Source: a virus
DNA: 33,857 bases
Strand: one strand, 5' to 3'
IMG/VR virus record: IMGVR_UViG_3300032238_000418
Coordinates: 1-33,857 of that record
Position 1 is the first letter of the stretch; each line of letters begins with the position of its first letter. The notes under the pieces are model-generated. The model ran no database searches and had not been told where the DNA came from. It saw only the letters and a list, made by a program, of their open reading frames with translations. This document shows positions 1 through 33,857 of this stretch, in pieces. The translations under genes and the position numbers were made by a program.

Positions 1-127
1 CAATCTCAGCGGCTTGGAAATTGCCCTTGTAGCCACGAGCAAAGGTGTAGGTGCGGTTTTGATTGTCGCGGGTAACCTTGACCCATTGCGATTCGCTACG
101 GAAGGTTTTGTCAATGTATCGTTTCAT
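1..127 (-). CDS. Small hypothetical protein, C-terminus cut by the window edge
   Basis: An open frame runs from an ATG at 127-125 to the left edge and gives 42 residues beginning MKRYIDKTFR and continuing with a basic, polar sequence (SESQWVKVTR, TYTFARGYKG). No hydrophobic segment or known motif is visible. It lies 37 bp downstream of the leftward gene at 165-452 and is presumably cotranscribed with it from the promoter near 540. Only a weak purine stretch (GAAAG) precedes the start. I do not recognise the family and the real length is unknown. Confidence 0.6.
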   Translation of the reverse strand, partial: MKRYIDKTFRSESQWVKVTRDNQNRTYTFARGYKGNFQAAEI

Positions 128-164
128 GGTGTGCTTTCGGTGTGGGGGGCCGTAGCCCCAAAGA

Positions 165-452
165 TTAGTTTGCAAACAATTCCAATTCGCGGGTTGCTTT
201 TTCAATCGCTTGTTTGGTGGGGGTGTCAAAGAATGCGGCGTCAGCGGTGCTGGTCACCATTTCAACTTGCCAATCTGGATGTTTAGCTTTAGCCCGTGCC
301 ATTGCAAGCTGGGCAAAAACCGGGTGAATGCTGACAACACCGCCGCGAGTTGCGACATTGCCGTTGATGTCAAGACCGCCACCCATGCCGGTTTTGCCAG
401 CCAATTTGTCAGCAAAATAGATGGTGACGCGGTTAGTTTTGGTTGTGTTCAT
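165..452 (-). CDS. Hypothetical 95-residue early protein
   Basis: The start is placed at the ATG at 452-450 (MNTTKTNRVT) because a clear Shine-Dalgarno AAGGA lies 7 bases upstream; a longer in-frame version would run back through the promoter region. The protein has a glycine-rich stretch (GKTGMGGGLD, residues about 20-30) and an acidic/polar C-terminal helix (TPTKQAIEKATRELELF). No membrane segment, cysteine cluster or helix-turn-helix is evident. It is the first gene of the leftward unit, directly behind the strongest promoter-like sequence of the left end, so it is probably expressed early. Function unknown. Confidence 0.75.
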   Translation of the reverse strand: MNTTKTNRVTIYFADKLAGKTGMGGGLDINGNVATRGGVVSIHPVFAQLAMARAKAKHPDWQVEMVTSTADAAFFDTPTKQAIEKATRELELFAN

Positions 453-481
453 CTTGCTATCCTTTCGGCCTTTCGGCGGTG

Positions 482-506
482 ATGCCAAGAACAATTTCGT
501 TGGCAT
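482..506. promoter_or_regulatory. Inverted repeat in the leftward leader
   Basis: ATGCCAA (482-488) and TTGGCAT (500-506) form a perfect 7-bp inverted repeat with an 11-base loop. It sits at the expected start point of the leftward transcript and could be a 5' leader hairpin or a second operator. No experimental support; seen in sequence only. Confidence 0.35.
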
Positions 507-512
507 GGCTGA

Positions 513-542
513 ATTATCTAGCATATTGCTACAAGCCGTCAA
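513..542 (-). promoter_or_regulatory. Leftward sigma70-type promoter
   Basis: Read on the minus strand, TTGACG (542-537) and GATAAT (518-513) match the -35 and -10 consensus at 5 of 6 positions each, with an 18-bp spacer. The transcript would start near 506 and run into the genes at 165-452 and 1-127. The spacer contains the palindrome at 518-532, the classic place for a repressor to block polymerase. Called by eye. Confidence 0.55.
518..532. promoter_or_regulatory. Operator-like palindrome inside the leftward promoter
   Basis: CTAGCATATTGCTAC is a 6-3-6 inverted repeat with one mismatch. Further copies of the half-site TGCTAG occur at 549-554 and at 613-618, the latter just ahead of the Cro/YdaS-like gene. 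The distribution fits autoregulation of a divergent control region by that small DNA-binding protein; this is inference. Confidence 0.4.
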
Positions 543-581
543 GCACTTTGCTAGAAATATTTTCAATTATTTGCGTAGGTG

Positions 582-610
582 TTTACCCTATGCCCTGAGC
601 AATCTATCAA
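582..610 (+). promoter_or_regulatory. Weak candidate rightward promoter
   Basis: TTTACC (582-587) and TATCAA (605-610) are separated by 17 bp and each match the consensus at 4 of 6 positions. They lie 20-48 bp before the start of the rightward operon, which needs a promoter here, but the match itself is poor. Confidence 0.25.
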
Positions 611-629
611 TGTGCTAGAGTTCGGGGCC

Positions 630-848
630 ATGAACACACCTATAACCCCAGACGAGCGCCGACAACTGGCAGAAAAAGTCGGCATAAACGAGCAATACCT
701 TTACCAATGCCTCACCGGCAGGCGGGAGATGTCAGCTTGGGAGGCTGTTCGCGTAGAACAGCAGACCGAGGGGCGGGTCACCCGGAAGATGGTCTGTCAG
801 GGTAGCTGGCAATCCATTTGGCCTGAGTTGGTGGAGGCCAAGGCATGA
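630..848 (+). CDS. Cro/YdaS-like helix-turn-helix regulator
   Basis: This 72-residue protein (start ATG 630, preceded by GGGG) has the pattern of the YdaS/Cro-like phage family: an N-terminal helix-turn-helix (RRQLAEKVGINEQYLYQCLT, residues about 9-28), then the GR...M..W.AVR.E..T.GRVTR segment and the C-terminal IWPELVE tail typical of these proteins. Such proteins act as Cro-type repressors at a divergent early control region. It is the first gene of the rightward replication operon and its stop overlaps the next start by 4 bp (ATGA at 845). Repeated TGCTAG half-sites upstream are candidate targets. No cI-like partner gene is present in the window. Confidence 0.82.
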   Translation: MNTPITPDERRQLAEKVGINEQYLYQCLTGRREMSAWEAVRVEQQTEGRVTRKMVCQGSWQSIWPELVEAKA

Positions 849-2872
849 CATCACTTTCAAACATTTTCCCCAACGGATTCGCTGCCGCGATGGAGAGCAA
901 AGACCTGGTAAACCCAGAGGAGGGGTTCCGGCGTCATTGCGAAGCGGCAGGGTTGCTGATCAAGGACATCATTCCCGACGGCGAAATTCACCGGGTGCCG
1001 CACATCTCCAGCAAGAAGGGCGCGCTTGATGGGTGGTACATCTTGCACACCAGCGGCAAAGTGCCCGTGGGCATTGCGGGGTGCTGGAAAGAACCAGTAT
1101 TCGAGAGCAAGTGGGTGGCAGACACCGGCAGAACCATGTCGTTCACCGAAAGGTTTGAACACGACAAATGGTTGGCCGAAGTCAGGGCCAAAAAAGAAGC
1201 TGACCGGCTTGCATCTCAAGCAGTCGCCGCAGAGCGTGCCGAGGATGAGGTTGGCACCTATGCTGATGCGAGTGACGACCATCCGTACCTGGTGCGTAAG
1301 CACGTTAGCGCGCATGGCATCAAGATTGATCGGGCGGGGCGGCTAGTCGTGCCAGTCATTGACCAGTCGGGCGAAATCCTGTCCTACCAAACCATTGATG
1401 CTGACGGCAACAAGCGATTCCTGAAGGGCGGGAAAATCGAGGGCGGGTTCTTTGAACTGCGTGGCAATCGCAAAATTGTTTTCATTGGCGAGGGCTTTGC
1501 CACTTGCGCATCTATCCATGAGGCCACCGGTTACACGGTGTTGGTGGCGTTTGATTGTGGCAACCTAGCCAAGGTGGCCAAGAGCGCCAAAGAGATGTTC
1601 CCCGGCTCCAAGATCATCATTGGGGCGGATAATGATCAGTTCACCGAGGGCAACCCCGGCGTGACCAAGGGCCGTGCGGCGGCGGCTCTGGTCTTCGGCG
1701 AAATCGTTTACCCACAATTCGGCGACTCGGACATGGTGGACAACAAACCAACGGACTTCAACGACTTGCATTGCCTGCAAGGTCTGGACGCCGTGAAAGA
1801 ACAGATCGAGCGCGTGGCCGGCCCCTTGCGGGACAAGTTGGCCTTCGAGTTCTCGCGCATCGATAGCCTGCAACTGAGCCAGATCAACTGGATTGTTGAC
1901 GACTACATTGAGAGTGACTCCCTCGCCCAAGTCTTTGGCGATCCAGGCGGTGGTAAGTCATTCGTCAGTATCGACATTGCCTGTTGTGTGGCCACCGGCC
2001 AATCATGGCATGGCCACGAGGTCAAGCAGGGTTCCGTGTTCTACATTGCCGGCGAGGGCCACAACGGCCTAGCACGGCGGTTCAAGGCGTGGGAACTGGG
2101 TAACGGTCAAACCCTGAACGGCGCGCCCCTGTACAAAAGCCACCGGGCAGCGCAACTGTACGACGCCACCGAGGCGGCGGTTGTGGCCGAATCCATCAAA
2201 GAGTTGTCCCAACAGGCCGGCACCGTGCCAAGCCTCATCATCATTGACACCCTAGCGCGTAACCATGGAGGTGACGAGAACAGCACCCAAGACATGAACG
2301 CGTTCATTCAGCACCTGGACACCTACCTGCGCCAACCATGGAAATGTTGCGTGCTAGTTGTCCACCACTCCGGCGTGGCCGACAAAGACCGCAGTCGCGG
2401 GTCAACGGCCCTGAAAGGCGCGCTGGATGCGGAATACCGTTGTCAGTTGGATTCCGGCACCAAAACCATTGCCTTTGAATCCAAGAAGATGAAGGACGCG
2501 GAAATGCCTGCGCCCAAAAACTTCCAGATCACTCAGGTTGACCTGCCCATCCAAGACAAGCACGGCAACGCGGTCAAGGGCGCTTACTTGGCGGCGGTGG
2601 ATGTTTCTGGATTGGTCAGCAACGTGCAAAAGAAAACCTATCTGTCTCCCAACCAACGAAAGGCCATGGAATGCCTAGTGCTACTTGAAACCAAGCGTTT
2701 GAAGGATCATCAAATTCACCCCATTACCGCAGAAGAATGGCGGGAATCCATGAAAGAACATGGCGTGGCACGCAACCGATTCTGGGATGCGGTCAAGGCA
2801 CTTATCAGCAAAAACATGGTCATTGAAATCAACGATTGTTACAAAAGCGCGAGCAAAGGTGATACAGAATGA
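845..2872 (+). CDS. Toprim primase / RepA-like replicative helicase
   Basis: A 675-residue two-domain replication protein. The N-terminal half carries a Toprim-type primase fold: the conserved glutamate motif FIGEGFATC near residue 213 and the acidic motif IIIGADND near 258-262. The C-terminal half is a RecA-like ATPase: Walker A GDPGGGKS near residue 365, Walker B LIIIDTLAR near 463, and a downstream VVHHSG motif near 500 with RGSTALKGALD following, as in RepA/DnaB-type AAA_25 helicases. It should unwind the fork and synthesise primers. It is joined to neighbours on both sides by 4-bp ATGA overlaps, showing translational coupling. No N-terminal zinc-finger cysteines are seen, so the primase is of the reduced type common in phages. 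Confidence 0.9.
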   Translation: MTSLSNIFPNGFAAAMESKDLVNPEEGFRRHCEAAGLLIKDIIPDGEIHRVPHISSKKGALDGWYILHTSGKVPVGIAGCWKEPVFESKWVADTGRTMSFTERFEHDKWLAEVRAKKEADRLASQAVAAERAEDEVGTYADASDDHPYLVRKHVSAHGIKIDRAGRLVVPVIDQSGEILSYQTIDADGNKRFLKGGKIEGGFFELRGNRKIVFIGEGFATCASIHEATGYTVLVAFDCGNLAKVAKSAKEMFPGSKIIIGADNDQFTEGNPGVTKGRAAAALVFGEIVYPQFGDSDMVDNKPTDFNDLHCLQGLDAVKEQIERVAGPLRDKLAFEFSRIDSLQLSQINWIVDDYIESDSLAQVFGDPGGGKSFVSIDIACCVATGQSWHGHEVKQGSVFYIAGEGHNGLARRFKAWELGNGQTLNGAPLYKSHRAAQLYDATEAAVVAESIKELSQQAGTVPSLIIIDTLARNHGGDENSTQDMNAFIQHLDTYLRQPWKCCVLVVHHSGVADKDRSRGSTALKGALDAEYRCQLDSGTKTIAFESKKMKDAEMPAPKNFQITQVDLPIQDKHGNAVKGAYLAAVDVSGLVSNVQKKTYLSPNQRKAMECLVLLETKRLKDHQIHPITAEEWRESMKEHGVARNRFWDAVKALISKNMVIEINDCYKSASKGDTE

Positions 2873-3432
2873 AAACCAACCCAACAGATGATTTGTTTCA
2901 ACAAAAAAACGCTTTTGAAATTAACGGCGTAAAAATCTTCGACTACCCGCAACCGATCACGAGTGCGGAAACGTGCAGGAATCAGAAAGCAGCCGGCGCT
3001 CGTTTCCTGACCGAAATCTTCGACATGCCAATGCGCGTACTGGATTTCGGCGGCGGTAAGTATTCGGAGGCGCAAGAATATTTGCGCTCCCTTGGCGCTG
3101 TGTGTGAGGTCTATGACCCATATAACCGTTCGCACGAAGAAAACATGAAGGCGTTGAGTCAGAAATATGATTTGATGATGTGCAACAACGTGCTTAACGT
3201 GCTGACTGACGACGTACTGCCAAACGTAATCTTGGACATGAAAAAGGTTGCCCAGATGTGCGGCGTCATAAAAATCATTGTCACCGTCTACGAGCGCGAT
3301 CGGTCTGGCCACGGCTGCTACACCGGCAACAACAGCTATCAGCGCAACGAAAAGACGGCTGACTACATCGACAAGTTGCGGTGCTTTTTAGCCATCTCAA
3401 AGCACAAAAAAGCATTGTTGGTGCATGTATGA
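2869..3432 (+). CDS. Class I SAM-dependent methyltransferase-like protein
   Basis: The 187-residue protein has a recognisable class I methyltransferase core: motif I VLDFGGGKY (about residues 57-65) for SAM binding, an acidic end of strand 2 (VYDPY, near 81), and a motif IV-like strand MMCNNVLNVL near 104. A later QRNEKTADYI segment resembles the C-terminal signature of small phage/DNA-associated methyltransferases. The target is not deducible: no DPPY/NPPY catalytic motif of adenine methylases is visible. Its gene overlaps both the helicase and the PP-loop protein by 4 bp, so the three are probably made together, which suggests an action on DNA, tRNA or nucleotides linked with the sulfur chemistry of the next gene. 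Confidence 0.75.
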   Translation: MKTNPTDDLFQQKNAFEINGVKIFDYPQPITSAETCRNQKAAGARFLTEIFDMPMRVLDFGGGKYSEAQEYLRSLGAVCEVYDPYNRSHEENMKALSQKYDLMMCNNVLNVLTDDVLPNVILDMKKVAQMCGVIKIIVTVYERDRSGHGCYTGNNSYQRNEKTADYIDKLRCFLAISKHKKALLVHV

Positions 3433-4223
3433 ATCCATTCGCCATCAACGAACCAACGTGCATCAGTTTTTCAGGGGGGCGGACAAGCGCCTATATGCTT
3501 TATCGGGTGTTGGAGGCTCACGGGATGAGACTGCCAGACCAGGCGATTGTCTGCTTCGCCAACACCGGCAAAGAAGAAGAAGCCACCCTGAAGTTCGTTC
3601 ACGACTGCGAGACAAACTGGAACGTGAAAATCCATTGGCTGGAATTCCAGGCAGAACAGCCAAAATATAAGACCGTTGACTTCGCCTCTGCCGCGAGAAA
3701 AGGCGAACCGTTTACAGAACTGATTTTGAAAAAGAACTACCTGCCAAACCCCGTGGCAAGGTTTTGCACCGAAGAACTGAAGGTCAAAACCATTGACCGG
3801 CACATCCAAAGCCTGGGCATTGAAGACATCACCACCATGGTCGGGGTGCGGGCAGATGAACCCAGGCGGTTGCCCAAACTGCGTGGCAGGGGGCTGAAGG
3901 TGCCACTCGCCGATGCCGGCGTCGTCCAACACGACGTACAAACATTCTGGCAATCCCAGCCATTTGACCTCGGCCTGACTTTCCGAAATGGTGTCACCGC
4001 GCTGGGGAACTGCGACCTGTGTTTCCTGAAAGGGCCTGAACAGATCATGGGTCTGGTGAAAGATAAGCCAAGCCGTGCGCAATGGTGGGCAGACCAAGAA
4101 AAAGCCATTGGGGCCACATTCAGAAGCGACAGGCCCAGCTATTTCAGCATGATGCAGTACATCAATCAGCAGGCAGATATGTTCAACTCAGATGGGACGA
4201 TCAGTTGTTTTTGCGGAGATTAA
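3429..4223 (+). CDS. PAPS-reductase/DndC-like PP-loop family protein
   Basis: Start chosen at ATG 3429, which overlaps the methyltransferase stop (ATGA). The 264-residue product begins with the PP-loop motif SFSGGRTSAY (residues about 13-22), which binds ATP pyrophosphate in the phosphoadenosine phosphosulfate reductase, DndC and TtcA families. A second family motif RFCTEELKVK lies near 111. Further cysteines form a CDLC pair (195, 198) and a C-terminal CFCGD (260, 262), consistent with metal or Fe-S binding. Phage members of this family are common but mostly uncharacterised; true PAPS reduction, DNA phosphorothioation or RNA thiolation are all possible. Its pairing with a methyltransferase argues for nucleic-acid modification, which is inference. 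Confidence 0.82.
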   Translation: MNPFAINEPTCISFSGGRTSAYMLYRVLEAHGMRLPDQAIVCFANTGKEEEATLKFVHDCETNWNVKIHWLEFQAEQPKYKTVDFASAARKGEPFTELILKKNYLPNPVARFCTEELKVKTIDRHIQSLGIEDITTMVGVRADEPRRLPKLRGRGLKVPLADAGVVQHDVQTFWQSQPFDLGLTFRNGVTALGNCDLCFLKGPEQIMGLVKDKPSRAQWWADQEKAIGATFRSDRPSYFSMMQYINQQADMFNSDGTISCFCGD

Positions 4224-4243
4224 CGCTCGGAAGCGTCCGGATT

Positions 4244-4260
4244 TGCCTAAAAAATAGGCA
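4244..4260. repeat. Short inverted repeat after the PP-loop gene
   Basis: TGCCTA and TAGGCA form a perfect 6-bp stem with an A5 loop, 21 bp after the PP-loop stop codon. No T-tract follows on the plus strand, so it is at best a weak terminator or an RNA 3' hairpin. Confidence 0.35.
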
Positions 4261-4412
4261 GAAAAGCGTCCGGAAGCGTCCGGATTGTGGCGAAAACGGA
4301 CGGTTCCGGACGGACGGACGTCCGGATTCATGCGTCCGGATCGTCCGGAAGCGTCCGGATTCGTCCGGATTTAAGGGGTCGCGACATCGATTTATGCGTC
4401 CGTCCGTCCGGA

Positions 4413-4430
4413 TTGGGTATATATACCCAA
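4413..4430. repeat. Perfect 18-bp palindrome
   Basis: TTGGGTATATATACCCAA is its own reverse complement, with an alternating TATATATA centre. It lies between the last two TCCGGA copies (ending 4412 and starting 4450). It could be a dimeric protein site or an easily melted cruciform element within the putative origin/regulatory region. Confidence 0.7.
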
Positions 4431-4499
4431 CCGTACCGGACGCTAAATGTCCGGACGGACGGTCAGGACGGACGTGGGAAAGGGGATCAGGGGGAATTG

Positions 4500-4847
4500 A
4501 TGATTGAAGTTGAACTGGACATGAAGATTGTTAGCGTGGCCAACATGCGGTTGCATTGGGCAGCAAAGGCACGGTTGACCAAGAGTCAGCGGGAAAGGGC
4601 TAGGAAGGCTTTGGAGGCCGTGGCGAGGTTTGGGGGTATGGATGCCTTGCCGGCAACCGTTGTGCTTACTAGGGTGGCTCCAAGGCGCTTGGATGGGGAT
4701 AACCTGCAGTCGGGGTTCAAGGCGGTCAGGGACGGGGTGGCTGATTGGCTTGGTGTGGATGATGGGGACAGCCGGATTGATTGGCAGTACAAACAGCGTT
4801 CCGCCGGGCCGAAGGTGTACAGGGTTGAAATCGAGGTGATAACATGA
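4500..4847 (+). CDS. RusA-like Holliday junction endonuclease
   Basis: Start set at ATG 4500 (MIEVELDMKI), 4 bases after a GGGGG Shine-Dalgarno-like run; upstream in-frame codons only translate the repeat array. The 115-residue length equals E. coli RusA (about 120). The hallmark acidic pattern is present: RRLDGDNLQSGFKAVRDGV with D65 and D67, and a third cluster GVDDGDSRID with D87/D88, matching the RusA aspartates (70, 72, 91) in spacing. The enzyme would resolve four-way junctions arising from recombination-dependent replication before packaging. Its stop overlaps the next start by 4 bp (ATGA, 4844). Confidence 0.8.
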   Translation: MIEVELDMKIVSVANMRLHWAAKARLTKSQRERARKALEAVARFGGMDALPATVVLTRVAPRRLDGDNLQSGFKAVRDGVADWLGVDDGDSRIDWQYKQRSAGPKVYRVEIEVIT

Positions 4848-5005
4848 CCGCGTGCGGGAATGTTGCAGTTGCCGCATTTTTGCCGGGGGCTGTTAAGTCA
4901 GCCGTCGAGGATGTCGATGCCAACGGTTTTCTGGCTTTCTCGTTGGCCATGTCAAAGACCGAATCGAAGCCCCCGCGTTTTTTGGAGGAGTTTACAAGTG
5001 TCTGA
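4844..5005 (+). CDS. Small 53-residue hypothetical protein between rusA-like gene and terminase
   Basis: A short frame reads MTACGNVAVA..., ending EEFTSV. Its ATG overlaps the RusA-like stop by 4 bp and its end overlaps the GTG start of the terminase small subunit by 8 bp, and the terminase Shine-Dalgarno lies inside it. This coupling is the main evidence that it is translated. The N-terminal third is mildly hydrophobic (VAVAAFLPGAV), the rest polar; there is no recognisable domain. Function unknown; it may serve mainly to couple translation. Confidence 0.65.
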   Translation: MTACGNVAVAAFLPGAVKSAVEDVDANGFLAFSLAMSKTESKPPRFLEEFTSV

Positions 5006-5525
5006 AAACTTGGATGTTCGGCCTGTGGCTGTAAAAAAGATTGGTCGCCCGGTTGTCTTCGGTATCGACAACCCCTGTTGGCAAGTCATGTGCGAACAGA
5101 TTTCGGAAGGCAAAAGCCTTAGCAGCGTCATCCGAACCGAACCCAACATGCCGTCGTATTACACCGTCATGTTGATGCTACGAAATAGCCCAGAGTTTCG
5201 GGCAATGTACGAAAAGGCCATCGAAAACCGAGCCGACCGCCTAGCAGAAGAAATCTTGGAGTTGGCGGACGAAGAAATGCCAGCGCATTTAGAAGGCCCA
5301 ATGGCCTCAGCCTGGGTTCAGCAGAAACGGATGCAGGTGGACGCTAGAAAATGGGTCGCTGCCAAACTCAAGCCAAAAGTCTATGGCGACAGAATCGACG
5401 TTGCCGTGACAGATACCCGCATTAGCGTCATGGATGCGCTCAAAGAGGCAAAGCAACGCGTGCTAAACGACGAAAGCAACATTGTGGATGTTGAGGTAAA
5501 GCCTGCGGCAGATATGCAAAATTGA
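4998..5525 (+). CDS. Terminase small subunit
   Basis: The start is the GTG at 4998, placed by an excellent Shine-Dalgarno GGAGGAG at 4984-4990 with a 7-base gap. The 175-residue product follows the small-terminase pattern: an N-terminal segment with a helix-turn-helix (EGKSLSSVIRTEPNMPSYYT), then NSPEFRAMYEKAIENRADRL, EEILELADE, and the highly typical RMQVDARKWVAAKLKPKVYG motif near residues 112-131. It recognises the packaging site on the phage DNA and regulates the large subunit. Unusually, the large subunit is not next: a 342-bp non-coding segment and a 533-codon gene intervene. Confidence 0.87.
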   Translation: MSENLDVRPVAVKKIGRPVVFGIDNPCWQVMCEQISEGKSLSSVIRTEPNMPSYYTVMLMLRNSPEFRAMYEKAIENRADRLAEEILELADEEMPAHLEGPMASAWVQQKRMQVDARKWVAAKLKPKVYGDRIDVAVTDTRISVMDALKEAKQRVLNDESNIVDVEVKPAADMQN

Positions 5526-5658
5526 TATGGCTTGGCCGCTTTTCGCCCCTTTTTGCATAACTACGCGTACGCGCCTGCACGTTGTTTGAAAGCAACAAAA
5601 ACACCGCCAAACCGCCGATTTTCAAATACGATTTCCATTATGTTAAGTTTCGCCACGG

Positions 5659-5746
5659 CAATCCACAACTTATACAAGCCAAAACCGACAATCGGCTAGT
5701 TATCCACAGCCTGCGTGGATAACCCAGGCCAAAACCCTGTGGACAA
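5659..5746. other. DnaA-box cluster, candidate replication origin
   Basis: A perfect E. coli-type DnaA box TTATCCACA is at 5700-5708. In the opposite orientation lie TTATCCACG (5722-5714) and TTGTCCACA (5746-5738), each one mismatch away; CAATCCACA (5659-5667) and TTATACAAG (5670-5678) are weaker. A small hairpin CCGA-CAA-TCGG (5685-5695) sits between them. No DnaA gene is in the window, so a host DnaA would be used if this is an origin. Confidence 0.5.
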
Positions 5747-5775
5747 CCGCCATCCCCGCGCCTGGCCGCGTGGCC

Positions 5776-5804
5776 GGGGGGGGGGTGGGGCCGGCGGGGA
5801 AGGG
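5776..5804 (+). other. G-quadruplex motif
   Basis: Four G-tracts (G10 at 5776-5785, G4 at 5787-5790, G4 at 5796-5799, G3 at 5802-5804) with loops of 1, 5 and 2 bases meet the standard intramolecular G-quadruplex pattern on the plus strand. It lies just downstream of the DnaA-box cluster and before a T-rich tract. Confidence 0.6.
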
Positions 5805-5867
5805 CCACGGGAACGGTAGCCCCACGAACAATTTTTATTTTTTTGTTTTTTGTTTTAACATCCACCC

Positions 5868-7469
5868 ATGCCCATCGACAACGCCCTAACCCCTGAAGGC
5901 CAAAACGCGCTGGGTGCGGCGTTTGGGTACTATCCGCACCTACGGCGCAACCGCACGGTGCAAGACCCCCAGGCGGCGTTGGACATGCCGGTGCAATTCC
6001 TGCGTGGGCGGTTGGCCACAACTGCCGGAACGCCTTCGGATGTGTTAAATGCTTTGCGCTCACCGATGCCGATGGAGGCGTTTGGTGATGTGGACTATGG
6101 CCCACAGACGCAGGTGCCGTATGGGACGCAAGACTTACTTCAGCGATTGCCATTGGCACCGCAGGGGCCGGCCCAGCAGGCGGCAGCGAACCTTGGGTCG
6201 GCGGTTCCGTTGACGCCGATGGAGGCGTTGCAGGCGGCAAGACTAGCAAGGCAGGCGGCGTTAGCTGGAAAAAATTTGCCTGTTGGTTTGTCGATCAAGG
6301 CTGAAGGCGGAATGGATTTCTTGAAGCCTGGTGTGGCTCCGCAAGAGCAGGCTTTGCGTCTGGCGCAACAACGTGCCGCACAAGTTGGTCAATCTGCTGA
6401 TCCGGCGAATAGGATGTTGGAGCAGGGGTTTGAACCTGGTTGGTATCACGGCACAACCGGCGATATAACAAAATTCAGAACTGATTTGCTTGGTGAGGCT
6501 ACTGGTGCGGAAAGTGCCAAAAAAGGTTTCTTTTTTGCGCGTGATCCGCAAAACCCGCCGGCGTCGATGCTGACTAAAACTAATGATCCAAAATCAATTG
6601 AAATGTTGAAAAAACTTGGAATTCCTGAAGAGGAGATTGCCAAGTTGAATACGGTGTCAATGCAGGGCCATGGTGCTGAAACTGCGTCTGGATATGCTCA
6701 GATTGGTGGGGCGCGAGAATATAAAGAGGCAATGAGAAAAGCCAAGGCTGCTGAAAAGCGTGGCAATTGGGATGAGTATGAAAAGCAAATGCAGATTGCT
6801 GAAGATTCGTCGATAAAGCAATCAAATTATGTTCAGGGTTTGGTTGCAAAATATGGTGATGCTAGAGATGAAATGCTGAATTCAATTCAGAATTCTTTGT
6901 ATAACAAGACGTTGCCTCAAGCAGAAGCTGAAGCGTTAGATGCAAAGGTAAAGCAATTGATGCCTTATGGTTGGTATAACAGTTATAGCCAACCTCAACT
7001 AGAGGGGTTGAAAAAAGAAATTGTCAAAATTGTTGGCGCTGAAGCCGCCGCGCCGGCGCTTAAACAGATTGACAAATTTAAGTCGGTCAAAGCCGAAAGG
7101 GCATTGGCTGAGAATACGCAAGAAGGCGGAAATGTGATGCCGATTGCGTTGCGGTATAAAAATCCGATGGTGCATGATTTTGGTGGCAACACATATAGGG
7201 ATCAAACATATTCTGATTTGGTAGATCAGGCTTTGCGTGGTGGCCATGATGCGTTGATTTTGAAGAACACTTTTGACCCTGGCGCTGGCCCTAGCAAACT
7301 CATTGATGTTGGTGTTGTGTTTAGTCCTGACCAAATTCGTTCTCGATTTGCTGCTTTTGATCCGTTAAGAAAAACTGCTGCAACTGCCGCAGCCGCAGGT
7401 TTAGCCGCGCCTGACCTGTTGGCCAAAGAGCAACAAAAGCCGCGCAATCAATTGCGCCCAACTCGCTAA
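5868..7469 (+). CDS. ADP-ribosyltransferase (ART-PolyVal-type) protein
   Basis: A 533-residue protein. The first about 130 residues are Pro/Ala/Leu-rich (ALDMPVQFLRGRL, LQRLPLAPQG) and resemble the N-termini of phage virion or polyvalent proteins. From about residue 190 an ADP-ribosyltransferase fold is suggested by GWYHGTTGDITKF, then GFFFARDP, and near the C-terminus NPMVHDFGG, GGHDALILKN, VGVVFSPDQIRSRF, the layout of the ART domain of polyvalent proteins. Such enzymes transfer ADP-ribose from NAD to host targets and may be injected with the DNA. The ATG at 5868 has no Shine-Dalgarno, which is odd. Sample 60-bp lines differ strongly in G+C (38/60 at 6121-6180 versus 20/60 at 6841-6900), suggesting the catalytic part was acquired separately. 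The stop overlaps the terminase start by one base (TAATG). Confidence 0.72.
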   Translation: MPIDNALTPEGQNALGAAFGYYPHLRRNRTVQDPQAALDMPVQFLRGRLATTAGTPSDVLNALRSPMPMEAFGDVDYGPQTQVPYGTQDLLQRLPLAPQGPAQQAAANLGSAVPLTPMEALQAARLARQAALAGKNLPVGLSIKAEGGMDFLKPGVAPQEQALRLAQQRAAQVGQSADPANRMLEQGFEPGWYHGTTGDITKFRTDLLGEATGAESAKKGFFFARDPQNPPASMLTKTNDPKSIEMLKKLGIPEEEIAKLNTVSMQGHGAETASGYAQIGGAREYKEAMRKAKAAEKRGNWDEYEKQMQIAEDSSIKQSNYVQGLVAKYGDARDEMLNSIQNSLYNKTLPQAEAEALDAKVKQLMPYGWYNSYSQPQLEGLKKEIVKIVGAEAAAPALKQIDKFKSVKAERALAENTQEGGNVMPIALRYKNPMVHDFGGNTYRDQTYSDLVDQALRGGHDALILKNTFDPGAGPSKLIDVGVVFSPDQIRSRFAAFDPLRKTAATAAAAGLAAPDLLAKEQQKPRNQLRPTR

Positions 7470-8998
7470 TGCAAACCACCATCTACAAACCCGAAGATGA
7501 GCAAGAACTCATGGCCACAATCTGGAGTCCCCAGATTGCTGACGACCCCGAGGCGTTTGTACTGTTTGCTTTTCCCTGGGGTCAGGAGAACACCCCGCTT
7601 CAGCACTTCAAGGGGCCACGCAAATGGCAGCGCGAGGTGCTTCGGGAGATCACGGAGCATATCAAGCGCCAAAAGGGGCTGATTGATTTTGAAACGCTAA
7701 GACAGGCTGTGTCGTCTGGCCGTGGTATTGGCAAGTCTGCGCTGGTTTCTTGGCTCACTATCTGGATGTTGTCGACTAGGATAGGGTCAACGACGATTAT
7801 TTCGGCCAACTCGGAGGCTCAGTTAAGGGCGGTGACATGGGCCGAAATCACGAAGTGGTTGGCCATGAGCATCAACAGCCATTGGTTTGAGGTATCGGCG
7901 ACCAAGGTAGCCCCGGCTAATTGGCTGACTGAGTTGATCGAGAAAGACCTCAGAAAAGGCACCCGTTATTGGGCGGTTGAGGGCCGGCTGTGGTCGGCTG
8001 AGAACCCGGATTCGTATGCGGGGGTACACAATCACGACGGTGTGATGGTGATTTTTGATGAGGCGTCGGGTATTGATGACGCGATTTGGTCTGTGACGGC
8101 TGGTTTTTTCACGGAAAACACGCCAAACCGCCTTTGGTTGGCGTTCTCCAATCCTCGGCGCAATACGGGGTATTTTTACGAGACTTTTCACTCCAAGCGT
8201 GACTTTTGGACGACCAAGGTGGTGGACGCCCGCACGGTGGAGGGCACGGACAAGCAGGTTTACCAGAATATTATTGACGAATATGGCCAAGATTCTGCCC
8301 AAGCGCATGTGGAGGTGTATGGTCAGTTCCCTTCCGAGGGCGACGACCAGTTCATTCCGGCGAATATTGTTGATGAGGCCATGAACCGGCCCAAATACAA
8401 GGATCAGACCGCCCCGATCATTATTGGGGTTGACCCTGCGCGCTTTGGTTCTGATGCCACGGTAATTGCTATCAGGCAGGGCCGGGACATAGTTAGGATT
8501 GATCGCCACCGTGGGGACGACACCATGACGGTGGTGGGGCACATCATTGAGGCGATTGAGGAGTTCAAGCCTGCCCTGGTGACCATTGACGAGGGTGGTT
8601 TGGGGGCTGGGATTGTTGACCGGCTGAAGGAGCAGCGGTACAAAATCAAGGGCGTGAACTTTGGGAATAAGTCGGCCAACCCGATTATGTATGGGAATAA
8701 GAGGGCTGAGATGTGGGGAAAGATGAAGGAGTGGCTTCGGACGGCTAGCATTCCGAAGGACAGGTTCTTGAAAACGGATTTGGTTTCGCCTATGATCAAG
8801 CCGGACTCAAGGGGCACGATATTTTTGGAAAGTAAAAAGGACATGAAGGCGCGTGGTTTGGCGTCCCCGGACGCGGCTGACGCAATTTGTGTTACCTTTG
8901 CCTTTCCTGTGGCGCACCGAGAGTACAATGCCCGACAAACAACGCGCAAGGTTTACGCAAATAGTGCGGGGGCTAGCGCATCATGGATGGGATCATAG
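7469..8998 (+). CDS. Terminase large subunit
   Basis: The 509-residue packaging motor has both expected domains. The ATPase has Walker A SSGRGIGKSAL (near residues 82-92) and Walker B VMVIFDEASG (near 192-201). The RNase H-like nuclease that cuts concatemers has its acidic residues in IIGVDPARFGSD (near 318), LVTIDEGGLGAG (near 371) and SPDAADAICVTF (near 471). The protein pumps DNA through the portal and cleaves it. It starts directly at the ADP-ribosyltransferase stop (TAATG), so its translation is probably coupled to that gene even though functionally it belongs with the small subunit upstream. Confidence 0.96.
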   Translation: MQTTIYKPEDEQELMATIWSPQIADDPEAFVLFAFPWGQENTPLQHFKGPRKWQREVLREITEHIKRQKGLIDFETLRQAVSSGRGIGKSALVSWLTIWMLSTRIGSTTIISANSEAQLRAVTWAEITKWLAMSINSHWFEVSATKVAPANWLTELIEKDLRKGTRYWAVEGRLWSAENPDSYAGVHNHDGVMVIFDEASGIDDAIWSVTAGFFTENTPNRLWLAFSNPRRNTGYFYETFHSKRDFWTTKVVDARTVEGTDKQVYQNIIDEYGQDSAQAHVEVYGQFPSEGDDQFIPANIVDEAMNRPKYKDQTAPIIIGVDPARFGSDATVIAIRQGRDIVRIDRHRGDDTMTVVGHIIEAIEEFKPALVTIDEGGLGAGIVDRLKEQRYKIKGVNFGNKSANPIMYGNKRAEMWGKMKEWLRTASIPKDRFLKTDLVSPMIKPDSRGTIFLESKKDMKARGLASPDAADAICVTFAFPVAHREYNARQTTRKVYANSAGASASWMGS

Positions 8999-8999
8999 A

Positions 9000-9410
9000 A
9001 TGCCTAGTATTGCTGCTGGATTTCCCAAGGGAATATATGGGATAGGTATGCGCCAAGACTTGTACCCTGGCGAAGATGTCTATTTCAAAGAAAATCCGCA
9101 CGTTGCTGGCATGGCGGCAGAAGATGACCGCATCATAATGAACCCTTACAGCAAGTTGACTGAGGCAGAAAAACAGGCTGTAATGCTTAATGAAGCTGCT
9201 AGGGTTCACATGCGTCGAAACTATGACGCACCCAATTTTGATTTAACCCCTTCGCAGATGGAAACTTTGGGCGGTTATTCGAAGGACATGAACGACATTC
9301 GACAGACAATTGCCGCTAGAATTTTGAGTGGCGATCCATCTGCTGGGCAGGCAACGCCGCAACAACTTGAATATGTTCAAGGTTTGCGGAAATTTATGGG
9401 GGTCAAATAA
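9000..9410 (+). CDS. Hypothetical protein downstream of terminase
   Basis: The start is taken at ATG 9000 (MPSIAAGFPK), two bases after the terminase stop; a longer frame would overlap the terminase by about 145 bp. The 136-residue product is soluble, with the stretch IIMNPYSKLTEAEKQAVMLN followed by EAARVHMRR, and a C-terminus LEYVQGLRKFMG. Similar small proteins occur beside terminase/portal genes in environmental podoviruses, but I cannot name a function. The stop overlaps the next start by one base. Confidence 0.75.
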   Translation: MPSIAAGFPKGIYGIGMRQDLYPGEDVYFKENPHVAGMAAEDDRIIMNPYSKLTEAEKQAVMLNEAARVHMRRNYDAPNFDLTPSQMETLGGYSKDMNDIRQTIAARILSGDPSAGQATPQQLEYVQGLRKFMGVK

Positions 9411-9556
9411 TGCCACTCGTCAAATCCAAGTCCCCCGAAGCGTTTCGTAAGAACGTGAAGGCTGAAATTGCCGCTGGAAAGCCGGCCAAGCAGGCTGTGG
9501 CGATAGCTTATTCGGTCAAGCGCGCCGCGCCGGCCAAACCCCAACCGAAGAAATAA
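9410..9556 (+). CDS. Small basic protein upstream of portal
   Basis: This 48-residue, lysine-rich protein (MPLVKSKSPEAFRKNVKAEI, then AAGKPAKQAVAIAYSVKR) starts on the last base of the preceding stop (TAATG) and ends one base before the portal start. Proteins of this pattern are a recurrent small gene in phages next to structural genes. The charge suggests nucleic-acid or capsid-surface contact, but no function is established. High confidence that it is translated because of its conserved pattern and tight packing. Confidence 0.8.
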   Translation: MPLVKSKSPEAFRKNVKAEIAAGKPAKQAVAIAYSVKRAAPAKPQPKK

Positions 9557-9557
9557 C

Positions 9558-11741
9558 ATGCCTCAAGACTACACCGGCATTGCCGCCGCTGGCGCTGTCG
9601 CCGAGGGCGGAAAGCCCAAGAAAAGCGCCTCCGATATTTTGGCGACTGCCCGTGCGCGGCTGGATTTGGCTGTGTCGGCTTTGTCTGAGAGCCGCGAGGA
9701 TGAGATTGACGACCTGCGCTTTTACGCTGGTTCGCCTGACAACCAATGGCAATGGCCGGCTGACGTGTTGGCTACCCGTGGTGCGGTGCAAGGGCAGACG
9801 ATCAATGCCCGCCCTTGTTTGACGATCAACAAGTTGCCCCAGCATGTGCGGCAGGTCACAAACGATCAGCGTCAGAACCGCCCTGGTGCGAAGGTTATCC
9901 CTGTGGATGACAACGCTGACGTGGAAGTGGCCGATGTTTTTAACGGCATGATCCGGCACATTGAGTACATCAGCGACGCCGATGTGGCCTATGACACCGC
10001 TTGCGAGAATCAGGTTGCCTATGGCGAAGGGTATATCCGCCTGCTGACCGAGTATTGCGACGACGCGACGTTCGATCAGGACATCAAGATTGGCCGCATC
10101 CGCAACTCTTTCAGCGTTTACATGGATCCGCTGATCCAAGACCCGACTGGTGCTGATGCCAAGTGGTGTTTTGTGACGGAGGACATTCCGAAGGCCGAGT
10201 TTGAACGGATGTACCCAGACGCCGCGCCGATCACGACTTTGCAGTCGCTGGGTGTGGGTGATCAGTCGATCAGTAACTGGCTGAACGAGGACACGATCCG
10301 CATTGCCGACTACTATTACATCGACTATGACCGGGCGACGCTGAACCTGTACCCTGGCAATATGACCGCGTTTGCCGGCACGCCGGAAGACAAGCAGTTG
10401 CGCGCCATTTACGGCAAGCCCAAGCGTAGCCGCGAATCAGACCGCCCCAAGGTCAAGTATTGCAAGATCAACGGCTACGAAATTCTGGAAGAGCACGAGT
10501 GGGCCGGTAAGTGGATTCCGATTGTCCGCATTGTGGGCAACGAGTTTGAGGTCGATGGCCGGCTGTACGTCAGCGGCTTAGTGCGCAACGCCAAAGACGC
10601 CCAGCGCATGTACAACTACTGGGTGAGCCAAGAAGCTGAGATGCTGGCCTTGGCCCCGAAAGCGCCGTTCATTGGCTATGGCGGTCAGTTTGAAGGTTAC
10701 GAAGATAAGTGGAAGACGGCCAACACCAATAACTGGCCGTATCTGGAAGTCAACCCCGATGTGACCGACGGCCAAGGCGCGGTTTTGCCGCTGCCGGCCC
10801 GCGCACAGCCTCCCATGGCGTCGAGTGGTCTGTTGCAGGCCAAGGCCGGTTCGGCGGAGGACATCAAGGCGACCACCGGGCAATATAACGCGTCGCTGGG
10901 CATGGGTTCCAATGAGCGTTCAGGCCGTGCGATTTTGGCCCGTCAACGCGAGGGTGATGTTGGGACTTACCATTATGGTGACAACTTGGCCCGTGGCGTG
11001 CGCCACATTGCCCGCCAATTGGTGGACTTGATCCCGAAAATCTACGATACCCAGAGGATTGCCCGCATTATTGGCGAAGACGGCGAAACGAAGATGGTCA
11101 AGATCAACCCTGATCAGCCGGAGCCAGTCAACCGCATTGTGGACGAGCGCGGCGTTGTGATTGAGAAGATTTACAACCCTGGTGTGGGCAAGTATGACGT
11201 GGTGGCCATCACCGGCCCTGGTTATGCGACCAAACGTCAGGAGGCGCTGGAAGCCATGGCTCAACTGTTGCAGGGCAACCCGCAACTGTGGGCGGTGGCT
11301 GGTGACCTGTTCGTCAAGAACATGGATTGGCCGGGTGCGCAAGAGATGTCCAAGCGTTTTGCCAAGACGATTGACCCCAAGATTTTGGCGGAAGACGACA
11401 AGTCGCCTGAATTGCAGGCCGCTGAACAGCAGATTCAGGCCATGGGCGCTGAAATGGATCAAATGCACAGCATGTTGCAAAATGTCAGCAAGTCGATTGA
11501 GGTTCAGGAACAGGAGCGCAAGGACTTTGAGGCGCAGGTCAAGGCTTACGAAGCTGAAACCAAGCGCCTAGCCGCCGTGCAGGCATCCATGTCGCCGGAA
11601 CAGATTCAAGACATTGTTTTGGGCACCGTCCATGGCATGATTACGTCCGGCGACCTGATTGGCGAGATGCCTGGTCGGGAGCAGGTGGAGATGATGCCAG
11701 AATCCGCAGAATACGCACCCCAACAAGGAATTCCGCAATGA
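9558..11741 (+). CDS. Portal protein (P22 type)
   Basis: A 727-residue protein, matching the P22 gp1 length (725). The N-terminal region shows the family pattern: SREDEIDDLRFYAG, then ARPCLTINKLPQHVRQVTND and QVAYGEGYIR, followed by SVYMDPLIQDPTGADAKW. The central part includes TGQYNASLGMGSNERSGRAI, typical of the portal wing/clip. Residues about 617-680 are a predicted coiled coil (AAEQQIQAMGAEMDQ..., QEQERKDFEAQ), comparable to the P22 barrel helix. Twelve copies would form the channel for DNA entry and exit at one capsid vertex and the platform for the tail accessory factors. The stop overlaps the next start (ATGA, 11738). Confidence 0.95.
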   Translation: MPQDYTGIAAAGAVAEGGKPKKSASDILATARARLDLAVSALSESREDEIDDLRFYAGSPDNQWQWPADVLATRGAVQGQTINARPCLTINKLPQHVRQVTNDQRQNRPGAKVIPVDDNADVEVADVFNGMIRHIEYISDADVAYDTACENQVAYGEGYIRLLTEYCDDATFDQDIKIGRIRNSFSVYMDPLIQDPTGADAKWCFVTEDIPKAEFERMYPDAAPITTLQSLGVGDQSISNWLNEDTIRIADYYYIDYDRATLNLYPGNMTAFAGTPEDKQLRAIYGKPKRSRESDRPKVKYCKINGYEILEEHEWAGKWIPIVRIVGNEFEVDGRLYVSGLVRNAKDAQRMYNYWVSQEAEMLALAPKAPFIGYGGQFEGYEDKWKTANTNNWPYLEVNPDVTDGQGAVLPLPARAQPPMASSGLLQAKAGSAEDIKATTGQYNASLGMGSNERSGRAILARQREGDVGTYHYGDNLARGVRHIARQLVDLIPKIYDTQRIARIIGEDGETKMVKINPDQPEPVNRIVDERGVVIEKIYNPGVGKYDVVAITGPGYATKRQEALEAMAQLLQGNPQLWAVAGDLFVKNMDWPGAQEMSKRFAKTIDPKILAEDDKSPELQAAEQQIQAMGAEMDQMHSMLQNVSKSIEVQEQERKDFEAQVKAYEAETKRLAAVQASMSPEQIQDIVLGTVHGMITSGDLIGEMPGREQVEMMPESAEYAPQQGIPQ

Positions 11742-12103
11742 GTAAAGCCGCCGATTTCGTAGGCATACTGTTTTTGGCTCGTGATGTGGCCCATTCGGTT
11801 CACCTGAACACGCGCAGTTTCAGTAAGCACAGCGCCCTGAACATTTTCTATGACCGCATCATTGATGTGGCCGACGACTTTGCCGAAACCTATCAGGGTA
11901 CGCATGGACTGATTGGCCCGATTACGCTACAGTCTGCCAAGAAGACGGCAAACATCATTGAGTTTTTGGAAGACTCACTCGCTGAAGTGCAAAAGATGCG
12001 CTACGAGGTTTGTCCGAAAGAGGACACCTGTTTGCAGCAACTCATCGACAACATTGTCGAAGTTTATCGGCGCACTTTGTATAAACTCAAATTTTTGGCA
12101 TAA
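11738..12103 (+). CDS. DUF5856-like helical protein (Dps/ferritin-like fold suspected)
   Basis: The 121-residue, largely helical protein has the pattern LARDVAHSVHLNTRSFSKHS, IIDVADDFAETYQG, LEDSLAEVQ, which I associate with the phage DUF5856 family. Histidine and acidic residues spaced on the first two helices (H17, H20, H28; E/D on helix 2) recall the diiron site of Dps-like proteins, but metal binding is unproven. The gene starts inside the portal stop (ATGA) with AAGGA 8 bases upstream. Presence between portal and head decoration genes suggests a virion or head-assembly link. Confidence 0.7.
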   Translation: MSKAADFVGILFLARDVAHSVHLNTRSFSKHSALNIFYDRIIDVADDFAETYQGTHGLIGPITLQSAKKTANIIEFLEDSLAEVQKMRYEVCPKEDTCLQQLIDNIVEVYRRTLYKLKFLA

Positions 12104-12112
12104 GGACGGATC

Positions 12113-12379
12113 ATGGCTAACTACACCCAAACCTCGGCAACCAAGCAGATCAAGGTCGGCGCTGGCAAACTGTTCGGTATTTTTGTGTCTACCTCGTCTA
12201 GCGGCACGCTGACGATTTATGACTCCGGCGCGAGCAGCACCAGCGACCCCAAGATTGCCGACACGATTAGCGTGGCCGCAGGCACGACCTACCTGAACAT
12301 TCCGGCTGGTCTGTACTTCAATAACGGGCTGTATATCGTCTTGGCGAGTTCGGCTTCTTTTACTGTTGCTTACGAGTAA
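12113..12379 (+). CDS. Small beta-rich structural protein
   Basis: An 88-residue protein starting MANYTQTSATKQIKVG, with alternating short hydrophobic strands, no charged clusters and a YIVLASSASFTVAYE C-terminus. The composition (Ser/Thr/Gly-rich) is typical of head decoration or fibre-like beta proteins in this type of phage. GGA precedes the start by 6 bases. It sits between portal and scaffold genes, supporting a capsid role, but no named family is recognised. Confidence 0.75.
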   Translation: MANYTQTSATKQIKVGAGKLFGIFVSTSSSGTLTIYDSGASSTSDPKIADTISVAAGTTYLNIPAGLYFNNGLYIVLASSASFTVAYE

Positions 12380-12385
12380 AAAACC

Positions 12386-13471
12386 ATGGCCAGCGTAACA
12401 ATTACTCAGCTTCCAACCGCCACATTACCGCTGGTCGGTACAGAAGTACTGCCGGTTGTTCGTAGTGGCACTACCTACCAGACCACGGTGGCGGCTGTTG
12501 CGACCTCGCCGCAGACCACCGCAACGGTCAACGGCATTTCGTACTACAACAGTTCCAAAATCCCCACGTCCAGTTCGTTGTTGACGTTCGACGGCACAAC
12601 AGTTGTCGCCCCGGCGTACACCTTCAACGCCACGACCACGGGTTCCAGCACCAAGGGCGCGCTGAATTACGGCACGTTGGGTTTTAGCGACACCGGGATT
12701 GTGCAGTCTGCGCAAACCAGCGTGAACAGCTATTTCCAGAACGTGATGCAAAACACCAGCGCCGGCGGCTCGGCGTCTGCGGAGTTTATTGTTTACAACG
12801 ACCAGGGCACGGCTTCTACAAACTACGCCGCCTTTGGTATCAACTCCAGCGGGTATTCTGGCACCGGCTCCATCAACGCCGCAGGCTATGGTTTTTTCGC
12901 CACGGCAAGCACGGACTTGGTGTTGGGCACGATTGGCGCAAACGCCATTCACTTCACGACCAACAGTTCGGCCACGGACGCCATGGCCATCAGTTCTGCC
13001 GGCGCGATTTCCATTCCTGGTGGCACGGCCAACGGCGTGGTTTACATGAACGGCTCAAAGGTCGTCACCAGCGGCACGTCGCTGACGTTTGACGGCACTA
13101 ACGTCGGCGTGGGCACCAACCTGCAAATGCGTGCCGGTGCAACCATGCCTTGGGCACCCGCCCCCGCCGCTATCAGCACAACGGCCACCCTGACCAATGC
13201 GAACATTCAGGGCCAGATCATTAGCACCACCGGCACCAGTTACACGGTAACCATGCCTTTGGGCACGACTCTGGAAACCTTGGCCACATGGTTGGCGGTT
13301 GACGTTGGGTACGACTTTTTTGTTATAAATACCGCATCCGGCACGATCACCATGGCCGTCAACACCGGCGTGACCTCGTTGGGCGGTTTGACCATTGCAA
13401 CCGGCACATCTGCGCACTTTCGTATTCGCAGAACCGCCGCCAACACGTTTGTCCTGTATCGTTTGGTTTAA
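12386..13471 (+). CDS. Beta-rich fibre/decoration protein with two internal repeats
   Basis: The 361-residue protein begins MASVTITQLPTATLPLVGTE, a pattern common in phage appendage proteins. Two copies of a short module are visible: GISYYNSSKIPTSSSLLTFD near residue 49 and GVVYMNGSKVVTSGTSLTFD near 216. The last about 100 residues (TATLTNANIQGQIISTTG to FVLYRLV) closely parallel the C-terminal domain of the gene at 15604. It is low in charge and rich in Ser/Thr/Gly. Either a head fibre or a tail-associated adhesin is possible; its place ahead of the scaffold favours the head. No Shine-Dalgarno is evident. Confidence 0.72.
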   Translation: MASVTITQLPTATLPLVGTEVLPVVRSGTTYQTTVAAVATSPQTTATVNGISYYNSSKIPTSSSLLTFDGTTVVAPAYTFNATTTGSSTKGALNYGTLGFSDTGIVQSAQTSVNSYFQNVMQNTSAGGSASAEFIVYNDQGTASTNYAAFGINSSGYSGTGSINAAGYGFFATASTDLVLGTIGANAIHFTTNSSATDAMAISSAGAISIPGGTANGVVYMNGSKVVTSGTSLTFDGTNVGVGTNLQMRAGATMPWAPAPAAISTTATLTNANIQGQIISTTGTSYTVTMPLGTTLETLATWLAVDVGYDFFVINTASGTITMAVNTGVTSLGGLTIATGTSAHFRIRRTAANTFVLYRLV

Positions 13472-13480
13472 TAAAGCCAC

Positions 13481-13509
13481 TTGAAACAGGTACAAAAGAG
13501 TATTAAGAT
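13481..13509 (+). promoter_or_regulatory. Candidate promoter for scaffold and coat genes
   Basis: TTGAAA (13481-13486) and TAAGAT (13504-13509) are separated by exactly 17 bp, matching the sigma70 consensus at 5 and 4 of 6 positions. It lies in an 85-bp gap ahead of the scaffold gene, where a separate strong transcript for the abundant coat protein would make sense. A GC-rich ACCG...CGGT inverted repeat follows in the leader (about 13515-13530). Confidence 0.45.
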
Positions 13510-13556
13510 AAAAACCGTACCGGCGCGGTTCACCGGGGAATCTCAGGATTCAATAA

Positions 13557-14345
13557 ATGTCAGAAGAAACCTTAGCGGAAGTTGACTCCGCGCCGGCACC
13601 AGAAGCAACGGCTGTTCCTGAAGTGCCTGAAAATGCGCCGGAAGCAGTAGTCGAAAATCAAACCGAGCAGGTCGAGGAGAAGAAATACTCCCAGGCTGAA
13701 ATCGACGCGATGATCGGCAAACGACTTGCAAGAGAGCAACGTAAGTGGGAAAGAGAACAGGCACAGCGGGCTGCGGAAGCGCAGATCGTTAAAGCGCCTG
13801 CGGCAACATCTGCCGAGCAGTTTGAAAGCCCTGAAGCCTATGCGGAAGCGTTGGCATATCAGAAGGCTGAAGAGTTGCTTGCCAAGCGTGAGGCCGCAAA
13901 GCAACAGTCGCAAGTTCTTGAAAGCTACCACGAGCGTGAAGAAGAGGCGAGGGGAAAGTACGACGATTTTGAACAAGTCGCCTACAACCCGAAACTTCCA
14001 ATCACGGACGTGATGGCTGAAACGATCCGCGCTTCGGACATTGGCCCTGATGTAGCCTACTACCTCGGTTCCAATCCCAAAGACGCAGACCGAATCGCCC
14101 GTTTATCGCCGCTTTTGCAGGCCAAGGAAATCGGGAAGATTGAGGCCAAACTGGCTTCCGATCCGCCCACAAGGAAAACAACGTCAGCGCCGGCACCGAT
14201 TAAGCCTGTCGCTGCTCGATCCTCCGGGGTCGGCTCTTATGACACGACTGATCCTCGGTCTACCAAGACCATGACGGATTCACAATGGATTGAGGCCGAG
14301 CGAGCAAGACAGATTAAGAAACTGCAAGCGCAGATGAACCGCTAA
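13557..14345 (+). CDS. Scaffolding protein
   Basis: The 262-residue protein has the usual features of a phage scaffold: an acidic, Pro/Ala/Glu-rich N-terminus (APAPEATAVPEVPENAPEAV), a long charged coiled-coil region (KRLAREQRKWEREQAQRAAE, residues about 55-130), and a basic C-terminal tail ending RQIKKLQAQMNR, which would bind the coat protein. It directs procapsid assembly and is absent from mature virions. AGGA 8 bases upstream marks the start at 13557. It lies immediately ahead of the coat gene, as in P22 (gp8-gp5). Confidence 0.88.
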   Translation: MSEETLAEVDSAPAPEATAVPEVPENAPEAVVENQTEQVEEKKYSQAEIDAMIGKRLAREQRKWEREQAQRAAEAQIVKAPAATSAEQFESPEAYAEALAYQKAEELLAKREAAKQQSQVLESYHEREEEARGKYDDFEQVAYNPKLPITDVMAETIRASDIGPDVAYYLGSNPKDADRIARLSPLLQAKEIGKIEAKLASDPPTRKTTSAPAPIKPVAARSSGVGSYDTTDPRSTKTMTDSQWIEAERARQIKKLQAQMNR

Positions 14346-14366
14346 TTTTTTTGAAAGGACTTTGTT

Positions 14367-15575
14367 GTGTCTAATAGCATCTTAACCATCGACATGATCA
14401 CCCGGAAGGCTCTGGAAATTCTAGAGAACAACCTGGTGCTCACCCGTAACGTGAACCGTCAGTACGACGACAGCTTTGCTGTTGAAGGTGCCAAGATTGG
14501 TTCGACCCTGCGTATCCGCCTGCCGGATCGCGCCCTGGTGACCGACGGTGCCGCCCTGCAAGTTCAGGACGACAACGAACAGTACACCACCCTGTCTGTT
14601 GCCTCGCAAAAGCATATCGGCGTGAACTTCACCTCTGCCGAATTGACCATGCAGTTGGACGACTTCGCAGAGCGTGTTCTGAAGCCTCGTATCAGCCAGT
14701 TGGCCTCCAGCATTGATGCTGACGTTGCTAACGCATACAAGACTATCGGTAACTCCGTTGGTACGCCCGGCACCACGCCCAGCACCTCGCTCGTCCTGTT
14801 GCAAGCCCAACAGAAGCTGAACGAGAACGCCGCTGTGATGTCGCCCCGTTATGCCACCGTCAACCCCGCCGCTAACGCTGGTTTGGTTGAAGGCATGAAG
14901 GGTCTGTTCAATCCCACGGACACCATCAGCAAGCAGTTCAAGAACGGCATGATGGGCACCGGCGTGTTGGGCTTCGACGAGATCAACATGTCTCAGTCGA
15001 TCAAGCAACACACCACCGGCTCGCGTGACGCTTCTGCTTCCACGACTGTGGGTGCTACCGTTACGTCTGAAGGCGCTTCGACGATCACGCTGTCGCAAGG
15101 CTCTGTGACCACCACCATCAACGCTGGCGACGTGTTCACCGTGCAAGATTGCTACGCTGTGAACCCGCAGACCCGTGAGTCCACCGGCTCGCTGTTCCAG
15201 TTCGTTGCTCTGGCCAACGCCACCGCCGTGTCTGGTACTTGGACTGTGACTGTTGCTCCGATTTACTCGGCCAACAACGCCCTCGCCACCGTGAACGCCC
15301 TGCCTGTGTCTGGCAAAACCGTCACCTTCCTGGGTGCCGCTTCCAGCCAATACGCTCAGAACTTGGTGTACCACAAGGACGCCATCACCTTCGCAACGGC
15401 TGACCTGCTGCTGCCCCAGGGTGTGGATATGGCGGCTCGCGCTGTTCACAACGGCATCAGCCTGCGTGTTGTGCGCCAGTACGATATTAACAACGACCGT
15501 ATGCCTTGCCGTATTGACGTTCTGTACGGCTACAGCACGATCCGCCCGCAAATGGCTGCTCGTATCTGGGGCTAA
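14367..15575 (+). CDS. Major capsid protein (P22 coat type)
   Basis: A 402-residue coat protein (P22 gp5 is 430). It starts with a GTG at 14367 preceded by AAAGGAC at 6 bases. Recognisable family features are the N-terminal NSILTIDMITRKALEILENN, VNRQYDDSFAVEGAKIGST, IRLPDRALVTDGAALQ and FTSAELTMQLDDFAERVLKP, which form the N-arm and start of the HK97-like fold. Residues about 225-290 (TTVGATVTSEGASTITLSQG...) look like an inserted beta domain, comparable in position to the P22 I-domain. The codon choice is markedly more C-rich and regular than that of neighbours, as expected for a very highly expressed gene. Confidence 0.94.
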   Translation: MSNSILTIDMITRKALEILENNLVLTRNVNRQYDDSFAVEGAKIGSTLRIRLPDRALVTDGAALQVQDDNEQYTTLSVASQKHIGVNFTSAELTMQLDDFAERVLKPRISQLASSIDADVANAYKTIGNSVGTPGTTPSTSLVLLQAQQKLNENAAVMSPRYATVNPAANAGLVEGMKGLFNPTDTISKQFKNGMMGTGVLGFDEINMSQSIKQHTTGSRDASASTTVGATVTSEGASTITLSQGSVTTTINAGDVFTVQDCYAVNPQTRESTGSLFQFVALANATAVSGTWTVTVAPIYSANNALATVNALPVSGKTVTFLGAASSQYAQNLVYHKDAITFATADLLLPQGVDMAARAVHNGISLRVVRQYDINNDRMPCRIDVLYGYSTIRPQMAARIWG

Positions 15576-15603
15576 TCAGTTAATTCATTGAAAGGAAATT
15601 ATC

Positions 15604-16014
15604 ATGGCTCTCCCTAATGGCGCAGGCGGTTACCAACTTGGTGACGGCAACCTGAACGAACTACTCCTGGGCTACGCTCCCGCCCCTCAAACCGCTACCA
15701 CGACGGCCACCCTGACGGCTGCTCAAGTAACGGGTGAGTGGATTGTTGCTAACCCCGGTTCCGGCGCTGCCGCTACCTACACTTTGCCGACCGCCGCATC
15801 TATTGATGCGATTGTCACCAGCGCAAAAGTGGGTAGCACGTTTGATCTGAACCTGATCAACATTGGCACCGCATCCGGCACGGCAGCTTTGGCTCTGGGT
15901 ACCGGCATCACCGACGGCGGCAACGCGCTGACGACTGTGGCTGTTACTTCTAGCGCCCTGTACCGTTTCCGTAAAACCGGCGACGCGGCTTACGTTGTTT
16001 ACAAAGTAGCCTAA
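15604..16014 (+). CDS. Capsid-associated beta protein
   Basis: A 136-residue protein starting MALPNGAGGYQLGDGNLNEL, with AAAGGAAA upstream. The domain from TATLTAAQVTGEWIVANPG to AYVVYKVA parallels the C-terminus of the gene at 12386 (both contain TxG...YT(V/L)..., I(N)(T/I)...ASGT, and end in FRIRR/YRFRK followed by about ten residues and VLYRLV/VVYKVA). Position directly after the coat gene suggests a decoration or head-stabilising protein, produced in high amount and closed off by the terminator at 16022. Function inferred. Confidence 0.75.
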   Translation: MALPNGAGGYQLGDGNLNELLLGYAPAPQTATTTATLTAAQVTGEWIVANPGSGAAATYTLPTAASIDAIVTSAKVGSTFDLNLINIGTASGTAALALGTGITDGGNALTTVAVTSSALYRFRKTGDAAYVVYKVA

Positions 16015-16021
16015 ATTGAAT

Positions 16022-16037
16022 GGGGGCTTCGGCCCCC
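16022..16037 (+). terminator. Hairpin with UUCG tetraloop after the coat/decoration genes
   Basis: GGGGGC-TTCG-GCCCCC is a perfect 6-bp GC stem closed by the very stable C(UUCG)G tetraloop, 7 bp after the stop codon and followed by GTTCTT. The U-run is short, so it may be a partial terminator or an mRNA 3'-protecting hairpin. Confidence 0.65.
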
Positions 16038-16055
16038 GTTCTTAAAGGAACCAAT

Positions 16056-16466
16056 ATGCCGTCAAATACTCAAGCAGTCGGCGTCGCGTATAGCGACCCC
16101 GAATTTACTACCTGCTACGCTAGTCAAGAAATTGGCTACTCAGCAGCGGCGCAAGGCACGGTTACACAAGCGACCAGCAAGTCTACTGGCGTGACCTTGA
16201 ATAAGTCGTCTGGCCGCATTACCATGAACGCTGCCTCATTGGCTAGCAACACCGCAATTTCTTTTACGGTGAATAACAACCTGGTAAGCGCCAACGACAC
16301 AATCATCCTGAACATTAGCGGCGGAACTGCAACAGCAGCCACCTATAACGCTTGGGTTGATACGCTGACCACGGGTTCATTCATTGTTACCGTTCGCAAC
16401 ATCAGCGGCGGTGCTTTGGCTGAAGCCGTGATCATCAACTTCGCCATCATCCACGGCGCAAGCTGA
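16056..16466 (+). CDS. Beta-rich virion protein
   Basis: The start is ATG 16056 (MPSNTQAVGV), 6 bases after AAAGGA; the in-frame ATG at 16020 would place the hairpin in the gene. The 136-residue protein has the pattern GTVTQATSKSTGVTLNKSSG, AISFTVNNN and EAVIINFAIIHGAS, a common small phage beta-sandwich type with no assigned activity. It is flanked by strong hairpins on both sides, so it may be produced at its own level. Probably decoration or head fibre. Confidence 0.75.
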   Translation: MPSNTQAVGVAYSDPEFTTCYASQEIGYSAAAQGTVTQATSKSTGVTLNKSSGRITMNAASLASNTAISFTVNNNLVSANDTIILNISGGTATAATYNAWVDTLTTGSFIVTVRNISGGALAEAVIINFAIIHGAS

Positions 16467-16470
16467 AAAG

Positions 16471-16491
16471 AGGGGGGCCAAAAGCCCCCCT
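16471..16491 (+). terminator. Rho-independent terminator-like hairpin
   Basis: AGGGGGGC - CAAAA - GCCCCCCT gives a perfect 8-bp stem with a 5-base loop, 4 bp after the stop of the preceding gene and followed by TCTAACT. Its end is only 7 bp from the next ATG. Confidence 0.7.
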
Positions 16492-16498
16492 TCTAACT

Positions 16499-16681
16499 AT
16501 GCACATTTATCTCAAGCACCAGGTTCACGGCACCAAGATTGCCACCATGGAAGTTGAAGCCGAGCAGGATGAAAAAAACGGCTGGGAACGATACAATCCA
16601 GACATGCCGTTGCAAGAACCCGAAGAATCGGTCAATACTCTTGTGGTAAAACGTCGGCGTAAAGTTGCTGAAGAGGTTTAA
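16499..16681 (+). CDS. Small charged hypothetical protein
   Basis: The 60-residue protein (MHIYLKHQVHGTKIATMEVE...) has a conserved-looking HxVHGTKxA motif, an acidic middle and a basic end (VKRRRKVAEEV). Related small proteins occur between coat and tail-accessory genes in many environmental podoviruses. No Shine-Dalgarno is present: the ATG follows the 16471-16491 hairpin by 7 bp. Translation could depend on ribosomes arriving from the upstream gene or on unfolding of the hairpin. Function unknown. Confidence 0.7.
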   Translation: MHIYLKHQVHGTKIATMEVEAEQDEKNGWERYNPDMPLQEPEESVNTLVVKRRRKVAEEV

Positions 16682-16683
16682 TC

Positions 16684-17400
16684 ATGGCTACATATTCCGC
16701 CGGTGACCAGATCAATCGGGCATTGCGTCTGCTGGGCGTATTGGCGGAAAGTGAAACGCCGTCAGCGGCGGTGTCTCAAGACGCTTTGATGGCGCTCAAT
16801 CAAATGATTGACTCGTGGAACACCGAGCGCCTGTCGGTATTTAACACGATTGACCAGACATTTCTTTGGCCGGCTGGCGAGATTCAGCGCCACCTCGGCC
16901 CCACCGGCGAGTTTGTTGGCCTGCGCCCGGTTTTGCTGGATGACGCAACCTATTACCGCGACCCAAGCACAAACGTCAGTTTTGGCATCAAGTTTATCAA
17001 CCAACAGCAGTACGATGGTATTGCTGTTAAGACGGTTACTTCCACTTATCCGCAGGTCATGTGGATCAACATGGAGTACCCCAACATTCAGATGACGGTG
17101 TACCCCAAACCCACGCGGGAATTGGAGTGGCACTTCATTAGCGTTCAGGAACTGGATCAGCCGGCCACCCTGTCAACGCAGATTCTGTTCCCGCCAGGCT
17201 ATCTGCGGGCGTTCACATACAACTTGGCCATGGAAATTGCGCCGGAATTTGGCGTTGAACCAAGTCCCCAAGTGCAACGCATTGCTATGACCAGCAAGCG
17301 CGACCTGAAGCGCATCAACAACCCTGACGACATCATGTCGCTACCTTATGCGATTGTGGCCACCCGTCAGCGTTTCAACATCTACGCCGGTAACTATTAA
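16684..17400 (+). CDS. Tail accessory / head completion protein, P22 gp4-like
   Basis: The 238-residue protein opens with GDQINRALRLLGVLAESETP and ALMALNQMIDSWNTERLSVF, the signature of the P22 gp4 family, and continues with LEWHFISVQEL and FPPGYLRAFTYNLAMEIAPE. P22 gp4 binds the portal ring as twelve copies and forms the first layer of the tail. It is somewhat longer than P22 gp4 (166 residues). GAGG lies 7 bases ahead of the start and the next gene begins after 2 bp. Confidence 0.85.
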   Translation: MATYSAGDQINRALRLLGVLAESETPSAAVSQDALMALNQMIDSWNTERLSVFNTIDQTFLWPAGEIQRHLGPTGEFVGLRPVLLDDATYYRDPSTNVSFGIKFINQQQYDGIAVKTVTSTYPQVMWINMEYPNIQMTVYPKPTRELEWHFISVQELDQPATLSTQILFPPGYLRAFTYNLAMEIAPEFGVEPSPQVQRIAMTSKRDLKRINNPDDIMSLPYAIVATRQRFNIYAGNY

Positions 17401-17402
17401 TC

Positions 17403-18920
17403 ATGCACACGCCGATTCTTGGTTCGGCCTATGTTGCTCGTAGCCTTAACGCTGCGGCCAACCGCATGGTCAACATGTACCCCGAAATCATTCCCGAAGC
17501 GGGGAAGATGCCGGCATATCTCAACCGCGCCCCTGGCCTGCGTCTGTTGGCTACCGTGGGAACCGGCCCCATTCGCGGCGTTCGCACGTTGGGCGCTAAC
17601 CTTTATGTGGTGTCTGGCCGTTACCTGTATAAGGTTGATTCGTCCTACAACATCACGCAATTGGGGTTGGTGTCTGACGCCGTGACGCCGGTGTCGATGT
17701 CGGACAACGGCACGCAATTGGTCATTGCCTGCAATGGGCCGATGTATGTCTACAACACGATCACCAACGTGTTGGCCCAGGTTACCGACGTTGATTTCCC
17801 CGGCGCGCTAACCGTGTCCTATTTGGACGGTTATTTCGTGTTCATTCAACCCAACAGTCAAAAGGTGTGGGTGACCATACTGAATGACCCGTTGTCGGTT
17901 GACCCGTTGGATTTTGCAAGCGCCGAGGGTGACCCTGATGATTTGGTATCCTCGATTGTTGACCACTCCGAAGTCTGGTTGTTTGGAACCAACTCGGTTG
18001 AAGTCTGGTACGACTCTGGAAACGCCGATTTCCCTTTTCAGCGCATCCAGGGCGCATTCAACGAAATCGGATGCGCCGCCACATTCTCGGTGGCCAAGCT
18101 GGACAACGGTCTGTTTTGGTTGGGGTCTGACCGCCGAGGCAAAGGCATTGTTTATCGGTCAAACGGCTATTCAGGCATTCGCATCAGCACCCACGCCGTC
18201 GAGTGGCAGATTCAGCAATACAGCACCATCTCCGATGCGATTGCCTACACCTACCAGCAAGACGGTCATTCGTTCTATGTGCTGATTTTCCCAACGGCCA
18301 ACGCCACTTGGGTTTACGACGTGGCCACGCAAGCCTGGCATGAGCGCGCCGGCTGGAACAATGGCCAATTTACCCGGCACCGCAGCAATTGCCAGACGTA
18401 TTTCAACAACGCCAACGTCGTTGGCGACTTCCAAAACGGCAACATCTACGCGTTTGACATGGAGAAGTATTCAGACCATGACCGCGTTCAGAAATGGTTG
18501 CGGTCTTGGCGCGCTTTGCCAACGGGCGAAAACAACCTCAAACGCAGTTCACAGCACACGCTCCAGCTTGATTGCGAAACCGGCGTGGGTCTGGTCGGCT
18601 ACGATCAATTTGATTTGGCCGCAGAAAACGGCAGTTTGTTGACGACAGAAAACAATTTGACCTTGGCAGTTACGGTTCTCAACGATATTGGCGTTGACCC
18701 CCAGGTCATGTTGCGTTGGTCAGATGATGGTGGCCATACCTGGTCGAACGAATATTGGTCATCAATGGGCCGGATTGGCGAGTATTTCCGCCGGGTGTTT
18801 TGGCGTCGCCTTGGGATGACGCTCAAAATCCGTGACCGCGTATATGAGGTGTCGGGCACCGATCCCGTCAAGTTGGCCATTGTTGGCGCTGAACTAATCA
18901 TAAGCCCGACCAATGCTTAA
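17403..18920 (+). CDS. Packaged DNA stabilisation / tail hub protein, P22 gp10-like
   Basis: A 505-residue protein (P22 gp10 is 472) with the gp10 N-terminus pattern: GSAYVARSLNAAANRMVNMY, PEIIPEAGKMPAYLNRAPGL, and beta-propeller-like repeats such as YVVSGRYLYKVD and WLFGTNSVEVWYDSG. gp10 forms the hexameric tail hub below gp4 and keeps packaged DNA from leaking. It immediately follows the gp4-like gene, as in P22. The end overlaps the next gene by 8 bp. Confidence 0.87.
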   Translation: MHTPILGSAYVARSLNAAANRMVNMYPEIIPEAGKMPAYLNRAPGLRLLATVGTGPIRGVRTLGANLYVVSGRYLYKVDSSYNITQLGLVSDAVTPVSMSDNGTQLVIACNGPMYVYNTITNVLAQVTDVDFPGALTVSYLDGYFVFIQPNSQKVWVTILNDPLSVDPLDFASAEGDPDDLVSSIVDHSEVWLFGTNSVEVWYDSGNADFPFQRIQGAFNEIGCAATFSVAKLDNGLFWLGSDRRGKGIVYRSNGYSGIRISTHAVEWQIQQYSTISDAIAYTYQQDGHSFYVLIFPTANATWVYDVATQAWHERAGWNNGQFTRHRSNCQTYFNNANVVGDFQNGNIYAFDMEKYSDHDRVQKWLRSWRALPTGENNLKRSSQHTLQLDCETGVGLVGYDQFDLAAENGSLLTTENNLTLAVTVLNDIGVDPQVMLRWSDDGGHTWSNEYWSSMGRIGEYFRRVFWRRLGMTLKIRDRVYEVSGTDPVKLAIVGAELIISPTNA

Positions 18921-19482
18921 CGACATTCTCATTCCCGCCTCGCGCACGACTTTGGTTGAGTCGGACGACATTCCAACGCGGGTTTGGTTTGTGTTTTTTC
19001 AGAACGTCTATCGATACATCCAAAAAGGGTTCGGGGCGTTTTACAGCAGCACGACGCAAACTGTCGCCGCCAACACCGACGCGTTGGTCACTTTAAGCAC
19101 GGCGGGGAGTGTTCGTAGCGTCGCCTTTGACGTGGCAACGTCAAAGATAACGGTTAGCCGAAATGGCATTTATAACGTCCAGGCGAGTTTGCAGTTGGCC
19201 AATACCAACAGCACCAACGCGGATGATGTAACGGTGTGGATCAAGGTTAATGGGGCGAATTTGGCCAACAGCACCAGGATGGTGACTGTCCCCGTTTTGC
19301 ACGCAACGACCTTTGATGGGTCTGTGCCATTCACATTCAACATGTTCATAGACCTTGTGCCCACGGATTACATTCAACTATACTGGAGAACAAGAACGGG
19401 CACGACTCAAATTAAAATTGTCGCTGCTGGCACCTACCCAGCCGCCCCAAGCGTGGTGGTCACGGTTGACCAAGTTGTTTAG
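18913..19482 (+). CDS. Tail-associated protein with jelly-roll (C1q/TNF-like) C-terminus
   Basis: The 189-residue protein has an N-terminal segment with aromatic residues (VWFVFFQNVYRYIQKG) that may attach to the gp10-like hub, followed by a beta-rich domain with the order VTLSTAGSVRSVAFDVATSK, GIYNVQASLQLANTNS, DDVTVWIKVNGANL and DYIQLYWRT, which resembles C1q/TNF jelly-roll domains in phage fibres. A needle-like or plug role is possible but there is no long coiled coil as in P22 gp26. The start overlaps the preceding gene by 8 bp. Confidence 0.65.
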   Translation: MLNDILIPASRTTLVESDDIPTRVWFVFFQNVYRYIQKGFGAFYSSTTQTVAANTDALVTLSTAGSVRSVAFDVATSKITVSRNGIYNVQASLQLANTNSTNADDVTVWIKVNGANLANSTRMVTVPVLHATTFDGSVPFTFNMFIDLVPTDYIQLYWRTRTGTTQIKIVAAGTYPAAPSVVVTVDQVV

Positions 19483-19490
19483 GATAAATC

Positions 19491-20363
19491 ATGGCATACA
19501 GCATTTCATTATTTGCCGGCGCTGGCGCTCAGTTCTTCGACGACAACGGCACGCCGTTGGCTGGTGGACTGTTGTACACCTACCTTGCCGGCACGACCAC
19601 ACCGGCAACCACCTACACCACGCCGGCGGGGAATATCGCCAACACGAACCCAATTGTGTTGGATGCCGGTGGCCGCACTCCGTATGAAGTCTGGGTCGGA
19701 ACTGGTGTACTGTATAAGTTTGTACTAAAGGATTCAGACAACGTAACAATTGGTACTTACGACAACATTCCGTCGATCAATGACCCGACCATTTTCAACA
19801 ATCTGATCACGGTCACGGGAACAAACGCGCTTCTGGGCACTTCCACGCCGGCCAATATTGCCTACGTTAACGGCATGACGCTCAGTTTTGCCGTGGTCAA
19901 CACCAACACCGGCCCGGTCACAATTGACGTGGATGGACTGGGCGCAAAAGAAATTGTGTTCAACGCGGTCACTCCTTTGGTGCCGGGGCAATTGATTGTC
20001 GGCTCGTTAGTCACCATTGAGTATGACGGCGTTCGGTTCCAGCTTTCAGCCAACGCAAGCCAAATTGCCCCTGCGGTTATTGCCGGTTCAACGGCCACAA
20101 GGCCGGCAACGCCGATTGCAGGTTTGGTTCGACTGAATACTGACACAGCCAAGTTTGAGGGCTACAATGGTTCCGTATGGAGTGGCATTGGCGGCGGTGC
20201 AACTGGTGGCGGGTCGGACGCCGTTTTCATTGAAAACAATCGAACCGTAACGACAAGTTACACCATTCCAACGACAAACAGCGCCATGAGCACCGGGCCA
20301 ATCACCATCAATGCGGGTGTTGTTGTCACCGTGCCTACTGGTTGCAAGTGGGTCATTCTGTAA
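19491..20363 (+). CDS. Tail fibre with head-binding-type N-terminus
   Basis: A 290-residue fibre. The N-terminus SLFAGAGAQFFDDNGTPLAG, LLYTYLAGTTTPATTYT, NTNPIVLDAGGRT is the common fibre/tailspike head-binding or adaptor module that ties the appendage to the tail hub. The middle is a beta-rich repeat-like region, then a glycine linker (GIGGGATGGGSD) near residue 235 and a short C-terminal domain ending GCKWVIL. No enzymatic domain (endosialidase, pectate lyase) is visible. AGGA lies 6 bases before the start. It probably anchors the following fibre proteins. Confidence 0.82.
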   Translation: MAYSISLFAGAGAQFFDDNGTPLAGGLLYTYLAGTTTPATTYTTPAGNIANTNPIVLDAGGRTPYEVWVGTGVLYKFVLKDSDNVTIGTYDNIPSINDPTIFNNLITVTGTNALLGTSTPANIAYVNGMTLSFAVVNTNTGPVTIDVDGLGAKEIVFNAVTPLVPGQLIVGSLVTIEYDGVRFQLSANASQIAPAVIAGSTATRPATPIAGLVRLNTDTAKFEGYNGSVWSGIGGGATGGGSDAVFIENNRTVTTSYTIPTTNSAMSTGPITINAGVVVTVPTGCKWVIL

Positions 20364-20373
20364 GGAAACGAAC

Positions 20374-20952
20374 ATGCCAGTTGTTATTAACGGAACCACG
20401 GGCGTTACAACCGCCGGTGTAACTAACACGGGTACAGACGACGCCGCCATTCAAACCTATGGCGGTGTGGCCATGCCCCGCATGGTGTTGTCTACCGCAC
20501 AGAACACCACCTCCGGCACCTCGATTGATTTCACCAGCATTCCAAACTGGGTGAAACGGATTACCGTAATGTTTAACGGAGTAAGTACTTCTGGAACAAG
20601 TTCTGTGCAGGTTCAGATTGGTGCAGGTAGCGTTACTACAACTGGTTACGTTAGTTTGGCAAGCTATGGCACTACTGCGGGCACTTTTACTACCTCGACA
20701 ACAGGTTTTATTACAGACCCAACCAACGTCGCTCTTGCGGCTGTTAGTCGAATTGGAACCATGTCTATAGTTTTGGTTGGATCAAATATTTGGGTCGAAT
20801 CGGCTAGTGTTTACCAAGTAACTGCAAACATTACATCTGCGTGCGCAGGAAACGTTACTCTTTCTGGCACGCTAGATAGATTGCGCCTTACCACCGTTGG
20901 CGGCACCGACACCTTCGACGCCGGCTCGGTCAACATTATGTACGAGGGCTAA
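20374..20952 (+). CDS. Fibre/receptor-binding-like protein, copy A of a tandem pair
   Basis: Start at ATG 20374, 6 bases after AAGGAAA. The 192-residue protein shares its central FTSIPNWVKRITVMFNGVST and its C-terminal TLDRLRLTTVGGTD...SVNIMYEG with the next gene, while residues about 95-160 differ. The N-terminus (VVINGTTGVTTAGVT) is typical of phage fibres. The variable middle with conserved ends suggests a receptor-contacting domain exchanged by recombination. The divergent middle is visibly more AT-rich than its flanks. Confidence 0.75.
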   Translation: MPVVINGTTGVTTAGVTNTGTDDAAIQTYGGVAMPRMVLSTAQNTTSGTSIDFTSIPNWVKRITVMFNGVSTSGTSSVQVQIGAGSVTTTGYVSLASYGTTAGTFTTSTTGFITDPTNVALAAVSRIGTMSIVLVGSNIWVESASVYQVTANITSACAGNVTLSGTLDRLRLTTVGGTDTFDAGSVNIMYEG

Positions 20953-20955
20953 ACA

Positions 20956-21573
20956 ATGCCAACACTAATCACAGCAGGCGATGCCACAACGGGCTTGGTT
21001 CAGACGGCGGCAAGCGATGGCGCGCTGAACATTCAGACCGGCCCCGCAGGTTCTAAGGTCAACGCCATTGCATTGTCGTCAGCCGGCGGTGCGACTTTCA
21101 GCCAAATTACTGGCGGCGCTTTGACGTTGGCAACTGCGCAAGCCACCACGTCTGGCACTAACATTGATTTCACCGGCATCCCATCTTGGGTAAAACGTAT
21201 CACGCTAATGTTGAACGGCGTTAGTACAAACGGCACGTCTGCGTTATTGGCGCAAGTTGGTGCCGGTAGTATTACAACCAGCGGTTACAACAGCATGGCG
21301 TTTACAAACGCAACATTGGGGACTAGCACCGCTGGTTTTTTGATCACTCAAGCAGTTAGTGCGGCATTAAACCAATATGGTGCATATACGATCAACTTGT
21401 TTGGTAGCAACACTTGGATTTTGCAAGGCGTTGGGTATCAATCACCTTCTTTTGGCGCTCCGGCAGCGGGCCAAATTGCTTTGGCTGGAACGCTTGACCG
21501 TTTGAGACTGACCACGGTCGCAGGCACCGACGCCTTCGACGCCGGTAGCGTCAACATCATGTACGAGGGTTAA
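20956..21573 (+). CDS. Fibre/receptor-binding-like protein, copy B of a tandem pair
   Basis: The 205-residue paralog of the preceding gene: FTGIPSWVKRITLMLNGVST aligns with the same segment of copy A, and 25 of the last 27 residues are identical. Its N-terminus is different (LITAGDATTGLVQTAASDGA), so the two share a C-terminal module on different N-terminal modules. The start lies 3 bp after copy A with GAGGG in the upstream coding end as Shine-Dalgarno. Probably a second receptor-binding or trimerising component. Confidence 0.75.
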   Translation: MPTLITAGDATTGLVQTAASDGALNIQTGPAGSKVNAIALSSAGGATFSQITGGALTLATAQATTSGTNIDFTGIPSWVKRITLMLNGVSTNGTSALLAQVGAGSITTSGYNSMAFTNATLGTSTAGFLITQAVSAALNQYGAYTINLFGSNTWILQGVGYQSPSFGAPAAGQIALAGTLDRLRLTTVAGTDAFDAGSVNIMYEG

Positions 21574-21576
21574 TCC

Positions 21577-22389
21577 ATGGCCGCTTCTATTTCTGACTCT
21601 GGGTTGACCTTCAGCGATAACGCTGCGGCCCCGCAAATTTTCTCAATTGCAACGCCGGTTCTTTCTGCCGGCGCAATGACAATTACGCTGAACCCCTGCA
21701 CGGCCACGTTCCGCGCAACTGCACTTAGCGCCGGTGGCCTTAACACGGTCACGTTGAGTTCAAGCAGAAGTATCACAATCCCAAGCGGCGCAACCCTAGG
21801 AACCACCAACGCCGTTACGGCGCGTTTGGCAATCTTGTTGGCATACAACTCCGGCACGCCGGTTTTGTGCGTTACCAACCTAACTGGTGGCACCAACATT
21901 GACGAAAACACGTTAATTAGTCCGACCACAATCTCGGCTGTTTCTACGTCGTCTAGCATCATTTATTCTGCTTCATTGGTGGCGGCGAACAGTCCGTTCC
22001 GCGTTGTCGGTTTTATCGACAGCACCCAGGCTACCGCAGGCTCTTACCTCACCGCCCCAAACGTCATTGGCGGCGGCGTCCCACAACTTGGCTCAATGAT
22101 GTCGCTGGGTTTTGGGCAAACATGGCAAATTGTTACTGGTTCTCGCGCCCTTGGAACCACTTACTACAACACCACGGGCCGACCGATTTTTGCTTTTGTG
22201 TCCGTAAACGGAAACACGGCTGGCACCGGCAACTTTGGAACCATAACCGTCAACGGTGTTGCGATTGGTTATGTTACCGGCTACTCGTCGGTGTCTTACA
22301 GCGCGTCTTTTGTTATTCCTGCTGGCGGTTCTTACTCGGTTGCAAACACCGGCGGTATTACCTTGGCCATTTGGTCAGAAATTCGTTGA
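21577..22389 (+). CDS. Tail fibre-like protein
   Basis: A 270-residue Ser/Thr/Gly-rich beta protein. The C-terminal half (LGFGQTWQIVTGSRALGTTY, TGRPIFAFVSVNG, FVIPAGGSYSV, ITLAIWSEIR) is a domain often seen at the tips of phage fibres. The N-terminal half (FTLNPCTATFRATALSAGG-like region, IPSGATLGTTNAVTARLAIL) is fibre shaft-like. GAGGG ends the preceding gene as a coupled ribosome site, and the start is 3 bp after its stop. Likely a host-recognition fibre. Confidence 0.75.
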   Translation: MAASISDSGLTFSDNAAAPQIFSIATPVLSAGAMTITLNPCTATFRATALSAGGLNTVTLSSSRSITIPSGATLGTTNAVTARLAILLAYNSGTPVLCVTNLTGGTNIDENTLISPTTISAVSTSSSIIYSASLVAANSPFRVVGFIDSTQATAGSYLTAPNVIGGGVPQLGSMMSLGFGQTWQIVTGSRALGTTYYNTTGRPIFAFVSVNGNTAGTGNFGTITVNGVAIGYVTGYSSVSYSASFVIPAGGSYSVANTGGITLAIWSEIR

Positions 22390-22401
22390 TAAGGGTTTAA
22401 C

Positions 22402-22626
22402 ATGCCATATTACAAAGATACCGGCAACCAACTGCATTTTCTTGACGACACGGCGTTTGAGTACATGCTGCCTGAAGGTAGCATCCAAATTACCGACGAA
22501 GAGGCTGGTGCAATCCGCGCAGAACAGGACGCCGCCACTCCAGCGCCTGAACCAGTTGAACCCGTGACCAAGCTAAAAGACTTTCTCGCCGCCAACCCCG
22601 ACGTGGCCGCGCTGTTGGGTGCATGA
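22402..22626 (+). CDS. Small protein, possibly fibre assembly chaperone-like
   Basis: The 74-residue protein begins MPYYKDTGNQLHFLDDTAFE and continues with YMLPEGSIQITDEEAGAIRA and a Pro-rich linker (APEPVEPV). Position directly after fibre genes and the FLDD...LP.G...ITDEEA pattern recall small tail-fibre assembly or XkdW-like proteins, but the similarity is loose. AAGGG stands 6 bases ahead of the start. The stop overlaps the next ATG by 4 bp. Confidence 0.65.
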   Translation: MPYYKDTGNQLHFLDDTAFEYMLPEGSIQITDEEAGAIRAEQDAATPAPEPVEPVTKLKDFLAANPDVAALLGA

Positions 22627-23474
22627 TGGAATTGGCTGAAGTTCAGCAATCCGGCTTAACCTTGTCCATTACGGGCAAGGTGCAGGCGTTGGAAGCCGAA
22701 CTGTTGAAGATGCCCCAAGCCAACATTGTGACCGAGCATATCTTCACGCCTGGCAAGTACGAACGCAAAATAACAATCCCCGCCTGGGTGGTCTTGACCG
22801 GGGCGGAGCATAAAACCCCCTATCGCGTTCGGCTGGAAAAGGGCACAATTGCGGTCAATACAGATGATGGAATCAAAGTCTTGACCGCCCCTTGTGAGTT
22901 TGACGCCAAAGCCGGAATGCAACGCGCCGGGCGGGTGTTTGAGGAAGAAGTTGTCTGGGTTGACATCTATGACAACCCCGATGATTGCACCGACTTGGCT
23001 GTTTTGGAAGACCGCCTGTATGTGGTGCCTGAGTGTGGATTGGCCGATAGTCGGACTGAGGTGCAAAAGGCGCGCATAGACTATGGGGCGTTTCTACACC
23101 AGATTGGCATGACTCAAGATGAAATGGACAGGATTGTCCAGATTGAGGCAGACCTGACGGAAATGCCGGCAGGCGTTGATGTCGAATTGCGAGACTCGCC
23201 AATCCACGGTAAGGGGTTGTTTGCAACTCGTGATTTTGAAGTGGGTGAAATTGTTTGCCCTGGCCGGTTGGACGGTAAGCGCACCCCCGGTGGCCGATTC
23301 ATCAATCATTCATTGCATTGCAACGTCAAGCCTGAGAAAGTTGGTGATGACATTTATGCCGTCGCCGTGCGTAAAATAAGCGCAGACGAAGAATTGTTAG
23401 TTGATTACAGGGCGTCAATGCGGGTCAATTTTGGCCTCGTGTTACAAGGAGAATTGCCATGTCTGGATGGGTAG
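22623..23474 (+). CDS. Cupin-like plus SET-domain lysine methyltransferase-like protein
   Basis: The 283-residue protein has two parts. Residues about 35-135 look like a cupin-type barrel (FTPGKYERKITIPAWVVLTG, GTIAVNTDDGIKVLTAP, AGRVFEEEVVWVDIYDN). Residues about 185-265 match a SET domain: SPIHGKGLFATRDFEVGE, the knot motif FINHSLHCN (near 226) and EELLVDYRA (near 256-264), which in the family bind SAM and shape the active site. SET enzymes methylate protein lysines; the phage target is unknown. The start overlaps the preceding stop (ATGA) and the end overlaps the ejection gene by 16 bp. Either of two adjacent ATGs may be used. Confidence 0.78.
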   Translation: MMELAEVQQSGLTLSITGKVQALEAELLKMPQANIVTEHIFTPGKYERKITIPAWVVLTGAEHKTPYRVRLEKGTIAVNTDDGIKVLTAPCEFDAKAGMQRAGRVFEEEVVWVDIYDNPDDCTDLAVLEDRLYVVPECGLADSRTEVQKARIDYGAFLHQIGMTQDEMDRIVQIEADLTEMPAGVDVELRDSPIHGKGLFATRDFEVGEIVCPGRLDGKRTPGGRFINHSLHCNVKPEKVGDDIYAVAVRKISADEELLVDYRASMRVNFGLVLQGELPCLDG

Positions 23475-24214
23475 CAGGGGCCGTTGCGGTCAGTAGTCTA
23501 GTTGGTGCAAAAGCATCAAGTAGCGCCGCAAGCAAACAAGCAGATGCAGCAAACCGCGCAACTGACGTTCAAAACGCGCAGTATGAGCAAACCCGCCAAG
23601 ACCAAATGCCTTGGCTGGAGGCAGGCAAAACTGCGCTTAACAAACTGATTCCATTGACGGACTATCAAAAGTTCGACATGTCCAAGTTTGAGGCCGACCC
23701 AGGCTACGGGTTCCGCTTGGATGAAGGCATGAAGGCGCTTGAGCGTTCCGCCGCCGCTAGGGGCGGGCTATTGTCTGGCGCTACCGGCAAAAATCTGTTG
23801 CGCTATGGCCAACAAATGGGATCGCAAGAATACCAAAACGCATTCAATCGTTACCAAGCTGAACGCGCCGCACAGTTGCAACCCTTGCAATCGTTGGCCG
23901 GTGTCGGCCAAAGCGCCGCAAATACGCTAGGAACTACAGGTGCCAACTACGCCAATAGCGTTGGCAATTTGATGACCAGCGGTGCGGCAGCGCAGGCGGC
24001 TGGACAGGTCGGGACAGCCAACGCAATCAATAGCGGGTTGGGTACTTATTTGAACTATAACCAAGGCAACAATTTGGTTAACGCCCTAAATCAAAACAGG
24101 GCAGGCTACGGCGGAAACTATGGCGGAAACTATGGTTCTAACACCATGCCAACAGTTGCACCGTCCTACGCAGTTGGTAGTGATTGGTCTATGGGCGGCA
24201 CTTGGGCACCGTAA
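23459..24214 (+). CDS. DNA ejection/internal virion protein 1
   Basis: The 251-residue protein begins SGWVAGAVAVSSLVGAKASS (small-residue hydrophobic stretch, possible membrane insertion), then a helical Gln/Ala-rich region with PGYGFRLDEGMKALERSAAA and RGGLLSGATGKNLLRYGQQ, a pattern I know from phage DNA transfer proteins of the P22 gp7 type. The C-terminus is Gly/Asn/Tyr-rich (YGGNYGGNYGSN). It is probably carried in the capsid and injected to build the trans-envelope channel. AAGGAG precedes the start. Confidence 0.75.
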   Translation: MSGWVAGAVAVSSLVGAKASSSAASKQADAANRATDVQNAQYEQTRQDQMPWLEAGKTALNKLIPLTDYQKFDMSKFEADPGYGFRLDEGMKALERSAAARGGLLSGATGKNLLRYGQQMGSQEYQNAFNRYQAERAAQLQPLQSLAGVGQSAANTLGTTGANYANSVGNLMTSGAAAQAAGQVGTANAINSGLGTYLNYNQGNNLVNALNQNRAGYGGNYGGNYGSNTMPTVAPSYAVGSDWSMGGTWAP

Positions 24215-24223
24215 GGAATAATC

Positions 24224-25705
24224 ATGGCACTTGATCCGAATATTGCTCTTGGCATTCGGCCAATGGAAGTCGCCAACCCGTTGGCGCAATACGCGCAAAT
24301 TGCGCAACTGCAAAATTATCAGAACCAAGATGCGTTGGCGCAGTATCAACTAGGTGCGGCTCAACGCACCGAGGCACGCGACATTGCCCGCATGAATGCG
24401 CTAGCGCAGGCCGGCACGGATGAAACGGCGATTGGCAACGCGCTACTTAAGTCGGGCGACATCAAAGGTTATTCCGATTTTGTAAAAGCAACGCGTGAAG
24501 GTCAAAAAGCCTTGATTGACATGCAAGACATCAAGCTAAAACAGTCGCGTGGCTTTTTGGATAATCTTGATCCAAGCAATCCCAACGCGCCTGCTCAGTA
24601 TCTTGCATGGGCCGAGGCCAATCACAACGATCCAATCTTGGGGCCGTTGTTTGCAAAACGCGGCCTGTCTATAGATCAAACTCGTGAACGCGTTGCAAAC
24701 GCCGTCAAAATGGGGCCGCAAGCGTTTTCAGATTTGGTCAATCAGTCCAAACTTGGTGCTGACAGATTTATTGAACTTAACAAACCAAGCGTCACCCCCC
24801 AAGACACCGGCGCTGGTGGCCGTTTGATTTCCCGTCCAGGTCTTGGCGGCGCTGCAACTGTTGTGCCGGGTAGTGAGTTCACCAAAACCGAAACCTTTGC
24901 AGACAAAAATGCAAAAGCTCGTTTGGCATTCGACCAAGCCAAGTTTGCATGGGAAAAGGCAAACCCAGGCTACGAACTTAAAGAAGATGCCGACGGCAAT
25001 TTTTACGGTATCAACAAGCAAACCCTGCAAGCAGTACCTGTCACGATTGGTGGCGCGGCGGTTGCACCTGCTCCTGCGGCTCCTGCCGCTGGCGGCGGTA
25101 TCCCCGGCGCTCGTATGCCTGCTCCGGATGGTGCGCCTGTGGCACCTGCGGCACCTGCGGAGGGCGCACCGCCCAAACAGTTGACCGGCAAAGGTACTGC
25201 AATGACAGAAGGTCAAAGCAAGTCCGCCATGTTTGGCGGTGCCATGAACCAAGCAAACAACATCATTACCAAGGTAGAAAAAGAAGGAACAACAACTGCT
25301 CCAGTTGCTGTTTCGGTGTTGCAAGGTCTTGCCAGGTTAAGCCCTCAATTGCTTGGTTCTGGTGAAAATGCCGCAAGTTCTATTGAAGCATTGTTCAGGC
25401 AAGACCCGACATCTATTTTGGGGCCAAATGTTAATCAACAGAAGTTGGGTCAGGCGCAGGTTGCGTTTGCAACAGCTTACTTGCGTGCAACATCAGGTGC
25501 TTCGTTTGGGCCAAGTGAAGTTGCAAACACAATCAAAGAATTTTTCCCTTTGATTGGAGAAGACCAATCTGTTGTGCGACAAAAAGCAGAAGCTAGAAAA
25601 CGCGCAATTGAAGGCATGAAAATTTCAACGACCAAACAAGGTCAAAGTTACATTGAAAAATCTGGCGGCAATGAAAACGATCCATTAGGACTTGGAGTCA
25701 GATAA
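24224..25705 (+). CDS. DNA ejection/internal virion protein 2
   Basis: The 493-residue protein has a helical Gln/Ala-rich N-terminal region (VANPLAQYAQIAQLQNYQNQ), a flexible Ala/Pro/Gly linker near residues 275-320 (APAPAAPAAGGGIPG), and a C-terminal helical domain with LRATSGASFGPSEVANTIKE and FFPLIGEDQSVVRQKAEARK. This arrangement resembles P22 gp20-type or other podovirus ejection proteins. It lies between two further ejection-type genes and starts with AAGGA upstream. Precise equivalence to a P22 protein is inferred from order, not sequence identity. Confidence 0.7.
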   Translation: MALDPNIALGIRPMEVANPLAQYAQIAQLQNYQNQDALAQYQLGAAQRTEARDIARMNALAQAGTDETAIGNALLKSGDIKGYSDFVKATREGQKALIDMQDIKLKQSRGFLDNLDPSNPNAPAQYLAWAEANHNDPILGPLFAKRGLSIDQTRERVANAVKMGPQAFSDLVNQSKLGADRFIELNKPSVTPQDTGAGGRLISRPGLGGAATVVPGSEFTKTETFADKNAKARLAFDQAKFAWEKANPGYELKEDADGNFYGINKQTLQAVPVTIGGAAVAPAPAAPAAGGGIPGARMPAPDGAPVAPAAPAEGAPPKQLTGKGTAMTEGQSKSAMFGGAMNQANNIITKVEKEGTTTAPVAVSVLQGLARLSPQLLGSGENAASSIEALFRQDPTSILGPNVNQQKLGQAQVAFATAYLRATSGASFGPSEVANTIKEFFPLIGEDQSVVRQKAEARKRAIEGMKISTTKQGQSYIEKSGGNENDPLGLGVR

Positions 25706-27580
25706 ATGGCCACACTTGCAGAATTTCGTGCGCAGTATCCCCAATATGATGACGTGCCAGATGTCAAATTGGCTGATTCATTGTATGAAAAATTCTATTC
25801 AAAGATGCCCAAAACGGATTTTTATAAGTCCATTGGTCTTGGGCCTGCCGCCGAAATTCCTGGCGCTGAGAATGTCGTCACCGGCAAAGCCGCGCCTGCG
25901 GTTTCGATGCAAGATCGAATCATGGGCGTTGTGGAACTGCCTGCGGTTTTGGCCGGTAGCGTGGCCTCCGGCGTTGCCGCGCCGATTGCTGCCGTTTATG
26001 GCGAGTTGACCAATCCCGCCCCGCAAGGGTCTGCGCAGGCTCGTGCCGCCGGCGAGGCGATGGCCAAGAAAGTGCAAGGGCAGTTCTATCAGCCGCGCAC
26101 CCAAACGTCCAGAGAAATTATGGGCACGGTGGGCGATGTATTGGCCCCATTTACTGGTGCCCTGCCTCCTACCCTTGGCTCAACTGGCGCAACGCTCAAT
26201 GCCTTGGCTCCCGCAGTAATGACGCAGGCAGGGGCGGCGGCTCGGCCTGTGATCAACCAGATGGCCACGCCCGTGCGTAACGCCGTGACCAATGTATTGG
26301 CAAGAGAGCAACAGCCCGACATGATGGGTATGGGGGCGGCAAGCACCGCCGAAGACCTGTTGCGTCAACAACGCCTAGCCGATTTGGGCATTCGTGCAAC
26401 TTCTGGCGAGCGCACCAAGAACTTGGCGCAACAACAGTTTGAGGCAGAGGTTCAGCGTGGCGTAATCACCGGCATTTCGGAAGACGCCAAAACGAAGTTG
26501 GCCGAGCAGATGCGCAACTTCAAGGCCGGCCAAAAGCAAGACATTGTGAACAACTTTGAGCGCATGACGAGCGAGGTTGGGGCGGAGGTTGCCGATCCCA
26601 CCCAGGTGCGTCAGGTTGGGAAAATTGTCGATAAGGCATTGAACGACGAGTACACCAAAAAATTTAATGCGTACAAGTCGTTGTATAAAACCGCCGACGA
26701 GTCTGGTGAGACATTGCAACAGGTGCCGTATCAGTCGTTGCTAGATTTCATTGAAAGCAAGACCCCGACGCAACGACAGAAACTTGATCCGATTCTGGAT
26801 TCGGTGGCCGAGTCATTGCGCATGAACGACCCCAACAAAACTGGCGCAATCACCATCCGTGCGTTGGAAGACATTTACCAGCAGATTGGCCAAGTCCAAG
26901 GTTCGGCAAACGCCGGCAAGTTGAAACAACTTATTACCGACATGGGCGAGGGCGCTGGCGGTGAGTTGTACCAAGCCGCACGCACGGCTAGACGGCAATT
27001 GGCCAAAGAGTTTGAAGACGTGTCCCGCGTGGATAAGTTGCTGACTACCAAGGGCAATTATTCTGACCGCCGGGTGGCGCTTGATGACGTTTTCAAGCAT
27101 GTGGTGCTAGATGGTTCGCTGGAAGAGATGCGAACCGTCACCAGCCTGCTCAAGAAAGCTGGCCCCGAAGGCCGGCAGGCTTACGCCGAATTGCAAGGTC
27201 AGACCCTGCAACACATGAAAGAGATGCTGACCAAGGGCGATCAGTTGTCGTTCAAAAACCTGAACACGCTGATCAATCAACTTGATGCAGAAGACAAACT
27301 GTCGTACATGTTTGGCAAAACTGGCCGTGACCAGATTCTGGACTTGCGCGATGCCATCAAAGATGTGGTGGTCAAAGAACCTGGTGCGGTGAACTTCAGC
27401 AACACGTCCGGCCCTGTTCTGCGTGGCCTAGAGGCGTTGCAAGCCATCCGCGTCCCAGGCGCAAGCACCGCCGCAACTGCCGCAAGAACCCGTGAGGTTT
27501 CCAAGAGGGTGGAAAAGGCGTTGGAGCAACCAAACCAATTGGCCCCCAAGCAATCAAGCAGAAATTCATTGTTGCCATAA
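25706..27580 (+). CDS. DNA ejection/internal virion protein 3
   Basis: A 624-residue protein, close to the length of P22 gp16 (609). The N-terminus FRAQYPQYDDVPDVKLADSL followed by YEKFYSKMPKTDFYKSIG is a repeated feature of large internal virion proteins. A stretch near residues 70-100 (VVELPAVLAGSVASGVAAPI) is hydrophobic enough to enter a membrane; the remainder is helical. P22 gp16 is injected and helps DNA cross the inner membrane. The ATG directly follows the previous stop, with GGAG 8 bases ahead. Confidence 0.75.
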   Translation: MATLAEFRAQYPQYDDVPDVKLADSLYEKFYSKMPKTDFYKSIGLGPAAEIPGAENVVTGKAAPAVSMQDRIMGVVELPAVLAGSVASGVAAPIAAVYGELTNPAPQGSAQARAAGEAMAKKVQGQFYQPRTQTSREIMGTVGDVLAPFTGALPPTLGSTGATLNALAPAVMTQAGAAARPVINQMATPVRNAVTNVLAREQQPDMMGMGAASTAEDLLRQQRLADLGIRATSGERTKNLAQQQFEAEVQRGVITGISEDAKTKLAEQMRNFKAGQKQDIVNNFERMTSEVGAEVADPTQVRQVGKIVDKALNDEYTKKFNAYKSLYKTADESGETLQQVPYQSLLDFIESKTPTQRQKLDPILDSVAESLRMNDPNKTGAITIRALEDIYQQIGQVQGSANAGKLKQLITDMGEGAGGELYQAARTARRQLAKEFEDVSRVDKLLTTKGNYSDRRVALDDVFKHVVLDGSLEEMRTVTSLLKKAGPEGRQAYAELQGQTLQHMKEMLTKGDQLSFKNLNTLINQLDAEDKLSYMFGKTGRDQILDLRDAIKDVVVKEPGAVNFSNTSGPVLRGLEALQAIRVPGASTAATAARTREVSKRVEKALEQPNQLAPKQSSRNSLLP

Positions 27581-27583
27581 ATC

Positions 27584-27805
27584 ATGGACTACCAAATTCT
27601 TTTCAACATTGCCGTGGCAGTCGCTGGTTTCTTTGGCGGGTGGACGCTGAACCGCATCTACATGGCGATTGACCGCTTGGATAACGACGTGCGCGCCATG
27701 CCGACACAGTATGTTGCCCGTGACGATTACCGCAACGACCTCAAAGACATCCGCGAAATGTTGGGGCGCATTTTCGACAAGCTGGACGGCAAAGCCGACA
27801 AATAA
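27584..27805 (+). CDS. Small membrane protein with coiled-coil tail
   Basis: The 73-residue protein has one N-terminal membrane segment (FNIAVAVAGFFGGWTL, residues about 7-22) followed by a charged helical tail (DRLDNDVRAM, RNDLKDIREMLGRIFDKLDG). This single-span plus coiled-coil layout occurs in holin- or inner-spanin-like proteins and in a common small phage family preceding lysis genes. Which role it plays cannot be read from sequence. Confidence 0.7.
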   Translation: MDYQILFNIAVAVAGFFGGWTLNRIYMAIDRLDNDVRAMPTQYVARDDYRNDLKDIREMLGRIFDKLDGKADK

Positions 27806-27806
27806 A

Positions 27807-28358
27807 ATGGTTGATCCCGTTTCGATTGGTCTTGCGTTTGCTGGGGCCAAGGCGGCGGTTGCAACCATTAAAGAGGTTATTAAGTTAGGAAAAGATGCCA
27901 ACGAGATAACCAAGTCGATTGTTGACTACTTTGACAAAAAGGCGGTCATTGAAAAGGCTGAAGCCGCCAAAGAACGAGAAAAGCGCGAGGCGCTATGGGA
28001 CAAGGCCAACGGGGTCAAGCCCAAAAAGACAGATGCCGAATTGACCGCAGAGGCGATGGATGTCGTCTTAAAGCGCAGGGAACTAGAACGCCAAGAATAC
28101 GAGTTGTATGAATTGTTGGTGTGGTCTGGTCTGGGGCAAATTTGGACTGACATGGTTGCGGTCAGAGAAAACATGCGCAAAGAGATTGCGCACGAAGAAG
28201 CCGAGGCCGTCAAGCAAAAGATAATCGACGCCACCAATGCCGCTGATCGCAAGGCGTTCATACAAGACATGCAACTTGCGGGGGCAATTATTGCCGCGTT
28301 TGGTCTGGCGATGTATTGGCTAGTCCAATGGGGCATTTCAAAAGGATTGTGGAGATGA
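27807..28358 (+). CDS. Membrane-anchored helical protein of the lysis region
   Basis: Start at ATG 27807, one base after the preceding stop. The 183-residue protein has an N-terminal hydrophobic-amphipathic segment (VSIGLAFAGAKAAVATIKEV), a long charged helical middle (EKAEAAKEREKREALWDKAN) and a C-terminal transmembrane helix (LAGAIIAAFGLAMYWLVQWG, residues about 156-175). Similar genes occur near lysis cassettes of aquatic podoviruses; function unknown. Coupled to the next gene by ATGA (28355). Confidence 0.7.
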   Translation: MVDPVSIGLAFAGAKAAVATIKEVIKLGKDANEITKSIVDYFDKKAVIEKAEAAKEREKREALWDKANGVKPKKTDAELTAEAMDVVLKRRELERQEYELYELLVWSGLGQIWTDMVAVRENMRKEIAHEEAEAVKQKIIDATNAADRKAFIQDMQLAGAIIAAFGLAMYWLVQWGISKGLWR

Positions 28359-28711
28359 GCGAAGAAAAGATCATGGCCATGGAGACAAAGGGCGCGCTGA
28401 TTGAAAAAATCACGTTTGCTTTGCTGCCGCTTCTGTTCTCCTGTTTGGTTTACCTGATGTCGGCGCTGTCCAGCCTGTCGCATGAGGTGACTGTTTTGAA
28501 CAGCAAGATCAGCCTTGTGGTGACCAGCGACAACCGACAAGCCCCCAATAGCGGGGCCGAGTTAGCCCGCGAGAAGCTGCGTCAGGACTTGGAAAAAGAG
28601 ATTCAGACCAACCGCGACCAGATTCACACCAATCGTATGCACATTGCCATAATTGAAGAAAAGCTATCGGTGGACACCAAGATTAAAAACAAGCCTCTAG
28701 GAAAGGAATAA
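28355..28711 (+). CDS. Single-span membrane protein with coiled coil
   Basis: The 118-residue protein (start ATG 28355 inside the upstream stop) carries a transmembrane helix near residues 20-37 (FALLPLLFSCLVYLMSAL) followed by an extended hydrophilic coiled coil (EKLRQDLEKEIQTNRDQIHT). The layout fits an inner-membrane spanin or a holin accessory but no lipoprotein outer partner is seen nearby. AAAGGA stands 8 bases upstream. Confidence 0.65.
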   Translation: MSEEKIMAMETKGALIEKITFALLPLLFSCLVYLMSALSSLSHEVTVLNSKISLVVTSDNRQAPNSGAELAREKLRQDLEKEIQTNRDQIHTNRMHIAIIEEKLSVDTKIKNKPLGKE

Positions 28712-28713
28712 CC

Positions 28714-29229
28714 ATGCTGACACTTCTATCCACCCTTATTTCGTTCCTGATGGGCGGTCTGCCCAAGTTGATGGACTTTTTCCAAGACCGTGCCGACAAA
28801 AAGCACGAGATGGCCTTGGCCCAACTACAGATTCAACGTGAACTGGAGATGCGCAAATTGGGGTTTGAGGCGCAAGAACGCGTCGAGAACATTCACACCC
28901 AACAATTAGAAATCGAAACGAAGTCGGCTGACAGGCAAAACCTAGTCAATGCACAGGTGGCCGAAATGCAAGCCGTCTATGCCCATGACACGGCGCTAAA
29001 CGAAGGCACTAGCCAATGGATGAAAAACCTGCGTGCAAGCGTGCGCCCAGTTATCACCTATGGTTTCTTTTTTCTGCTGGTTGCCATCGACGCCGCGTTG
29101 GCATGGCACGGCATTGCCAACAATGTGCCGTTCAACGATATGGCCGAGCAGTTGTGGGACAACGATACCCAGGCGTTGTTCGCCAGCATCATTGCGTTTC
29201 ACTTTGGTGGTCGGGCGTTTGGCAAATGA
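28714..29229 (+). CDS. Holin, 3TM family-like
   Basis: A 171-residue protein with an N-terminal hydrophobic helix (LLSTLISFLMGGLPKL), a charged central coiled coil with ALAQLQIQRELEMRKL, and two C-terminal membrane helices: VITYGFFFLLVAIDAALAW and ALFASIIAFHFGGRAFGK. The SVRP...DAALAW...LW...F..I..FHFGGR pattern is that of the phage/GTA 3TM holin family. The holin times lysis by opening the inner membrane for the endolysin. AAAGGAA precedes the start; the stop overlaps the next start by 4 bp. Confidence 0.75.
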   Translation: MLTLLSTLISFLMGGLPKLMDFFQDRADKKHEMALAQLQIQRELEMRKLGFEAQERVENIHTQQLEIETKSADRQNLVNAQVAEMQAVYAHDTALNEGTSQWMKNLRASVRPVITYGFFFLLVAIDAALAWHGIANNVPFNDMAEQLWDNDTQALFASIIAFHFGGRAFGK

Positions 29230-29399
29230 AAATCAACCAGGCACAACAACAGCAATGCCGGTTGTATGAGTACAAACGGCAGATAGAACAGTTGGGCAAG
29301 ATCGTCGAAAAGATTAACCATCAACACGACGACGCCGCAATGAAACAACGTAAGATTGCTCGCGTTTTGACTCCGACCAAGGTGGATTTGTACGCATGA
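29226..29399 (+). CDS. Small coiled-coil protein between holin and endolysin
   Basis: The 57-residue gene is bounded by ATGA overlaps with both the holin (29226) and the endolysin (29396), which strongly supports translation. The product (MKINQAQQQQCRLYEYKRQI...) is Gln-rich and helical with no membrane segment or signal; one cysteine (C11). It may regulate the holin or the endolysin, but this is only inferred from position. Confidence 0.7.
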   Translation: MKINQAQQQQCRLYEYKRQIEQLGKIVEKINHQHDDAAMKQRKIARVLTPTKVDLYA

Positions 29400-29884
29400 A
29401 CGTCAGCCCCAAAGCGATTGCCATGATTAAGCACCACGAGGGGGTGCGGCAAAAGGCTTATCGTTGCCCGGCAAAACTTTGGACGATTGGCGTTGGCCAT
29501 GTTTTGTACCCAGAGCAAGGCAAGCTGAAACTGGATGACCGGATGTCTGTGCCCCTACGCCCGGAGGATGACCGGGTGTTTTCTATGGATGAAGTCGATG
29601 GGATTCTCCGAAGCGACCTTGCTAGGTTTGAACGTGGAGTGGGGCAATACATTACAGTACCTCTCACCCAAGGCATGTTTGATGGTCTTGTGTCTTTTGC
29701 TTTTAATGTCGGCCTGGGAACACTCCAGCGTTCGACGCTTCGTCAGAAACTCAATCGTGGCGATAAAGAGGGCGCTGCGCAAGAGTTACTGAAATACTGT
29801 ATGGCCGGCGGCAAAATCCTAAAAGGATTGCAAAACCGCCGGCTGGACGAATACGCCCTGTTTATGGATAAATCAGGAGTCTGA
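29396..29884 (+). CDS. Endolysin, GH24 (T4-type) lysozyme
   Basis: The 162-residue muramidase cleaves the glycan strands of peptidoglycan. The catalytic glutamate is E15 in IKHHEGV; the C24..T30 positions in AYRCPAKLWTIGVGH have exactly the spacing of the T4 triad E11-D20-T26, with cysteine in place of the aspartate, a variant I have seen in other phage lysozymes. Later family motifs are GMFDGLVSFAFNVGLGTLQ and the C-terminal GLQNRRLDEYALFM. No signal peptide or SAR segment is present, so export should depend on the holin. The gene ends overlapping the tail of the leftward gene at 29873. Confidence 0.92.
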   Translation: MNVSPKAIAMIKHHEGVRQKAYRCPAKLWTIGVGHVLYPEQGKLKLDDRMSVPLRPEDDRVFSMDEVDGILRSDLARFERGVGQYITVPLTQGMFDGLVSFAFNVGLGTLQRSTLRQKLNRGDKEGAAQELLKYCMAGGKILKGLQNRRLDEYALFMDKSGV

Positions 29885-30118
29885 ATTCATCTTTGATGGT
29901 TTCGGACAGTCTTCCGGCACTTCCACCGCACACCAAACCGATGCGTATTGGCCATGGTTTGGCCCTTCCCAACGGTCAATGTAGGCGTCTGGCATCTTAC
30001 TGAGCGCGTGCCGGATTGAGTCGGCTGAGATGTTCAAACGCTTGGCAATCTGCGCCACGTTCAATCCGTCGTCATACTCGCGCAACAGGGCGCGAATTAT
30101 TGAATGATGTGCTTTCAT
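29873..30118 (-). CDS. Small helix-turn-helix protein
   Basis: The start is ATG 30118-30116, which overlaps the stop of the upstream gene (ATGA), fixing it over a longer reading. The 81-residue protein has a helix-turn-helix-like core LNVAQIAKRLNISADSIRHA (residues about 18-37) and ends with a basic/aromatic segment (YIDRWEGPNHGQY, VWCAVEVPEDCPKP). It resembles small winged-helix regulators. It is the last gene of the leftward block and overlaps the endolysin stop by 12 bp, tail to tail, with no terminator between. Confidence 0.7.
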   Translation of the reverse strand: MKAHHSIIRALLREYDDGLNVAQIAKRLNISADSIRHALSKMPDAYIDRWEGPNHGQYASVWCAVEVPEDCPKPSKMNSDS

Positions 30119-30294
30119 TGTGATAGGCGCTTGATTCGGTTTTCGTGGTACTTGCACATGGCATCAGCGTATTCACGCGCTGATTGCGCTTCTAACAATC
30201 TACGCTTGGCCTCCTCCAGTTCTCTGGCGATTAGCGCCTGCGTTGTCGGCGTTTTGAAGTAGTCTAAGAACTGCTCGATAACCATTGAGTGCAT
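30115..30294 (-). CDS. Small charged helical protein
   Basis: The 59-residue protein starts MHSMVIEQFLDYFKTPTTQA; the start is fixed by AGGAG with a 7-base gap. The rest is a charged helix (RELEEAKRRLLEAQ) ending in IKRLSQ. A similar small F..YF..PT...RELE-type protein is frequent in phage early regions; function unknown. It is coupled downstream by ATGA and its first 95 bp overlap the 3' part of the gene at 30200-30406 in a different frame. Confidence 0.7.
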   Translation of the reverse strand: MHSMVIEQFLDYFKTPTTQALIARELEEAKRRLLEAQSAREYADAMCKYHENRIKRLSQ

Positions 30295-30406
30295 CTTTTT
30301 TCTCCTGTTTAAGTTGGTCGATTTCATCTTGCAATTGATTGATTCGGTCATACGCCTCCTTGGCGAACGACGCTAGGTTTTCTTGGCTCCAGGTTTCAAA
30401 AATCAA
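30200..30406 (-). CDS. Small coiled-coil protein with TTG start, overlapping its neighbour
   Basis: The 68-residue frame starts at a TTG (30406-30404) that overlaps the previous stop (TTGA) and has AGGAG 8 bases upstream. The N-terminal half (FETWSQENLASFAKEAYDRI, then NQLQDEIDQLKQEKKDA) is a convincing coiled coil; the last about 30 residues (NADNAGANRQRTGGGQA) lie in the overlap with the next gene and are low in structure. Function unknown. Both overlapping genes have their own ribosome sites, so I keep both. Confidence 0.6.
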   Translation of the reverse strand: MIFETWSQENLASFAKEAYDRINQLQDEIDQLKQEKKDALNGYRAVLRLLQNADNAGANRQRTGGGQA

Positions 30407-30432
30407 GTGTTCTTCTCCTTGAATTTGGCTTC
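30403..30432 (-). repeat. Duplicated stop/start junction, copy 1
   Basis: These 30 bases match 30873-30902 at 28 positions. On the minus strand the repeat encodes the C-terminal EAKxKEKNT, contains the AAGGAG Shine-Dalgarno, and ends in the overlapping start/stop (TTGA here, ATGA in copy 2). Confidence 0.8.
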
Positions 30433-30876
30433 GATGGCTCTTGCTAATGCAAACACGGCAAACCTGTCTTGTGGTCGTAGCGTCTGATAGTGCCCAGTTT
30501 TTTCGTAGCTTTGCTCAATATCCTCATCCGTCAGCCCATCCCATTCACGCTTTTCCTTCAAAACATTTTTCAAAGGAACATCCACCCAAGTTTTTCGAGT
30601 GTCCTGCCACGCCACCGGCTCCTGCTGTGGTTGTGGGGTGGTGTAGAGGGGTGTCCAAATTGGGTTAACCACTTCATCACGCAGACTTGCTTCATGGCGC
30701 TCAAAATGAAGATGGCGAAGTCCTGTGCCACTCCATTCGTGTTCAATCCACGCCACCGGCTCTTGCTTTTCAGCCTGCTCTATGGCTTGGCGTAGGGCGG
30801 CTCTTGCTGAGTCCACTTGCTCCCATGAATAGGCATCCAACGCCTCCAGCGCCTGTTTCATTGCTTCGATGCTCAT
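30403..30876 (-). CDS. Hypothetical early protein
   Basis: The 157-residue protein begins MSIEAMKQALEALDAYSWEQ and has two copies of an EPVAW motif (EKQEPVAWIEHEWSG, QQEPVAWQDTRK) with IWTPLYTTPQPQ between, a pattern widespread among phage early proteins of unknown role. The N-terminal MKQALEAL helix plus PVAW modules may bind a host protein. The C-terminus EAKFKEKNT is shared with the upstream gene. AGGAG lies 8 bases ahead and the start overlaps the preceding stop by 4 bp. Confidence 0.75.
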   Translation of the reverse strand: MSIEAMKQALEALDAYSWEQVDSARAALRQAIEQAEKQEPVAWIEHEWSGTGLRHLHFERHEASLRDEVVNPIWTPLYTTPQPQQEPVAWQDTRKTWVDVPLKNVLKEKREWDGLTDEDIEQSYEKTGHYQTLRPQDRFAVFALARAIEAKFKEKNT

Positions 30877-30902
30877 GTGTTCTTCTCCTTGAGTTTGGCT
30901 TC
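30873..30902 (-). repeat. Duplicated stop/start junction, copy 2
   Basis: Partner of the 30-base repeat at 30403-30432, 470 bp away in the same orientation. Here the overlapping start is ATG. The two differences are the start-codon base and one silent-position change in the EAK(F/L)K codons region. Confidence 0.8.
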
Positions 30903-31091
30903 GGCAAGTTCAACTGCTGTCAATGTGTTGCCTTGGGCTTCATAACTTAGAGTTTCCATTTCGTTTTTGGTCAATCCAAACCAAGTATGCGTTGATCGGT
31001 AGCCAGCGATATACGCAAGTCGAACCGCGTCAAGATATAACTCATCCATTCCAGCAACCTTGAAGGCTGTGATAATTTCATCCATTGTCAT
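30873..31091 (-). CDS. Hypothetical early protein
   Basis: The 72-residue protein (MTMDEIITAFKVAGMDELYL, LAYIAGYRSTHTWFGLTKNE) is helical and moderately hydrophobic without a clear membrane span. It is linked by 4-bp overlaps to genes on both sides, which supports translation. It shares its EAKLKEKNT tail with the downstream gene. No known family. Confidence 0.68.
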   Translation of the reverse strand: MTMDEIITAFKVAGMDELYLDAVRLAYIAGYRSTHTWFGLTKNEMETLSYEAQGNTLTAVELAEAKLKEKNT

Positions 31092-31303
31092 CTTTTTAGA
31101 CCCCTGATGTAGATGGCGAAACTAGCCACGGTGTCCGGGCCAAACGAACACGAGAACTGTTCCACGGCTCGTGCAACCTCTTCAATGGCGCAATTGCGAA
31201 CCCGATTGGTGTATGGGTCTACGTCAGCTTGATTGGCCAACTGACGTTTGCGCCAACCCTGCGCCTTGTCTATGGCTTCAAATTCTTCGTCTTCTGGGGT
31301 CAT
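31088..31303 (-). CDS. Hypothetical early protein
   Basis: The start at ATG 31303-31301 (MTPEDEEFEAIDKAQGWRKR) is chosen because GGAG lies 7 bases upstream; a longer frame would enter the preceding gene. The 71-residue protein is acidic at the N-terminus, has two cysteines (C38, C51) and ends VASFAIYIRGLKR. Its stop overlaps the next start. Function unknown. Confidence 0.7.
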   Translation of the reverse strand: MTPEDEEFEAIDKAQGWRKRQLANQADVDPYTNRVRNCAIEEVARAVEQFSCSFGPDTVASFAIYIRGLKR

Positions 31304-31317
31304 AAATTTTCTCCAGT

Positions 31318-31518
31318 TCAAAAGGGTATTTCGTCCCACGACCAATGTTCACAGTCCACCGTGCCGCGCATCCAGTCGGCGGGGGGCGCTGCCTCAAATT
31401 GCTGGCAAACGCCGGACTGATATTTGTTGCAATGCAGGCAATTCATCTGGATTGAATTGATTCGTTTGGTTTGTTCTTCCAAATAGGTTTTGATGGCTTT
31501 GAGTTCGGTCAAATTCAT
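31318..31518 (-). CDS. Small cysteine-containing protein, possibly metal-binding
   Basis: A 66-residue protein with a helical N-terminus (MNLTELKAIKTYLEEQTKRI) and the cysteine pattern CLHCNKY....CQQF...VDCEHW, i.e. four cysteines plus histidine, compatible with a zinc site. The APPADWMRGTVDCEHWSWDE end is a recurrent motif in phage small proteins. GAGGT lies 8 bases ahead of the ATG. The first 125 bp overlap the 3' end of the helicase gene in another frame. Confidence 0.72.
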   Translation of the reverse strand: MNLTELKAIKTYLEEQTKRINSIQMNCLHCNKYQSGVCQQFEAAPPADWMRGTVDCEHWSWDEIPF

Positions 31519-33118
31519 AGTCTTTTACCTCGGTGTACTTTCCGTTTTTGCGTGTTGCAATCCGAATGGGTTCTTCAATTTCGTGGAAGTTCAGCCAATC
31601 AATTGCGCCCTCGGTGTTTTCCGGTGCCAATTTTTTTGCCCTGCGTGCCCACCATTGCTCTGCCTTCTGTCTGGCATACCCGGTATGTTCAAAACAGACC
31701 CATTCACTTGCCACGCGCAAAATGCCCTCGTAGTAATCCACGCGCATGGAGTCAGGCTTACCAGGCTTTCGGTGCAGTTTGTAGTCCACCCGGCTCACGT
31801 CGCGCCATACCAGTTCAGACACCGTGGTTTGGCTAGATAGCAGGGCGGCATACGACACCTTGGCATCCAAAGGCTTGGCCTCTTCTTCCCTGATCGTTGC
31901 GCCACAATGGACGCACACCAAGGCCGCAGGGGCGTTGCGTTCACCGCAGTCGGGGCAAATACTGTACGGCGCTTCCTGATTGCCGGACTTCTTTTTTGCC
32001 CGCCCCTGGATGGTGTCCACCGGCCCAAGGCGTTCCACGGTATCGGTGAAGTCCAGCACCAAACAATCCGTCTTGCCGGGGGCAATCCGGGTGCCACGGC
32101 CCATGCCCTGGACATACAGTACCGGCGATTTGGTGGGGCGGCACCAGATGATGCAGTCAACGTCCGGCACGTCAAACCCAACCGACAACGCCAACACGGT
32201 AACCAAGCAATGAATCTGGTGGTTCTTGAATTGCCGAATCAGGTCTTCGCGCTCCTGCTTGGGTGTCTCACCGCACACAACGGCGCTGACAATGCCCATG
32301 GAATTCAGCTTGTCTGCAAGGCTTTCGGCGTTGGCGACACTCGGCGTAAAGGCAATCCATTTGCGGCGCTCTGAGGCAATTCTGGTAGCTTCTAGGGCTA
32401 CCTTGGCGAGATACTTTTCGACCTCGCGGGATAGTTCGCCAATTTTGTAGTCGCCGTTGGAGATGCCAACGTGGCTCGCGTCAATCCGAGTTTCAATTGC
32501 CTGGGGCGGCGGAACCAGCGGCGCAATGTATTTGGCGTCCAATAGTTCCCGCATGGACACCCGGCTTGCGATGCCGGTGAACAGCGGATCGTCGCCGTCA
32601 GTCAGCCAAACCTGATTGCCACGGAAGGGCGTGGCCGTCATGCCCACGGTTCGGAACTCGCACAGTTCGCCCAACTTGGACAAAAATGTGCGGTACATGC
32701 CCGCGTCCCCGGCCTTCTGGCTCACCAGATGAGCCTCATCTATGATAACGGCCTTGATGTTGCCAAGCAGGTGCGCGGCCTTGTGGATGCTGCCAATGGT
32801 GGCCACAATCACATCAGCGTTGTACTTCTTGGTGCCCAGGCTCGCGCTCACAAACCCCACGCTAATGGTGTGGGGCAGTAAAGCACGCAGTTTGGCGGCG
32901 TTTTGCTCGGCCAATTCTTTGGACGGAACCAACACCACCGTGCGGGGGTGAAAGTCCGGCCATTCTTGCCACATCTGCCGGACAATTTCGGCGCAGATCA
33001 CCGACTTGCCTGCGGCGGTGGGCAATACCAAAAGTGGTATATCAGCCTCTGCGTTATGCTTTGTCCACCAATCGAACAGGTCGGCCACCGCACGCGACTG
33101 ATAGTCACGCAGTTTCAC
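31394..33118 (-). CDS. DEAD/DEAH-box helicase with zinc ribbon
   Basis: The start is the GTG at 33118-33116, 7 bases after AGGAG; a GTG six bases earlier is too close to it. The 574-residue SF2 helicase shows LRDYQSRAV, motif I PTAAGKS, motif II IIDEAH, motif III TATPF, and motif VI QGMGRGTRI. A CPDCGERNAPAALVCVHCGA zinc ribbon follows near residue 400. It resembles the phage RecG/SSL2-like helicases that remodel replication or recombination DNA. About the last 41 residues (after KDYEFD) overlap the next gene and look like a read-on extension. The gene overlaps the upstream small gene by 14 bp. Confidence 0.93.
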   Translation of the reverse strand: MKLRDYQSRAVADLFDWWTKHNAEADIPLLVLPTAAGKSVICAEIVRQMWQEWPDFHPRTVVLVPSKELAEQNAAKLRALLPHTISVGFVSASLGTKKYNADVIVATIGSIHKAAHLLGNIKAVIIDEAHLVSQKAGDAGMYRTFLSKLGELCEFRTVGMTATPFRGNQVWLTDGDDPLFTGIASRVSMRELLDAKYIAPLVPPPQAIETRIDASHVGISNGDYKIGELSREVEKYLAKVALEATRIASERRKWIAFTPSVANAESLADKLNSMGIVSAVVCGETPKQEREDLIRQFKNHQIHCLVTVLALSVGFDVPDVDCIIWCRPTKSPVLYVQGMGRGTRIAPGKTDCLVLDFTDTVERLGPVDTIQGRAKKKSGNQEAPYSICPDCGERNAPAALVCVHCGATIREEEAKPLDAKVSYAALLSSQTTVSELVWRDVSRVDYKLHRKPGKPDSMRVDYYEGILRVASEWVCFEHTGYARQKAEQWWARRAKKLAPENTEGAIDWLNFHEIEEPIRIATRKNGKYTEVKDYEFDRTQSHQNLFGRTNQTNQFNPDELPALQQISVRRLPAI

Positions 33119-33278
33119 GGTCACGCTCCTCGATCATGGCGTCGGCTTGGTTATAAGCCCATTTTGCAATTTCTTTATCTGTCATGTTGACATGTTTTGA
33201 ATTTGCTCCAAGGCCTGTCATTGCCGCTGCGGCAAAGTAATCACGCAGGGTGATGTCTTGAATTGGGGGGGCGTTCAT
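33105..33278 (-). CDS. Small hypothetical protein (RDYFAA-type)
   Basis: The 57-residue protein (MNAPPIQDITLRDYFAAAAM... ADAMIEERDRETA) starts with an ATG overlapping the nuclease stop (ATGA, 33275-33278) and has AAGG shortly upstream. The LRDYFAA...A..AY..ADAM.EER pattern is a very common short phage early protein with no known role. Its end overlaps the helicase start by 14 bp and carries the helicase ribosome-binding site. Confidence 0.82.
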   Translation of the reverse strand: MNAPPIQDITLRDYFAAAAMTGLGANSKHVNMTDKEIAKWAYNQADAMIEERDRETA

Positions 33279-33857
33279 CCTACAAACCTTCCTGAATATT
33301 GTTTGCGCAGTTCTAGGCATTGTTCGTCCACCATCATGGTTTTGTCGGCGCAGACGTGCAATTCTTGGCTGCTGATGTGGTCGGGGTTCTTGTCCGGGTC
33401 GCCGTTGACAAAGCATTGGCCATCAGGCATCTGGTAGACAACGCCGTCGTGGTCTGTACTGTCAATGGGTTTGGCTGTTTTCGCCAGCAAAATGGGAATG
33501 TATCGGTGGTTGGCACAACCGACACGCTGTTCATCAACCGTCAGGTCTTTGCCGTGCGAGGCGCAAGACCAACGGCCCTCGCCATCCATCTCCGGCGTGA
33601 CATGCAAACATGACCGGCAGGTAGGGGCGGGCACATCTGTGCCATGGCATATCGCCTGGTAATCGCAGAACTTGCACTCAAACCACGTTGGGTCGGTGGA
33701 CACGCCAATCGGCGGCTCAACGCTTGCAATGATAGCCACGGCCTTGTCAATGATCGCCTGCGCCTCCTTGGCGTCGAACTCAATGCGCTCGGTGTAGATG
33801 TCGTCGTTGTCTTTGTTGACCACGAAATACAACGCCCGTTCGCATCCGTCTTCGCCA
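33275..33857 (-). CDS. RecB/Cas4-like nuclease, C-terminal part, cut by window edge
   Basis: The frame is open to the right edge and begins in the visible part GEDGCERALYFVVNKDNDDI, YTERIEFDAKEAQAIIDKAV, then PPIGVSTDPTWFECKFCDYQ, AICHG. This matches the C-terminal end of PD-(D/E)XK RecB-family/Cas4-like phage nucleases, whose last cysteines bind an Fe-S cluster. A cysteine-rich extra domain follows (CRSCLHVTPEMDGEGRWSC, GCANHRYIPILLA). The catalytic residues are outside the window. It likely works with the neighbouring helicase in recombination or DNA degradation. The stop overlaps the next ATG. Confidence 0.78.
   Translation of the reverse strand, partial: GEDGCERALYFVVNKDNDDIYTERIEFDAKEAQAIIDKAVAIIASVEPPIGVSTDPTWFECKFCDYQAICHGTDVPAPTCRSCLHVTPEMDGEGRWSCASHGKDLTVDEQRVGCANHRYIPILLAKTAKPIDSTDHDGVVYQMPDGQCFVNGDPDKNPDHISSQELHVCADKTMMVDEQCLELRKQYSGRFVG

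Follow-up and report, generated by a model that had tools for sequence, protein, structure and literature searches.

The DNA analysed here, a stretch of 33,857 nucleotides referred to as the window, is an IMG/VR contig of a virus, and the phage is P22-like in its head genes. The genes were ordered YdaS-like, primase-helicase, Methyltransf_23, PAPS-reductase-like, repeat array, RusA, TerS, and portal. A YdaS/Cro-like regulator (579..848, + strand) is followed by the primase-helicase (845..2872, +), the proposed origin-binding initiator, which combines a Toprim domain with a helicase domain matching Pfam AAA_25 (E 1e-37; RepA/DnaB-like); the SF3 helicase model had no match in this protein in the Pfam scan. 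Two cargo genes come next, encoding a Methyltransf_23-like protein (2869..3432, +) and a PAPS-reductase-domain protein (phrog_424; 3381..4223, +). Beyond the array lie a RusA-like resolvase (4500..4847, +), an Sf6-type TerS, and a P22-type portal (9558-11741). The longest open frame of TerS spans 4860-5525, with the start probably at ~4998 (GTG), because many relatives match only from there. A large ORF between the terminase genes (5868-7469) matched ART-PolyVal weakly (E 1e-4, short of Pfam's cutoff), and a phrog_858 (starvation-inducible regulator)/DUF5856 protein is encoded at 11738-12103 in the head-gene block, beside the portal gene.

No credible gene was found between the PAPS-reductase-like gene and RusA, in line with an earlier note on this DNA that had called the gap non-coding. 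The note had also reported 11 TCCGGA palindromes in one small block, and this was confirmed: 4236-4455 holds 11 copies, and the rest of the 33.9 kb window holds one (position 25123). In the comparison with shuffled controls that the note had proposed, no 223-b stretch had more than 2 copies in any of 100 dinucleotide shuffles of the window, and the 276-b gap shuffled on its own gave a mean of 0.39 and a maximum of 3. TCCGGA and CGTCCG were the two most clustered hexamers of the window, and successive TCCGGA copies in the array were separated by 33, 10, 26, 16, 14, 9, 10, 10, 43, and 43 b. The clustering thus stood, but the palindromic unit did not. The true unit is directional, CGTCCGGA; its end is TCCGGA, hence the palindromic look, and the relatives show that this palindromicity is incidental. 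Likewise, the CGGACGG stretches described as extra half-sites are present, but are reversed iterons rather than half-sites.

With (G)CGTCCGGA(TT) as the unit, the iteron array (4234..4474, no strand assigned) comprises 11 forward CGTCCG (starting at 4234, 4267, 4277, 4319, 4333, 4342, 4352, 4362, 4397, 4401, and 4405) and 8 reverse CGGACG (4297, 4307, 4311, 4315, 4437, 4452, 4456, and 4469), commonly spaced 9-10 b apart and occurring nowhere else in the window. Between the converging iterons, flanked by the last forward iteron and the right-hand reverse iterons, lies a perfect palindrome missed by the earlier note, TTGGGTATATATACCCAA (4413..4430, no strand assigned), which is a candidate strand-opening site. 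A repeat search returned 21-b inverted arms (4401-4421/4422-4442) meeting at 4421/4422. When an AT-rich melting element was sought beside the iterons, only the short TATATATA core inside this palindrome, itself of conserved position, was found. The locus has one general feature of an iteron-type origin, a cluster of short directional repeats near the gene of a putative replication initiator. GC skew over the window gave no clear origin signal.

Iteron arrays in related phages

An array was present 3' of the primase-helicase gene in 127 viral loci encoding 82 distinct primase-helicases; the loci came from overlapping searches and were partly de-duplicated, so these are counts of loci and not of events. 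The arrays were located at the primase-helicase gene, immediately 3' of it, or farther 3' with one or two cargo genes in between, and their iterons fell into six types: CGTCCGGA, ATCCGGA, CATCCGAA, ACCGAA, GTACCGAA, and GCACCGAA. Arrays of the TCCGGA type occupied the same locus in L133/L134/L247, L167/L170/L172/L244-L246, L173, and L148, and the palindrome was the same as in the window in L133/L134, L167/L170/L172, L173, and L148. Nearly all TerS relatives with enough upstream sequence had an array at this position, in most cases 500-800 b ahead of TerS; none was seen in L145, L153, and L207. Most TerS relatives had other iterons (GTACCGAA, ACCGAA(ACTT), CATCCGAA, or GCACCGAA), and searches with the primase added ATCCGGA. 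The expectation that related phages would keep an array at this locus despite sequence change was thus borne out, the position being kept and the iteron type replaced. Absence of the repeats from close relatives, which the earlier note had set against its own proposal, was seen for the hexamer, as the closest relatives (L128 and L243) lack TCCGGA, but not for the array, since both have a different one at the same place.

The anatomy of the array was largely shared between types. A spacing of 10 b was dominant in GTAC, AACC, and CATC arrays and the commonest in CGTC arrays, and in most types the iterons were forward on the left of the palindrome, with reverse copies enriched on the right. The palindrome occurred in several versions, including GGGTATATATACCC, GTGTCTATAGACAC, and GTGCTTATAAGCAC, and changes in one arm were matched in the other. 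Because several versions with matched arms exist within one iteron type, the dyad symmetry itself seems to be kept. In part of the GTAC arrays no clear palindrome was detected by script. A methylation-target array was also considered and dropped, because the TCCGGA hexamer itself is not conserved between relatives.

A scan of the collection for two CGTCCGGA within 30 b returned mostly unrelated GC-rich sequence, with L067 and L124 as the only true relatives, and a DNA search in cultured phages gave nothing relevant. A different repeat array was seen in one unrelated contig (L065, 2748-3040), where 11 TCCGGA fall within 250 b and the units include TCCGGAAACCCGGATGGTCC.

The layout extends to distant primase-helicases with ~31-35% identity to that of the window. 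Those of the cultured Alteromonas phages XX1924 and PB15, Idiomarinaceae phage 1N2-2, and Salicola phage CGphi29 all have arrays of other iterons directly behind the gene, and the 1N2-2 array has a perfect 20-b palindrome inside. Most of their uncultured relatives showed the same layout and added further iteron sequences, those of the cultured and uncultured phages together including GGTTCA, GGTACA, GGGACA, CGTAAC, GGAACA, and more; L332, L338, L341, and L351 of this distant clade had no clear array. In 14 loci of the 1N2-2 clade, a single hexamer was repeated 6-11 times per 300 b, where controls had a mean of 3.2 and a 95th percentile of 4. Near-minimal pairs were also seen: L321 differs from L323/L330/L350 at three or four positions in the last 110 residues, with a G to S change in the presumed recognition helix, and several GGTACA iterons are CGTACA at matching places.

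Iteron type and the primase-helicase C-terminus

Residues 1-595 of the primase-helicase were 82-94% identical to the window across relatives, whatever the iteron type. Residues 596-668, by contrast, reached 77-80% identity solely among phages sharing the iterons of the window, and fell to 57% in CATC and 40-47% in GTAC, ACCGAA, and GCAC phages. Indeed, many GTAC and ACCGAA phages (92-94%) resembled the window more closely in the core than did the other CGTC phages (87-88%). The divergence was sharpest in pairs with different iterons: window versus L243 (core 99.2% and C-terminus 44% identical), L247 (CGTC) versus L195 (GTAC; 98.3% and 36%), and L264 versus L284 (ACCGAA versus GTACCGAA; 99.8% and 42%). 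Iteron type and putative recognition helix matched one to one in the 127 loci without exception, the motifs being GVARNRFWD for CGTCC, [GN]V[KA]NNRFWE for CATCC, GIANNRLWE for ATCCGG, GIKSNRFRE for ACCGAA, GLDYRRFKE for GCACC, and G[LM]N[ASP]RRF[KA]E for GTACC. Seventy-one more loci, on contigs partly overlapping the first set, gave no exception either.

Gene trees of 43 phages gave the same result. The C-terminal tree required 5 changes of iteron type, the minimum for six types, while the trees of the core (13-14), YdaS (14), RusA (14), and TerS (15) required many more, against ~21 for shuffled labels. In AU tests, a single clade of CGTC phages was rejected for core, RusA, TerS, and YdaS (p 8e-52 to 8e-4), whereas the C-terminal tree recovered such a clade. 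The tree changes and AU tests thus disfavour the YdaS-like protein and TerS as readers of the array, and RusA did not track iteron type either. Moreover, a phage with different iterons shares 97% identity in the YdaS/Cro-like protein, which the earlier note had put forward as a binder. As judged from sequence comparison, iteron type tracks only the predicted C-terminal winged-helix domain of the primase-helicase.

Comparison of the window with L243/L128 at the DNA level delimited the exchanged block. Identity was 94-95% up to 2680, inside the C-terminal domain, no homology was found over 2681-4497, and identity returned to 92-97% from 4498 on, two bases before the RusA start. These breakpoints indicate that the C-terminal domain, cargo genes, and array move as one block, an exchangeable cassette (2681..4497, +). 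The cargo in the slot between primase and array (window 2869-4223; L243 7843-9071; L244 8025-8696; L138 4644-5327) varies, being Methyltransf_23, PAPS-reductase-like, an N6/N4 DNA methylase, or a Vut_1-type transporter accompanied by an unknown protein. It does not follow iteron type: the PAPS protein of L247 (CGTC), encoded between C-terminus and array, was 65-71% identical to those of four GTAC phages and 58% to that of the window (CGTC), and L244 (CGTC) and L138 (GCAC) had DNA methylases 61% identical in the same slot. Because the cargo in between is exchanged independently, linkage alone is insufficient to explain why C-terminal domain and array stay matched. Although the contigs are metagenomic, the recurrence of the same swaps across many samples makes chimeric assembly an unlikely sole explanation.

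The proposed iteron reader, a C-terminal winged-helix domain (residues 601-670; 2645..2854, +), was assigned by AlphaFold2, Foldseek, and co-variation. In the full-length AlphaFold2 model, residues 601-670 had pLDDT 81-86, while the rest was poor and the helicase core of low confidence; modelled alone, the C-terminal domain had a mean pLDDT of 84.7. The predicted elements were helices 602-620, 629-638, and 643-655 and strands 659-662 and 665-668. Winged-helix domains made up most of the Foldseek matches, and many of these bind DNA (Zur with DNA, Fur, the MCM C-terminus); all matches were weak, with a best E of 0.03, and a profile search of the C-terminus or the whole primase against solved structures found nothing significant. 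The type-specific residues 642-644 and 647 fall at the start of the third predicted helix, the putative recognition helix (residues 643-655; 2771..2809, +), and the type motif GVARNRFWD covers residues 640-648. Read off after the fact from six types, base -2 before CCG appeared to correspond to residue 643 (R with G, N with A, A/S/P with T, Y with C), base -3 to residue 644 (R with G), and base -1 to residue 647 (W with T, K/R/A with A); the ACCGAA type was mixed at -2 and -3.

Functions considered for the array

The earlier note had left open whether an initiator or a regulator binds the array, as a lytic origin, an operator, or a partition site. The conserved position and the co-variation with the C-terminus strongly favour the origin, and the other two lost ground. 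An operator or late-promoter control region for the YdaS/Cro-like protein or another regulator would suit an array placed where early (replication) genes give way to late (packaging) ones on the same strand, with YdaS-like genes preceding the primase gene. However, YdaS was 97% identical to the window in L139 (GTAC) and 83% in L134 (CGTC), and its tree required 14 changes. A promoter scan found no sigma-70-like promoter in the array, the iterons are confined to the array within the window, and in many relatives the array begins inside the 3' end of the primase gene, making control by such a regulator improbable. Packaging was weighed too, since TerS is encoded ~0.5 kb downstream, belongs to the Sf6-type family, and the small terminases of some phages read pac sites through HTH motifs. 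That the array is a pac site bound by TerS is nevertheless very improbable: TerS was 96% identical between the window and L128 despite different iterons, its tree needed 15 type changes with groupings by type rejected, and in the Alteromonas and Idiomarina phages the array remains beside the primase gene, where the annotated neighbours include no terminase gene.

A cluster of repeats close to replication genes could also serve partition (a parS-like site) or segregation, but no integrase, ParA, or ParB was present among the proteins scanned, no integrated relative was found in 84,980 bacterial and archaeal genomes, and a lytic phage needs no partition, so that we give this function almost no weight. 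A neutral expansion or selfish repeat without function is brought to mind by the CGGACGGACGG stretches, which resemble slippage products. It is scarcely credible for repeats that keep their position, orientation, spacing, and palindrome while their sequence is exchanged as one set, in every case together with the matching C-terminal domain.

A proposed origin read by its own primase-helicase

We consider it highly probable (roughly 85%) that the array is the lytic replication origin of a P22-like podovirus, bound by the winged helix at the C-terminus of the primase-helicase and swapped as a specificity cassette. In the proposed mechanism, the primase-helicase (Toprim + AAA_25) would bind the CGTCCGGA iterons through this winged helix, and several copies would assemble on the iterons converging on TTGGGTATATATACCCAA. 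The DNA would then open at the palindrome, and the same primase-helicase would unwind and prime to initiate replication. Related phages would trade winged helix and array as a matched pair, and origin specificity would thereby switch with the enzymatic core unchanged. The same protein on the same array may also have an autoregulatory or late-promoter role.

The working principle, a helicase C-terminus reading downstream iterons, is already known. The C-terminal domain of P4 alpha binds iterons, and its helicase is of the SF3 type, in contrast to AAA_25 in the window. Like the window protein, P4 alpha has a Toprim-type primase and a helicase in one polypeptide (PMC4234260, PMC7145576). As Ubeda et al. 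2007 is summarised in PMC7581432, SaPI Rep is an initiator helicase that reads short iterons directly downstream of its own gene through its C-terminal domain, and the isolated C-terminal domain of SCCmec Cch2 binds the putative ori (PMC7581432). The window shares with these both a C-terminal DNA-binding domain on the helicase, by prediction, and iterons downstream of its gene, by sequence. It differs in that SaPI Rep and Cch2 are of another family with a separate primase, whereas the podoviral protein is a Toprim + AAA_25 fusion whose C-terminus and iterons are swapped as a cassette between near-identical phages. The window system works like the SaPI Rep/P4 alpha class, yet is not a member of it.

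Other known systems also bear comparison. Lambda O, P22 gp18, and phage L gp18 are initiators with iterons of their own, and replication modules are exchanged whole between P22-like phages (PMC8022706). However, these initiators are not primase-helicases and have the iterons within their own genes, whereas the window array is 3' of and outside the primase-helicase gene and only the C-terminal domain is exchanged. No O-like initiator with internal iterons was found here, the adjacent initiator candidate being the primase-helicase. ORF904 of the archaeal plasmid pRN1 comes from a repressor and primase-helicase operon, has a C-terminal winged helix, and has its origin directly downstream (PMC4234260), but pRN1 has no iterons, using a large stem-loop instead, and its primase is archaeo-eukaryotic and its helicase of the SF3 type. 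In RSF1010, iterons, helicase, and primase act together at the origin (PMC4234260), but RepA, RepB', and RepC are three separate proteins and RepC binds the iterons. In the open literature searched, we came across no account of these phages as a group, of their arrays, or of exchange of the cassette.

The arrays predict where replication would begin in several cultured marine phages and across a widespread family of uncultured aquatic phages, with origin specificity exchanged between close relatives. They also provide, on a near-constant enzyme, an extensive natural set of initiators paired with their origins, so that origin reading by a helicase becomes testable by swapping ~75 residues and ~250 bp. 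More tentatively, co-circulating phages might be under selection to switch origin specificity, trading the cassette like a compatibility type, with the six or more types forming a natural recognition code. If so, switching would perhaps let a phage evade relatives in the same cell, satellites, or defences that exploit or obstruct the origin.
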